NCBI GenBank assembly: GCA_020852555.1
Contig: JADZAQ010000051.1
Coordinates: 1 to 64,000 of the forward strand
Reading direction: 5' to 3'
DNA from: Burkholderiales bacterium
GTDB taxonomy: Bacteria > Pseudomonadota > Gammaproteobacteria > Burkholderiales > Casimicrobiaceae
DNA: 64,000 bases
In this document: one piece after another, positions 1-64,000 of the stretch
Position numbering within the stretch: position 1 is the first letter of the stretch
How the letters are laid out: each line of letters starts with the position of its first letter
Position numbers and translations under genes: made by a program
The notes under the pieces: generated by a model
Seen by the model: the letters and a program-made list of their open reading frames with translations, nothing else
Database searches by the model: none
What the model was told of the DNA's origin: nothing

Positions 1-10
1 CCTGTAGCAG

Positions 11-559
11 GTGATGGACCACGGCACGCTCACCGACAACAACGGGCGCAAGGCCGACTTCCGCAACGTGATCGTCATCATGACCACCAATGCGGGCGCG
101 ACCGAGCTGTCGAAGACGACGATGGGCTTCACGCAGAGCAAGGGCTCGGGCGACGAGATGGGCGAGATCAAGCGCATGTTCACGCCGGAGTTCCGCAACC
201 GGCTCGATGCGACGATCTCCTTCGGGTCGCTCGACCACGACGTCATCCTGCGCGTCGTCGACAAGTTCCTGCTCGAGCTCGAGAACCAGCTCCACGAGAA
301 GAAGGTCGAGGCGTCGTTCTCGCCGGCGCTGCGCGAATTCCTGGCGAAGAAGGGGTTCGATCCGCAGATGGGCGCGCGCCCCATGGCGCGGCTCATCCAG
401 GACACGATCCGCAAGGCGCTCGCCGACGAACTCCTCTTCGGCCATCTCGTCGGCGGCGGCAAGGTCACCATCGCTCTCGATGCCGACGAGAAGGTGAAGC
501 TCGTCTTCGAGGAAACACCGCGCCAGCCGAACGCCTCGGAAGCAGAACCGGTGGCGTAG
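11..559 (+). CDS. clpA: ATP-dependent Clp protease ATP-binding subunit ClpA, C-terminal fragment (5' end outside window)
   Basis: QVMDHGTLTDNNGRKADFRNVIVIMTTNAGA and GARPMARLIQ sensor-2 motif typical of ClpA AAA+ module 2. Confidence 0.9.
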   Translation: MMDHGTLTDNNGRKADFRNVIVIMTTNAGATELSKTTMGFTQSKGSGDEMGEIKRMFTPEFRNRLDATISFGSLDHDVILRVVDKFLLELENQLHEKKVEASFSPALREFLAKKGFDPQMGARPMARLIQDTIRKALADELLFGHLVGGGKVTIALDADEKVKLVFEETPRQPNASEAEPVA

Positions 560-970
560 TCGTCGCGCTGGCACGTTCCCCGGCGGCGCGCCGCGCCCCC
601 GGGGCCGCCTGCCGCCTGGAAATGGATTCCATCGCGCGTCCTGGCGGCGTGCGCCGGCCGGTCGCCGGCGCCCCGGGGCCCGGCGCCTTTCGATTCAGGC
701 CGTTGCACGGCGCGCGAGCGTCGGCGGCAGCTATCCTCTTATATAAGATACAAATGCCCCGCAGCACCGGTGAGGGCGAATTGCCGCCATTTTTTTCCGC
801 CACGTGGAATGTGTTTCTAAATACATGTTTTATGTGGGGAAATATTTCGCTGCGGTGCGCAAAAAAAGGTTGCGACGCCGCCCCCGGCTTGATATTTTGA
901 TGGGGCAGGGATCGTGCGCGGCATCGCGGGCGACGCCCGCATTCCCACTCGACGACCAGGAGCAACCGCA

Positions 971-2278
<1,308 letters not shown>

Positions 2279-2337
2279 GGGATCTCCTGCCCGGCGCTGC
2301 GGCACGCGTGCCGCAGCGCCGCCGGCGCCCGCGAACG

Positions 2338-2952
2338 ATGCAACTCGCGGGGCATTCGGGGGTCGGATCGAACATGACCCCCTTGAGCGAAACGCTCCCC
2401 GGCGGCACCGAGGCGGATGCCGCCACGCGCGTCCGGGCGTTCTTCGCGCTGATCCCCGACAGCGCCGTTCGCGAGCGCCTCCTGGCACTCGCCCGCGAGA
2501 TCGCCCGGCGTTCGCGCGGCCGGGTGGTTTCCGCCGAGCACCTCCACCTCACCCTCGCCTTCCTGGGTGACGTGTCGCTGGCTCGGGTGCCCGACCTGCG
2601 CGCCATCGGCGATCGCCTGCCGCACGTCGCGGCGACGCTGGCCTTCGACACGCTCGGCGCGTGGCGGGCGTCGGGGGTGGCCTGGATCGCGCCGTCGCAC
2701 GTGCCGGACGAGATCACCGCGTTGCACGCGGCGCTCAACACGGCGCTGCGTGCGGCCGGCTTCGCCATCGAGGACCGACCGTTCCGGCCGCACGTCACGC
2801 TGGCACGCCGCTGCGTGCAACCGCCACCGCGCGGGCCGACCGCGCCGATCGTCTGGAACGTGGGCGTGCTGTCGCTCGTTGGCTCGGAGTTGCGCCCCGA
2901 CGGGCCCCGCTACACGACGCTCGCGCAGTGGCCGCTCACGCCGGCGCGGTGA
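2338..2952 (+). CDS. thpR: RNA 2',3'-cyclic phosphodiesterase (LigT/ThpR family)
   Basis: Two HxTx motifs (HLTLAFLG, HVTLARR) with 2H phosphoesterase layout; alternative start at 2374. Confidence 0.85.
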   Translation: MQLAGHSGVGSNMTPLSETLPGGTEADAATRVRAFFALIPDSAVRERLLALAREIARRSRGRVVSAEHLHLTLAFLGDVSLARVPDLRAIGDRLPHVAATLAFDTLGAWRASGVAWIAPSHVPDEITALHAALNTALRAAGFAIEDRPFRPHVTLARRCVQPPPRGPTAPIVWNVGVLSLVGSELRPDGPRYTTLAQWPLTPAR

Positions 2953-2977
2953 CGGCGCAGGAACCGACCGACCCGGA

Positions 2978-3856
2978 TCACTCCGGCGCCGGTCGGCTGG
3001 CCACGGCCGCGGCAGGCCCCTTGGCCACCGGGCGATCCGGATTCGCGCACCACTCGCTCCACGAACCCGGATAAAGGCGGGTGCCGGCGAGCCCGGCAAT
3101 TTCCATCGCCAGGATGTTGTGGCACGCCGAGACGCCGGAACCGCACTGGTGGACGACCGTATCGACCTCGGCATCGTTCAGGATCGTCGCGAAGTCGCGG
3201 CGCAGTTCGGCCGCCGATTTGAAAGTCCCGTCCGGGGCGAGGTTGTCGGTACACGGCCGGTTGCGTGCGCCGGGGATGTGACCCGCCACCGGGTCCAGCG
3301 GCTCGCTGTCGCCGCGGAAGCGCTCCGCGCTGCGGGCGTCGACGATGACCAGTGCGCGCCGGGCGAGGCTGCCCATGATCCCGCTCGCATCGACGGTCGG
3401 CGTGACCGCGCGGACCGCGAAGCTGGCCGGCGCCGGTACGCTCGCCGTCGTGCTCACCGGCCGGCCTTCTCCAGCCCACTTCGCGTAACCCCCGTCGAGG
3501 ACGGCGACGTCGAAAAAGCCCAGCCAGCGCAGCATCCACCAGGCGCGCGAGGCGAATATCCCGCCGTCCTGGTCGTAGACCACGACGTCGCAGCCGCGAC
3601 CGATGCCGAGCCGACCGAACGTCGCTGCGGCATCCTCCGGCGTGGGCAGGGGATGCCGCCCGTTGCGTCCGGTCATCGGCCCGGACAGGTCGCGATCGAG
3701 GTGCACGAAGCACGCGCCGGGGATGTGCCCTGCCTGGTACCGCGCCGCGCCCCAGGTGTCGGGACGGGCGAGGTCGTGCCGCACGTCGAGCACGACGAGG
3801 CCCGGGTCGGCAAGTCTGGGCTCGAGGTCGCGGGTGTCGATGAGGGTGCGCAGCAT
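2978..3856 (-). CDS. sseA: sulfurtransferase (3-mercaptopyruvate/thiosulfate sulfurtransferase, tandem rhodanese)
   Basis: Two rhodanese domains, CGSGVSACHNILAME active-site loop, GSWSEWC. Confidence 0.88.
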   Translation of the reverse strand: MLRTLIDTRDLEPRLADPGLVVLDVRHDLARPDTWGAARYQAGHIPGACFVHLDRDLSGPMTGRNGRHPLPTPEDAAATFGRLGIGRGCDVVVYDQDGGIFASRAWWMLRWLGFFDVAVLDGGYAKWAGEGRPVSTTASVPAPASFAVRAVTPTVDASGIMGSLARRALVIVDARSAERFRGDSEPLDPVAGHIPGARNRPCTDNLAPDGTFKSAAELRRDFATILNDAEVDTVVHQCGSGVSACHNILAMEIAGLAGTRLYPGSWSEWCANPDRPVAKGPAAAVASRPAPE

Positions 3857-3890
3857 TCGACGATTCTACCGGGCCGGGTCGCGCGCCGCG

Positions 3891-5000
3891 CTACCGATGG
3901 GCGAGGTGCGGCTCCATGATCCGCCGATAGAACTCGTGGAAATGCTGCATGCCGTCTTCCATCGGCGACTGGTAGGGGCCGACCTCGTTGCGGCCACGCG
4001 CGTGGAGTGCGCGGCGGCCCGCATCCATGCGCTCGGCGATCTCGTCGTCTTCGCGTGCCGTTTCCATGTACGCGGCCTGCTCCGCCTGCATGAATTCGGG
4101 CTCGAAGAGCGCGATGTCCTCGGGGTAGTAGAACTCGATCACGTTGCGCGTGCGGTCGACAGTCTCCGGGATCAGCGTGCTGATGACGAGCACGTGCGGA
4201 TACCATTCGACCATGATGTTGGGGTAGTAGGTGAGCCAGATCGCCCCGTGGCGGGGGAGCTCGCCGCGATAGTAGTCGAGCACCGCCTGGTGCCAGCGTT
4301 CGTACGTGGGTGAACCCGCCTTGGCGAGGCGGTTCTTGATGCCCACGGTCTGCACCGAGTACCACTCGCCAAACTCCCAGCGCAGGTCGTCGCAGGTGAC
4401 GAACTGACCAAGACCTGGGTGGAACGGAACCACGTGGTAGTCCTCGAGGTAGACCTCGATGAAGCTCTTCCAGTTGTAGTTGCACGGGTGCGTCTCGATG
4501 CGATCGAGCCGATAGCCCGTGAAGTCGAAGTCCTCGACGCCGAGTGCGGCGAGGTCGCGCGCGATGTCGCGCGGGCCGTCGAAGAGCAGCCCGTTCCAGT
4601 TCTGGAGCGGCGAGCGGGCGAGGTTGAGACAGGGTTTTTCCTCGAAATGCGGCGCGCCGAGGAGCGTGCCTTCGAGGTCGTACGTCCAGCGATGCACGGG
4701 GCACACGATGTTGCTCGCGTTGCCGCGGCCGCTCTTCATCAGCGCCTGGCGGTGGCGGCAGACGTTCGACAGCAGTTCGACGCCGCCGGCATTGCGCACC
4801 AGCAGCTGCGCATCGTGGCGTGTGGCGAGCACCTGGAAGTCGCCGATCTCGGGCACCATGAGCTCGTGGCCCACGTAGCCCGGCGCCTGGACGAGCAGGT
4901 GCTCGCGTTCCGCGGCGAGGACGTGCGGATCGCAATACCAGGAGACGGGGAGCTGTGTCGTCGACGCGCGCAAGCGCGCTGCGGCAGCGAGGTCGGACAT
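3891..5000 (-). CDS. Rieske 2Fe-2S aromatic ring-hydroxylating oxygenase alpha subunit
   Basis: CRHRQALMKSGRGNASNIVCPVHRW Rieske cluster; NWKSFIEVYLEDYHVVPFHPG Fe-binding motif. Confidence 0.88.
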   Translation of the reverse strand: MSDLAAAARLRASTTQLPVSWYCDPHVLAAEREHLLVQAPGYVGHELMVPEIGDFQVLATRHDAQLLVRNAGGVELLSNVCRHRQALMKSGRGNASNIVCPVHRWTYDLEGTLLGAPHFEEKPCLNLARSPLQNWNGLLFDGPRDIARDLAALGVEDFDFTGYRLDRIETHPCNYNWKSFIEVYLEDYHVVPFHPGLGQFVTCDDLRWEFGEWYSVQTVGIKNRLAKAGSPTYERWHQAVLDYYRGELPRHGAIWLTYYPNIMVEWYPHVLVISTLIPETVDRTRNVIEFYYPEDIALFEPEFMQAEQAAYMETAREDDEIAERMDAGRRALHARGRNEVGPYQSPMEDGMQHFHEFYRRIMEPHLAHR

Positions 5001-5023
5001 CGGCCTTACCCTTTCATCGCAAA

Positions 5024-5039
5024 TGGTTGCTCGCAACCA
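5024..5039. promoter_or_regulatory. perfect 7+2+7 inverted repeat TGGTTGC-TC-GCAACCA upstream of the Rieske oxygenase gene, candidate operator
   Basis: Palindrome read directly, 24 nt 5' of the predicted start codon (minus strand). Confidence 0.45.
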
Positions 5040-5353
5040 ACCCAACCCAACAACCCGGGACGCCTACGGCGTGGCTCATGGGAGCGCGCGGATGAGCGAC
5101 ACGGATGCGAGACCACCCGTTCGCATGACATCACCCGCCCGCGAGCCTACTGCCGCCCCGGACCGCTTTGCCAAGTCGGCCGCACGAAAGGACTCGCTGC
5201 AGGCCGCGTCGTCAAACGTGTTAATATAATCAACTTTACGCCATCAGGTCAAGACCTTACGTGCGAATCCGGCGCGGCGACGAGGGGCCCGCGGCGCCTG
5301 GCTTACGCCGGGCCGCGTCAGCGGTCGACGATGTCTTCGCCTCGCTTCCCGCC

Positions 5354-5596
5354 ATGAACACGAACGCCAGTCCCCCCAAGGATTTCGAGTCGGCGCTAGC
5401 CGAACTGGAAGCCGTCGTCGCCGCCATGGAAGGCGGCCAGATGGCGTTGGCCGATTCGCTGGCCGCGTACCAGCGGGGCGCCGAACTCGTCGCCTACTGC
5501 CAGGCCGCGCTGAAGGACGCGCAGCAGCAGATCGAGATCCTGGAGAAGGGTGTGCTGAAGCCCTTCGTCCCCGGCAGCCCCGACGATGGAGTCTGA
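5354..5596 (+). CDS. xseB: exodeoxyribonuclease VII small subunit
   Basis: 80 aa, FESALAELEAVVAAMEGGQMALADSLAAYQRG, followed by ispA. Confidence 0.92.
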   Translation: MNTNASPPKDFESALAELEAVVAAMEGGQMALADSLAAYQRGAELVAYCQAALKDAQQQIEILEKGVLKPFVPGSPDDGV

Positions 5597-6494
5597 GGCG
5601 CGCACCGCGGCCACCGCACCCCTGCCGTTCGCGACGTGGGCCGACGTGCGGCAGCGGCGCATCGAGGGCGTGCTCGATCGCACGCTCGCCTCCGTACCGG
5701 CGATCCCCGCCGAGCTCACCGGCGCGATGCGCTACGCCGTGCTGGGTGGCGGCAAGCGCATGCGACCGCTCCTTGCCTACGCCGCGGGCGAGCTCACCCA
5801 GGCGAGTCCCGAGGCGGTCGACGGCGTCGCCGCGGCGGTCGAGATGATCCACGCCTATTCGCTCGTACACGACGATCTGCCGTGCATGGACGACGACGTC
5901 CTGCGCCGCGGCAAGCCGACCTGCCACGTCGCCTACGGCGAGGCGATGGCCCTGCTCGCCGGCGACGCGCTGCAGGCGCAGGCGTTCGCGGTCCTCCAGT
6001 CGGCGCGTCTGGCCGATCCCGCGGCGGCTTGTCGCCTGCTCGCGCAGTCGGCGGGTGCCGCCGGCATGGCGGGAGGGCAGGCGATCGACCTGTTGCACGT
6101 CGGCAAGGCGCTCGCCCTCCCCGCTCTGGAGGTGATGCATCGGATGAAGACCGGCGCGCTCATTCGCGCCGCCATCCTGCTCGGCGCGCAATGCGGCCGT
6201 GCGGTCCACGGCACCGAAGCCGCGCTCGCGGGATTCGCGCGCAGCATCGGGCTCGCCTTCCAGGTCGTCGACGACGTCCTCGACGTGGAGGGTTCCGCCG
6301 CTTCGCTCGGCAAGACCGCCGGCAAGGACGCCGCGAGCCACAAGCCGACGTACGTGTCGTTGCTGGGCCTCGATGCCGCCAAGGCGCACGCACAGGCGCT
6401 GCGCGAGGAAGCGCAGGCGGCGCTGGCGCCCTTCGGGACGCGCGCGCGCCGGTTGCACGAGATCGCCGACTGGATCGTCCGCCGTGACCATTGA
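5586..6494 (+). CDS. ispA: farnesyl diphosphate synthase (polyprenyl synthetase)
   Basis: DDLPCMDDD and DDVLD aspartate-rich motifs; overlaps xseB. Confidence 0.93.
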   Translation: MESEARTAATAPLPFATWADVRQRRIEGVLDRTLASVPAIPAELTGAMRYAVLGGGKRMRPLLAYAAGELTQASPEAVDGVAAAVEMIHAYSLVHDDLPCMDDDVLRRGKPTCHVAYGEAMALLAGDALQAQAFAVLQSARLADPAAACRLLAQSAGAAGMAGGQAIDLLHVGKALALPALEVMHRMKTGALIRAAILLGAQCGRAVHGTEAALAGFARSIGLAFQVVDDVLDVEGSAASLGKTAGKDAASHKPTYVSLLGLDAAKAHAQALREEAQAALAPFGTRARRLHEIADWIVRRDH

Positions 6495-6566
6495 CCATGG
6501 CCGGCGTCTTCGCAGCGTCGCGTCGAGTCGTGGATCGCGGCGGCGAGCCGATCCGCTAGAATTCGC

Positions 6567-7388
6567 ATGCCCATGAACCGTCCCGAGCATCCCGGCCAGC
6601 TCATTCCGATTCCCGATACCCAATCGGCCCGGGACGAGCGCCATCTCGCCATCGACCAGGTCGGTATCCGCGGCCTGCGCTATCCGCTCGTCTTCTGTGC
6701 CGCCGACGGCGTCGCGCAGCCGACGATCGCCACCGCCAACGTCTACGTGGCGTTGCCCGAGGATCGCAAGGGCACGCACATGTCGCGGCTCGTGACGCTC
6801 CTCGAGGAGCGCGCGGCGGCGGCCGTGCCGCTGTCGGTCGCCGGGCTCGATGCCTTGCTGCGCGAGCTCGTGGTGCGCCTGGACGCACCCGCGGGCCGCA
6901 TCGAGTTCGCGTTTCCGTTCTTCGTGCGCAAGTCGGCGCCGGTATCGGGAGTCGCGAGCCTGCTCGACTACGAGGTGCGCCTCGCCGGTGAGCTCGCGCA
7001 CGGACGCGTGATCAAGACGGTGACGGTGGCCGTGCCGGTCACGTCGCTGTGCCCGTGCTCGAAGGAGGTCGCCGAGTACGGTGCGCACAACCAGCGCTCG
7101 ACGGTCACCATCACGGTGCGTGCCGAAGGCACGGTCGACGTGCACGAGCTCCTGCGAATCGCCGAGGACGAGGCGTCGTCCGAGCTCTACGGGGTGCTGA
7201 AACGCGTCGACGAGAAATACGTCACCGAGCGCGCCTACGACAACCCTCGCTTCGTCGAGGACCTGGTGCGCGCCGTGGCCACCCGGCTCGGCACCGAGCC
7301 CCGCTTCGCCGCGTGGTGCGTGGAAGCCGAGAACTTCGAGTCGATCCACAATCACTCGGCATACGCGCGGATCGCGCGGGGGATGTAG
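6567..7388 (+). CDS. folE2: GTP cyclohydrolase FolE2 (GCYH-IB)
   Basis: DERHLAIDQVGIRGLRYPL, SLCPCSKEVAEYGAHNQRS. Confidence 0.93.
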   Translation: MPMNRPEHPGQLIPIPDTQSARDERHLAIDQVGIRGLRYPLVFCAADGVAQPTIATANVYVALPEDRKGTHMSRLVTLLEERAAAAVPLSVAGLDALLRELVVRLDAPAGRIEFAFPFFVRKSAPVSGVASLLDYEVRLAGELAHGRVIKTVTVAVPVTSLCPCSKEVAEYGAHNQRSTVTITVRAEGTVDVHELLRIAEDEASSELYGVLKRVDEKYVTERAYDNPRFVEDLVRAVATRLGTEPRFAAWCVEAENFESIHNHSAYARIARGM

Positions 7389-7449
7389 GACGCCCGCGCG
7401 GGCCGTGCGCCGCGACAGCGCGGCCCCGAGCCTTGCGTCCGCGCGCCGC

Positions 7450-8643
7450 ATGCTGTCCCCGCTCAAGCACCGCTACGACGCGCTGGCGCAGCGCGTGGTC
7501 GCCTCGCTCTCGGAAATCGAGCGCCGCGACGTGCGCGCGTTCGATCGCTGGTTCTACGCCCACGGCGGCTGGCGCTGGCTGATCGGCGTGGTGCTGGTGA
7601 CGACGTTCGTCGCCTGGGTCGCCTCGCAGTTGCCGTGGAACATGACGTTCGCCGAGGCGGCGATCCTGTTCAACCTCGTGGTGCTCACGCTCATCTGGTC
7701 GGGCCTGTCGGCGTGGTTCGGCTATCGCCGCTTTCAGGGTCGGATCTTCCGCTACATCGTCGCGGCGCCGATTCTGGCACTCGCCGCGGCGCTCGTCGGC
7801 GCCAGCATCGCGGGGTTCGTCAACGGGGTGGATCCGTTCGTGTTTTTCCGCGACAGCGCGAAGCTGCGCCACGTGGTGACCGCGGCGCTCGTCTTCGGCG
7901 TGATGTTCTCGTTGGTCACCGCGCTCATCGCCCACCTGCGCCACCGCGAGTATCGCGCGCTCACCGCGTCGCTCGAGGCCGAAGCGCGACAGAGCGAGAC
8001 CTCGCGCCAGCTCGCCGAGTCGAAGCTGAAGCTCCTGCAACTGCAGGTCGAGCCGCACTTCCTCTTCAACACGCTGGGCAGCGCGCAGCAACTGGCCGAG
8101 AAGGGGGCCCCGGAGGCGGCGCGCCTCATCGGTGAGCTCATCCATTTCCTGCGCGCGGCGGCACCGGCGCTACGCGACGAGATGACGACGGTGCGCGGAG
8201 AGGCGGCGATGATTCGCGCCTATCTCGGCATCATGCAGACGCGGCTCGGCCGACGTCTGGGCTGGTCGGTGCGCATCGACGGCGCAATCGCCGACTGCCC
8301 CATTCCGCCCGGCATGCTCATCACGCTCGTCGAGAATGCGATCAAGCACGGCATCGAGCCCACCCCCCGCGGTGGCCGCGTCGACGTCGTGGCCGAGCGC
8401 GTGGGTGACGCTGTCGTCCTCGCGGTGACCGATACCGGCGCGGGGCTCGCCGCGACGTCGGGTGCGGGCGGGATCGGTCTTGCCAACATCCGGGAGCGCC
8501 TCGAACTCGCGTACGGCGAGCGCGCGTCACTCGTCCTCGCGCAGCACGAGCCGACCGGCTTTCAGGCGCGCATCGCGCTCCCGTTCGAGCGCCTCCGCGC
8601 CGCGCCGGCGTTACCTTCCGTGCACGCCATCAGCGAACCATGA
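7450..8643 (+). CDS. LytS/AlgZ-type sensor histidine kinase
   Basis: Multiple TM segments then LQLQVEPHFLFNTLGS His-kinase motif, LVENAIKHGIEP ATPase motif. Confidence 0.9.
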   Translation: MLSPLKHRYDALAQRVVASLSEIERRDVRAFDRWFYAHGGWRWLIGVVLVTTFVAWVASQLPWNMTFAEAAILFNLVVLTLIWSGLSAWFGYRRFQGRIFRYIVAAPILALAAALVGASIAGFVNGVDPFVFFRDSAKLRHVVTAALVFGVMFSLVTALIAHLRHREYRALTASLEAEARQSETSRQLAESKLKLLQLQVEPHFLFNTLGSAQQLAEKGAPEAARLIGELIHFLRAAAPALRDEMTTVRGEAAMIRAYLGIMQTRLGRRLGWSVRIDGAIADCPIPPGMLITLVENAIKHGIEPTPRGGRVDVVAERVGDAVVLAVTDTGAGLAATSGAGGIGLANIRERLELAYGERASLVLAQHEPTGFQARIALPFERLRAAPALPSVHAISEP

Positions 8644-9392
8644 AGACACCGACTGCCATCATTGCCGAAGACGAGCCGCTGATGCGTGAACGCCTCGTCG
8701 AGAAGCTCGCGGAAGCCTGGCCCGCACTCGCCATCGTGGCGCAGGCGGAGGATGGTGACCAGGCGCTCGCGCTCTTCGAGGAGCATCGGCCCGACATCGC
8801 CTTCCTCGACATCCGCATGCCCGGCCGCAGCGGTCTCGACGTCGCCGCGGCGATCGGCACCCGCTGCCACGTGGTGTTCATCACCGCGTACGACCAGTAC
8901 GCGCTCAAGGCGTTCGAGGCGGGAGCGGCGGATTACCTGCTGAAGCCGATCGAGGCCGACCGGCTCGCGCTGATGGTCGAGCGCCTGACCCGCAAGCTCG
9001 CGACGCCGCCCGCGGACTTGGGTGACCTCGTGGCGCAGCTGCGCGCCACCCTGAACGCGGGCCCGGGCCATCTGAAGTGGGTGAAGGCGGCGGTCGGCAA
9101 GCAGGTCAAGCTCATCGCGGTCGCCGACATCGTCTACTTCCAGTCGGACACGAAGTACACGCGGGTGGTGCTCGCCGACGGCGAGGCACTCATTCGCACG
9201 CCGCTCAAGGACCTGCTCGCCGACCTCGATCCGAAGCAGTTCTGGCAGGTTCACCGCGGCACGATCGTCAACCTCGGCGCGGTCTCCGGCGTGCTGCGCG
9301 AGGACGCCGAGCGGCAGTTCATCCTCCTCAAGAATCGCCCCGAGCGGCTTCCCATCTCGCGCCAGTTCACGCACCGGTTCCGGCAGATGTAG
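8640..9392 (+). CDS. LytTR-family response regulator
   Basis: Receiver domain (EDEPLMRER, FLDIRMPGRSG) plus LytTR C-terminal domain; 4-nt overlap with kinase gene. Confidence 0.92.
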   Translation: MKTPTAIIAEDEPLMRERLVEKLAEAWPALAIVAQAEDGDQALALFEEHRPDIAFLDIRMPGRSGLDVAAAIGTRCHVVFITAYDQYALKAFEAGAADYLLKPIEADRLALMVERLTRKLATPPADLGDLVAQLRATLNAGPGHLKWVKAAVGKQVKLIAVADIVYFQSDTKYTRVVLADGEALIRTPLKDLLADLDPKQFWQVHRGTIVNLGAVSGVLREDAERQFILLKNRPERLPISRQFTHRFRQM

Positions 9393-9599
9393 CGCCGTCG
9401 CCGGCGCGCACAGGTTCTCGCCGCGCATCACACCACCGCGTCGAGGCGACGGTGGGGGCGCACGAAGCGCGCTCCTGCGCGCGGAGAGCGTCACCGCCGT
9501 CGCCCCCGGAGTCACGGACCTCGCCGCGCGCAATCGGATCGCACCACCACGCCGACGACGCGAGTCGCCGTCCGCGCCTCGGCTGCTAGAATTCAATGC

Positions 9600-10307
9600 A
9601 TGAAGCCCGTGGCCGTCTTTCGCTTCGCGCGGACCGAGCATCCAGGGCGCTTCGGCACCTGGCTCACCGGTCAACAAATCCCATGGCAGCTCATCGCCAT
9701 CGATGAAGGTGCCGACGTCCCGGCCAGCCCGGACGAGTTCTCCGGCATCGGCATGATGGGCGGACCGATGAGCGTCAACGATCCGCTGCCGTGGATCGCC
9801 CCGCTGTGCAGCCTCCTGCGCGACGCCATCTCCGACGGCACGCCCGTGATCGGTCATTGCCTCGGCGGCCAGCTCATGGCCAAGGCGCTCGGCGCCCGCG
9901 TCACCCGCCTGCCGGCACCCGAGATCGGCTGGTTCCACGTCGACGTCGCCGACCGCGATGCACGGCACGAATGGTTCGGTGACCGGCCGCGCTTCGCCGT
10001 CTTCCAGTGGCACCACGACGGCTTCGATCTGCCCGCGATGGCCACGCGCATCCTCACCAGTGATCTCGTCCCCAACCAGGGCTTCGTGATCGACGCGCGG
10101 CACGTCGGCTTCCAGTGCCACGTGGAAATGACGCGCGACCTCGTCGAGACGTGGTGCCGCATCGGCGCCGACGAGTTGCCCGCACGCAGCAGCGCGCATC
10201 GCCAGAGCGCCGCCGACATCATGAGCGATCTCGATGCGCGCCTCGACGCGCTCGGCGCCGTCGCCGACGGCATTTTTGCGCGCTGGGCCCGCAACCTGCC
10301 CGTGTGA
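9600..10307 (+). CDS. class I glutamine amidotransferase-like protein
   Basis: VIGHCLGGQLMAKALG nucleophile elbow; FQWHHDGFDLP. Confidence 0.82.
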   Translation: MKPVAVFRFARTEHPGRFGTWLTGQQIPWQLIAIDEGADVPASPDEFSGIGMMGGPMSVNDPLPWIAPLCSLLRDAISDGTPVIGHCLGGQLMAKALGARVTRLPAPEIGWFHVDVADRDARHEWFGDRPRFAVFQWHHDGFDLPAMATRILTSDLVPNQGFVIDARHVGFQCHVEMTRDLVETWCRIGADELPARSSAHRQSAADIMSDLDARLDALGAVADGIFARWARNLPV

Positions 10308-10320
10308 TGCGAACGTCCTG

Positions 10321-12171
10321 ATGGCGGCGATCCGGACGCTGCCCGATCTGCTCATCAGCCAGATTGCCGCCGGCGAGGTCGTCGAGCGCCCGGCGGCGGT
10401 ACTGAAGGAGCTGCTGGAGAACGCGCTCGACGCCGGCGCGACGCAGGTCGAGGTCGACATCACCGCCGGTGGAGTGAAGCGCATCCGGGTCGTCGACAAC
10501 GGCTGCGGCATCGCTCATGACGAGCTGCCGCTCGCGCTGGCGCGACACGCGACGTCGAAGATCAGATTGCCAGGCGACCTCGAAGCGATCGCCTCGTTGG
10601 GGTTTCGCGGCGAGGCGCTGGCATCGATCGCCTCGGTCGCCCGCGTCTCGCTCGTCTCGCGGGTGGCGGGCACGGCGCATGCGTCGCGTATCGAGGTCGA
10701 AGGCGGCAGCGCCACCTCCGTGGCGCCTGCGGCGCTCGCCGCGGGCACCAGCATCACCGTCGAGGAGCTCTTCTTCAACACGCCCGCACGGCGCAAGTTC
10801 CTGCGCACCGAGGCCACCGAGTGGGGCCATTGCGACGAGTCCTTCCGCCGCATCGCACTCGCGCATCCGCAGGTCGGCTTCACGCTGCAGCACAATGCCC
10901 GTACGGTCCACCGGCTGCCGCCGGGCGAGCGACAGGCACGCGTCGCGGCGATTGCGGGCGACGCCTTCATCGAGCAGGCGGTCGGGGTCGACGTCACGGC
11001 CGGCGATGCCGGACTCACCGGCTTCGCGGTACGGCCCGCGTACGCGGCGCGAGGCGGCGGGCAGTACGTCTTCGTCAACGGCCGCTTCGTGCGCGACCGG
11101 GTCCTCGCGCATGCGCTGCGCGAGGCGTACCGCGATGTTCTGCACCACGATCGCCAGCCCGCGTACGCGCTGTGGCTCACGCTCGATCCGCGGCGGGTCG
11201 ACGTCAACGTGCATCCGCAAAAGACCGAGGTCCGCTTTCGCGACTCGGGGGCGATCCACGAATTGGTACGTCGCGCGGTGGAACGGGCGCTCGCGGCCAC
11301 CGCTGCCGGGCAGGTTGCGGTATCGGCGGCGGACAGGCTCGGCGTCGGCACCGCTTCGGCGCTGCCGGCGGGTATGGTCGGTGATATCGCGGCGGCGTCG
11401 CCGCGCGGCGAGGGTCACGATCCGTCGGCTGCCGAGGGCGGACGCCTCGCTGCTCCGGGGTCGCCGTCGTTCGCTTCCCGGCAAGCGCGCCTCGCCATCG
11501 ATGCCACCGAGCCCTCCGCGTTCTATGCACGCCTGTTCGGTGCGCACGCGAACGGCGCCGCTCCGCCCGCGGTGGCCGACCCTGATGACGCGCATCCTCT
11601 GGGTTTCGCGCTCGCGCAATTGCACGGCGTGTACATCCTCGCGCAGAACCGGCACGGGCTCGTGCTGGTCGACATGCACGCCGCGCACGAGCGCATCGTG
11701 TACGAGCGCTTGAAGGCGGCCGCGGATACGCAACTGCCGGTGCAGCCCTTGCTTGTCCCGGTCACGCTTACCGCCGATCCACTGGAAGTCGCCACGGTGG
11801 AAGCGCACGGCGCCACCGTCGCGGCACTCGGCTTCGCCATCTCCGTGCTGGGGCCGCAGACGCTCGCCGTGCGTGGCGTCCCGGCGCCGTTGGCCGACGC
11901 CGATCCCGCCGTCCTCGCGCGCGCCGTGTTGCACGACATTCGGGAGTTCGGTGGCACGCGGGCGCTCGATGCCCATCGCGACGAACTGCTGGCGACGATC
12001 GCCTGTCACGGCGCCGTACGCGCGCATCGCGCGCTCACCGCGCCCGAGATGAATGCGCTGCTGCGGCAAATGGAAGCCACCGAGCGCAGCGGCCAGTGCA
12101 ATCACGGCCGCCCCACCTGGTACCAGCTCTCGCTCGCCGATCTCGATCGCCTCTTCCTGCGCGGGCGCTAG
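10321..12171 (+). CDS. mutL: DNA mismatch repair protein MutL
   Basis: [43 protein letters not shown]. Confidence 0.96.
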
Positions 12172-12205
12172 GCGAACGGGCGCTTTGCAGGACCGAGAAG
12201 GCGAC

Positions 12206-13141
12206 GTGCATCCCGCGATCCTGCTCATGGGCCCCACGGCGTCGGGCAAGAGCGCGCTCGCCCTCGCGCTGGCCACGGCGCTCGACGGCGAGATCGTCTC
12301 GGTGGATTCCGCGCAGGTCTATCGGGGCATGGACATCGGCACCGCAAAGCCGTCACCGGCTGAGCGGGAGGCGGTGCCGCACCATCTCGTCGACATCGTC
12401 GATCCCACCGAAGCCTATTCTGCGGCACGCTTCGTCACCGATGCGCTCGCCGCCGTCGGCGCGATCCGCGCCCGCGGACGCGTGCCGATCCTGGTCGGTG
12501 GCACCATGCTGTATTTCAAGGCGCTGACCACCGGGCTCTCCGCGTTGCCGCAGGCCGATCCGGCGGTACGTGCGGCACTCGACGCGCGGGCGGTGCGCGA
12601 TGGTTGGCCGACGCTGCACGCGGAACTCGCGCGGGTCGATCCCGCGACCGCGGCACGGGTGGCGCCAACGGATGCGCAGCGCATCCAGCGCGCGCTCGAG
12701 GTCCACGCGCTCGCAGGGATGCCGCTATCGGTCCTGCAGGGTCGACGTTCATCTTCGGCGCCCGCACTCGGTCCCACCGTCGCGCTGGCGATCGTTCCGC
12801 CCGATCGCGCCGCGCTGCACGCCGCCATCGCCGACCGTTTCGAGGCGATGCTCGCCGCCGGGCTCGTCGACGAGTTGCGCACGCTTCGAGTGCGCTTCGC
12901 GCTCGATCCCGGACTACCCGCGATGCGCTGCGTGGGCTATCGCCAGGCGTGGCGCTTCCTCGAAGGCGAGATCGGCGCATCGCAACTGATCGAGCAGGGT
13001 ATCGCCGCCACGCGTCAACTCGCCAAAAGGCAGTACACGTGGTTGCGGGCCACGCCCGCGCACCGCTTCACTCCCGCCGAGGCGCAGGACCTGCGGGCGG
13101 TGCTCGCCCATCTGGCCGCGAGCACGAACGCCGGCATCTGA
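12206..13141 (+). CDS. miaA: tRNA dimethylallyltransferase (GTG start)
   Basis: [39 protein letters not shown]. Confidence 0.95.
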
Positions 13142-13209
13142 CGGCGGCCACGACGGGGCACTGTGCGATAATCAGCATTCCGCCGGTATCTCGTTTCGGT
13201 ACCGGCGCG

Positions 13210-14622
13210 ATGACGATGGCACGCACCCTCTACGACAAGCTCTGGGACGCGCACGTGGTCCGCGAAGAACCGGATGGAACGGCGCTCCTCTACATCGATC
13301 GCCACCTCGTGCACGAGGTGACGAGTCCGCAGGCCTACGAAGGGCTGAAGCTCGCCGGCCGCAAGCCGTGGCGCGTGGCGTCGGTGGTGGCGACCGCCGA
13401 CCACAATACGCCGACCAAGGACTGGGACAAGGGGATCGCCGACCCGATCTCGCGCACGCAGGTGGAGACGCTCGACGCCAACATCCGCGAGTTCGGTGCC
13501 AAGGCGTACTTCCCCTTCCTCGACCGTCGCCAGGGCATCGTCCACGTGATCGGTCCCGAGCAGGGGGCGACACTGCCGGGCATGACCGTGGTGTGCGGCG
13601 ACTCGCACACCAGCACGCACGGTGCCTTCGCGGCACTCGCTTTCGGGATCGGCACCTCCGAGGTCGAGCACGTCCTCGCCACGCAGTGCCTCATGATGAA
13701 GAAGGCGAAGTCGATGCTCGTCCGCTGCGACGGCCGGCTGCCGGCGGGCGTCACCTCCAAGGATCTCGTGCTCGCGGTGATCGGCAAGATCGGCACCGCG
13801 GGCGGCACCGGCTACGCCATCGAGTTCGGCGGTGAAGCGGTGCGCGCGCTGTCGATGGAGGCGCGCATGACGATGTGCAACATGGCGATCGAGGCCGGCG
13901 CACGCTCGGGTCTCATCGGCGCCGACGAGCGCACGCTCGACTACGTGCGCGGCCGCACCTTCGCGCCCGCGGGCGAACTGTGGGATCGTGCGGTCGCGCA
14001 GTGGCGGACGCTGGTCACCGATCCCGACGCGGTGTTCGACACCGCCGTGGTCATCGACGCGTCGCGGTTGAGCCCGCAGGTCACCTGGGGGACCTCGCCC
14101 GAGATGGTGACGTCGATCGACGGGTCCGTTCCCGATCCGGATAAGGAGCGCGACGGCACGCGGCGCGAGGGCATCGAGCGGGCGCTCGTCTACATGGGCC
14201 TCGTCCCCAATACGCCGATGACGCAGATTCACATCGACAAGGTGTTCATCGGCTCGTGCACCAACTCGCGCATCGAGGATCTGCGCGCCGCGGCGGCGGT
14301 CGCGCGCGGTCGCCGCGTCGCCAAGAGCGTCAAGCTCGCGATGGTGGTGCCGGGCTCGGGGCTCGTGAAGAAGCAGGCCGAGGCCGAGGGGCTCGATCAG
14401 ATCTTTCGCGACGCCGGTTTCGAGTGGCGCGAGCCGGGGTGCTCGATGTGCCTCGCCATGAACGACGACCGGCTGGAGCCGGGTGAGCGCTGCGCATCGA
14501 CGTCGAATCGCAATTTCGAGGGCCGCCAGGGCACCGGCGGCCGCACGCACCTCGTGAGCCCCGCAATGGCCGCCGCAGCCGCCGTCGAGGGTCGCTTCGT
14601 CGACGTGCGTCGTCTTCATTAG
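13210..14622 (+). CDS. leuC: 3-isopropylmalate dehydratase large subunit
   Basis: [46 protein letters not shown]-like, [14 protein letters not shown]. Confidence 0.96.
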
Positions 14623-14636
14623 ATCGCGAGCGCGTC

Positions 14637-15272
14637 ATGCAGCCTTTCCGCGTGCACACGGGTCTCGTCGCGCCGCTCGATCGCGCGAACGTCGACACCG
14701 ATGCCATCATTCCCAAGCAGTTCCTGAAGTCGATCAAGCGCTCGGGGTTCGGCCCCAATCTCTTCGACGAGTGGCGCTACCTCGATCACGGCGAGCCGGG
14801 CATGAACAACGCGAAGCGGCCGGTCAATCCGGAGTTCGTGCTGAACGTGCCGCGCTACCAGGGTGCCTCGATCCTCCTCGCCCGCCGCAACTTCGGTTGC
14901 GGCAGCTCGCGCGAGCACGCGCCGTGGGCGCTGCACGACTACGGCTTCCGGGCGCTGATCGCGCCGTCGTACGCCGACATCTTCCACAACAACTGCTACA
15001 AGAACGGCCTGCTGCCGATCGTGCTGCGCGAGGCCGAGGTCGACCGGCTCTTTGCCGACACCGCCGCATCCCCGGGGTTCAAACTCACGATCGACCTCGA
15101 ACGGCAGACGGTGGCCACCACCGACGGAGCGCTCGTGTACGGATTCGCGATCGACGCGTCGCGCAAGCACCGCTTGCTGAACGGTCTCGATGACATCGGC
15201 CTCACCTTGCAGCACGCCGACGCGATTCGCGCCTTCGAGGCGAAACGGCTCGCCGACAACCCCTGGCTTTGA
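14637..15272 (+). CDS. leuD: 3-isopropylmalate dehydratase small subunit
   Basis: [38 protein letters not shown]. Confidence 0.96.
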
Positions 15273-15339
15273 CCTTCCCGGCGATGGGAGGTGGCGCCAG
15301 TAACCGCCGGCGCTGCCGGTTCACTTTGGAGCATCGCAG

Positions 15340-16413
15340 ATGAAGATCGCAATCCTGCCGGGTGATGGCATCGGTCCGGAGATCGTGGCGCAGGCGTTGC
15401 GCGTGGTCGAGGTGCTGCGCGGCGAGGGGCTCGCGGTGACCACCGAGTCCGCGCCGATGGGCGGCGCGGGCCACGATGCGGCGGGTGATCCGCTGCCCGA
15501 GGCCACGCTCGCGCTCGCACGCTCGGCGGATGCGATCCTGATGGGCGCGGTCGGCGGTCCGAAGTACGACACCCTGCCACGCGAGAAGCGGCCTGAGCAG
15601 GGTCTCCTGCGGCTGCGCAAGGACCTCGCCCTCTTCGCCAACCTGCGCCCGGCGATCCTCTATCCCGAGCTCGCCGCCGCCTCGACGCTGAAGCCCGAGG
15701 TCGTGGCGGGGCTCGATATCGTCATCGTCCGCGAACTCACCGGCGACATCTACTTCGGCCAGCCGCGTGGCCGCCGGAAGAACGCGGCGGGCGACGACGA
15801 GGGCTTCGACACGATGCACTACAGCGTGCCGGAGATCGAGCGCATCGCCCGCGTGGGCTTCGAGGCGGCGCGCAAGCGCGGCAAGAAGCTCTGCTCGGTC
15901 GACAAGGCCAACGTGCTCGACACCAGTATCCTCTGGCGCGAGACGGTCACCCGGCTCGCCGCACAGTATCCCGAGGTCGCGCTGTCGCACATGTACGTGG
16001 ACAACGCGGCGATGCAGCTCGTGCGCAACCCGAAGCAGTTCGACGTGATCGTGACCGGCAACATGTTCGGCGACATCCTCTCCGACGAGGCGTCGATGCT
16101 CGCCGGATCGATAGGCATGCTGCCGTCGGCGTCGCTCGACGCGCGGCAGAAGGGGCTCTACGAGCCGATTCATGGCTCGGCGCCCGACCTCGCCGGACGG
16201 GACCAGGCCAATCCGCTGGCGACGATCCTGTCGCTCGCCATGCTCTTCCGCTACTCGCTCGCGCGCGCCGACGTCGGCGATCGCATCGAGGCCGCGGTGC
16301 GCAAGGTGCTGGCGCAGGGCCACCGCACGGGCGACATTGCGCTGCCGGGTGAGCAGGTGATCGGCACGCGCGCGATGGGCGACGCCGTGGTCGCGGCGCT
16401 GCGTGATTCGTGA
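15340..16413 (+). CDS. leuB: 3-isopropylmalate dehydrogenase
   Basis: [43 protein letters not shown]. Confidence 0.96.
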
Positions 16414-16493
16414 CGAAGGCGCCGATCACGCGCGGCGGTCGACGGCGGACGGCGTAGCGAGAGCGTTGGAACATCTTCAATGGAGCAGATGAA

Positions 16494-17609
16494 ATGCGAG
16501 TAGGCATCGTAGGCTGGCGCGGCATGGTGGGCTCGGTCCTCATGCAGCGCATGCGCGAGGAGCGCGATTTCGATCACATCGAGCCGACCTTTTTCTCGAC
16601 GTCCGCCGCGGGCGGCAAGGGGCCCGATGTGGGCAAGGGCGCGGCGCCGCTGCAGGATGCGGGCGACGTCGGCGCGCTCGTGGGCAACGACGCGATCATC
16701 ACCTGCCAGGGCAGCGACTGGACGAGCGAGATGCACCCGAAGCTGCGCGCCGCCGGCTGGAAGGGCTACTTCATCGACGCCGCGAAGACGCTGCGCATGA
16801 AGGACGATGCGGTCATCATCCTCGATCCGGTCAACCGCAAGGTGATCGACGCGGCGCTCGCCAAGGGGGTGCGCGACTACGCCGGCGGCAACTGCACGGT
16901 GAGCCTCATGATGCTGGCGCTTGCCGGCCTCTTCGAGCGCGATCTCATCGAGTGGATGACGTGCATGACGTACCAGGCGGCGTCCGGCGCCGGCGCACAG
17001 AACATGCGCGAGCTCTTGCAGCAGATGGGCGAGACGCACCTCGCCGCGAAGACCCTCCTCGCCGATCCCAAGTCGGCGATTCTCGACATCGATCGCGAGG
17101 TCGCCGGCATCCTGCGCGACGAGCGGTTTCCGAAGCAGCACTTCGGCGTGCCGCTCGCCGGCTCGCTCATTCCGTGGATCGACAAGGACATGGGCACCGG
17201 CATGAGCCTCGAGGAGTGGAAGGGCGGCGCCGAGACCAACAAGATCCTGGGCCGCGACAGCCGCGAGATCATTCCGGTCGATTCGCTGTGCGTGCGCATC
17301 GGCGCGATGCGCTGCCACAGTCAGGCGCTCACCATCAAGCTGCGCCGCGACCTGCCGTTGACCGAGATCGAAGCGATCGTCGGCGGCGCCAATGCGTGGG
17401 TGAAGCTGGTGCCGAACACGCGCGAGGACAGCATGCGCGAGCTCACCCCCGCCGCGGTGACCGGCAAGCTGCACATTCCCGTGGGGCGCATCCGCAAGCT
17501 CGCCATGGGCCCGGAGTACATCAGCGCGTTCACCGTGGGCGACCAGTTGCTGTGGGGGGCGGCGGAGCCGCTGCGCCGGATGCTGCGCATCCTCCTCGAG
17601 CGCCGGTGA
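16494..17609 (+). CDS. asd: aspartate-semialdehyde dehydrogenase
   Basis: [34 protein letters not shown] catalytic Cys. Confidence 0.95.
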
Positions 17610-17970
17610 CGGCAGGCCGGCGGAGGGCGCACGGCGCAGGCGTGGCGGGCTTCTTGCTTGGCGATCGACGATTCGTGGCAATCGACCAGCTACGGCGGGG
17701 TTGCGGCACTCGCCGCTCCCGTACCGCCGGCGGCGTCGCAAGACGGGAACGCAACAGCGACGCAGGAATGCGGCAGCCTACTAGATATTGTGGGGTCGCG
17801 TGTGAGCCCACTCCATTGGTAGTGATGCGGTCAGCACGATGTCATGAAGCTGTTTGCAGCTCGCGCGGTAGCCGAGAGAAAAGCCGAGCTAATACGGGGG
17901 TTTAGCTTGCACCGCTAAATCCATGATGTTATGTTAGCTTGAGCTGAACGGCATTTCCGAAGGGGGCGGT

Positions 17971-20814
17971 ATGCGCGTTAAACCCATCATCCAGGCGAGC
18001 CTTGTCGCCGGCGCGCTTGCGCTGCCGGCGGCTGCCTGGCCACTCGGGCTCGGTCGGCTGACGGTCGAGTCGTATGTGGGTCAGCCGCTGTCGGCGCGCA
18101 TCGAACTCCTCTCCGCCAGCAAGGAAGAACTCGACACGCTGTCGGCGCGCGTGGCCGATGCCTCCCTGTATCGACAGAACAACCTCCAGTATCAGGGGGC
18201 ACTGTCACGCGCTCGCGTGACCCTCGAGCGGGGTCCCGGCGACGCCGTGTACCTGCGCGTCACGTCGCCGGCGCCGATCACCGAGCCGTACCTCGATCTC
18301 CTCGTGGAGGCCAATTGGGCTGCGGGGCGCGTGGTGCGCGACTACACATTCCTGCTCGATCCGCCGGGCGCGCCGCTGACGAGCGTCGAGCCCGCGACCC
18401 CCGCTCGGGGCAGCACGGCGCCGGTCGCCCGTGCGCCAGCGCCCGGTGCGCCATCGACGCCATCCGCCGCGACCGCGCGCGCTCCCACCCCGGCGCCCGT
18501 CGCGCAGGGCGACACCTACGAGGTCAAGCGCGGCGATACGCTGTCGAAGATAGCCAAGGAGCGCAAGCCGGAGACCGCGACGCTCGACCAGATGCTGGTC
18601 GCGCTCTTCAGGAGCAATCCGGACGCTTTCGACGGCAACAACATGAATCGGCTGCGCAGCGGCGCGATCGTCACGATTCCGAGCGCGTCCGAGGTCACGA
18701 CCAGTGCGGGGACCGCGCAGGAAGCGACGCGGACCGTCCAAGTGCAGGCGACCGACTGGCGTGCGTATCGCGATCGTGTCGCCGCTGCCGCTCCAGCGGT
18801 GGCGGAAGGGGCGGCAACGCGCGCCGCGGAAGGTCGTATTGGCGCTGCGGTGCAGGAGCGGACTCCCGCTGCGCGCGCCGGCAGCGACGAGTTGCGCGTG
18901 TCGAAGGGGGGTGTCGCGCGCGGCGCAACGGCGGCGGCCGAGAACGGTGCGGCGCAATCCGCACAACTGCGCGAGGCGCAAAGCCGCATCGCCGATCTCG
19001 AAAAATCGCTGAAGGACATGCAGCAAGCGCTGGCGCTGCGCAACCCGACCATGGCGCAACTCCAGACGCAGGGCAAGGCGCAGGCGCCAGGTCCCGCGGC
19101 ACCGGTCGTCGCGGACGCTGCAAAGGCCGCCGGAGCGCCGAAGGCCGCCGAAGCGCCGAAGGTTGCCGGAGCGGCGAAGGCCGCCGAAGCGCCGAAGGCC
19201 GCCGGAGCGCCGACGGCGACGGAGGCACCGAAGACTGCCGAGGCCGCCAAGACGAGTGGGTCCGAGTCGCCGCCGACGGCTGCGGGTGATGCAGCCAAGG
19301 CCGCTGAGTTGCCGGCTAGTGCCGAGTCCGCCAAGGCGGCTGCGAGCGCGGCGGAGCCGCCCAAGCCGACCGAGGCGCCGAAGGCCGCCACGCCCAAAGC
19401 GCCTCCGAAGACGACGGCCAAGGCGCCCGCCAAGGAGCCGCCTGGATTCTTCGACGATTTCCTGGCGAGCACGCCGGGCTGGGCGATCGGGGCCGGTGTG
19501 CTGGTGCTCATCGCCGGCCTTGTGGCGCTCTTTGCCGCTCGCCGGCGCAAGACCACCAAATTCGAGGACAGCATCATTTCGGGGACCGACATCAAGTCCA
19601 ACACGGTCTTCGGTTCCACCGGCGGCGGGGTCGTGAATACCGGCGACAATTCGCTCGCCAGCGATTTCAGTCGGGAGGGGCTCGGCAACATCGATACCGA
19701 CGAGGTCGATCCCATTGCCGAAGCCGAGGTCTACCTCGCGTACGGCCGCGATGCGCAGGCCGAGGAGATCCTCAAGGAAGCGCTGAAGAAGGACGCACAG
19801 CGGCAGGAGATCCATCTCAAGCTCCTCGAGATCCACGCGCAGCACAACAAGCCCTCGGCCTTCGAGACCGTCGCCTCCGAGCTGTATGCGGTGAGCCACG
19901 GCCAGGGCGAGGTGTGGCAGAAGGCGGTGGTCCTGGGTCGGCAACTCGATCCGGCCAATCCGCTGTTTGCGGAGGGCTCGATCCCCGCGCCGTTGTCGCC
20001 GGCTCCGGTCGGCGGCATCGAGAGCGTGAGCATCGCCGCACCACGCGATCCCGCGCTCGAATTCAAGATGGACGAAGAGATCTCCATCTCGCCGACCTCG
20101 GGAGCGAAGCCCAAGTCGCCCGCCGACATCCTGGCCGGGGCGACGTCGGAACTCGAGAAGACGGCACGGCTGTCGGCGGGCAATTTCGATCCCGAGCGGA
20201 CGATGGAGCTATCGTCGACGGGTGCTGCGACCACGGTGCGCGCGATCGGCGCAGCCGGTGGCGGCACCGCCAGCGGTACCGCGCCGGCACTCGCTGCGGC
20301 CGGGGCGGCGTTGGGTGGGCAGGTGGACGCCGTGCGCGACACGCTCCACGAGAAGGTGCAATCGGTCGGCGAATCGATCGACGCCAAGGTGACCGCCGTC
20401 AAGGATTCGTTCGATCTCGAGTTCAAGCTCGACGACGACGACAAGCCGGCACCGCTTGCCAAGGTGCCGCGACCGGAGCCCGTGCTCGAAGCCGTGGGGA
20501 GCGCGGTGGGGCCGGCGCCGATCGCCTCGGGGACCGCCGCCGCTGCCCCCGCGCAACTCACGCGGCCCGCGGCGGCCCTGGAGCTCGACAAGCTCGATCT
20601 CGAATTCGATCCCGAGCGCTCGACCTTCGAGGATCCCACTCCGTCGATCCTGGACGGCCAGTGGCACGACGCGGCGACCAAGCTCGATCTCGCCAAGGCC
20701 TACCAGGAGATGGGCGACGCCGAGGGTGCGCGCGAGATCCTGCAAGAGGTGCTGCACGAGGGCGACGACCAGCAGAAGGCCGAAGCCAAGTCGCTCCTCG
20801 CCAAGATCGGCTGA
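17971..20814 (+). CDS. fimV: FimV/HubP-family LysM pilus assembly / polar scaffold protein
   Basis: N-terminal LGLGRLTVESYVGQPLSARIEL, LysM (YEVKRGDTLSKIAKE), one TM segment, Ala/Pro-rich linker, C-terminal TPR-like FimV domain. Confidence 0.88.
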   Translation: MRVKPIIQASLVAGALALPAAAWPLGLGRLTVESYVGQPLSARIELLSASKEELDTLSARVADASLYRQNNLQYQGALSRARVTLERGPGDAVYLRVTSPAPITEPYLDLLVEANWAAGRVVRDYTFLLDPPGAPLTSVEPATPARGSTAPVARAPAPGAPSTPSAATARAPTPAPVAQGDTYEVKRGDTLSKIAKERKPETATLDQMLVALFRSNPDAFDGNNMNRLRSGAIVTIPSASEVTTSAGTAQEATRTVQVQATDWRAYRDRVAAAAPAVAEGAATRAAEGRIGAAVQERTPAARAGSDELRVSKGGVARGATAAAENGAAQSAQLREAQSRIADLEKSLKDMQQALALRNPTMAQLQTQGKAQAPGPAAPVVADAAKAAGAPKAAEAPKVAGAAKAAEAPKAAGAPTATEAPKTAEAAKTSGSESPPTAAGDAAKAAELPASAESAKAAASAAEPPKPTEAPKAATPKAPPKTTAKAPAKEPPGFFDDFLASTPGWAIGAGVLVLIAGLVALFAARRRKTTKFEDSIISGTDIKSNTVFGSTGGGVVNTGDNSLASDFSREGLGNIDTDEVDPIAEAEVYLAYGRDAQAEEILKEALKKDAQRQEIHLKLLEIHAQHNKPSAFETVASELYAVSHGQGEVWQKAVVLGRQLDPANPLFAEGSIPAPLSPAPVGGIESVSIAAPRDPALEFKMDEEISISPTSGAKPKSPADILAGATSELEKTARLSAGNFDPERTMELSSTGAATTVRAIGAAGGGTASGTAPALAAAGAALGGQVDAVRDTLHEKVQSVGESIDAKVTAVKDSFDLEFKLDDDDKPAPLAKVPRPEPVLEAVGSAVGPAPIASGTAAAAPAQLTRPAAALELDKLDLEFDPERSTFEDPTPSILDGQWHDAATKLDLAKAYQEMGDAEGAREILQEVLHEGDDQQKAEAKSLLAKIG
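19123..19248 (+). repeat. in-frame tandem repeat, ~7 x 18 bp (consensus AAGGCCGCCGRAGCGCCG) in the fimV linker
   Basis: Successive 18-bp units read directly; encode KAAGAP/KAAEAP repeats. Confidence 0.85.
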
Positions 20815-21594
20815 TTGCGTCTCGCCCTCGGCATCGAGTACGACGGCACGTCGTTCTGCGGCTTCCAGTCGCAGCCTTCGCGGTGCGGAGTCCAGGACGC
20901 GCTCGAGCGGGCGATCGGCGCGATCGCGGGGCACCCGCTCACGGTCGTGGCAGCGGGCCGCACCGATGCCGGGGTGCATGCGGCGTCGCAGGTCGTGCAC
21001 TTCGATTCCGAGGCAGTACGGCCCCTGACGGCCTGGGTGCGCGGTACCAACGCGCACTTGCCATCGTCGGTGGCGGTGCTCTTCGCGCAGTCGGTCCCCG
21101 CCGATTTCCACGCCCGCTTCTCGGCGACCGCACGGCACTACACGTACCTGCTCCTCAATCGCCCCGAGCGGCCCGCGCTGCTGGCGGGCCGGGTCGGCTG
21201 GTATCATCGGCCGCTCGACGCCATCGCCATGCATACCGCTGCGCAGTCGCTCGTCGGCACGCACGATTTCACCTCCTTCCGCGCTGCCGAATGCCAGGCG
21301 AAATCGCCGGTCAAGACCATCGAGCGTGCGGTCGTGGTCGCGCAGGGCGACCTGCTGCGGTTCGAATTCACCGCCAATGCCTTCCTGCACCATATGGTGC
21401 GCAACATCGTCGGGGCGCTGGTGGCGATCGGTGCGGGGAAGGCGCCCGTGGCGTGGCTCACCGCACTCATCGCGGCCCGGGATCGCACCCTCGCCGCACC
21501 GACCTTCGCCCCCGACGGGTTGTACTTCGCCGGCGCCGACTACCCATCCCGCTTCGGGTTGCCACCGACGGTACGCCTCGTCGGCGGCCGCTGA
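20815..21594 (+). CDS. truA: tRNA pseudouridine(38-40) synthase (TTG start)
   Basis: GIEYDGTSFCGFQSQ, AAGRTDAGVHAASQVVHF. Confidence 0.94.
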   Translation: MRLALGIEYDGTSFCGFQSQPSRCGVQDALERAIGAIAGHPLTVVAAGRTDAGVHAASQVVHFDSEAVRPLTAWVRGTNAHLPSSVAVLFAQSVPADFHARFSATARHYTYLLLNRPERPALLAGRVGWYHRPLDAIAMHTAAQSLVGTHDFTSFRAAECQAKSPVKTIERAVVVAQGDLLRFEFTANAFLHHMVRNIVGALVAIGAGKAPVAWLTALIAARDRTLAAPTFAPDGLYFAGADYPSRFGLPPTVRLVGGR

Positions 21595-21637
21595 TGTCAG
21601 GGGACGCGCAGCGCCTCGGCTGCGACCGGGGGGAAGC

Positions 21638-22330
21638 ATGATCGCAGGCCGCCGCGTGACGCGTACCCGGATCAAGATCTGCGGCATCACGCGCGTCGCC
21701 GATGGCCTCGCCGCGGCGCAGGCCGGTGCCGATGCGATCGGCCTCGTCTTCTGGCCCGGCACCCCGCGCGTCGTCGACGTCGACCGCGCCCGTGCGATCG
21801 CTGCCGCGCTGCCGCCCTTCGTCACCAAGGTGGGTCTCTTCGTCGACCCGGTGCTCGGCGAAGTACAGGCCATCCTCGCCGCGGTCGCGCTCGACACGCT
21901 GCAGTTCCATGGTCGCGAGCCGCCGGACCTCTGTCGCGCCTTCGGCCGACCCTACCTCAAGGCCATTGCCATGAAGGACGGGGTCGATTTGCTAGAATGC
22001 GTGTCGCCTTATGGCGACGCGGCAGGCCTGGTCTTCGACACCCACGTGCCGGGCGATCTTCCCGGCGGTACCGGGCGGGCGTTCGACTGGTCGCGCCTGT
22101 CACCGACGGTGCAGGCGCAGTTGCCGGCGCCGGTGATCCTGTCCGGCGGCCTTACCGTCGACAATGTCGAGGCGGCGATACGGGCGGTGCGGCCATGGGC
22201 GGTGGATGTGTCGAGCGGGGTCGAGGAGCGCGACGCGACCGGCGCCGCGCGTCGGGGGTTGAAGGACGCCGCGCGCATCGCGGCGTTCGTCGATGGAGTG
22301 CGCAATGCGGATGACCGATCTTCCTTCTGA
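21638..22330 (+). CDS. trpF: phosphoribosylanthranilate isomerase
   Basis: [38 protein letters not shown]. Confidence 0.94.
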
Positions 22331-23528
22331 CCTCTCGCCTCAGCTGCCCGATGCCCATGGGCACTTCGGGCCCTACGGCGGCGTCTTCGTCGCCGAGACG
22401 CTCGTCGCGGCGCTCGACGACCTCACGACGCAGTACGCGAAATATCGCGACGATCCGGCGTTCCAGGCGGAGTTCGCCTATGAGCTCGCGCACTACGTCG
22501 GGCGACCGTCGCCCGTCTACCACGCGCAGCGCTGGTCGCGCGAGCTTGGCGGCGCGCAGATCTGGTTGAAGCGCGAGGACTTGAATCACACCGGCGCGCA
22601 CAAGATCAACAACGTGATCGGGCAGGCGCTGCTCGCGCGGCGCATGGGCAAGCAGCGCGTCATCGCCGAGACTGGCGCCGGGCAGCACGGTGTGGCGGCG
22701 GCGACCATCGCCGCCCGCTACGGCATGGAGTGCGTCGTCTACATGGGGTCCGAGGACGTGAAGCGCCAGGCGCAGAACGTCTACCGCATGAACCTGCTCG
22801 GCGCGCGCGTGGTGCCCGTCGAATCCGGCAGCAAGACGCTCAAGGACGCGTTGAACGAGGCGATGCGCGACTGGGTGACGAACGTCGAGACTACGTTCTA
22901 CATCATCGGCACCGTCGCCGGGCCGCATCCCTATCCGATGATGGTGCGCGATTTCCAGCGGGTGATCGGCGATGAGTGCCTCGTGCAGATGCCCGAGTCC
23001 GCCGGCCGCCAGCCCGATGCCGTGATCGCCGCCGTCGGCGGTGGCAGCAATGCGATGGGCATCTTCTATCCGTACATCGGTCATCGCGACGTGCAGTTGA
23101 TCGGCGTGGAAGCGGGCGGCGACGGCCTTGCCACCGGCCGGCACGCGGCGTCGCTGACCGGCGGGCGCCCCGGCGTGCTGCACGGCAATCGCACCTATCT
23201 GCTGCAGGACGCGAATGGCCAGATCAGCGAGACGCACTCGATCTCGGCCGGTCTCGATTACCCGGGCGTGGGCCCCGAGCACGCCTGGCTCAAGGACAGC
23301 GGCCGCGCGCGGTACGTGGTGATCGACGACGCGGAGGCGCTCGCCGCCTTCCACGACTGCTGCCGGATCGAAGGCATCATCCCGGCGCTTGAGTCGGCGC
23401 ACGCGTTGGCCTATGCGAAGAAGCTCGCGCCCACGCTCGCACCGAACCGGATCCTGCTCGTGAATCTCTCCGGCCGCGGCGACAAGGACATGGCGACCGT
23501 CGCCGAATGGGACGCCCGCAAGCGCTGA
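22305..23528 (+). CDS. trpB: tryptophan synthase beta chain
   Basis: [27 protein letters not shown] motif; overlaps trpF 3' end. Confidence 0.96.
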
Positions 23529-23565
23529 ACGCGCCGCGAGCACCGCTACGAACGATCACCTCGAC

Positions 23566-24384
23566 GTGAACCGCATCGACACCACCCTCACGGCGCTGAA
23601 GGCGGGCAAGCGCACCGCGCTCATTCCCTACATTACGACCGGCGATCCGTCGCTCGCGGCGACGCTGTCGATCATGGAATCGCTGGTGCGCGCCGGCGCC
23701 GACGTGATCGAGCTCGGGGTGCCGTTCTCCGATCCGATGGCCGACGGGCCGGTGATCCAACGCGCCTCCGAGCGCGCGCTTGCGCAGCACGTGTCGCTCG
23801 CCGACGTGCTCGATGTCGTGGCGCGGTTCCGCCGCGGCAACGCGACGACGCCGGTCGTCCTCATGGGCTATGCCAACCCGATCGAGGCGATGGGTGTGGA
23901 AGCGTTCGTCGAGCGTGCCCAGGCGGCGGGGGTCGACGGCGTCCTCGTCGTCGACTATCCGCCGGAGGAAGCGCAGGCGTTCGCCGCGCTGCTTGCCGCC
24001 CGTGACATCGCGCCGATCTTCCTGGTGGCGCCGACCACGCCCGAGTCGCGGATCGCGGAGGTCGCGCGGCTCGCCCGCGGTTACGTCTACTACGTCTCGC
24101 TCAAGGGCGTGACCGGCGCGGGACATCTCGATACCGCCGAGGTCGCGCGCAAGCTCGCCGAGATCCGCCGGCACGTCCGACTGCCCGTCGGCGTGGGCTT
24201 TGGCATCCGCGATCCGCACAGCGCGCTGGCGATCGCCGCGCACGCTGACGCGGTGGTGATCGGCAGTCGCCTCATCCAGGAAATCGAGGCCGGACCGGCG
24301 AACGCCGCGGCGGCCCGCGCGGGGACGTGGCTCGCCACGATTCGCGCCGCGCTCGACGGACGCGGTGGAGGGGCTGCGGCATGA
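23566..24384 (+). CDS. trpA: tryptophan synthase alpha chain
   Basis: [25 protein letters not shown]. Confidence 0.96.
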
Positions 24385-24466
24385 ATGACGCGGGCGGCAC
24401 GGTCGACGGGCGAACGCGTGCTGACGGCGGGCTCGCGGTTACGACGATCCCGGCGGGAGGGTACCG

Positions 24467-25330
24467 ATGACGTGGTTACAAAAGCTTCTCCCACCGCGCA
24501 TCCAGCGCGCGCCAGGCGAGCGCCACACGCCGGTCCCCGAGGGCCTGTGGGTCAAGTGCGCCGAATGCGAGGCGGTCCTGTATCGGACCGATCTCGAGAA
24601 GAACCTCAATGTGTGTCCGAAATGCGGCTACCACGCGCACGTCACGGCGCGTGAGCGCATCGAGCAGATCCTCGATCCCGAGGGCCGTTTCGAGATCGGC
24701 TCCGAGGTCGTGCCGGTCGACAGCCTGAAATTCAAGGACCAGAAGAAGTATCCGGAGCGTCTCGCCGCGGCGCTCGAGCACACCGGCGAGACCGATGCGC
24801 TGGTCGTGATGCAAGGCAGCGTCAAGAGCGTGCCGCTGGTGCTCGCCGCCTTCGAGTTCGAGTTCATGGGCGGCTCGATGGGGTCGGTGGTCGGCGAGCG
24901 TTTCGTGCGTGGCGTGCGTGTCGCCTGCGACAATCGCGTCCCCTTCGTGAGCGTTGCCGCTTCGGGCGGTGCGCGCATGCAGGAGGGCGTCAACTCGCTC
25001 CTGCAAATGGCCAAGACCACCGCGGCGCTGCAGGAGCTCAACCGCGCGCAGCTGCCGTACGTGTCGATCCTGACCGATCCCACGATGGGTGGCGTGTCGG
25101 CGTCGTTCGCCTTCGTCGCCGACATCGTGATCGCCGAGCCGGCCGCGCTCATCGGCTTCGCCGGACCGCGCGTCATCGAGCAGACGGTGCGCGAGAAGCT
25201 GCCGGAGGGGTTCCAGCGCGCGGAGTTCCTGCTCACCAAGGGTGCGCTCGATCTCATCGTCGATCGCCGGCAATTGCGCGACGAGCTCGCGTACCTCCTC
25301 GCGCTGCTCACCCGGCAGCCGGCGCCGTAG
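24467..25330 (+). CDS. accD: acetyl-CoA carboxylase carboxyltransferase subunit beta
   Basis: CAECEAVLYRTDLEKNLNVCPKCGYH zinc finger; SGGARMQEGVNSLLQMAKT. Confidence 0.96.
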   Translation: MTWLQKLLPPRIQRAPGERHTPVPEGLWVKCAECEAVLYRTDLEKNLNVCPKCGYHAHVTARERIEQILDPEGRFEIGSEVVPVDSLKFKDQKKYPERLAAALEHTGETDALVVMQGSVKSVPLVLAAFEFEFMGGSMGSVVGERFVRGVRVACDNRVPFVSVAASGGARMQEGVNSLLQMAKTTAALQELNRAQLPYVSILTDPTMGGVSASFAFVADIVIAEPAALIGFAGPRVIEQTVREKLPEGFQRAEFLLTKGALDLIVDRRQLRDELAYLLALLTRQPAP

Positions 25331-25353
25331 CGATCTTCCGGCCGTACCCTGCT

Positions 25354-26670
25354 TTGGCGCGACCGACCACGCTTGCCGGCTGGCTCGCGCATCTCGAGAC
25401 GCTGCATCCGAAGCCGATCGCGCTCGGCCTCGATCGTGTGCAGGTGGTTTACGCGCATCTCGGGGCGACGCTCGCCTGTCCGGTCATCACGGTGGGCGGC
25501 ACCAACGGCAAGGGCAGCATCTGCGCGATGCTGGAGTCGATCCTGCGCTGCGCGGGTTTCCACACTGCGCTCTACTCGTCGCCGCACCTCGTGCGCTATC
25601 ACGAGCGGGTGCGCACCGACGCCCGCGACGCCACCGAAGCGGAGCTGGTGTCGAGCTTCGACGCGGTGGAAACGGCGCGGCTCGCGGCGGGCGACGTCGC
25701 GCTCACCTACTTCGAGTTCGGCACGCTCGCCGCGCTGTGGCTCTTCGCCCGGGCCGCCCCCGACGTCGTCGTGCTCGAGGTCGGGCTGGGTGGGCGTCTC
25801 GACGCCGTCAACATCGTCGATGCCGACGTGGCGGTGCTCGCCAGCGTGGACATCGATCACGTCGATTACCTCGGACCCACGCGCGAGGCCATCGGTCGCG
25901 AGAAGGCCGGCATCTTTCGGCGCGCTCGCCCGGCGGTGTGCGGCGACCGCGACCCACCGTCCAGCGTCGGGGAAGCCGCGGCCGCACTTGACGCCCCGCT
26001 GTACGTGCTTGGTCGCGACTACGATTACGCGGACGAGCGCACGCAGTGGCGCTTCCGCGGCCTGCGCGGTGCGCGCTACGGTTTGCCGATACCGGCGCTG
26101 CGCGGCGCCTACCAGCTCGCCAACGCCGCCACCGCGCTCATGACGCTCGATCTCCTGCATGCGCGGCTGCCGGTGAGCGCGCAGGCGATCCGCGAAGGGC
26201 TCGTCAACGTGGCACTCGCCGGGCGCTTCGAGGTGTTGCCCGGGCGGCCCACCACCGTCCTCGACGTCGCCCACAATCCGCACGCCGCACGCGCGCTCGC
26301 TGCCACGCTCGGCAGCATGGGCTTCCATCCGACGACGATTGCGGTGTGCGCGATGCTCGGCGACAAGGACGTCGACGGCGTGGTGCGCGCCGTGCTGCCG
26401 CGCGTCGATCGCTGGTTCGTGGCGGCGCTCGCGGGTGCGCGCGGCGGTGCGGCCGAGCGCCTGCGCGCCGCAGTCCTCGCCGCCGGGGTCGATGCCACCG
26501 CGATCCGGACGTTTCCCACGGTCGCCGCCGCCTTCGCCGCGGCGCGCGAAGCCGCCGGGGAGGCTGATAGAATCGTCGTCTTCGGATCGTTCCGTACCGT
26601 GGCCGCCGCCAAGGAGTGCCTTGCCGGGACGCGCGCGGAGCGCGCCGCCAGCCGCCCGACTCCGCCATGA
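25354..26670 (+). CDS. folC: bifunctional folylpolyglutamate synthase/dihydrofolate synthase
   Basis: ITVGGTNGKGSICAMLESIL; EVGLGGRLDAVNIVDAD. Confidence 0.94.
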   Translation: MARPTTLAGWLAHLETLHPKPIALGLDRVQVVYAHLGATLACPVITVGGTNGKGSICAMLESILRCAGFHTALYSSPHLVRYHERVRTDARDATEAELVSSFDAVETARLAAGDVALTYFEFGTLAALWLFARAAPDVVVLEVGLGGRLDAVNIVDADVAVLASVDIDHVDYLGPTREAIGREKAGIFRRARPAVCGDRDPPSSVGEAAAALDAPLYVLGRDYDYADERTQWRFRGLRGARYGLPIPALRGAYQLANAATALMTLDLLHARLPVSAQAIREGLVNVALAGRFEVLPGRPTTVLDVAHNPHAARALAATLGSMGFHPTTIAVCAMLGDKDVDGVVRAVLPRVDRWFVAALAGARGGAAERLRAAVLAAGVDATAIRTFPTVAAAFAAAREAAGEADRIVVFGSFRTVAAAKECLAGTRAERAASRPTPP

Positions 26671-27464
26671 CCGCCGCCGCCGACGTCAACCTCGACGACT
26701 TGAAGCGCCGCGCCAGACGCCGCCTCGTGGGTGCGATCGTGCTCGCGCTGCTGGTGGCGGTCGCCGTTCCGATGCTGCTCGAGAGCGATCCCAAACCGCT
26801 CGGCGAGGACGTTGCCGTGAAGATCCCGCCGGTGGGCGAAGGGAAATTCGTCAATCGACTCTCCGATCGTGGCAAGCAGGATGCACCAAAGGGCGACGGT
26901 GCGAAGTCCGGCGGCAAGACCGACACCAGGACCGAACCGCCCAAGCCGGCCGCCAAGCCCGAGGCGGGGACCGGATCGCCGTCGACCGAGAATGCGCGGC
27001 CCGACCGGGTGCCGGATGCTCGCAGCGAGCCGGGCAAGGCCGAGCCATCGCAAGCGGAGACGCCGGCCGCGTCGCCCTCCGCTGCCGTGCCGGCCCCCAC
27101 CGTAGCCACGCCCACAACCAGCCCGCCCGCCGCCAGCACTCCGGCCGCCAGTGCTCCGGCCGCCGACGTCCCGGCAGCCGCCAGCACCAAGACGGGCGCC
27201 AACGGTTCCGCCGCCATTCCCGCGGCCACGGCGAACGGTCTTTTCGCCGTGCAGGTCTACGCGTTCTCCGACGTCTACGGCGCGAACTCGCTCGTCAACA
27301 AGCTAAAGCGCGTCGGATACCCGGCGTATTCCGAGCCGACCACGACGAGCAAGGGCCAGTTGTGGCGCGTGCGCATCGGACCCTATCCCTCGCGCGAAGT
27401 GGCGGCGACCGCGCGCGACAAGCTCAAGGGCGAGGGATACAACGGGATCGTCACGACGCGCTGA
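26667..27464 (+). CDS. SPOR-domain membrane protein (DedD-like)
   Basis: N-terminal TM, Ala/Pro-rich linker, C-terminal SPOR (FAVQVYAFSDVYGANSLVNKLKRVGYPAY). Confidence 0.85.
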   Translation: MTAAADVNLDDLKRRARRRLVGAIVLALLVAVAVPMLLESDPKPLGEDVAVKIPPVGEGKFVNRLSDRGKQDAPKGDGAKSGGKTDTRTEPPKPAAKPEAGTGSPSTENARPDRVPDARSEPGKAEPSQAETPAASPSAAVPAPTVATPTTSPPAASTPAASAPAADVPAAASTKTGANGSAAIPAATANGLFAVQVYAFSDVYGANSLVNKLKRVGYPAYSEPTTTSKGQLWRVRIGPYPSREVAATARDKLKGEGYNGIVTTR

Positions 27465-27507
27465 CCGGCGCTCGCGCCGTGCCTGCGCCGTCGACGTCTC
27501 GCCAAAC

Positions 27508-28038
27508 ATGACGGTCTTCGACTGGTCGGTGATTGGTGTCGTCGCGCTGTCGATCCTGCTCGCCTACGTCCGCGGCTTCACCCGGGAGTTGATCGCACTC
27601 GGTGCCTGGGTGCTGGGTTTCTTCGCGGCACTCGCGTTCTCGCCCATCGTCGGCGCCTGGCTGCCCGAGATCGGGGGCCACCCGGTACTGCGCTACATCG
27701 TCGCATTCATCGCCATCATGATTCTCGCCATCGTCGCCGGCGCGCTCATCTCCTGGCCGTTGTCGACCATCATCCGCAAGTCGGGCCTCGGCTTCGTCGA
27801 TCGCTTCCTGGGTGGCGTCTTCGGCAGTGCGCGCGGCATCGTCGTGGTGCTCGCCTTCATCCTGATCGCGGGGCTCACGACGCTCCCCCGCCAGGATTGG
27901 TGGCAGAATGCCGCCCTTGCGCGGCCGCTCGTGCTTGCCGCTCTCTCGTTCGCCCCCTGGCTGCCGGCGGAATGGGCGCAGAGTCTTGATTATTCCCGCG
28001 AAGGCCGCACCGTGGAAGAACGCGGTCGCAAGGCCTGA
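27508..28038 (+). CDS. cvpA: CvpA family protein
   Basis: Multi-TM, FDWSVIGVVALSILLAYVRGFTRELIALG; precedes purF. Confidence 0.9.
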   Translation: MTVFDWSVIGVVALSILLAYVRGFTRELIALGAWVLGFFAALAFSPIVGAWLPEIGGHPVLRYIVAFIAIMILAIVAGALISWPLSTIIRKSGLGFVDRFLGGVFGSARGIVVVLAFILIAGLTTLPRQDWWQNAALARPLVLAALSFAPWLPAEWAQSLDYSREGRTVEERGRKA

Positions 28039-28059
28039 CGAAGCACTGAAAGGGTCGTC

Positions 28060-29571
28060 ATGTGTGGCATCGTCGGTATCGTGGCGCACACGCCGGTCAA
28101 CCAACTCCTCTACGACGGACTCCTCCTGCTCCAGCACCGCGGGCAGGATGCCGCGGGCATCGTCACGAGCGAGGGCCCGGTCTTCCACATGTTCAAGGGG
28201 CCGGGACTCGTGCAAAACGTGTTCCGCACGCGGAACATGCGCGATCTCACCGGCCGCGCGGGCATCGGCCATTGTCGCTACCCCACCGCCGGATCGGCGT
28301 TCTCGGAACTCGAATCGCAGCCGTTCTACGTCAACTCGCCATTCGGGATCACACTTGCGCATAACGGCAACCTCACCAACAGCGAGGCGTTGAAGCGCGA
28401 GTTGTGGGAGGTCGATTTCCGCCACGTCAATACCAACTCGGACAGCGAGGTGCTGCTCAACGTGCTCGCCCTCGAACTGGAGCGCGCGGCGCAGCATCAT
28501 CGCCTGGATCCGGAGGCGATCTTCACGGCGGTGGCCGGAGTGCACCGGCGCTGCCGCGGTGCGTACGCGGTGGTGGCGATGATCGCGGGTTATGGACTGC
28601 TCGCATTTCGCGACCCCTTCGGCATCCGCCCGCTCATCGTCGGCCGCAACGAGCAGATGGGCGGCACCGAGTATCTCGTCGCTTCGGAGTCGGTGGCGAT
28701 CGAGCCGCTCGGTTTCCGCGTGGTGCGCGACGTGGCGCCGGGCGAAGCGATCTTCGTCGATGCCACCGGCGGGTTCCACGCGCGGCAGTGCGCCGAGCGG
28801 CCGTCGCTCAATCCGTGCATCTTCGAGTTCGTCTATCTCGCGCGACCCGATTCGGTGATCGACGGCACGTCGGTGTACGAGGCGCGCCTCAACATGGGCG
28901 ACGCGCTCGCCGAGAAGATCCGCCGCCTGCCCGCGGCGGCCGACATCGACGTCGTGATCCCGATCCCGGACTCGAGCCGGCCGTCGGCGCTGGCGCTCGC
29001 GACCCGGCTCGGACTCACGTACCGCGAGGGCTTCGTCAAGAACCGCTACATCGGCCGCACCTTCATCATGCCGGGGCAGGCGATGCGGCGGAAGAGCGTG
29101 CGCCAGAAACTGAATCCGGTGGGCATCGAGTTCAAGGGCAAGGTGGTGCTTCTCGTCGACGATTCGATCGTCCGCGGGACGACCTCGCGGGAGATCGTGA
29201 ACATGGCGCGCGAGGCGGGCGCGCGGAAGGTGTACTTCGCGTCGGCGGCACCGCCGGTACGCTTTCCCAACGTGTACGGTATCGACATGCCGAGCCAGGA
29301 AGAACTCGTGGCCACCGGCCGCACCGAGGCCGAGATCGCGCGGGAGATCGGCGCCGATCTCCTCATCTATCAGGATCTCACGGCACTGCAGGATGCGGTG
29401 CGCAAGGCCAACCCCCGTCTCGTGAACTTCGAGGCGTCGTGTTTCGACGGCAAGTACATCACGGGGGACATCACCGCCGACTACCTCTCGCACCTCGCGA
29501 GCGAGCGCAACGAGTCCCGTGGGCAGTACGCTGCGGCGGACCTGCTCGAAGAAGAGAGAGAACCCGGGTAG
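28060..29571 (+). CDS. purF: amidophosphoribosyltransferase
   Basis: [41 protein letters not shown]. Confidence 0.96.
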
Positions 29572-29705
29572 CTTCGCTGGCGCGCCGTGGAGCGCCGCGC
29601 CCGACCGCGGGGACTCGTTCGTGAAGCACCGCGATGGGGAAGCCGACGCGGCTGCGAATCGACTTGGCGTTGACGACGCGGTTCGCGACGACATAGAATT
29701 GAATT

Positions 29706-29765
29706 TCGCGCCGATTTGAAGCTTCAGCTTGCGGGCGCGTAACAAATGCCGCTAAAGCGAGGTTC
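29706..29765 (+). promoter_or_regulatory. SAM-II (SAM-alpha) riboswitch aptamer
   Basis: TCGCGCCGATTTGAAGCTTCAGCTTGCGGGCGCGTAACAAATGCCGCTAAAGCGAGG; P1 CGCGCC(29707-29712)/GGCGCG(29734-29739), ATTTG/CAAAT pseudoknot pairing, conserved AAATGnnGCTAAA tail; sits upstream of a metZ-like gene. Confidence 0.87.
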
Positions 29766-29800
29766 AGGCCCGGCCCGCGACGTTCGTGGAAGGGCACGCG

Positions 29801-29833
29801 AAACCCGTCAGGCGGTACTCGGCGGGTTTTTTT
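29801..29833 (+). terminator. Rho-independent terminator in the leader of the metZ-like gene (attenuator)
   Basis: AAACCCGTC (29801-29809) pairs with GGCGGGTTT (29821-29829) followed by T-run; located between aptamer and start codon. Confidence 0.85.
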
Positions 29834-29876
29834 GCGCCTGTCGAGGCCTTCCCATGCCGACTTCGATGGATCGATC

Positions 29877-31118
29877 ATGAGTAACGATGCCAAGCGCGGC
29901 TTCACCACCGCCATCCTCCATGCCGATCGCGGCGCCCCCATCGAGCACGGCGCGCTGCACAAGCCGCTGCACGTCTCCGTCGCGTACGGCTATCGTGACG
30001 CCAACGAACTCGCCGCCGTGTTCCAGGGGAGGGCGAGCGGCTACGCGTACGGCCGCCAGGGCAATCCCACCTCGGCCGCACTGGAGGCCAAGCTCACCGC
30101 GATGGAAGGCGGCGTCGGCACGGTGACATTCGCCACCGGCATGGCCGCGATCGGCGCGATCATGATCGCGCTGTTGCGCCATGGCGATCATGTCGTGGCG
30201 AGCCAGTTCGTGTTCGGCAACACGTCGAGCCTGTTGCTTACCCTCGAGGCGCACGGGCAGGGGGTGACGTTCGTCGATGCCACCGATGCGGCGCAGGTCG
30301 AGGCGGCGCTTACGCCCGCCACGCGTCTCGTCTTCGTCGAGACCATCGCCAATCCACGCGTGCAGGTGGCCGACCTCGTACGCATCGGCGAGCTCTGCCG
30401 AGCGCGGGGGATCGTCTACGTGGTCGACAACACGATGACCTCACCGTGGCTCTTCCGACCGGTCACCGCCGGTGCGAGCCTCGTCGTCAACGCGCTCACC
30501 AAATACATCGGTGGACACGGCAACGCGCTTGGTGGCGCGGTCACCGACACCGGGCTCTTCGACTGGACGCGCTATCCCAACATCTACGATTCGTACAAGT
30601 CGCAGCCACCGCAGAACTGGGGCCTCCAGCAACTGCGCAAGAAGGCGCTGCGCGACTGGGGCGCCACCCTCGCGCCCGAGCAGGCGCACCACATCGCGAT
30701 CGGTGCGGAGACGCTCGCGCTGCGCATGGAGCGCATCTGCGCCAACGCGCTCGCCCTCGCGCGGTTCCTCGGCACGCATCGCATGGTGCGTGCCGTCCAC
30801 TACCCGGGCCTCGCGTCGCACGGGCAGCACGCACTTGCGCAGGAGCTCTTCGGTGGGCGTTTCGGCGGCCTCCTCGCGTTCGAGCTGGCCGACGGCGTCG
30901 ATCCGATGGCCTTCCTCAACCGCCTGCGGATCGTGGTGCTGTCGTCGAACCTGGGTGACAACCGCACGCTGGCGATTCCGGTCGCGCAGACGATCTTCTA
31001 CGAGATGGGGCCGCAGCGGCGGGCCGCGATGGGCATCGCCGAGTCGCTGATCCGCATCTCGGTGGGCATCGAGGATCGCGAAGATCTCATCGATGACTTC
31101 GACCAGGCGCTCGGGTAG
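29877..31118 (+). CDS. metZ: cystathionine gamma-synthase family protein, probable O-acylhomoserine sulfhydrylase (MetZ-like)
   Basis: PLP-type Cys/Met metabolism enzyme (YGRQGNPTSAALEAKL, LTKYIGGHGNALGG); SAM-II riboswitch upstream. Confidence 0.8.
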   Translation: MSNDAKRGFTTAILHADRGAPIEHGALHKPLHVSVAYGYRDANELAAVFQGRASGYAYGRQGNPTSAALEAKLTAMEGGVGTVTFATGMAAIGAIMIALLRHGDHVVASQFVFGNTSSLLLTLEAHGQGVTFVDATDAAQVEAALTPATRLVFVETIANPRVQVADLVRIGELCRARGIVYVVDNTMTSPWLFRPVTAGASLVVNALTKYIGGHGNALGGAVTDTGLFDWTRYPNIYDSYKSQPPQNWGLQQLRKKALRDWGATLAPEQAHHIAIGAETLALRMERICANALALARFLGTHRMVRAVHYPGLASHGQHALAQELFGGRFGGLLAFELADGVDPMAFLNRLRIVVLSSNLGDNRTLAIPVAQTIFYEMGPQRRAAMGIAESLIRISVGIEDREDLIDDFDQALG

Positions 31119-31155
31119 ATGAACGACCCCCACGCTCGCTGCGCTCGCTGCCGCC
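31119..31155 (+). repeat. dispersed intergenic repeat ATGAACGACCCCCAYRCTCGCTGCGCTCGCTGCCGCC, copy 1
   Basis: 37 nt, 36/37 identical to 31263-31299. Confidence 0.85.
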
Positions 31156-31185
31156 ACCGGCGCCGCTGACGAAGGGCTTTACAAA

Positions 31186-31237
31186 GAGACGCCGAGACGC
31201 GGAGAAAAGGCATTCTTTCTCTGTGCCTCTGCGTCTC
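31186..31237. repeat. imperfect inverted repeat GAGACGCCGAGACGCGGAGAAA-N8-TTTCTCTGTGCCTCTGCGTCTC
   Basis: 22-nt arms, 18/22 complementary, between two direct repeat copies. Confidence 0.8.
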
Positions 31238-31262
31238 CTGTGAAGTGCACTTGGAGTCTGCG

Positions 31263-31299
31263 ATGAACGACCCCCACACTCGCTGCGCTCGCTGCCGCC
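31263..31299 (+). repeat. dispersed intergenic repeat, copy 2
   Basis: See copy 1; followed by GAAGGGGGC. Confidence 0.85.
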
Positions 31300-31530
31300 G
31301 AAGGGGGCGCAGTCAGCGGCTTGGGGCGGCCCGGCGCCGATCCGCGACAGCAGTTGACGCGTCACGGCAGGCGATCCGCCACGGCCGCGGCCAGTTGCCG
31401 ATCGCCGTGGGCATCGCCGGTGCCCGGGCACCGAACTTGCTCCCGATCGTGACTCGTGCCGAGCGTTCCGCGTGAATCGAGCGGGGTGGCGGTCACCATC
31501 GGCTCGGTGGCGCTCCCGGAGTTGGCGAAG

Positions 31531-32370
31531 ATGCACTACCGTGTCGTCTTGCAAGGCCGCGCCGTCGGCGGCGCGGACATCGAGCACGTCAAGCGCGAAT
31601 TCGTGCGCGTGACGGGATTGCCAGCCGCGGTCACCGACAGTTACTTCAACGACCGGCCGCAGCCGATCAAGCGAGGTCTCGGGCGCGCCGATGCCGAGCG
31701 GATTGCGGCGACGTTGCGGGCGATTGGCGCCGCGGCGTCGGTCGAGCGTGAGGTGGAGGAGCGCGACGACGACGGTGGCGAGATCCAGATCGCCGTCCAT
31801 CCCCTGAGCGTCGGGCCGCCGAGCGTCATCCCGGGCTCCGCCGGCGCGGCACTGGCGGCGGCCGTCGTGCAGCGACCGCGTTGGGTGCGTGGCCTTCGAG
31901 CGCAACTGCCGGCACTGGTCGGCGTGGCAGTACTGGCCATCGGTGCCGTTTACCTCGCGCCGAGCGTCGATGAGTTCGTGCAGACGCTGATCCCGGCACG
32001 AACGCCCGTCGTGGCGGCGCTGCCCAGGCATGCCCCCGCGCCCCCGCCGCCTGCTGCGATCCCGGGGCGCGATGCGACGCTGCTGCACGGACCCTGGCGG
32101 TGCACCGATCAGCGCACGGGTGTCGCCACGTACTGGACCTACCGGGACGACGGCACGGTGGTGTTCCACGGCGATGCGCTCATGGAGGGTCCGTCCCCAG
32201 CAGCGCCGGCGAAGGACGCGCCGCGCGCTTGGCGGCTGGCCGACGGGAACCTCGTGCTCACGACGGAGCAGGGCGTGGTGACCTCCCTCCCCGTCGAGGT
32301 CCTCACCCTCGCCAATCTTCGTTACGGCGACGCGGGCAGGGGCATCGCGGTCGACTGCCGGCGCCCGTAG
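31531..32370 (+). CDS. hypothetical protein, small N-terminal domain + single TM + C-terminal domain
   Basis: ORF with good codon usage; MHYRVVLQGRAVGGADIEHVKREF... then hydrophobic LPALVGVAVLAIGAVYLA; alternative start 31456. Confidence 0.65.
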   Translation: MHYRVVLQGRAVGGADIEHVKREFVRVTGLPAAVTDSYFNDRPQPIKRGLGRADAERIAATLRAIGAAASVEREVEERDDDGGEIQIAVHPLSVGPPSVIPGSAGAALAAAVVQRPRWVRGLRAQLPALVGVAVLAIGAVYLAPSVDEFVQTLIPARTPVVAALPRHAPAPPPPAAIPGRDATLLHGPWRCTDQRTGVATYWTYRDDGTVVFHGDALMEGPSPAAPAKDAPRAWRLADGNLVLTTEQGVVTSLPVEVLTLANLRYGDAGRGIAVDCRRP

Positions 32371-32451
32371 GCTGCGCCCGCGCACCGCTGTCGCAGGAAT
32401 TGGGCGCCGCCGCCCGTGCGGGATAATGGCGTTCATTCCGCACGGGTGCCG

Positions 32452-33804
32452 ATGATGGATTCCATGTTTCGGATCGATGACGAGCGCAACGAGCCGGGTG
32501 ACCGCCCCGAACCGCCGCTCGCGCTGCCGCCGCTGCCCGCCGGCGCGCAGTACCGCTTCCACGCGATGGTCAAGGCGGTCGGCTCGCTGTGCAACCTCGA
32601 CTGCACGTACTGCTACTACCTGCACAAGCAGGATCTCCTGCGGCAGCCGAAGCAGCCCCGGATGGCCGACGGGATGCTGGCGCGGCACATCCGCCAGTAC
32701 ATCGAGGCGCAGACCGGCGACGAGGTCGTCTTCAGCTGGCAAGGCGGCGAGCCGACGATCCTCGGCGTGGACTTCTTCCGCAGGGTCGTCGAGTTGCAGG
32801 CGCGCTACCGCAAGCCCGGCCAGCGCATCGAGAACGACTTGCAGACCAACGGCACGCTGCTCGACGACGAATGGGCGGCGTTCCTCAAGGAGCATCGCTT
32901 CCTGGTGGGGCTGAGCTGCGACGGCCCGAAGGACCTGCACGACCGCCATCGCGCGACGAAGGGCGGTGCGCCGACGCACGACAAGGTGGTCGCCGCCGCG
33001 CGCCTCCTGCGCCGGCACGACATCCCCTTCGCGGTCCTGTGCGTCGTCAATCGCGACAACGCGCAGCGCCCGCTCGATGTCTATCGCTTCCTCAGCCGCG
33101 AGCTCGGCACGTGGCGCGTGCAGTTCATCCCCTGCGTCGAGCCGAAGTCGTTCCACCGCGTGGCGCCGCAGCGCTGGGATCCCGCGGCGCTGCCCATCGT
33201 CGGTACGCCGGCGGCGCGGCCCGGCAATCCCGACTCGGTGGTCACCGACTGGTCGGTCGACCCCGACGATTGGGGTGCTTTCCTGTGCGCGATCTGGGAC
33301 GACTGGTACGCGCACGACTACGGGCGCGTCTACGTCGATCTCTTCGAAACCGCAGTGGCGCAGTCGCTGGGCTTGCCGGCGCAGCGCTGCGTGAGCGCGG
33401 AGTTCTGCGGCAAGGCGCTCGCGGTCGAGCACGACGGTGACGTCTTCGCCTGCGACCACTACGTCTATCCCGAGTACCGGCTCGGCAACATCGCGGACAC
33501 CCATCTCGGGACGCTCGCCTATTCCGATGCGCAGCAGAAATTCGGCTTCGCCAAGCGCGATGCGCTGCCGACCGATTGCCGGCGCTGCCCGCACCTTCGG
33601 CTGTGCTGGGGCGAGTGCCCGAAGACGCGCTTCGTGCGCACGCGCTCGGGCGAGGCCGGGTTGAACTATCTGTGTCCCGGGTTGAAGCGCTTCTACGCGC
33701 ACATCGCGCGCGACATGCCGACGATCGTCGCGCGCATCCGGGGCGCGGTGGCGGTACGGCCGCCGTCACGCAGCGCTCCGCCATTTCGCCGGCGGACGGG
33801 GTAG
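32452..33804 (+). CDS. anaerobic sulfatase maturase-type radical SAM/SPASM protein
   Basis: CNLDCTYCYY radical SAM motif, FSWQGGEPTILG, SPASM cysteines (CGKALAVEHDGDVFACDHYVYPEYRLGNI, CRRCPHLRLCWGECPK). Confidence 0.9.
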   Translation: MMDSMFRIDDERNEPGDRPEPPLALPPLPAGAQYRFHAMVKAVGSLCNLDCTYCYYLHKQDLLRQPKQPRMADGMLARHIRQYIEAQTGDEVVFSWQGGEPTILGVDFFRRVVELQARYRKPGQRIENDLQTNGTLLDDEWAAFLKEHRFLVGLSCDGPKDLHDRHRATKGGAPTHDKVVAAARLLRRHDIPFAVLCVVNRDNAQRPLDVYRFLSRELGTWRVQFIPCVEPKSFHRVAPQRWDPAALPIVGTPAARPGNPDSVVTDWSVDPDDWGAFLCAIWDDWYAHDYGRVYVDLFETAVAQSLGLPAQRCVSAEFCGKALAVEHDGDVFACDHYVYPEYRLGNIADTHLGTLAYSDAQQKFGFAKRDALPTDCRRCPHLRLCWGECPKTRFVRTRSGEAGLNYLCPGLKRFYAHIARDMPTIVARIRGAVAVRPPSRSAPPFRRRTG

Positions 33805-33979
33805 CGCACGCGCTCGGCCCCGGGACGTCTCCCGGACGGCGCGGTGATCGTGGGGCCATCGGGCGCGATTTTCGACGACGCGCACCAATCCCCCTGACCG
33901 TATCAGGGGAAACTCCGGTACGATCCGTCGGCGGCCGGCCACGGCCGCATCGCCCCCACACCAACGAAAAGAGGCCTCC

Positions 33980-34855
33980 ATGAAGAAGCTTGCGTTCGGC
34001 GTCGCTGCGCTTGCGGTCGCGGCGAGCGGATTGACGGGATGCGCGACGAGCGGCGCGCCGGGCATCGACAACTCGTCGATCGGCCAGCCGGCGTTCCGCG
34101 AGCACAAGGCGACCTACGGGCTCGTCTACCGCCTGCCGAAGGACGTGACCGACGTCCTCGACAACAGGATCTATCCCCCGCTGCGCGAGCGGCTCATCGC
34201 GACCGGACTCGTCGCCGAGGCGCGTACCTTCAACCTCCAGCACGTGACCGTCGTGCACATCCACAACGCGGACCCGGGGACGCCGCGCCGGATGCTCGCC
34301 GCGCTGAAGAGCGTGCCGCCGGTGCTCAAGGTGACGCTCAAGAACTTCTATCTCACCGAGGCCGCCGCCGGCGCGGGCGCACCGTGGTGGTTCGACCTCG
34401 GGATCGTGAAGAGCGGCACGGGTTACGAGGATATGATGGCGTACAGCGTGGTGGCAACGGCGGCGCTCGCGCCGCTGCGCGACGGCCCGCTGCCGCGCGT
34501 CACCGGTCCCGTGTACGCGAAGATGGGCGAGGCGGCGCGCGAGCTCGTGCAGACCGTCGGTGTGAGCGGCGTCAACGTGATGAAGGACGGCAAGCCGACC
34601 TCCGCGCACAATCCGCACAACACGCTCGTCTACAGCATGACGCCGTTCGACGCGCGCATCCAGACGGCGATGAAGCCGGTGGCCGACGAGATGAACCGGG
34701 TCCTTCCCGACGGCATGACGACGGAGTTCCGCGACGTGTCGATCGTCGAGATCGGCTTCATGGGCAACGTGGTGCGCGAGTTCTACCGCATCAGCCTCGT
34801 CGATGGCTCGGCGTGGGACACGACGAGCGGCCAGGCGGTGAAGCTCGGCCAGTAG
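33980..34855 (+). CDS. putative lipoprotein with 2H-phosphoesterase-like motifs
   Basis: Signal peptide with LTGC lipobox; HVTV (res. 88) and HNTL (res. 213) motifs. Confidence 0.7.
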   Translation: MKKLAFGVAALAVAASGLTGCATSGAPGIDNSSIGQPAFREHKATYGLVYRLPKDVTDVLDNRIYPPLRERLIATGLVAEARTFNLQHVTVVHIHNADPGTPRRMLAALKSVPPVLKVTLKNFYLTEAAAGAGAPWWFDLGIVKSGTGYEDMMAYSVVATAALAPLRDGPLPRVTGPVYAKMGEAARELVQTVGVSGVNVMKDGKPTSAHNPHNTLVYSMTPFDARIQTAMKPVADEMNRVLPDGMTTEFRDVSIVEIGFMGNVVREFYRISLVDGSAWDTTSGQAVKLGQ

Positions 34856-34888
34856 CGCGTCGACGGCCGTGGGCGGCGGCCGGTCCGG

Positions 34889-35716
34889 CTACCCGCCGGA
34901 CAGGCGCCGCTCGTGGACGCCGTCCGGCCCGACCTCGAGATAGCTCCCGGTGTGGTACCAATCGGCGAGCACGATGCGCTCGCACTCGACGCCATCGACC
35001 ACGTGCAGGTGCCGCGCCGGACGGTGCGTATGGCCGTGGATCATGCGCCGGACGCCGTGCGTCCGGAAGGCGGCCGCGACGGCAGCCGGCGTCACATCCA
35101 TGATCGCATCTGACTTGCCGGCCTTGCTGGCGGCGCTTTTCCTTTGCAGCCAGCGCGCGATCTGTCGGCGCACGACGTAGGGGAGCCGCAGCAGGCGCCG
35201 TTGGGTCACCGGGTTGCGGATGCGGGCGCGGTACGCCTGGTAGTCGACGTCGTCGGTACACAGCGCGTCGCCGTGGCACAGCAGCGTGGCCACTCCGTAG
35301 AGGTCGACCACCGCGTACTCGGGCAGCAGATGGGCGCCGGTCGCCTGCGCGAAGCGTTCCCCCAGAAGGAAGTCGCGATTCCCGTGCGCGATGAACAGCG
35401 GCACGCCGGCGTCGGTGACGCCGCGCAGCGCGCGCACCACGTCGCTCACGATCGGCTCGCGCAGCTGGTCGTCGCCGACCCAGAAATCGAAGAGGTCGCC
35501 CAGCATGTACACCGCGACAGCGGCGCGCGCCGGGCCGGCGCAGAAGGCGTGGAACGCGGCGAGCGCCCGCGGCCGCGCCGCGGCGAGGTGCTGATCGGAG
35601 AGGAAGAGCGTCGAACGCGTCGCGGAAGCCTCGGTCGCCGGCGTCGCGGCGGCCGCCACTGCCGGTGGCGCCCCCACGGATCCGGGTGCCGCACCCTCCG
35701 CTGCCGCGGGCATCAT
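34889..35716 (-). CDS. lpxH: UDP-2,3-diacylglucosamine diphosphatase
   Basis: FLSDQHL, LGDLFDFWVGDD, HGNRDFLLG, IHGHTHRPA. Confidence 0.93.
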   Translation of the reverse strand: MMPAAAEGAAPGSVGAPPAVAAAATPATEASATRSTLFLSDQHLAAARPRALAAFHAFCAGPARAAVAVYMLGDLFDFWVGDDQLREPIVSDVVRALRGVTDAGVPLFIAHGNRDFLLGERFAQATGAHLLPEYAVVDLYGVATLLCHGDALCTDDVDYQAYRARIRNPVTQRRLLRLPYVVRRQIARWLQRKSAASKAGKSDAIMDVTPAAVAAAFRTHGVRRMIHGHTHRPARHLHVVDGVECERIVLADWYHTGSYLEVGPDGVHERRLSGG

Positions 35717-35755
35717 CTCGTCGCAATGCGCGCCGCGCGGCCGGGTCGCGGCGCG

Positions 35756-36256
35756 CTAGGAAATCTCCGCCGCCTTCACGATCAACACGTCCTCCTTGGG
35801 CACGTTCTGGTGGGCCCCGGCGTTGCCGGTGGGAACACCCTCGATCGCATCGACCACGTCCTGGCCGGCGACGACTTTGCCGAAGACGCAGTATCCCCAG
35901 CCGTTGGGCGACGGCGCCTTGTAATCGAGGAAGTCGTTGTCGGCGACGTTGATGAAGAACTGTGCGGTCGCGGAGTGCGGTTCGGAGGTGCGCGCCATCG
36001 CCACGCTGTACTTCCTGTTCTTGAGGCCGTTGGTCGCTTCGTTGGCGATCGGCGGCCGGGTGGGCTTTTGCGTGAGGCCGGGCGCCATGCCCCCACCCTG
36101 GATCATGAAGCCGCCGATCACGCGGTGGAACACGGTGTCGTCGTAGTGTCCGTCGCGCACGTAACGGAGGAAATTCTCGACCGTCGCGGGGGCGTTCTCG
36201 GCATCGAGCTCGAGCTGGATGTCACCCTTGCTCGTCTTCAGCAGTACCTTGCTCAT
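35756..36256 (-). CDS. ppiB: cyclophilin-type peptidylprolyl isomerase (cytoplasmic)
   Basis: [33 protein letters not shown]. Confidence 0.93.
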
Positions 36257-36369
36257 GATGATGCGCTTCCTTTCGCTGCACTCACGTTTGGGCGCCGGGT
36301 GGCGCACGTGGATCGATGACGGGCGCGGCGCGCCGGGATCGCCAGCGGCGCCGTTCCGTCACCGTCTCG

Positions 36370-36957
36370 TCAGCCGCCGACGACCTTGGCAGCCTTGATC
36401 ACGACCAGCGTGCTCGGCACGTCGGCCGGGTTGATGCCCGGCGGCACCGGGGCGGCGGCGCCCTTCGGCGCCTTGGCGATCTTGGTGACGACGTCCATGC
36501 CGGCGACCACCTTGCCGAATACGGTGTATCCGGGATTGCCCGGCGCGTAGTCGAGGCGCTGATTGTTGCCGACGTTGATGAAGAACTGCGACGTGGCGGA
36601 ATTGGGGTCGCTCGTGCGCGCCATGGCGATGGTGCCGGGAACGTTCGACAGCCCCGCCTTGGCGGAACCTTCCGATTCGATCGGGATCGGCGGGCGGGTG
36701 GGTTTCTGGCTGAATTCCGGAGTGAAGCCGCCGCCCTGGATCATGAAGCCGTCGATCACCCGGTGGAACTGGGTGCCGACGTAATGTCCACTCTTCACGT
36801 AATCGAGGAAGTTGGCGACGGTCTTGGGCGCGGCCTCGGGGAAGAGCTCGACCTTGATCACGCCTGCCGTGGTGTCGAGCTCGACCACCGGGTTGGCGGC
36901 CGCGGCGGCTCCGGCGACCAATGCGAAGGCGAGCGCGGTGACGATTCTTTGCAGCAT
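36370..36957 (-). CDS. ppiA: cyclophilin-type peptidylprolyl isomerase with signal peptide
   Basis: MLQRIVTALAFALVAGAAAAA signal; [15 protein letters not shown]. Confidence 0.92.
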   Translation of the reverse strand: MLQRIVTALAFALVAGAAAAANPVVELDTTAGVIKVELFPEAAPKTVANFLDYVKSGHYVGTQFHRVIDGFMIQGGGFTPEFSQKPTRPPIPIESEGSAKAGLSNVPGTIAMARTSDPNSATSQFFINVGNNQRLDYAPGNPGYTVFGKVVAGMDVVTKIAKAPKGAAAPVPPGINPADVPSTLVVIKAAKVVGG

Positions 36958-36988
36958 GGGTTTCTCCTGGCGGGTGGACCGCAACGGA

Positions 36989-37651
36989 TCACTTCGAGGG
37001 GGCGGCCGGCGCCGCACTCGACGGTGGGGCCGCGACGATGGGCGGCGTGGTCGCCGACGGCGGGGCGAGCGCCTCGCGCACGAGCTTCAGCTTGACGGGC
37101 GCGGTCTTGTTGCGGACATCGTGCGCGATGGCCTTCTCGTAGGCGACCGCCGCGAGTTGCGCGTGGATGTCACCCAGGTTCTCGTACGCGACCGCGTAAT
37201 CGGGGGCGGCGGCGATCGCCGTCTCGAGCTCGGCGCGGGCGAGTTCGTATTCGCCCTTCTGCGCGAGGAGCACCGCGAGGTTGTTGTGCGGCTCGGGCAA
37301 CTCGGGGTACTCGGCGATGATGCCGCGGTACGTCGCGATCGCCTCGTCGGTCTTGCCCGAATCGGCGAGCGCCAGCCCCTTGAGGAAGCGTGCCTGCGGC
37401 TCACGCGGCCGCTCGGCGGTGAGCTGGTCCAGGATCTCGATCGCCGCTGCGTACTGCTTGTCGTCGATGCGGGCGCGCGCGACCTTCAGCGATTCGGCGT
37501 ATGCCTTGCGGCCTGCCTCGGTGAGCTCGCGGGGAATCGCGACGGCGGCATCCGGCGCCGCCGCGGGCGGCGCTGGCGGTGCGGACTGCGCGGCGGCGAT
37601 CGCCGCGACGAGGCACTGGAAGGCGAGGAAGAACGCAACGAGGCGGCGCAT
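36989..37651 (-). CDS. exported TPR-repeat protein
   Basis: Signal peptide; TPR motifs (PEPHNNLAVLLAQKGEYELARAELETAIAAAPDYAVAYENLGDIH). Confidence 0.82.
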   Translation of the reverse strand: MRRLVAFFLAFQCLVAAIAAAQSAPPAPPAAAPDAAVAIPRELTEAGRKAYAESLKVARARIDDKQYAAAIEILDQLTAERPREPQARFLKGLALADSGKTDEAIATYRGIIAEYPELPEPHNNLAVLLAQKGEYELARAELETAIAAAPDYAVAYENLGDIHAQLAAVAYEKAIAHDVRNKTAPVKLKLVREALAPPSATTPPIVAAPPSSAAPAAPSK

Positions 37652-37710
37652 GGAGCCCGCGATTCTAGCAGCCCGCCAGGTGACTGCCCGGACGACCATC
37701 CCCGGCGCGC

Positions 37711-38544
37711 TCAGGCGCTGCGCAGCCGCGTCGCGGTGGCGTCGATGAGGCGACGGGCAATCGACACGCTCATCGGGAGCTTGGGCAGCGCGTCGACGGG
37801 GAACCAGCGCGCCTCGGCGATCTCCTCGTCCTCGAGGTGGATGTCGCCACCTGCGTAGGTGGCGGTGAAGGCGATCATGAGCGAGTGCGGGAACGCCCAT
37901 GATTGGCTCGCGAAATAGGTGATGTCGGTCACGTCGAGACCGACCTCCTCGTGTACCTCGCGGCGAACGCAATCCTCGATCGTTTCGCCGGGCTCGACGA
38001 ATCCGGCGAGCGCGCTGAACATGCCGGGAGCGAAGCGGTGCGCCCGTGCGAGGAGGAGTTCCCGGCCACGGGTGACGAGGACCATCATCGCCGGCGAGAT
38101 GCGCGGGTATGCGACGAGGCCGCAGGCCGGGCACTCCTTCGCGCGCTCGTGGCCGCGGGGGTGTACCGGCGTGCCGCAGCGGCCGCAGTAGCGGTGATTG
38201 CGATCGAAGTCGACGATCTGGAAGGCCCGCGCGGCCAGCGCCAGGAGTTCCTCGGGTACCTTGAAGAAGAGCGCGCGCAAGCCGACGAAGCGCATGCCCG
38301 CGGGTTCCGGTGCGTCGTCGCGCAGGTCGAGCGCCACGCAGGCGCAACTGCCGAGCGAACCGAGAAAGTGGAGGTTTCCGGTCACCCCGACGGCGTCGAG
38401 TTCGCCGCGGCGCGGCAGGACGAGCGCCTGCGCGTCGGGTGTGCGCACCAGCACCTGGTCGCCGCGGAACGCGAAGGCGTAGGCATCGTCCGCCATCGAG
38501 ACGGGCAGATCGTGCGCGGCAGTGAAACCGGACGGGGTGAACAT
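37711..38544 (-). CDS. nudC: NAD+ diphosphatase / RNA deNADding NUDIX hydrolase
   Basis: Zn ribbon YCGRCGTPVHPRGHERAKECPACGLVAYPR, Nudix box GFVEPGETIEDCVRREVHEEVGLD. Confidence 0.93.
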   Translation of the reverse strand: MFTPSGFTAAHDLPVSMADDAYAFAFRGDQVLVRTPDAQALVLPRRGELDAVGVTGNLHFLGSLGSCACVALDLRDDAPEPAGMRFVGLRALFFKVPEELLALAARAFQIVDFDRNHRYCGRCGTPVHPRGHERAKECPACGLVAYPRISPAMMVLVTRGRELLLARAHRFAPGMFSALAGFVEPGETIEDCVRREVHEEVGLDVTDITYFASQSWAFPHSLMIAFTATYAGGDIHLEDEEIAEARWFPVDALPKLPMSVSIARRLIDATATRLRSA

Positions 38545-38704
38545 GACCGTGCATTATCGACCCGTCGCGGCAGCGGGCGGTGCTGCGGTGGCAACTTGCG
38601 GCGCCGTCGCCGTCGTCCGGGCGCCGCTACGCGACCGGGCACGCACGTGGCGATGGATGGACGCGGTGAGTGCCGACGCGGCCATCCGCCGCCGAGCCGC
38701 ACCG

Positions 38705-39613
38705 CTACGGTGCGGCAGCCTTGCCGCGCAGCCGGATCTGGTTGGGCAGCGGCATCGAGCGTTGCAGCACCTCCTGCGACAGCCAGATCGCCGAACGGCG
38801 CGCGCGCTCGCAGACGACGGGTGGCGGGAGCTGGGCGTAGTCGTCGTTGACGACCTCGAAACTGTAGTCGCCGCGATAGCCGATGGCGTCGAGGCGGGTC
38901 ACGAGCTCGGCGAGCGCGTCGCTGTGCACCCCCTCGCCGGGAAAGACGCTGTAGTGTCGCGCGGTATCGATGCGCTCTTCCACGCTGCGCGCCTCCGGCC
39001 ACATGAAGTCGGCGAGGCGCACGAGGAAGACCTTGTCGGCCGCGAGCAGGTCGAGGTCGTCGAGCGACGACTCGGCAGCAAAGGCGTGGAACGAATCGAT
39101 GCCGATACCGAGGTTGGGTGCGTTCGCGCCGCAGACGATGTCCCAGGCGTCGGGGAACTCGCGTACCGTGCGGCCCCAGGAGAGCGCCTCGTAGACGATG
39201 CGGATGCCGAACGGCACGGCCAGCATCGCGAGCTTGCGCAGGTCGCGGGCGAGAGCGTCGGGATCGGTGGTGGTGTGCGTCGACGTCGACGACGCCACGA
39301 CGAGCACGCGCGAGCCGATCGCGTTGCACATGTCGAGCATCGCCTTCGCGATGTCGATCTTGTAGGTGTGCAGGCGGCCGGACAGGCCCTCGAAGTCGCG
39401 CAGCACCTGGAACCCGGTCACGCGCAAGCCACTGGCGCGGATGAGCCGGGCGGCGGCATCGACCCCGCCGGGGTGCCCCGCGATGTCGCTTGCCGAGACC
39501 ATGACCTGCGCGAATCCGGCGTCGCGAATCGCCGCGAGCTTCGCCGCGAGCGGACCGGCGAGCGACACCGTGTCCATCCCGAAGTCGTCGAAGTTGATGG
39601 GCGCGGCATCCAT
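38705..39613 (-). CDS. sugar phosphate isomerase/epimerase-type TIM barrel (3-dehydroshikimate dehydratase-like)
   Basis: RVLVVASSTSTHTT, RIVYEALSWGRTVREFPDAW, GIGIDSFHAFA; adjacent HPPD-like VOC gene. Confidence 0.75.
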   Translation of the reverse strand: MDAAPINFDDFGMDTVSLAGPLAAKLAAIRDAGFAQVMVSASDIAGHPGGVDAAARLIRASGLRVTGFQVLRDFEGLSGRLHTYKIDIAKAMLDMCNAIGSRVLVVASSTSTHTTTDPDALARDLRKLAMLAVPFGIRIVYEALSWGRTVREFPDAWDIVCGANAPNLGIGIDSFHAFAAESSLDDLDLLAADKVFLVRLADFMWPEARSVEERIDTARHYSVFPGEGVHSDALAELVTRLDAIGYRGDYSFEVVNDDYAQLPPPVVCERARRSAIWLSQEVLQRSMPLPNQIRLRGKAAAP

Positions 39614-39621
39614 GGCGCTGC

Positions 39622-40542
39622 CTACGCCGTGCGCTCGTCGTGCACGAGCTCGAACATCACGCCACCCAGCCGGCTCTCGGTGAGCGCGCCGCGCGCGTTG
39701 GAATGGACGTCCCCGGATTCGATGAAGCTCACTCCCCGGGCGCGCAGGAGCGCCACGGCCTCGAGCACGTCGGGAACGCCGAATCCCACCCGGTGCAGCG
39801 TCTCCTCGGGCTCGACGTCGAGGATCCCGGGCTTGGGCTCGATCAGTTGCAGGAAGAAGCTGCCGTCGGGACTCTTCAGGATGCGTCCCTTCGGCAGGAT
39901 GCCGTAGCGCTCGTCGTCGGGCAGGGCGCGAAAGCCGAAGAGCTCGCCGTAGAACTCGGTCCAGTCCTCCATGCGCTCGGCGCCGATGTACTGCACGATG
40001 CCGAACCAGCGCATGCCGGCGAGCGCGGGAGGGTGCGGGTCGACCGTGGGGATCAGCGTGAAATCGACGTCGTAGATCGAGAACTCGCGATAGCGGTCGA
40101 CGAAGTAGATCCGCGATGCGCCCACGCCGTGGATCGCCGGGATGTTGAGCTCCATGACTTCCACGTGCGTGGGCACCGCCCACGCCCCGGCCTCGACGAC
40201 GTGGCGGTACGCCGCGGCGGCGTCGCGCACGCGCAGCGCGACGGCCGCGATGACCGGCGTCTCGCGCGGCTGCACCGCGCGCGGCCGCGGGGTCGCGTGC
40301 GCATTGACGATCACGTTCATGCCACCCTGCCGGTACAGCAGCACTTCGCGCGAGCGATGGCGCGCGATCGGATGGAAGCCCATCGTCTCCAGCACCTGGC
40401 CCAGCGCCTGCGGCTTGCTGGTCGCGTACTCGATGAACTCGATGCCGTCGATGCCGAGCGGATTGCTGGCATCGACGATCTGCTCGCGGTCGGAAGCGAC
40501 CGTCGCGGGCGCGGTGGTGGCTGAAGACGTCATTGCGGACAA
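39622..40542 (-). CDS. VOC/4-hydroxyphenylpyruvate dioxygenase-like protein
   Basis: NPLGIDGIEFIEYATSKPQALGQVLETMGFHPIARHRSREVLLYRQGGMNVIVN; VMFELV. Confidence 0.78.
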   Translation of the reverse strand: MSAMTSSATTAPATVASDREQIVDASNPLGIDGIEFIEYATSKPQALGQVLETMGFHPIARHRSREVLLYRQGGMNVIVNAHATPRPRAVQPRETPVIAAVALRVRDAAAAYRHVVEAGAWAVPTHVEVMELNIPAIHGVGASRIYFVDRYREFSIYDVDFTLIPTVDPHPPALAGMRWFGIVQYIGAERMEDWTEFYGELFGFRALPDDERYGILPKGRILKSPDGSFFLQLIEPKPGILDVEPEETLHRVGFGVPDVLEAVALLRARGVSFIESGDVHSNARGALTESRLGGVMFELVHDERTA

Positions 40543-40575
40543 CCTCCTCGCGCTATTGTGGCACGGTGGCCCCGT

Positions 40576-41067
40576 TCAGCGGGCGAACACGCCCGGAAAC
40601 ACCCAGAGCAGCGCGCTCGTCATGACCACGTAGCGCGCGAGCTTGCCGATCGCCATGTAGCCGACGCAGGGCCAGAACGCGAGGTGGAGCCAGCCGGCCA
40701 CCGCGCACAACGGATCGCCGACCAGCGGCAGCCAGGACAGCAGGCAGGCCTTGGGACCGAAGCGCTCGAGCCAGCGCAGCGCGTGCGCGTGCATCGTGGT
40801 GCGCTCCTGACGCACGAGGCGCACGTACGCGCGCTCCGCGCCGTAGCCCATCGCGTAGGTCACCACGCCCCCCAACGTGTTGCCGGCGGTGGCGACGAGG
40901 ATCGCCGGCCAGAAGAGGTCGGGATTGAGCTTGACGAGGCCGAACACGGCGGGCTCCGAGCCGAGCGGCAGGAGCGTCGCCGAGACGAAGGCGACGACGA
41001 AGACCGTCGACAGCCCGAACTTGGGCAGCGCCAGCGCATCGAGCAGCGTGCCGAGCCAAGCTTCCAT
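40576..41067 (-). CDS. YqaA/DedA-family (SNARE-associated/VTT) membrane protein
   Basis: FVSATLLPLGSEPAVFGLVKLNPDLFWPAILVATAGNTLGGVVTYAMG. Confidence 0.85.
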   Translation of the reverse strand: MEAWLGTLLDALALPKFGLSTVFVVAFVSATLLPLGSEPAVFGLVKLNPDLFWPAILVATAGNTLGGVVTYAMGYGAERAYVRLVRQERTTMHAHALRWLERFGPKACLLSWLPLVGDPLCAVAGWLHLAFWPCVGYMAIGKLARYVVMTSALLWVFPGVFAR

Positions 41068-41166
41068 GGCCGCGATGATAGCGGCGGCGGCGGCGACGGC
41101 CGTGGCGGATCCCGCGCATCACGTATAATTCCTTGATTCGACGCGAGGAAATGCAGGACACCGACC

Positions 41167-42271
41167 ATGGAAGCCGACCGGATCAACCTCATCTCCAACA
41201 CGCTCGCCGACCTCATGCAGAGGGCGGCCGAGTTGCGGAGGTATCTTTGACTTCGATGTGAAATCGGAGCGGCTCGCCGTCGTCTCGCGCGAGCTCGAGG
41301 ATCCCACGGTCTGGGACGATCCCGAGCGTGCGCAGGCGCTCGGCAAGGAGAAGAAGGAACTCGACGGCATCGTCGGCACGATCGTCGAACTGGAAGCGGG
41401 TCTGGGCGACAGTCGCGACCTCTTCGACCTCGCGAGGTCCGAGGCCGACGACGACACCATGCTCGCGATCGAGGAAGACGCCGCGCGACTGGCCGGCATC
41501 GTGGAGAACCTCGAATTCCGTCGGATGTTCGACGACCCGATGGATCCGGCGAATTGCTTCATCGACATCCAGGCGGGCAGCGGCGGCACCGAGGCGCAGG
41601 ACTGGGCGGCGATGCTGCTGCGCATGTATCTGAAGTACTGCGAGCGCAAGGGCTACCGGACCGAGCTCCTCGAGGAGTCGCCCGGCGACGTCGCCGGCAT
41701 CAAGAGCGCATCGATCAAGGTCGAAGGCGAGTACGCGTACGGCTACCTGCGCACCGAGGTCGGCGTGCACCGTCTCGTGCGCAAGAGCCCGTTCGACTCG
41801 AACGCGCGGCGGCATACGTCGTTCGCGAGCGTGTTCGTCTATCCCGAGGTCGACGATTCGATCGAGATCGACATCAATCCGGCGGACCTGCGCATCGACA
41901 CCTTTCGCGCCTCGGGCGCGGGCGGCCAGCACATCAACAAGACCGACTCCGCGGTGCGCATCACGCACCTGCCCACCGACATCGTGGTGCAGTGCCAGAA
42001 CGACCGCTCGCAGCATCGCAACCGCGCCGAGGCGATGCAGATGCTGAAGTCGAAGCTCTACGAGCTCGAGATGCGCAAGCGCCGCGAAGCGCAGCAGAAG
42101 CTCGAGGACAGCAAGACCGATATCGGCTGGGGGCACCAGATCAGGAGTTACGTGCTCGACCAGTCGCGGATCAAGGACCTGCGCACCAACTACGAGGTCG
42201 GCGACACGCAGCGCGTGCTCGACGGCGATCTCGAGCCGTTCATCGCGGCGAGCCTGAAGCAGGGCGTGTAG
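41167..42271 (+). CDS. prfB: peptide chain release factor 2, with programmed +1 frameshift
   Basis: [30 protein letters not shown] ends at CTT-TGA (41245-41250) with GGAGG at 41237-41241; +1 frame continues [16 protein letters not shown]...; [16 protein letters not shown]. Confidence 0.96.
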
Positions 42272-42349
42272 CGCGGCGCACGCGCGGGCAGGCTTTCCGC
42301 GCGCGCTTCGCGGCGCGACCTATCCTCCATTCCCCATCCCTCATTGCCC

Positions 42350-43846
42350 ATGTCCGACTCCGTTCCCCAGGACGAGAACCAGATCATCGCCGAGCGCCGC
42401 GGGAAGCTCGCGGCGCTGCGCGCCGCCGGCCAGGCGTATCCCAACGACTTTCGCCGGGACGCGCTCGCCGCCGAGCTCCACGCGAAGTACGGCGACGAGC
42501 CCAACGAAACACTCGAGCCGCGGGCGATCGTCGTCAAGGTCGCCGGGCGCATGCTGCTGAAGCGCGTGATGGGCAAGGCATGCTTCGCCACGTTGCAGGA
42601 CATGTCGGGCCGCATCCAGCTCTACGTCACCGTCGATGGCGTCGGTCAGGCCGCGCTCGACGACTTCAAGCATTGGGACCTGGGCGACATCGTCGGCGCC
42701 ACCGGGACGCTCTTCCGGACCCGCACCGGCGAACTGTCGATCCGCTGCAGCGAGGTGCGCCTCCTCGCCAAGGGACTGCGGCCGTTGCCCGAGAAATTTC
42801 ACGGGATGACCGATCAGGAGCAGCGCTACCGCCAGCGCTACGTCGATCTCATCACCAATCCGGCGACGCGCGACGTGTTCGTCAAGCGCTCGCAGATCGT
42901 GCAGGCGATCCGTGGGTTCTTCGTCGCCCGCGGCTATCTCGAAGTCGAGACGCCGATGATGCACCCGATCCCCGGCGGCGCGGCGGCGCGTCCCTTCGTG
43001 ACCCACCACAACGCGCTCGACATGCAACTCTTCCTGCGCATCGCTCCGGAGCTGTATCTCAAGCGACTCGTCGTCGGTGGGCTCGAGAAGGTCTTCGAGA
43101 TCAATCGCAGCTTTCGCAACGAAGGCATCAGCACCCGGCACAATCCCGAGTTCACGATGCTCGAGTTCTACGAGGGGTACCAGGATTATCACTACCTCAT
43201 GGATCTCACCGAGGCGCTGATGCGCGAGGTCGCGGAGCAGGTGCTCGGGACGACGACGATCCGCTATCAGGGCACGCCGATCGACCTCGGCGGGCCGTAC
43301 GATCGGCTGACGATGGCGCAGGCGATCGCGAAGTACAACCCGGAGCACACGGCCGACAACCTCTCGCGCGTCGACTACCTCGTGGCCGCGCTCACCAGCG
43401 CCGGAGTCGACGTGCTGCCCACCGACGGCCTCGGCGTGCTGCAACTCAAGCTCTTCGAGGAGAACACGGAGAGCAAACTCATCCAGCCGACGTTCATCGT
43501 CGCGCATCCGACCGACGTGTCGCCGCTCGCGCGCGCGAACGAGGCGAACCCGGCGGTCACCGATCGCTTCGAGCTCTTCATCACCGGCCGCGAGATGGCC
43601 AACGGGTTCTCCGAGCTCAACGATCCCGAGGACCAGGCCGCGCGCTTCCAGGCGCAGGCGGCGGCGCGCGAGGCGGGCGACGAGGAGGCGATGTACTACG
43701 ACGCCGACTACATTCGCGCGATGGAATATGGCCTGCCGCCGACGGCGGGGGAGGGGATCGGCATCGATCGCCTGGTGATGCTCCTCACCGACGTCGCGTC
43801 GATCCGCGACGTGATCCTCTTTCCACAGCTCAAGCACGAGGGTTGA
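42350..43846 (+). CDS. lysS: lysyl-tRNA synthetase
   Basis: [37 protein letters not shown]. Confidence 0.96.
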
Positions 43847-43905
43847 CGCAGCCAGCCCCGCGCGGACGTAGAATGCGCCCTTTCCTCACCACGGCGAATC
43901 CACCG

Positions 43906-44727
43906 ATGACCTCCTTTGCGCGCCGCATCCGATCCTTGCTTCCGGCCTTCGCGCTGGGTTTCGCGTTGAGCCTCGCGGCGGTACCGCCGGCCGCGGCGGC
44001 CACCGACTACACCGACATCTGGTGGAATGCCGCCGAGAGCGGCTGGGGTGTCAATTTCGTGCAGTCGGACCAGTTCATGTTCGCCACGTTCTTCATCTAC
44101 GGCCCGACCAAGCAGCCGACGTGGGTCACCGCGAATCTCGTCAAGGATGCCGGCGGCGCCTTCACCGGCGGGGTGTATCTCACGACCGGGACGTACTACG
44201 GAGCGCCGTGGAATCCGGCCGACGTCACGGTCACCCAGGTCGGCACCGCGACGTTCACGCCGACCTCGCCCGTCGCCGGCACGTTTGCCTACAGCATCAA
44301 CGGCGTCAACGTCAGCAAGACGATCACGCGCCAGACGCTCACCGCGATCTCGCTCGCCGGCAAGTATTACGGGGGGCTCGTCGTGACGCAGGCGAACTGC
44401 AAGGATCCCGCCAGCAATGGCACGCTCAGCGTGCCGGCGACGATCACCGTGTCGCAGGTGCCCAACGTGTCGCTGCAGTTCGTGTTCGACATCGTGTACA
44501 GCGGCATCACCGTGCAGACGACGCTCGGCGGCGCGACGGTGCAGCAGGGCAGTCTGTATGGCATCCCGGCGGCCACGCTGGCCGTGACGGCGCCGCCGAC
44601 GCAGCTCACCGCGGTCGCCACCCGGATCAAGCGTACGGCGCTCGGCGTCGAGGGTCGTTGGGATGCGGTGACCGCCGGCGGCTGTGACCAGACCGCGACG
44701 TTCTCGGCGGCCTACACCGGCCCGTAG
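43906..44727 (+). CDS. secreted protein of unknown function (DIWWNxxESGWGVNxVQ domain)
   Basis: Signal peptide (LLPAFALGFALSLAAVPPAAAA) and TDIWWNAAESGWGVNFVQSDQFMFATFFIYGP; alternative start 43873. Confidence 0.75.
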   Translation: MTSFARRIRSLLPAFALGFALSLAAVPPAAAATDYTDIWWNAAESGWGVNFVQSDQFMFATFFIYGPTKQPTWVTANLVKDAGGAFTGGVYLTTGTYYGAPWNPADVTVTQVGTATFTPTSPVAGTFAYSINGVNVSKTITRQTLTAISLAGKYYGGLVVTQANCKDPASNGTLSVPATITVSQVPNVSLQFVFDIVYSGITVQTTLGGATVQQGSLYGIPAATLAVTAPPTQLTAVATRIKRTALGVEGRWDAVTAGGCDQTATFSAAYTGP

Positions 44728-44779
44728 GCGAGGTTCGGCTCCCGCCGCCGCCCGGCGGAGCGCGCGTACCGGGGTTGCC

Positions 44780-44800
44780 ATATACCCTTATGGGGTATAT
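44780..44800. promoter_or_regulatory. CsoR-type copper operator upstream of copA
   Basis: ATATACCC-TTATG-GGGTATAT palindrome 10 bp upstream of the copA start; csoR-like gene in same operon. Confidence 0.7.
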
Positions 44801-44809
44801 AGTGCGGCA

Positions 44810-47035
44810 ATGGATGCTATCGCCACGACGTCGACCCGAGACAAGGTCGACCTTGGTCTCACCGGCATGACCTGCGCGGCGTGCGCCGCCCGCATCGAGA
44901 AGTCGCTCAATCGCCTGCCGGGCGTGCATGCGGCGGTGAATTTTGCGACCGAGACCGCGACGATCGGCTTCGATCCGGCGCAAGCCGGCGTCGACGCGCT
45001 GCTCGCGCAAGTCGCCAAGGCCGGCTACGGCGCGGCGGTGCGTACCGATCCGGCGAAGGATCGGGCCGCCGACCAGGCGCGCAAGGCGACCGAGCTCGCG
45101 GCGCTGCGCCGCGAATTCATCGTCGCGGCGATCCTCACGCTGCCGTTCCTCGTGCAAATGGTCCCGATGCTCTTGTCCGGAAGCCTCTTCGGTGGTGCGC
45201 ACGAGGATTTCATTCCACGGTCCTGGCAGTTGGCACTCGCGACCCCGATCCAGTTCTGGATCGGTCGGCGCTTCTACATCGGTGCGTGGCACGCGCTGCG
45301 CGGCGGTGGGGCCAACATGGACGTGCTCGTGGTGCTCGGCACGTCGATGGCGTATCTGTGGAGCGTGGTGGTGACGCTCTTCGGCTGGCACCACGAGCAC
45401 GTCTACTTCGAGGCGAGCGCCGCGGTGATCACGCTCGTGCTCCTGGGCAAGCTCCTCGAGGCGCGCGCCAAGGCGGGTACCTCCGCTGCGCTCGAAGGTC
45501 TCCTGCGGCTGCAGCCCGCCGTCGCGCACGTGCTGCGCGACGGCGTCGTCGCCGACGTTCCGCTCGCCTCGGTCGTCGCCGGTGATCGCTTCGTGGTGCG
45601 TGCCGGCGAGCGCGTTCCGGTTGACGGGATCGTGCGCGACGGCGCATCGAGCGTCGACGAGAGCATGCTGACCGGCGAATCGGCGATGATCGCGAAGCTC
45701 GCCGGCGCCAAGGTGTTCGCCGGCACGCTCAATCAGGATGGCGCGCTCACCTGCGAGGCGACCGGCGTCGGCGGCGCGACGCTGCTCGCCGGAATCGTCC
45801 GCCTCGTCGCCGAGGCGCAAGGCTCGAAGGCGCCGATCCAGCGGCTCGCCGATCGCGTCTCGGGCATCTTCGTGCCGGTGGTGGTGATCGTCGCCGTCGT
45901 CACGCTCGCCGCGACCTGGGCCGTGACCGGCGAGGCGGCGCGGGCGCTCGTCAACGCGGTTGCCGTGCTGGTGATCGCGTGCCCGTGTGCGCTCGGTCTC
46001 GCCACACCGACCGCGATCATGGTCGGCACCGGGCGTGGCGCGCAGTCCGGCATCCTCATCCGCAACGCCTCGGCGCTCGAACTCGCCGGCCGCCTGCGCG
46101 CGCTCGTCGTCGACAAGACCGGTACGCTCACCGAGGGCAAGCCCGCGGTCCACGACATCGTTCCGGTCGACGGCGTGTCGCGCGCTGCGGTACTCGCCAC
46201 CGCAGCGAGCCTGGAGCACGGTGCGACGCACCCGCTCGCCCGCGCCATCGTGACGGCCGCGACGCGCGAATCGATCGCCCCCGAGCGCCTGCGCGATTTC
46301 GTCGCCGTCGGCGGCCGGGGCGTGCGGGGGATCGTCGGTGACGACACCGTGGCTTCCTGCCTGGGGTCACCCGAGTTCCTAGCCAGCGAAGGTGCGCCGT
46401 TGGCGCCGGCCATCGTCGACCGGCTGCGCGCGCAGGGGGCGACCGTGGTCGGTGTGGCGCGTGCGGGGAAGGCGCTCGGTGCCATTGCCTTGCGCGACGA
46501 GGTGCGTGCCACCTCGGCCGAGGCCGTGCGCCGGCTGCACGCCGCCGGGATCCGGGTGACGATGCTCACCGGCGACAACGCGGCGGCAGCGGAAGCGGTC
46601 GCCCGCGTCGTCGGCATCGACGACTACGCGGCCGGGGTGTTGCCCGACGGCAAGGCGGCGGCGGTTCACGCCTTGAAGGAGCGAGGGTCGATCACCGGCA
46701 TGATCGGCGACGGTGTGAACGACGCGCCCGCGCTCGCCGCCGCCGACGTGAGCTTCGCCATCGGCGCCGGTGCGGACATCGCCGTCGAAGCCGCCGACGT
46801 GACGCTGATCCGCAACGACCTCAACGCGGTGGTCGATGCGATCGACCTCTCGCACGCGACGCTGGTGAAGATCAAGCAGAACCTCTTCTTCGCCTTCGCC
46901 TACAACGTGCTCGGCATCCCGCTCGCTGCGTTCGGCCTCCTCAATCCGGTGATCGCCGGCGCCGCCATGGCGGCAAGCTCGGTATCGGTGGTGGGCAACG
47001 CACTGCTGTTGCGGCGCTGGCGTCCGCGGCCCTGA
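44810..47035 (+). CDS. copA: copper-translocating P1B-type ATPase
   Basis: GMTCAACAARIE HMA domain, CPC (IACPCALGLATP), DKTGTLTEGKP, GDGVNDAPAL. Confidence 0.95.
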   Translation: MDAIATTSTRDKVDLGLTGMTCAACAARIEKSLNRLPGVHAAVNFATETATIGFDPAQAGVDALLAQVAKAGYGAAVRTDPAKDRAADQARKATELAALRREFIVAAILTLPFLVQMVPMLLSGSLFGGAHEDFIPRSWQLALATPIQFWIGRRFYIGAWHALRGGGANMDVLVVLGTSMAYLWSVVVTLFGWHHEHVYFEASAAVITLVLLGKLLEARAKAGTSAALEGLLRLQPAVAHVLRDGVVADVPLASVVAGDRFVVRAGERVPVDGIVRDGASSVDESMLTGESAMIAKLAGAKVFAGTLNQDGALTCEATGVGGATLLAGIVRLVAEAQGSKAPIQRLADRVSGIFVPVVVIVAVVTLAATWAVTGEAARALVNAVAVLVIACPCALGLATPTAIMVGTGRGAQSGILIRNASALELAGRLRALVVDKTGTLTEGKPAVHDIVPVDGVSRAAVLATAASLEHGATHPLARAIVTAATRESIAPERLRDFVAVGGRGVRGIVGDDTVASCLGSPEFLASEGAPLAPAIVDRLRAQGATVVGVARAGKALGAIALRDEVRATSAEAVRRLHAAGIRVTMLTGDNAAAAEAVARVVGIDDYAAGVLPDGKAAAVHALKERGSITGMIGDGVNDAPALAAADVSFAIGAGADIAVEAADVTLIRNDLNAVVDAIDLSHATLVKIKQNLFFAFAYNVLGIPLAAFGLLNPVIAGAAMAASSVSVVGNALLLRRWRPRP

Positions 47036-47061
47036 CGCCGATCTCCAGGAAGGAATCAACG

Positions 47062-47271
47062 ATGGAAACGATCACGATGAACGTGCAGGGCATGACCTGC
47101 GGTGGCTGCGTGGCGAGCGTGACGCGCGTGCTGAAGGCGCTGCCCGGTGTCGTCGATGTGACGGTGACGCTCACGCCGGGCACGGCGAACGTCAGCTTCG
47201 ACCCGGCGCAAACCGGTGTTTCGGCGCTGCGCACGGCGGTGGAAGACGCGGGCTATGACGTCGCGGATTGA
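47062..47271 (+). CDS. copZ: heavy-metal-associated domain copper chaperone
   Basis: [21 protein letters not shown], 69 aa. Confidence 0.9.
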
Positions 47272-47578
47272 GTCCGGCGAGGCGGCTGCCGGCGCGCACG
47301 CGCATCCGCTCGCGCCGCGTCCCGATGGCGCGACCCTCCTCAAGCGGTTGAACCGCATCGAGGGTCAGGTGCGCGGCATCGGCAAGATGATTGCCGACGA
47401 TCGCTACTGCATCGACGTGCTCACGCAGGTCTCCGCGGTCCAGGCGGCACTCGACGCCGTGGCGCTGCAGCTCCTCGAGCATCACCTGCACGGCTGCGTG
47501 CAGCACGCGGTGAAATCCGGGCGCGGCGATCATGCGATCGACGAAGCGATGGTGGTGATCCGCAAGTTCGCGCGGTAG
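47255..47578 (+). CDS. csoR: CsoR/RcnR-family metal-sensitive transcriptional repressor
   Basis: [46 protein letters not shown]. Confidence 0.9.
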
Positions 47579-47725
47579 GTCGACGGGCGCCGGCACCGTG
47601 CACGGCGTGATCCTGGCCCACACCCAGGCGCCGACGTGCGACGGCCCGCCACGCCGCCGGCAGGATGCGCTGCTGTTGTACGTATCGCGAGCGTTGCCGC
47701 GCCGGCGGTGGCAAAATGCCAGCTT

Positions 47726-47802
47726 CGGGGTGTGGCGCAGTCCGGTAGCGCAGAGCGTTTGGGACGCTAAGGTCGCAGGTTCGAATCCTGTCACCCCGAC
47801 CA
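47726..47802 (+). tRNA. tRNA-Pro (anticodon TGG), CCA encoded
   Basis: CGGGGTG...CACCCCG acceptor stem, TTTGGGA anticodon loop, GGTTCGAATCC T-arm, ACCA end; 77 nt. Confidence 0.95.
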
Positions 47803-47845
47803 GAGTTCATCGGTGCGAACGGATTCCCGGATCGCGGCCGCGTGG

Positions 47846-49090
47846 CTATCGATGGCCGTATTCGCGAATATCGTCGATCGCCTTGCCGTCGGCAGGCAGG
47901 TCGCCGGGTGCGCGGACGACGACATCGCCGCGCAGCTTGGTGATTTCCCGGATGGTCGTCGATATCGCCGCGACATCGATGCCCTCATCCGCTCCGAGTT
48001 CGACGTGCAGCGACATCCGGTCGAGTCCGCCCTCGCTGCCCACGATCAGTCGCGCCCTTCGGATCTGCGGGTGACGCTCGACGATCGCCGCGACCTGTGC
48101 CGGATGGACGAACATGCCGCGCACCTTGGTCGCCTGGTCAGCACGGCCCAGCCAGCCCTTGATGCGCGTGTTCGTCCGCCCGCAGGCGCTGGCACCCGGG
48201 AGGACCGCGGACAGGTCGCCGGTGCCGAACCGGATCAGCGGGTACTCCTCGTTGTGGAGCGTGGTGACGACAACCTCGCCGATTTCCCCGGGGTCCGCGG
48301 GGTCTGGCGTCCCCGGGCGCAGGATTTCCAGGAGGATGCCTTCGTCGACGATGAATCCCTCGCGTGCGTCGCTCTCGTAGGCGATGGCGCCGATATCGGC
48401 GGTGCCGTACGCCTGGAAGGCATCGATACCACGCTCGCGAAACTCTTTGGCCAGTATCTCCGGCAGCGCCTCCCCCGAGACGAGCGCCTTGCGCAGGTGC
48501 CGCAGGTCGATCCCCAGCGCATCGGCACGATCGACGATGATCTTCAGGAACGACGGGGTCCCGATGTAGCCGTTGGGCTTGAGCAGCGCCATCGCCTGCA
48601 ACTGCTGTTCCGTCTGCCCGACGCCGCCGGGAAACACGGTGCAGCCGAGCGCGATTGCTCCACCCTCGAACATCGATCCGGCGGGAGTGAAGTGGTACGA
48701 GAAGCAGTTGTGCGCGAGGTCGCCCGCACGAAAGCCGGCCGCGAAGAGAGTGCGGGCGAACCGCCAGTAATCGACCCGCCGACCCTCCGGCTCGAAGATC
48801 GGGCCGGGGGACGCGAAGACGCGCGCGGCCTCGCCCCAGCGCACGGTGGCGTATCCGCCGAATGGGGGCGCAGACTTCTGCAGCGCGATCAGGTCGGACT
48901 TGCGCGTGACGGGGATCGCGGCAAGGGCCTGACGATTCGTGATTGTGCGAGGATCGACTTCGGCGAGGAGGCGTGCGTACGCCGGCGCGCGTGCCTTCGC
49001 GTGCGCGATCTGTCGAGGCAGGCGCGCCAGATGCTCGTGCTCCCGGATCTCGGGGTCTCGCGTCTCCAGGGCGTCAAGGTACTCGGGCAT
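47846..49090 (-). CDS. phenylacetate-CoA ligase (PaaK)-family adenylate-forming enzyme with atypical P-loop
   Basis: PaaK-like fold sequence (GQTEQQLQAMALLKPNGYIGTPSFLKIIVDRA, FQAYGTADIGAIAYE, IRFGTGDLSAVLPG) but VFASPGPIFEPEG in place of SSGTTGxPT. Confidence 0.8.
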   Translation of the reverse strand: MPEYLDALETRDPEIREHEHLARLPRQIAHAKARAPAYARLLAEVDPRTITNRQALAAIPVTRKSDLIALQKSAPPFGGYATVRWGEAARVFASPGPIFEPEGRRVDYWRFARTLFAAGFRAGDLAHNCFSYHFTPAGSMFEGGAIALGCTVFPGGVGQTEQQLQAMALLKPNGYIGTPSFLKIIVDRADALGIDLRHLRKALVSGEALPEILAKEFRERGIDAFQAYGTADIGAIAYESDAREGFIVDEGILLEILRPGTPDPADPGEIGEVVVTTLHNEEYPLIRFGTGDLSAVLPGASACGRTNTRIKGWLGRADQATKVRGMFVHPAQVAAIVERHPQIRRARLIVGSEGGLDRMSLHVELGADEGIDVAAISTTIREITKLRGDVVVRAPGDLPADGKAIDDIREYGHR

Positions 49091-49128
49091 GGCACGTGGT
49101 ATTCGTTTCCGGGAAGCAGTGGACAGCA

Positions 49129-49986
49129 TCAGGTGAGCCAGCGCTTGCGTCGTCGATAGTGCTTGACGTCGCGAAATGACTTGCGGCCGGCCGCCGACAG
49201 CCCGAGGTAGAACTCCTTGACATCTTCGTTGCCGGCAAGGGCATTCGCCTCGCCATCCATGACGACGCGACCGTTCTCGAGGATGTAGCCGTAGTCGGAT
49301 ACGCGCAGCGCCGCCATCGTGTTCTGCTCGGCGATCAAGAACGAGACACGTTCCCTCGCGTTGAGATCGCGGACGATCTCGAAGATCTCCTCGACGACCT
49401 GGGGGGCGAGCCCCATCGACGGCTCGTCGAGCAGGACCAGCGACGGCGCTGCCATCAGCGCCCGACCGACGGCGATCATCTGCTGCTCTCCGCCGGAGGT
49501 GTATCCGGCCTGGCTGCTGCGGCGCTGCTTGAGCCGCGGGAAGTAGTGGTAAACCTTGTTGAGGTCGTCCTTGAGGCCCTTCCCCGATGCGCGACGCGCG
49601 AACGCGCCGGTCAGCAGGTTCTCCTCGACGGTGAGGTGGGGAAAGCAGTGCCGTCCTTCCATCACCTGGCACACGCCCAATCCCACCAGGTCGTCCGTAC
49701 CGAGCCGATCGACCCGCTGACCCCTGTATTCGATCGTGCCCTTCGTCACCGCGCCGCGCTCGGCCTTGAGCAGATTCGATATCGCCTTCAGTGTCGTGCT
49801 TTTTCCGGCGCCGTTGGCGCCGAGCAGCGCCACCATCTTTCCGGTGGGCACTTCGAGTGATACCCCCTTCAGGACAAGGATCACGTGGTCGTAGACGACC
49901 TCGATGTTGTTGACCAGGAGATGCGGCACCACGTCGGTGCGCGAGGGCGTGGCCGGCGGCGTCGTCATGGCAGGTGTCGAACTCAT
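49129..49986 (-). CDS. livF: branched-chain amino acid-type ABC transporter ATP-binding protein LivF
   Basis: ALLGANGAGKSTTLKAISNLL, TSGGEQQMIAVGRALMAAPSLVLLDEPSMGLAP. Confidence 0.92.
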   Translation of the reverse strand: MSSTPAMTTPPATPSRTDVVPHLLVNNIEVVYDHVILVLKGVSLEVPTGKMVALLGANGAGKSTTLKAISNLLKAERGAVTKGTIEYRGQRVDRLGTDDLVGLGVCQVMEGRHCFPHLTVEENLLTGAFARRASGKGLKDDLNKVYHYFPRLKQRRSSQAGYTSGGEQQMIAVGRALMAAPSLVLLDEPSMGLAPQVVEEIFEIVRDLNARERVSFLIAEQNTMAALRVSDYGYILENGRVVMDGEANALAGNEDVKEFYLGLSAAGRKSFRDVKHYRRRKRWLT

Positions 49987-50003
49987 GTGCGCCGATCGAA
50001 TGG

Positions 50004-50795
50004 CTAGTGCGAGACACCCAGGTAGGCATCGATCACCGCCGGATTCGAGCGGACTTCGTCGGGAGTGCCGTCGCCGATCTTCTTGCCATAGTCGAGGACA
50101 ACGACGCGGTCGGAGATGTCCATGACGACCCCCATGTCGTGTTCGATCAGCACGATCGTGGTGCCGTACTGCTCGTTCACGTCGAGCACGAATCGGCACA
50201 TGTCCTGCTTCTCCTCGACGTTCATCCCAGCCATCGGCTCGTCGAGGAGCAGCATCGACGGCTCGGCGGCGAGCGCCCGGGCGAGTTCGACGCGCTTCTG
50301 CAGGCCGTACGGCAGACGTCCAACCGGCGTCTTGCGTATGTGCTGTATCTCGAGGAAGTCGATCACCTCTTCGACCTTGCGCCGGTTGCTGAGCTCCTCG
50401 CGGCGGGCACGGCCAATGTGGATCGCCTGCTCGAGGATCGTCGCCCGCATCGTGAGGTTGCGCCCGGTCATGATGTTGTCGAGCACCGTCATCCCCTTGA
50501 ACAGCGCGATGTTCTGGAACGTCCGCGCGATCCCGTACGCGGCGGCCTGATGGGGAACCATGTCGCGTCGCATCTGGCCGCGGAAGGTGATCGTCCCTTG
50601 CTGGGGCTGGTAGACGCCGTTGATCACATTGAGCATCGAGCTCTTGCCCGCGCCGTTGGGTCCAATGATCGCCCGGATCTCGTGTTCGCGGACGTCGAAG
50701 CTTATCTCGGTGAGCGCCTTGACTCCGCCGAAGGCCAGCGAAATTCGCTCGAGCGCGAGGATCACGCCGCCGATGGTGCGCGCGTCGTTTGCCAT
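50004..50795 (-). CDS. livG: branched-chain amino acid-type ABC transporter ATP-binding protein LivG
   Basis: IIGPNGAGKSSMLNVINGVYQP, ARALAAEPSMLLLDEPMAGM. Confidence 0.92.
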   Translation of the reverse strand: MANDARTIGGVILALERISLAFGGVKALTEISFDVREHEIRAIIGPNGAGKSSMLNVINGVYQPQQGTITFRGQMRRDMVPHQAAAYGIARTFQNIALFKGMTVLDNIMTGRNLTMRATILEQAIHIGRARREELSNRRKVEEVIDFLEIQHIRKTPVGRLPYGLQKRVELARALAAEPSMLLLDEPMAGMNVEEKQDMCRFVLDVNEQYGTTIVLIEHDMGVVMDISDRVVVLDYGKKIGDGTPDEVRSNPAVIDAYLGVSH

Positions 50796-50799
50796 GACG

Positions 50800-52743
50800 T
50801 CAGGCTGCCTTGCGCATGGCCGTCGCCGGAAACGTCCTGGCCGTCTCGATCCGCAGGTCGGCCGCGACCATCCCGGTGCGGCCATCCTCGAACTTGACCT
50901 GGGTCTCGATGTGCTGGCTCGTGCGTCCGGCATAGAGCGCGTCGATCAGCACCCGGTACTTTTCGGCGATGAATCCGCGACGCACCTTGCGGGTGCGCGT
51001 CAGCTCGTCGTCATCGGGATCGAGCTCCTTGTGCAGGATCAGGAAGCGGTGCACCTGGGAGGAGGCGAGCGCAGGGTCCTGCGCGAGCTCGGCGTTCACG
51101 CCATCGATGTATTCCCTGACCAGGTCGTAGACGTCGGGCTTTTGCGCGAGGTCGGTGTACCCGGCATAGGCAAGGCCGCGCCGCTCGGCCCAGTTGCCCA
51201 CCGAGTCGATATCGATGTTGATGAATGCGCAGACCTCGTCACGGTCGTGACCGAACGCCACGGTCTCCTTGACGTGAGGCGAGAACTTGAGCTTGTTCTC
51301 GATGTAGTTCGGCGCGAACAGCGCGCCGTTGGCGAGCTTACCGACGTCCTTCGCGCGATCGACGATCTTCAGGTGGCCGTCGCCGTCGAAGTATCCGGCG
51401 TCGCCGGTGTGGAAGAAACCCTCCGCATCGATAGCCTCCGCGGTCGCGTCCGGCCGTTTGTAGTATCCCTGCAGCAGCATCGGCCCGCGGACGAGGACCT
51501 CGGAGTTGCTCGCGATCTTGAGCTCGACGCCGGGGGCCGGCTTGCCGACGGAATCGAGCTTGACGTCGCCGTCGCTCTGGAGGCAGGTGTAGCCGCAGGT
51601 CTCGGTCGAGCCGTAGAACTGCTTGATATTGATTCCAATCGAGCGGTAGAAGCGGAAGAGGTCGGGGCTGATCGCGGCGCCGGCCGTGTACGCGACGCGG
51701 ATTCGACTCAGCCCGAGGACGTCGCGCAGTGGCGCATACACCAGCAGATTTCCGAGCCAGTACTTGACCCGGTCGACGAGGCGAACTTTCTTGCCGTCGA
51801 GCAACTCGGCGCCGTACCGCCTGGCGATCGACATGCAGCTGCGAAACATCCACTTCTTGAGGGCGCACGCGTCGTCCATGCGGATCATGACCTGGGTGAG
51901 GAGATTCTCGAAGACCCGCGGCGGCGCGAAGTAATACGTGGGTCCGATCTCCCGCAGGTCGGTCGTGACCGTGGCGCCGGATTCCGGGCAGTTGATGCTG
52001 AAGCCGGCGACCAGCCACTGCGTGTACGAGAACAGAAAATCACCCACCCACGCCATGGGCAGGTAGCAGAGCACGCGATCGCGCGCCTGGAGGCCGTCGA
52101 ATTCGCACCCCGCGCGCCCGACCATCATGAACGAGCCGTGCGTCTGCAATACGCCCTTCGGCTTTCCGGTCGTTCCGGAGGTGTAGAGGATGATCGCGAT
52201 GTCGTCCGCCTTCCCGGCGGCGAGCTCACGCTCGTAGAACCCCGGATTCGCACGGTCGAAGGTCCGTCCCTGCTTCTGAATGGTATCGAGAGCCACGAGC
52301 CCCTGGTAATTGCGAAGGCCGCGAGGATCGTCGTAGAAGATGTGCTTGAGCGAGGGGACCTGGTCGAGCGATTCGACGAGCTTGTCCACCTGCTCCTGAT
52401 CCTCCGCGATGGCGTACGCGATGGCGCCGTCGTTGAGCACGTACGCGAGCTCGGCCATCGGCGCATCCTGGTACATCGGCACGGGGATCCCACCCAACGC
52501 CTGGACGGCAAGCATCGTCCAGTACAGCCGCGGTCGGTTGTCGCCGATGATCGCGAGGTGCATGCCTCGCTGGAACCCGTTGGCGGCGAGCCCGCATGCG
52601 AGTGCGCGCACTTCGTCGGCGACCTGGCGCCACGTCCACACCTGCCAAATGCCGAGATCTTTCTCGCGAATGGCCGGTTGCTCGCCTCGCGTCTTCGCCT
52701 GGTGCAGCAGGAGGCGCGGCAACGTTTCGATCGCTTCGCTCAT
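50800..52743 (-). CDS. long-chain-type acyl-CoA synthetase (AMP-binding)
   Basis: IILYTSGTTGKPKGVLQTHGSFM, YGSTETCGYTCLQ, FFHTGDAGYFDGDGHLKIVDRAKD. Confidence 0.92.
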   Translation of the reverse strand: MSEAIETLPRLLLHQAKTRGEQPAIREKDLGIWQVWTWRQVADEVRALACGLAANGFQRGMHLAIIGDNRPRLYWTMLAVQALGGIPVPMYQDAPMAELAYVLNDGAIAYAIAEDQEQVDKLVESLDQVPSLKHIFYDDPRGLRNYQGLVALDTIQKQGRTFDRANPGFYERELAAGKADDIAIILYTSGTTGKPKGVLQTHGSFMMVGRAGCEFDGLQARDRVLCYLPMAWVGDFLFSYTQWLVAGFSINCPESGATVTTDLREIGPTYYFAPPRVFENLLTQVMIRMDDACALKKWMFRSCMSIARRYGAELLDGKKVRLVDRVKYWLGNLLVYAPLRDVLGLSRIRVAYTAGAAISPDLFRFYRSIGINIKQFYGSTETCGYTCLQSDGDVKLDSVGKPAPGVELKIASNSEVLVRGPMLLQGYYKRPDATAEAIDAEGFFHTGDAGYFDGDGHLKIVDRAKDVGKLANGALFAPNYIENKLKFSPHVKETVAFGHDRDEVCAFINIDIDSVGNWAERRGLAYAGYTDLAQKPDVYDLVREYIDGVNAELAQDPALASSQVHRFLILHKELDPDDDELTRTRKVRRGFIAEKYRVLIDALYAGRTSQHIETQVKFEDGRTGMVAADLRIETARTFPATAMRKAA

Positions 52744-52818
52744 TGCTTTTTCGCTGGAAAATCGAACGTTACTTCCATCATCTTCGTCCCGATGCCCGGC
52801 TGCGTCCGGCGGTTCCCG

Positions 52819-53607
52819 CTACGCGAAGCGTGAGAAATCCGGCGCCCGCTTGGCGAGGAACGCGGCGAACGCCTCCTTCGCCTCGGGTGACTGCAGCCGG
52901 CGCTGGAACTCGTGTGATTCCGTTCGGATCGCCTCCTCGACCTGGCTAGCGATCCCGCCGCGCATCAGCGCCTTCGACGCCCGCAGGGCCGCGGGCGGCT
53001 TGGCCGCGAGCTTGCGAGCCTGCGCGTGCGCATGGGGTAGCACGTCGCCGTCGGGCAATACCGCACTGATCATCCCGCAAGCCTCGGCCCGGGCGGCGGA
53101 GAACGGCTCGCCGAGGAGAAGCAGCTCGGCGGCCCGGGCGCGGCCCGCGACGAGCGGCAGGAGGAGGCTGGAACCCGCTTCCGGGCAGAGGCCGAGATTC
53201 ACGAAGGGGAGCGCGAACGTCGCTCCCTGCCCCGCATAGACGAGATCGCAATGCAGGAGCAGCGTCGCACCCACGCCGACGCAGGCGCCATTCACGGCCG
53301 CCACGATGGGCTTCGTCGCGCGGCTGATCGCGCGCACGAAACGGTACGCGACGTGCTCGTCATCGAGCGCCGGATCCTGCAGGAAGTCCTTGAGGTCGTT
53401 CCCGCTCGTGAAGACGTCGGGCTGGCCGTGCAGGAGGATCACCCGGATCTGCGCGCTTTGCGCGGCGAGGTCGATCGCGTCCGCGAGCGCCTGGTACATG
53501 GCACCGGTGAGGGCATTCTTCTTCTCGGGGCGCTTGATCTCGACGTGCAGGATGCCATCGTCGACTGCGGTCAGGATGTTGCCCGGGCCTTGCTCGTTCG
53601 AAGCCAT
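52819..53607 (-). CDS. enoyl-CoA hydratase/isomerase family protein
   Basis: Crotonase fold: AVNGACVGVGATLLLHCDLVYAGQGATFALPFVNLGLCPEAGSSLLLP. Confidence 0.88.
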   Translation of the reverse strand: MASNEQGPGNILTAVDDGILHVEIKRPEKKNALTGAMYQALADAIDLAAQSAQIRVILLHGQPDVFTSGNDLKDFLQDPALDDEHVAYRFVRAISRATKPIVAAVNGACVGVGATLLLHCDLVYAGQGATFALPFVNLGLCPEAGSSLLLPLVAGRARAAELLLLGEPFSAARAEACGMISAVLPDGDVLPHAHAQARKLAAKPPAALRASKALMRGGIASQVEEAIRTESHEFQRRLQSPEAKEAFAAFLAKRAPDFSRFA

Positions 53608-53626
53608 CGGCGGCACCCGCGCGCGG

Positions 53627-54040
53627 TCAGCCCGCGACCACGCGCGGATGACGCGCATGGTCGCGAATGAACCCGACGATCGACTCCGCGGCCGATCCCG
53701 GGCCGAAGATCTCGCTGACACCCAGCTCCTTCATCGGCCCGAAATCGCGCTCGGGGATCACGCCGCCGAACATGACGAGGACATTCCCCTTGCCGAGCTC
53801 CTTCAGTCGCCGGGTGACCTCCCGCGCCACGGGCAGGTGCCCCTCGACGGAACTCGAGACTCCGATGACATCGACATCCTCCTGGATCGCGGCATCGAGG
53901 ATCTCCCGTGGTTCGAGGAAGTTCATGAAGATGACCTCCATGCCTGCTTCGCGCAGCTTGGTCGCGAGGTAGCGGACCCCCCGGTCGTGGGCGTCCATCG
54001 TCGTCTTACCAAGCAGCACACGAATGATGCGTTCTTCCAT
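53627..54040 (-). CDS. cobalamin-binding small subunit of acyl-CoA mutase
   Basis: MDAHDRGVRYLATKLREAG (DxHxxG B12 motif), GVSSSVEGHL, FGGVIPERD; 137 aa. Confidence 0.92.
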   Translation of the reverse strand: MEERIIRVLLGKTTMDAHDRGVRYLATKLREAGMEVIFMNFLEPREILDAAIQEDVDVIGVSSSVEGHLPVAREVTRRLKELGKGNVLVMFGGVIPERDFGPMKELGVSEIFGPGSAAESIVGFIRDHARHPRVVAG

Positions 54041-54111
54041 GTTAGCGTTCTCCGCCTCGGGTTACGTATGGAACCGGCCGGCCGTCGTCATGACGGCGCG
54101 AGCGCGCGCCT

Positions 54112-55866
54112 TCAATGGGGTGGCATCCATCCCAGGTGTTTCTTGAGGACGCCCATCAGTTCGCCGGTCGTCGCATCCGCGTCCGAGGCATCGATCATCG
54201 CCGGCAGCAGGACGCCGATCTCGCCCGTGTTGAAGCGAATTGTTGCCTCCTCGAGCTGGGCCATCGCCGCCTCCCACCTGGCGCGATCGCGGGTCGCGCG
54301 CAGCGCCTGGATGCGCTCGATCGCAATGCGCTCCGAATCGGGATTCACCTTGAAGACCTCGACGTCCTGGACGTCATCCGACTGGTACTTGTTGACACCG
54401 ACGAGCATGCGCTCCTTCATGTCGACTTGGTCGCGCCAGCGCACGGCTGACGCCTCTATCTGCTCGCGCACGTAGTCGTGACACTTGTGGTACCCGCCAC
54501 GCTTCTCGACGGCGTCGATAATGGCGATGGCGGCCGCCTCGATCTGGTTGGTCAGCGCCTCGACGTAGTACGAACCGCCGAGCGGGTCCGCCACGCGCGT
54601 GATGCCGCTCTCCTCCTGGATGATCTGCTGGACCCGCAGCGCCATCGTTGCCGAGTGCTCGGTGGGGATCGCGAGCGCTTCGTCGAACGTGCTGACTTCC
54701 ATGGCCTGCACGCCGGCGAGCGCGGCGCCGAACGCGTGCAACGTGGTGCGGATGAGGTTGTTGACCGGCTGCTGCGCGGTCAGCACGGCGCCGGAGGTGT
54801 GTGTGTGGATCCGCACGTGCATGCTGCGGGGATCGCGGGCACCGAGTTCGTGGCACTTCCTCGCCCAGATCCGGCGCAGCGCCCGAATCTTGCAGACTTC
54901 CTCGAAGAAGTCGTTCGCCTGCGAGATCTGGAAGCCGAAGCGATGCAGGAATTCGTCGGGCTCGAGGCCCTTCGCGATGCAGTTGCGCGCGTAATCGATG
55001 CCGGCCGCGACCGAGAAGGCGACCTCCTGCACGGCGGTCGATCCGGCTTCTTCCATCCCGTAGCCGAAGATGTTGACCGTGTTCCACTTGGGCATGCGCT
55101 TGGCGCAGAACGACACGATCTCGGCAGCGAGGTCCATGCCGGCTTTCGGAGGGAAGCACGTCATCCCCGTATATGCGCTCTGGTAATACCAGTTCATCGA
55201 GTTGCCGCCGAGCTTCTCCCACGGCACGCCGCGCCGCCGGGCGTACGCGAGATAGTGCGCGAGCACGGGGAGGTTTTCGTAGTACGAGATGTGCACGACG
55301 TTCATCTTGTCGAGCGGCAACCCGTCGAACAGCCGAGCGTTGTCCTCGCGCGTGTACACCGCCATGCCGCATTGGCCGACGCGGCCTTCCGCAGCGGGGT
55401 GGTCGGGGTCGATCCCCTCGTGCGAGACGAGGTCGTAGACGAGGTTGTAGAACGTGTTGCCAAAGTACCCGGTCATTCCCTGGCTTTGCAGGTAATCCAT
55501 GCGCCGGCGGGTCTCTTCGGGCAACCCGTATCCAATCACGGGCTGGTTCGCCCAGGGCATGAACTGGTATTGGGCCGCGTAAAGCCCGCGCGTGAATGGA
55601 AAGATCCCGGGCGCGCCTATCGACTGGAAGTCGAGCGCGGCGACGTCATGAGGAAAGTAAGCCGGCTTCAGCGGAAGGCCGGAGTCCGTGTGCCGCTTAT
55701 AGGCCGACGCGTCCACGCCGAACTTCTTCGCGATGGCGTCGAATTTATGGCGCCATTCGCGTTCCAGTTGCCGCGTCGCTTCGATAAACTCGGCGGTGAA
55801 TTGCGCAGGCTGTTCGGCTGCCGCACTTGCCGGTACGTTGGTTGCCTCTGCAACAGGGGTCGCCAT
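54112..55866 (-). CDS. methylmalonyl-CoA mutase-family large (catalytic) subunit, divergent active site
   Basis: GIFPFTRGLYAAQYQFMPW, MPKWNTVNIFGYGMEEAGST, LTAQQPVNNLIRTT, GVNKYQ. Confidence 0.9.
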   Translation of the reverse strand: MATPVAEATNVPASAAAEQPAQFTAEFIEATRQLEREWRHKFDAIAKKFGVDASAYKRHTDSGLPLKPAYFPHDVAALDFQSIGAPGIFPFTRGLYAAQYQFMPWANQPVIGYGLPEETRRRMDYLQSQGMTGYFGNTFYNLVYDLVSHEGIDPDHPAAEGRVGQCGMAVYTREDNARLFDGLPLDKMNVVHISYYENLPVLAHYLAYARRRGVPWEKLGGNSMNWYYQSAYTGMTCFPPKAGMDLAAEIVSFCAKRMPKWNTVNIFGYGMEEAGSTAVQEVAFSVAAGIDYARNCIAKGLEPDEFLHRFGFQISQANDFFEEVCKIRALRRIWARKCHELGARDPRSMHVRIHTHTSGAVLTAQQPVNNLIRTTLHAFGAALAGVQAMEVSTFDEALAIPTEHSATMALRVQQIIQEESGITRVADPLGGSYYVEALTNQIEAAAIAIIDAVEKRGGYHKCHDYVREQIEASAVRWRDQVDMKERMLVGVNKYQSDDVQDVEVFKVNPDSERIAIERIQALRATRDRARWEAAMAQLEEATIRFNTGEIGVLLPAMIDASDADATTGELMGVLKKHLGWMPPH

Positions 55867-55908
55867 GGACTCTTTCCTTCCATCTTGTGAATGTCGTGGT
55901 GCCGCCTT

Positions 55909-57102
55909 TCAGGCGACCAATTCCAGGACTGCCGCCGTACCGATGCCGCCGCCGCCGCCGATCGTCGCGACGCCGAGGCGCGTCTCCGTGCGCTGCATCG
56001 CGTGCATCATCGTCACGATCGTGCGGACGCCGCTGCAGCCCACCGGATGACCGAGCGCGATGCCGCCACCGAGCGGATTCACGTGATCGAGGCCGATGTC
56101 GAGTTCGCGGCACGAGGAGAGCACGACCGACGCGAACGCTTCGTTGATCTCCCACCAGCCGATGTCGGTTGGCTTGAGGCCGGCGCGCTCGAGCGCACGC
56201 CTGGCCGCCGGTCCGGGGCTCATGCAGATGAGCCGGGGATCGACCCCGGCGCGCGCGGTCGAGCGCACGCGCAACACGGGCTTCACGCCCAGTTCGGCCG
56301 CCTTCTCGCGCGTCATCAGGAGCACCGCCGCCGCCCCATCGCTCACTCCCGACGCGTTGCCCGCCGTCACGGTGCCGTCGTCGCCGAATACCGGGTGCAG
56401 CTGCGAGAGCGTGGCGAGGCTGGTGTCGCGTCGCGGGTGCTCGTCCTGGGTGAAGTCGACCGCGCCCTTGCGGCCTTTGACCGTGAGCGGGACGATCTCG
56501 TCGCGGAAACGCCCCTGGTCGATGGCGGCGATCGCCAACTGGTGCGATCGCAGTGCGTACTCGTCCTGCTCGGCACGCGAGAGTCCGTAGACCTTGGCGA
56601 CGTGGTCGGCGGCCATGCCCATGCTGAATCGCCCGAACCGGTACGTGGAGGCCGACCAGGTCGATTCGTCGAACTGGTCGACGACTTCGCTGTTCCCCCG
56701 GCGGGTGCCCCAGCGGTGGCCGTGCAGAAGGAACGGCACGCCGCTCATGCTCTCCGTGCCGGCGGCGATGGCGACATCCGAGTCACCGTGCGCGATCTCC
56801 CGGACGACCGAGTTGAATGCCTCCAGCGAGGAGCAGCAGGCGACGTTGATCGCGGCGCCCGTGACGGAGAACGGGAATCCGCTCTCGAGGGCGCAGAAGC
56901 GCCCGATGTTGAGCGCCTGCGACGTCTGATAGACCTGGCCGACGACGACGGTATCCACCATCGCGGGGTCGATGTTCGCCCGGCGCACGACCTCGCGCAC
57001 CGGAGTGCGCACCAGCTCGTGCGCCGGAACGTCGCGAAGCGTTCCGCCGAAGGAACCTTGTGCCGTCCGACAGCCGGCGACCACCACCACTTCTCGTGTC
57101 AT
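55909..57102 (-). CDS. thiolase (acetyl-CoA acyltransferase family)
   Basis: INVACCSSLEAFNSVV, NEAFASV, GGGIALGHPVGCSGVR. Confidence 0.92.
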   Translation of the reverse strand: MTREVVVVAGCRTAQGSFGGTLRDVPAHELVRTPVREVVRRANIDPAMVDTVVVGQVYQTSQALNIGRFCALESGFPFSVTGAAINVACCSSLEAFNSVVREIAHGDSDVAIAAGTESMSGVPFLLHGHRWGTRRGNSEVVDQFDESTWSASTYRFGRFSMGMAADHVAKVYGLSRAEQDEYALRSHQLAIAAIDQGRFRDEIVPLTVKGRKGAVDFTQDEHPRRDTSLATLSQLHPVFGDDGTVTAGNASGVSDGAAAVLLMTREKAAELGVKPVLRVRSTARAGVDPRLICMSPGPAARRALERAGLKPTDIGWWEINEAFASVVLSSCRELDIGLDHVNPLGGGIALGHPVGCSGVRTIVTMMHAMQRTETRLGVATIGGGGGIGTAAVLELVA

Positions 57103-58043
57103 TTCTTGCCTCCGTGCGGCTCGATTCCGAAGTAGTCATACCAGCCCCCCTTGCTGCCCGGCTTGAGTTCCGGCGCGCCGCGGAAGCCTGCCATGAAGAC
57201 TTTGCGTGCGATGGGGGGAATCGCATACCGCTCGCCGAGCGTCTCGTGCAGGTAGTCTTGCGCGTGGTACCAGGCATCGAACGATGCTGTCTTGTCGAGG
57301 AGTTCGAACACGCCCATCGGCCATCCGAGTCCGGTCTTGACCATCTGGTCGACCTCGTGGATCCCACAAAGCCCCTCCTGCACCGCGCGCATCGCCTCAG
57401 CGGCGAAGATGTTGACGAAGCGGGTCATGAAGAATCCCGGGGCGTCGCGTACGATTACCGGCGTCTTTCCGATGCTCGCCAGGAAATCGACGCATCGGGC
57501 CGCGACCCAATCGTGGGTGCGATCGGCCCGGACGACCTCGATCAGCGGCATTACGTTGGAGGGATAGAACCAATGCGTCCCGATCATGCGTCCTGGCTGT
57601 TCGAGCGCGCCACTGAGCTCGGCGATCATGATCGACGACGTGTTGCTGGCGATCACGGCGTCAACGGGCGCAGCCGCCTCGATTTCCCGGAGGACGGCGT
57701 GCTTCAACGTCACGACCTCCGGTACCGTTTCGAAGACGATCTGCGCATCGCGAACACCTTCGCCGATGTCGAGGGTCGAGTGAATCCGCGCGATCGTTGA
57801 CTCGACGGCGCCGGCATCGAGGCGTCCTTTACGGACGGCGGCCTCCAGGCCGAAGGGTCCCTTGCGAATCAGCTCGAGCCCGTGGTCGAGCGTCTCCTGC
57901 CGGCGCGCGATTAACCGGACCTGCGCGTGCGGCGCGCCGAGCAGACAGGCGAGCACGATGCCGTGTCCCATCGATCCGCCGCCACCGACGACGGCGATGC
58001 GCGCGACCGGCGCGGACGCCGTGGACCGTGTGTTGCCGCTCAT
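57099..58043 (-). CDS. 3-hydroxyacyl-CoA dehydrogenase
   Basis: IAVVGGGGSMGHGIVLACLLGA, ASNTSSIMIAELSGALEQPGRMIGTHWFYPSNVMPLIEVV. Confidence 0.92.
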   Translation of the reverse strand: MSGNTRSTASAPVARIAVVGGGGSMGHGIVLACLLGAPHAQVRLIARRQETLDHGLELIRKGPFGLEAAVRKGRLDAGAVESTIARIHSTLDIGEGVRDAQIVFETVPEVVTLKHAVLREIEAAAPVDAVIASNTSSIMIAELSGALEQPGRMIGTHWFYPSNVMPLIEVVRADRTHDWVAARCVDFLASIGKTPVIVRDAPGFFMTRFVNIFAAEAMRAVQEGLCGIHEVDQMVKTGLGWPMGVFELLDKTASFDAWYHAQDYLHETLGERYAIPPIARKVFMAGFRGAPELKPGSKGGWYDYFGIEPHGGKK

Positions 58044-59059
58044 GCGCCGCTCTCCCCGATGCGGCCATCGGTCGGAACGTGCCGGGTCAGCGCACTCGCC
58101 GCGTCGGCGGCATTCATCTCGCGGCTGGCCACCGCATCGGCGAGGCGACGGAGCATGCCGGAGCGTGCGGCTCTCGCCAGCGGAACGTCGACGAATGTCG
58201 TTTGAAGCGACGCGCGTATCTCGGCGATCGCCCGCTCGTGCTCGAGTGCGTGTAGTCGATTGGTCTCGCGCAGGTAGCGAGCGTGCGCCCCGATCGCCTC
58301 GGCGAGCTCGCCGATGCCTTCGCCTCGGTCCGCGATGGTCGTGACGACGGGAATCTTCCAACCCGGGGTGCGATCTTCGGCGCGCGTCGACAGCTCCCGC
58401 AGATACCTCCGCTTCGCGTCTGCGTCGGGCAGGTCGCCCTTGTTGATGCAGAAGATAGCGGCGATCTCGAGCACACCCGCCTTCATCGCTTGGATCGAAT
58501 CCCCGAGGCCCGGGGCCTCCACGACCACGGGCGTGTGTGCGACCTGCCAGACATCGACTTCGCTCTGTCCGATTCCCACCGTCTCCACGATGATGGGGTC
58601 GTAGCCGACGGCATCGAGGACGCGTACGAAATCGTGCGTGGTGCGGGCGAGTCCGCCGAGGAAGCCGCGGCTCGCCGCGCTGCGGATAAAGACGCCTTCG
58701 TGCGCGCTCGCACGGCTCATGCGCACGCGGTCGCCGAGCACCGCGCCGCCGGTGAACGGGCTGCTCGGATCGACGGCCACGACACCGACGCGCCGTCCCT
58801 GGTTCGCGAAGTGGATCGCGAGCTCGTTCACGAGGGTCGACTTTCCCGAGCCCGGCGGGCCGGTGATGCCGATGATGTGGGCGACACCACTGCGCGAGTG
58901 CAGCCGGCCGAGCAGGGCGCGCGCCGTCTCCCCTCCTCTTTCGGCGATGGTCAGCGCCTCGCCCAGCGGTACCTTCGCGCCGGAGACGAGCGCCTCGAAC
59001 CATGCGGAAGGTAGATCGACCTCGTGCGTCACACCTGGCTCCTCGTCAGTTACAGCCAT
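58040..59059 (-). CDS. meaB: methylmalonyl-CoA mutase-associated GTPase MeaB (ArgK)
   Basis: ITGPPGSGKSTLVNELA, VAVDPSSPFTGGAVLGDRVRMSRAS, IVETVGIGQSEVDV. Confidence 0.94.
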   Translation of the reverse strand: MAVTDEEPGVTHEVDLPSAWFEALVSGAKVPLGEALTIAERGGETARALLGRLHSRSGVAHIIGITGPPGSGKSTLVNELAIHFANQGRRVGVVAVDPSSPFTGGAVLGDRVRMSRASAHEGVFIRSAASRGFLGGLARTTHDFVRVLDAVGYDPIIVETVGIGQSEVDVWQVAHTPVVVEAPGLGDSIQAMKAGVLEIAAIFCINKGDLPDADAKRRYLRELSTRAEDRTPGWKIPVVTTIADRGEGIGELAEAIGAHARYLRETNRLHALEHERAIAEIRASLQTTFVDVPLARAARSGMLRRLADAVASREMNAADAASALTRHVPTDGRIGESGA

Positions 59060-59115
59060 TGTCGCGATGGCACGCGGAACGCGCGGATCGGCAAGTCTCG
59101 GCGGGGATCGGCCGC

Positions 59116-59158
59116 AGTATGAATCGCGCCCGTAAATAAATCAAGCGCTCGCTCGAAT
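59116..59158 (-). promoter_or_regulatory. predicted promoter and operator of the meaB operon
   Basis: Minus strand: ATTCGAGCGAGCGCTTGA (59141-59158) overlapping -35 TTGATT (59139-59144), 17-nt spacer, -10 CATACT (59116-59121). Confidence 0.6.
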
Positions 59159-59209
59159 TCTCGACCGGCGTTCGCCGCGGACCCGCCGTCGCGGTATGAT
59201 GCAGCCGCG

Positions 59210-59797
59210 ATGAACACGCTCGACGACTCGACCAGACGGCGGGAACTGCGAACCGCAGCGGCGCGGCTGTTTCGCAAGGTCGGGTATCCGCAGGCGACGG
59301 TTCGGGACATCGCCAAGGCCGTCGGCATGCAGTCGGGCAGCATCTTCTATTACTTCAAGACCAAGGAGGACATCCTGGTCGAGGTGATGAACGAGGGGAT
59401 GCGCCAGTTCATCGAGGCGGCGTGCGTCGCGATGGACGAGGCGACGCCGCCGCGGATGAAGCTGCGTACGCTGCTCGTCCGCCACCTCATGACGCTGCAC
59501 AGTCGGAACAACGACGAGTTGGCGGTGGTTCTCTCCGAATGGCGGTCGCTGTCGGCGCGGTCGCGCCGGCACGTCGTCGCGCAGCGCGACGAGGTCGAGG
59601 CCGCGTGGAACCGGGTTCTGCAGGAACTGGCCCAAGCGCATCTCATCAGCGGCGATATCGCCATCCTTCGTCTGGCGATCCTCGGCGCCGCCAACTGGTC
59701 TTTGCAGTGGTACGACAAGAAGGGCAAGCTCAGCATCGATGAGCTGGCCGACCAGTTGCTCGATCTGTTCGTCCCTACGCCGGCGCGACGAACGTAG
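59210..59797 (+). CDS. TetR/AcrR-family transcriptional regulator
   Basis: N-terminal HTH: LRTAAARLFRKVGYPQATVRDIAKAVGMQSGSIFYYFKTKEDILVEVM. Confidence 0.93.
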   Translation: MNTLDDSTRRRELRTAAARLFRKVGYPQATVRDIAKAVGMQSGSIFYYFKTKEDILVEVMNEGMRQFIEAACVAMDEATPPRMKLRTLLVRHLMTLHSRNNDELAVVLSEWRSLSARSRRHVVAQRDEVEAAWNRVLQELAQAHLISGDIAILRLAILGAANWSLQWYDKKGKLSIDELADQLLDLFVPTPARRT

Positions 59798-59893
59798 GCC
59801 GCGCCGGATCGGCGCGCCTGCCTTCGCTCCGCGGCATCCCCGTTCTTCCGATGCGCGGCCAGCGCGCCCGGCCGCGCCCGTGACCGCACCGGG

Positions 59894-59937
59894 ATTCGAG
59901 CAAGCGCTTGACTGAATCGCTCGGCCGGTGCTAGTGT
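59894..59937 (+). promoter_or_regulatory. predicted promoter and operator of the livHMK operon
   Basis: ATTCGAGCAAGCGCTTGA (59894-59911) overlapping -35 TTGACT (59908-59913), 18-nt spacer, -10 TAGTGT (59932-59937). Confidence 0.6.
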
Positions 59938-60034
59938 CGCCCAAATCGCCCCGCGCGCTTGTGCGGCAAATCGCGAGGTCGTGGGTGGAGTTATCTGCAG
60001 CCATCGGATCGAGTATCGTGGTTGGAAGGAGTCC

Positions 60035-60916
60035 ATGACATTCTTCGTCGAAGTCCTGGTGGCAGGCCTGCTCGCCGGCGTGATGTACTCGCTGGTCGCG
60101 CTCGGCTTCGTGCTCATCTACAAGGCGTCGGGTGTCTTCAATTTCGCGCAGGGTGCGATGGTGCTGTTCGCGGCGCTGTCGTTCGTCAATTTCCGCGCCT
60201 GGGGCGCTCCGTTCTGGCTCGCGCTGGTGCTGGCGATGGCGGTGATGGTGGTGCTCGCCTTGCTGGTCGAGCGGCTCGTCCTGCGCCCGCTCGCCAACCA
60301 GCCGCCGATGTCGCTGTTCATGGCCACCATCGGATTGACGATCGTGATCGAGGGGGTCGGCCAGTTGGTGTTCGGATCCAGGACGCACCGGCTCGATCTC
60401 GGGATCAAGGATGTCCCGATCGAGATGCTCGGCATCGGGATCAGCAAGTTCGACCTGTTCGCCGCGGCGGTGGCGGGCTCGCTGGTCCTCGCCCTCGTCC
60501 TGTTCTTCAATCGCACCGCCACCGGGCGCGCGCTGCGCGCCGTCGCCGACGATCACCAGGCCGCGATGTCGATCGGCATACCGCTGACCCGGATGTGGCG
60601 CTACGTCTGGGCCCTGTCGGGCGGCGTCGCGTTGATCGCCGGACTGCTGTGGGGTTCGCGCCTGGGCGTGCAGTTCGGGCTCGTCGTGGTCGCGCTGAAG
60701 GCACTGCCGGTGTTGATCCTCGGGGGTTTCACCTCCATCGCCGGAGCCATCGTCGGCGGGCTGATCATCGGCGCGGCGGAGAAGCTCGCGGAGATCTACC
60801 TGGGCGGCGCCATCGGCGGAGGGATCGAGAACTGGTTTCCGTATGTCCTGGCGATGCTCTTCCTCATCGTGCGGCCGAACGGATTGTTCGGCGAGCGCCG
60901 AATCGAGCGGGTCTGA
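60035..60916 (+). CDS. livH: branched-chain amino acid-type ABC transporter permease LivH
   Basis: LLAGVMYSLVALGFVLIYKASGVFNFAQGAMVLF. Confidence 0.93.
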   Translation: MTFFVEVLVAGLLAGVMYSLVALGFVLIYKASGVFNFAQGAMVLFAALSFVNFRAWGAPFWLALVLAMAVMVVLALLVERLVLRPLANQPPMSLFMATIGLTIVIEGVGQLVFGSRTHRLDLGIKDVPIEMLGIGISKFDLFAAAVAGSLVLALVLFFNRTATGRALRAVADDHQAAMSIGIPLTRMWRYVWALSGGVALIAGLLWGSRLGVQFGLVVVALKALPVLILGGFTSIAGAIVGGLIIGAAEKLAEIYLGGAIGGGIENWFPYVLAMLFLIVRPNGLFGERRIERV

Positions 60917-60919
60917 GCC

Positions 60920-61987
60920 ATGTTCTATCGCGAAGCGAGTCAGTACAAGACGAGCTACGGCACCGACCAGCAGGTGTTTCCGATCCTGCAGGACCGGGTC
61001 GGTTTCCTGGGGCTGATGGCGATCGCGTTCGTCGTGATTCCGGTGGTGGGCAACGACTACTGGTTCAACGGTCTCCTCATCCCCTTCCTCATCCTCGCCC
61101 TCGCAACACTCGGCCTCAACATCCTCACGGGGTTCGCCGGGCAGATCTCGCTGGGATCGGCCGGCTTCATGGGCGTGGGAGCCTTCGCGGCGTACAACTT
61201 CGCGCTGCGCATCGACGGCCTGCCCATCCTCGCGAGCTTCGTGCTCGGGTCGATGTGCGCGGCGGTGATCGGCGCGTTGTTCGGGCTGGCCTGCCTGCGG
61301 ATCAAGGACTTCTACCTGATCGTCGCCACGCTCGGCTCGCAGTTCTTCATCGAGTGGGCGCTCACCAAGTTCGGGTGGCTCACCAACTACAGCTCCTCCG
61401 GCGTGATCAGCGCGCAGAAGATCGTGATCCTCGGGGTGACGTTCGACTCCCCGCTGCGCCGGTACCTGCTCGTCCTCGCCATCGTCACCGTGATGGCGCT
61501 CGCGGCGAAGAACATGATGCGCGGGGCGTTCGGCCGAAGCTGTATGGCGGTCCGCGACATGGACGTCGCGGCGGCGGTCATCGGGATCCGGATCTTTCGC
61601 GTCAAGCTTGCCGCATTCGTGGTCAGTTCGTTCTACTGCGGCATGGCGGGAGCGCTGTGGGCGTTCGCGTACGTCGGGACGGTCGATCCCGAGGCCTTCG
61701 GCCTCGAGCGGTCGCTGCAGATCTTGTTCATGGCGATCATCGGCGGCCTGGGCAGCATCATGGGCAGTTTCCTGGGGGCGGCGTTCATCATGCTCCTGCC
61801 GATCTTCATGAACCTGGTCGGCTCGACGGTGTCGGGTAAGGCGATCGATACCAGCGTGGTCGCGAATGTCGAGCAGGTCGTGTATGGCGTACTGATCATC
61901 TGGCTGCTGGTGGTCGAGCCGGGAGGACTGGTCCGGCTCTGGCAGATCGGCAAGGAGAAGCTCCGGCTGTGGCCGTTCCCCCGGTAA
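60920..61987 (+). CDS. livM: branched-chain amino acid-type ABC transporter permease LivM
   Basis: LNILTGFAGQISLGSAGFMGVGAFAAYN; GRSCMAVRDMDVAAAVIGI. Confidence 0.93.
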   Translation: MFYREASQYKTSYGTDQQVFPILQDRVGFLGLMAIAFVVIPVVGNDYWFNGLLIPFLILALATLGLNILTGFAGQISLGSAGFMGVGAFAAYNFALRIDGLPILASFVLGSMCAAVIGALFGLACLRIKDFYLIVATLGSQFFIEWALTKFGWLTNYSSSGVISAQKIVILGVTFDSPLRRYLLVLAIVTVMALAAKNMMRGAFGRSCMAVRDMDVAAAVIGIRIFRVKLAAFVVSSFYCGMAGALWAFAYVGTVDPEAFGLERSLQILFMAIIGGLGSIMGSFLGAAFIMLLPIFMNLVGSTVSGKAIDTSVVANVEQVVYGVLIIWLLVVEPGGLVRLWQIGKEKLRLWPFPR

Positions 61988-62113
61988 GGGGTCGTCCGTG
62001 GCTGCGAGAAGGGTTGTGGAGCTTGGAGCGGGATCGCCCGCCCGCGGCGTTGTCGGTGTCCGGGCCTGGATGCAGCGGATCCGCGATGGGTCAATCTTCT
62101 GGAGGAGATCACG

Positions 62114-63451
62114 ATGAACATGGGACGTTCCACCAAACGCGTGCTGGCGCTGGTTGCATTTAGCGTCGGCGCCGCAGCTTCGACGGCGACGCTCGCCGCC
62201 GCCAACGAGCAGTTCTTTCCGATGATCGGATGGCGCACCGGGCCGCTGACGCCGCTCGGTGTGAATCTGGCCGGTGGCTGGATCGATTACATGGACCTGC
62301 TCAACAAGCGGGACGGCGGCATCAATGGCGTCAAGCTGACCTGGGAAGAATGCGAGACCGCGTACAAGGTCGACCGCGGCGTCGAATGCTACGAGCGCCT
62401 CAAGAAAGGCGGACCCAGCGGAGCGTCGGCATTCAACCCGATCAGCACTCAGGTCACGTACGCACTGCTCGACCGGACCAACACCGATCACATACCGATC
62501 GTCACCATCGGGTCCGGCCGGACCGACGCGACCGACGGCCGAGTGTTTCCGTACATCTTTCCGCTTGGTACGAACTACCTCTCGACGAACACGGTGAAGA
62601 TCAAATTCATCGGTTCGAAAGAGGGAGGGATGGACAAGCTGAAGGGGAAGAAGATCGTCAACCTGCACATGGACTCGGCGGCGGGCAAGGAGACGATCCC
62701 GATCCTCGAGGCGCAGGCCAAGAAATATGGCTTCGAGCTCGTCAACATCGCGGTTCCGATGCCCGGCAGCGAGCAGCAGGCGGCGTGGCTGGAAATCCGT
62801 CGCCTGAAGCCCGACTGGGTGATCCTGCGCGAGTGGGGCGTCGCTCCCGCGGTCGCGCTGAAGACGGCGGAGAAGGTGGGCTTTCCGGCCAACCGCATCG
62901 TCGCGGTTCCGTTCGCGGGCAGTGAAGACGACCTCACGGCTGCCGGCGACGCCGCGAAGGGCGTCTACGTCGTGCACCCGATGCCGCCCGGCGAGTTTCC
63001 CGTCACGCAGGAAATCAAGAAGTACCTCTACGGCGGAGGCAAGCGCGGCAACCTCGACGACGTCTCCCGCATGGGCACCGTGTTCTACAACATGGGATTG
63101 ACCTACGGCGTGGTGAACACCGAGGCGGTTCGAGTCGCCCAGCAGAAGTTCGGCAAGAAGCCGCTGACCGGCGAGCAGATCCAGTGGGGCCTGGAGCACC
63201 TCAATCTCGACGAGAAGAGGTTGAAGGAGCTCGGCGTCTGGGGGCTCGTGCAGCCGATCAAGTCGAGCTGCTCGGACCACGAGGGCGGCGGCAGCGCCAA
63301 GGTGTTCCAGTGGGACGGCGCCAAGCTCGTGCCCGCTTCGGACTGGATCCAGGGAGATCGTGCGCTCACCCGCGCGCTGGTGGAGGAGTCCTCCATGAAG
63401 TACGCGAAGGAGAAGGGAATCACCCCGCGCGATTGCTCGAAGGAGAACTGA
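62114..63451 (+). CDS. ABC transporter substrate-binding protein (LivK/periplasmic binding type I)
   Basis: Signal peptide; MIGWRTGPLTPLGVNLAGGWIDYMDLLNKRDGGINGVKLTWEE. Confidence 0.92.
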   Translation: MNMGRSTKRVLALVAFSVGAAASTATLAAANEQFFPMIGWRTGPLTPLGVNLAGGWIDYMDLLNKRDGGINGVKLTWEECETAYKVDRGVECYERLKKGGPSGASAFNPISTQVTYALLDRTNTDHIPIVTIGSGRTDATDGRVFPYIFPLGTNYLSTNTVKIKFIGSKEGGMDKLKGKKIVNLHMDSAAGKETIPILEAQAKKYGFELVNIAVPMPGSEQQAAWLEIRRLKPDWVILREWGVAPAVALKTAEKVGFPANRIVAVPFAGSEDDLTAAGDAAKGVYVVHPMPPGEFPVTQEIKKYLYGGGKRGNLDDVSRMGTVFYNMGLTYGVVNTEAVRVAQQKFGKKPLTGEQIQWGLEHLNLDEKRLKELGVWGLVQPIKSSCSDHEGGGSAKVFQWDGAKLVPASDWIQGDRALTRALVEESSMKYAKEKGITPRDCSKEN

Positions 63452-63609
63452 AGCGCGTTCCATCGTGCGACCGGCGCGCCGCCGACGCGGCTCGCCCGGT
63501 CGTCGTCGTTCGCTGTGTCGTTGTCGCACGTCGACTCGGCCCGGCGGCCTGTGACTATGACCACGACGCCATCAGCCTGCTGCGGCCGGGCGACGACTTT
63601 GGGTAGCGA

Positions 63610-64000
63610 GTGCTGATCGAGACCATACGGATCGAGGACGATCTCATCCAGTTCCGCACCAACCGGCGCGGGTGGCCGTCGTCGTGCAACGTGTACCTCG
63701 TGCGCGACGGATCGCGAGCCGTGCTCGTCGATGCGGGCCTGGGGGTCGATCCGGACCTCCACGCCCTGTTCGATGCGGTGGTCGCAGCGTTGGGTACGTG
63801 GAACCAGGGGCCGGGTGACCTCCACACCATCCTTCTCACGCACACGCATACCGACCATGCCGGCGGAGCCATTCAGCTCGCGCGGAAGACCGGTGCGCGG
63901 GTGCTGCTGCCCAGGCTGGGCTGGTCGCAGGCATCCGATCGCGGCTGGCAGGTGCACCACATCCTCCCCGACGAGGTCGCGCGCGAGATCGAGCTCGCTC
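63610..64000 (+). CDS. MBL-fold metallo-hydrolase (3' end outside window, GTG start)
   Basis: NVYLVRDGSRAVLVDAG, ILLTHTHTDHAGGAIQLA zinc motif. Confidence 0.85.
   Translation, partial: MLIETIRIEDDLIQFRTNRRGWPSSCNVYLVRDGSRAVLVDAGLGVDPDLHALFDAVVAALGTWNQGPGDLHTILLTHTHTDHAGGAIQLARKTGARVLLPRLGWSQASDRGWQVHHILPDEVAREIELA

Follow-up and report, generated by a model that had tools for sequence, protein, structure and literature searches.

A predicted SAM-II riboswitch with a transcriptional attenuator between purF and a PRK05939-type gene of a Burkholderiales bacterium

The window (the whole 64,000-nt stretch analysed here, from an uncultured betaproteobacterium of the Burkholderiales) carries purF and, downstream on the same strand, a gene for a PLP enzyme of the cystathionine gamma-synthase family. 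Between them lies a leader comprising a promoter, a SAM-II aptamer and an intrinsic terminator. The features, in window coordinates, are the following.

28060..29571, + strand: purF, amidophosphoribosyltransferase, the upstream neighbour (TIGR01134, 519 bits; cut-off 350)
29670..29699, + strand: sigma-70-like promoter, TTGACG-18 nt-TAGAAT (10/12 consensus matches)
29698..29772, + strand: SAM-II aptamer (RF00521, 34.6 bits)
29707..29712, + strand: P1 5′ strand, CGCGCC, partner 29734-29739 (RF00521 alignment, fold)
29713..29719, + strand: L1, GAUUUGA, third strand of the SAM pocket (U11, U12 of 2QWY), invariant in nearly all elements
29720..29725, + strand: P2a 5′ strand, AGCUUC, partner 29759-29764 (6 pairs, -5.8 kcal/mol)
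29728..29732, + strand: P2b 5′ strand, CUUGC, with pocket U20, U21 and C23 (conserved core, published triples)
29734..29739, + strand: P1 3′ strand, GGCGCG (RF00521 alignment, fold, covariation of the outermost position)
29740..29750, + strand: L3, UAACAAAUGCC (11 nt in most elements, AAAU conserved)
29746..29765, + strand: proposed antiterminator 5′ strand, AUGCCGCUAAAGCGAGGUUC, overlapping the pocket and the P2 3′ strand (duplex with 29800-29817, -17.7 kcal/mol)
29751..29756, + strand: GCUAAA, P2b 3′ strand and SAM pocket (G42, A45, A46; conserved core, published triples)
29800..29817, + strand: proposed antiterminator 3′ strand, GAAACCCGUCAGGCGGUA, equal to the terminator 5′ arm and loop (fold, permutation test)
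29801..29833, + strand: intrinsic terminator, hairpin 29801-29829 and T-run 29827-29833 (fold, -14.0 kcal/mol)
29877..31118, + strand: PLP enzyme of the cystathionine gamma-synthase family (PRK05939), 413 aa (NF004609, 684 bits; cut-off 555)

The first-pass annotation had placed a SAM-II riboswitch with an attenuator at 29706-29833; its letters and coordinates proved correct when the window was re-read (29706-29765 is UCGCGCCGAUUUGAAGCUUCAGCUUGCGGGCGCGUAACAAAUGCCGCUAAAGCGAGGUUC), and the order of purF, attenuated SAM-II element and Cys/Met PLP enzyme is apparent in the sequence. The regulated gene had been called metZ-like, of which the assignment to the PLP enzymes of Cys/Met metabolism stands, whereas identity as MetZ does not by the curated cut-offs, given that the protein clears the PRK05939 model (684 vs 555 bits) and reaches only 288.6 bits against the cut-off of 510 for TIGR01325 (O-succinylhomoserine sulfhydrylase). 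No locus in the assembly, which is ~94% complete, scores above the MetZ cut-off. The start codon (ATG at 29877) agrees with an ortholog leader, and the PRK05939 enzyme presumably takes part in homocysteine/methionine synthesis. We identified 33 elements located between purF and a Cys/Met enzyme; in relatives, the slot following purF and SAM-II is occupied by a PRK05939-type gene at two loci (L026, L071) and by true MetZ at three others (L118, L129, L141), and it looks as if this were a fixed, switch-controlled slot in which the enzyme was exchanged for a paralogue. A further PRK05939-type gene (L162) has no purF in the upstream stretch examined. The genes downstream of SAM-II in relatives include metX, MetZ and metH, the last being a cobalamin-dependent methionine synthase preceded by SAM-II at L038. 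Separately, a SAM-II element with a terminator lies directly 5′ of a threonine ammonia-lyase gene at two loci, an unexpected regulon member called from a scan of the protein of one (L018), with the other (L030) sharing the same N-terminus. In the window itself, an anaerobic sulfatase maturase (radical SAM/SPASM, TIGR03942, 468 bits) is encoded at 32446-33804, two genes downstream of the switch.

The proposed SAM-II identity was upheld by the covariance model, as positions 29698-29772 (+) match RF00521 (SAM_alpha, SAM-II) over its full length (model 1-79) with 34.6 bits. The E-value is 2.8e-6 for 401 nt searched with 4227 families and 6.3e-6 genome-wide, where this is the sole match in the whole 3.83-Mb assembly, so that the element clearly exceeds what chance would produce; the same model gave 0 matches in 14 control genomes. 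A default Rfam scan of the window does not list the element, because its score falls 1.4 bits below the gathering score of 36, which is a cut-off for curated lists and not a biological feature. Three leaders of orthologous genes exceed this cut-off (G025:C54, 37.7 bits; G003:C75, 36.8 bits; G035:C398, 36.5 bits), and orthologs with 60-91% protein identity carry SAM-II at the same place upstream. A second, tandem SAM-II element was sought in the window leader and none was found. The minimum free energy of the 191-nt leader is unremarkable (z-score -0.41), as can occur for a pseudoknot in GC-rich RNA.

The anatomy of the element follows that of the known class. P1 consists of six Watson-Crick pairs (CGCGCC/GGCGCG), and P2 combines the CUUGC/GCUAAA core with P2a (AGCUUC/GAGGUU, the latter at 29759-29764; -5.8 kcal/mol). 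A pattern blind to P1 retrieved 114 elements; among these, the outermost P1 positions covary and are paired in 77% vs 45% after permutation (0/500; the permutations ignore kinship). The covariation of P2a is modest, with z of about -2 to -3 in most registers and none in others; an initial permutation test gave no signal, and the modest one emerged once the register had been corrected. The pocket triples of 2QWY are G8-G42-C23, U11-A45-U21 and U12-A46-U20 (PMC3764141), and every nucleotide of these is present in the window core GAUUUGA, CUUGC and GCUAAA, the numbering having been aligned by hand via the conserved core. We see no substantive difference from SAM-II as described by Corbino 2005 (RF00521; PMC1273637), with which the window shares the single P1 stem, the H-type pseudoknot P2 and the GAUUU / CUUGC / GCUAAA core, apart from the score 1.4 bits under the threshold. 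The window aptamer would be expected to bind SAM, and as judged from its sequence the element is a genuine SAM-II riboswitch, well formed and equipped with an attenuator.

The occurrence of SAM-II outside Alphaproteobacteria had been regarded as a surprise, a view that falls because the class is widespread in beta- and gammaproteobacteria. RF00521 matches at E <= 0.001 in 37 of the 61 genomes comprising the bacterium's own and its relatives (13 of them above the cut-off), and SAM-II occurs in 61 of 185 genomes that sample the bacterial class evenly; in this distribution, the window element is unexceptional. A pattern scan of named genomes returned at least 117 stretches, and among the matches listed are Burkholderiales, Methyloversatilis, Zoogloea, Dechloromonas, Nitrosomonadales, Gammaproteobacteria and Alphaproteobacteria. 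Two MAG records (L064, L082) are labelled Bordetella parapertussis, a label that is probably wrong. Terminators downstream of SAM-II in beta-proteobacteria were published in 2007. Since SAM-II is frequent in the Burkholderiales group, the find in the window is genuine, though of a familiar kind.

The expression platform is likewise recognizable. A promoter scan of the region returned the sigma-70-like site alone, against 0.0 expected from shuffled sequence, and of two promoter-like sites within 20 kb it is the better one. It ends 6 nt upstream of P1, which places the predicted start a few nucleotides further on, near the first base of P1. A promoter just upstream of P1 was described for the SAM-II class by Corbino 2005 (PMC1273637), and the window shares with these elements the promoter right before P1, the terminator between P2 and the ORF, and the methionine gene downstream. 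The terminator had been reported as a 9-bp stem with a T-run about 35 nt after the aptamer, and we recovered it as such: the hairpin AAACCCGUC(AG..CU)GGCGGGUUU, with 9 outer pairs and followed by seven T, begins ~36 nt downstream of P2; the position given for the start codon (ATG, 29877) was correct as well. A consensus terminator scanner did not detect it, presumably because the loop of the outer stem exceeds the 8-nt limit of that program. A terminator is located 3′ of the aptamer in 23/23 leaders of orthologous genes (>55% identical to the window gene), whereas the same lenient threshold yields one in 33% of shuffled leaders. Moreover, its 5′ arm contains CCCG in 87/106 SAM-II-linked vs 17/75 other terminators of the same loci, and CGGG in 0/106 vs 12/75 (Fisher p 7e-16, with kinship ignored). 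In Sinorhizobium meliloti, the metZ SAM-II gives rise to a terminated sRNA that increases at high SAM (PMC9373788); this alphaproteobacterial system shares with the window a Rho-independent terminator between SAM-II and a Cys/Met PLP gene and differs from it in the enzyme, which is MetZ there and PRK05939-type here.

Taken together, the element very probably controls transcription of the PRK05939 gene, and in all likelihood as an OFF switch. Transcription would start at ~29705. At high SAM, the nascent RNA would form the P1/P2 pseudoknot around the ligand, sequestering GCUAAA and GCGAGGUU, so that the hairpin at 29801-29829 could form and the polymerase would stop at the T-run. At low SAM, positions 29746-29765, including pocket nucleotides, would pair with 29800-29817, the terminator would not form, and the gene would be transcribed. 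Folds of the growing transcript (108-120 nt), computed without pseudoknots or SAM, show UGCCGCU-AAA-GCG-A-GGUU paired with AACCCGU-C-AGGCGGUA, a pairing that the terminator displaces once its 3′ arm has been made. As the proposed antiterminator strand holds the pocket GCUAAA and the 3′ strand of P2a, SAM binding and antitermination would be mutually exclusive. In the leaders of 19 PRK05939-type genes, the complementarity is stronger within own pairs (-17.8 kcal/mol) than within permuted ones (-16.0 kcal/mol; 0/2000 as good), and the own-pair advantage extends to all 63 leaders (0/2000 as good), in tests that ignore kinship. The true-MetZ and metX leaders alone follow the same trend weakly (180/2000 and 70/2000, respectively). 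Leyn 2014 suggested an antiterminator formed via regions 3 and 4, which here correspond to CUUGCGGG/P1-3′ (PMC4239095). This alternative strand, CUUGCGGG together with P1-3′, is strongly complementary to the terminator arm in all leaders, in absolute terms as much so as the pocket strand; pairing it with the arm of its own leader gives no advantage over permutation. When compared head-to-head, the 3′ strand is favoured over CUUGCGGG in 34/64 leaders, and neither clearly wins. We consider it likely that the antiterminator is built from the pocket strand.

An alternative explanation, which we regard as quite improbable, is that the SAM-II element acts on translation, with the hairpin serving as a constitutive terminator of the purF operon. 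Indeed, the hairpin lies 3′ of purF, and some SAM-II elements sequester the Shine-Dalgarno sequence (PMC6061858). However, P2a of the window contains no Shine-Dalgarno sequence, its GAGGUU being ~110 nt upstream of the ATG, and the hairpin is downstream not only of the aptamer but also of the aptamer's own promoter, with a 5′ arm complementary to the aptamer. In addition, comparable hairpins are present 3′ of the SAM-II elements of metX, at loci in which no purF was found upstream. Both modes of control are likely at other loci with tandem elements (SAM-II at 1506 and 1674 in L011, and at 1506 and 1660 in L019; a further tandem or variant case, L122, is on the minus strand), since the first element there has a terminator and the second, which carries a short L3 hairpin and GCUAAAGAGGAG, lies near the start codon; tandem SAM-II arrangements that mix platforms are known (PMC9481103).

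Transcriptional control by a plus-strand SAM-II element also has to be weighed against a functional RNA on the opposite strand. RF02424 (Bp2_287, 'Burkholderia sRNA') has a minus-strand match in the window (29832-29671), and the family was detected in Burkholderia by RT-PCR (PMC3521395), so the element could be a trans-acting sRNA; we deem this still less probable. The match, at 34.7 bits, falls well short of the cut-off of 70, the hairpin is followed by a T-run on the plus strand only, and all 28 RF02424 matches in the 61 genomes (the window and 27 further) are antisense to a SAM-II element. Read by hand from the printed consensus, the reverse complement of RF02424 reads GCGUC-GAUUUGAUUUCAG-CUUGC-G-GACGC, continues with the hairpin GGGGCAAUUUCCC and GAAACA-GCUAAAGCG, and later forms a hairpin with a U-run, that is, a SAM-II core followed by a terminator. 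Its authors had themselves noted its location 5′ of methionine genes and suggested that it is a cis element (PMC3521395), and it shares with the window the locus type, with the element between purF and metZ or before metX; the differences are its filing as an sRNA on the opposite strand and an extra L3 hairpin in the consensus. RF02424 thus appears, from the sequences compared, to have been filed on the wrong strand and to represent the antisense of SAM-II. As for a decayed or chance aptamer devoid of function, to which the score slightly below the cut-off might point, it can practically be discounted in view of the genome-wide E of 6e-6, the fully conserved SAM pocket and the same position before orthologs of 60-91% protein identity.

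A related case is the metXZ element. Leyn 2014 reported SAM_alpha from Rhizobiales and Rhodobacterales alone and described, in beta-proteobacteria, a 'novel' metXZ element with a pseudoknot and a terminator (PMC4239095). According to that description, it shares with the window six conserved blocks, a pseudoknot (1-4, 2-6), a terminator and a position before metX/metZ; it differs in having been published as a novel element, apart from SAM_alpha. Compared in this way, by description, the metXZ element probably belongs to SAM-II, with a hairpin insertion in L3 in some cases. An insert of this kind occurs in the genome of the window: before metX, a SAM-II-like element (L031, G000:C16, ~1062-1206, minus strand) has a ~26-nt L3 insert able to form a hairpin, and is missed by RF00521 and found by the antisense RF02424. 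Similar L3 inserts of different sequence are present at four further loci, namely L056, L058, L059 (before metX) and L060. 'SAM-II long loops' (RF01726) were described from Bacteroidetes and marine samples (PMC2864571). SAM_alpha, the 'metXZ element' and the RF02424 'sRNA' may well be one SAM-II family, part of which is hidden from the SAM_alpha model by the L3 hairpin, and in which the antiterminator, being the strand of the SAM pocket, and the pocket would exclude each other.

The window element adds one to the known SAM-II switches, and its broader value lies in annotation. Both in Burkholderiales and elsewhere in the bacterial class, SAM-II is common but often scores just below the Rfam threshold or is masked by a hairpin insertion; RF02424, which Rfam lists as an sRNA family, appears to be its antisense. 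The pay-off for annotation and mechanism is modest, and it includes a concrete antiterminator model that a simple transcription assay could test.
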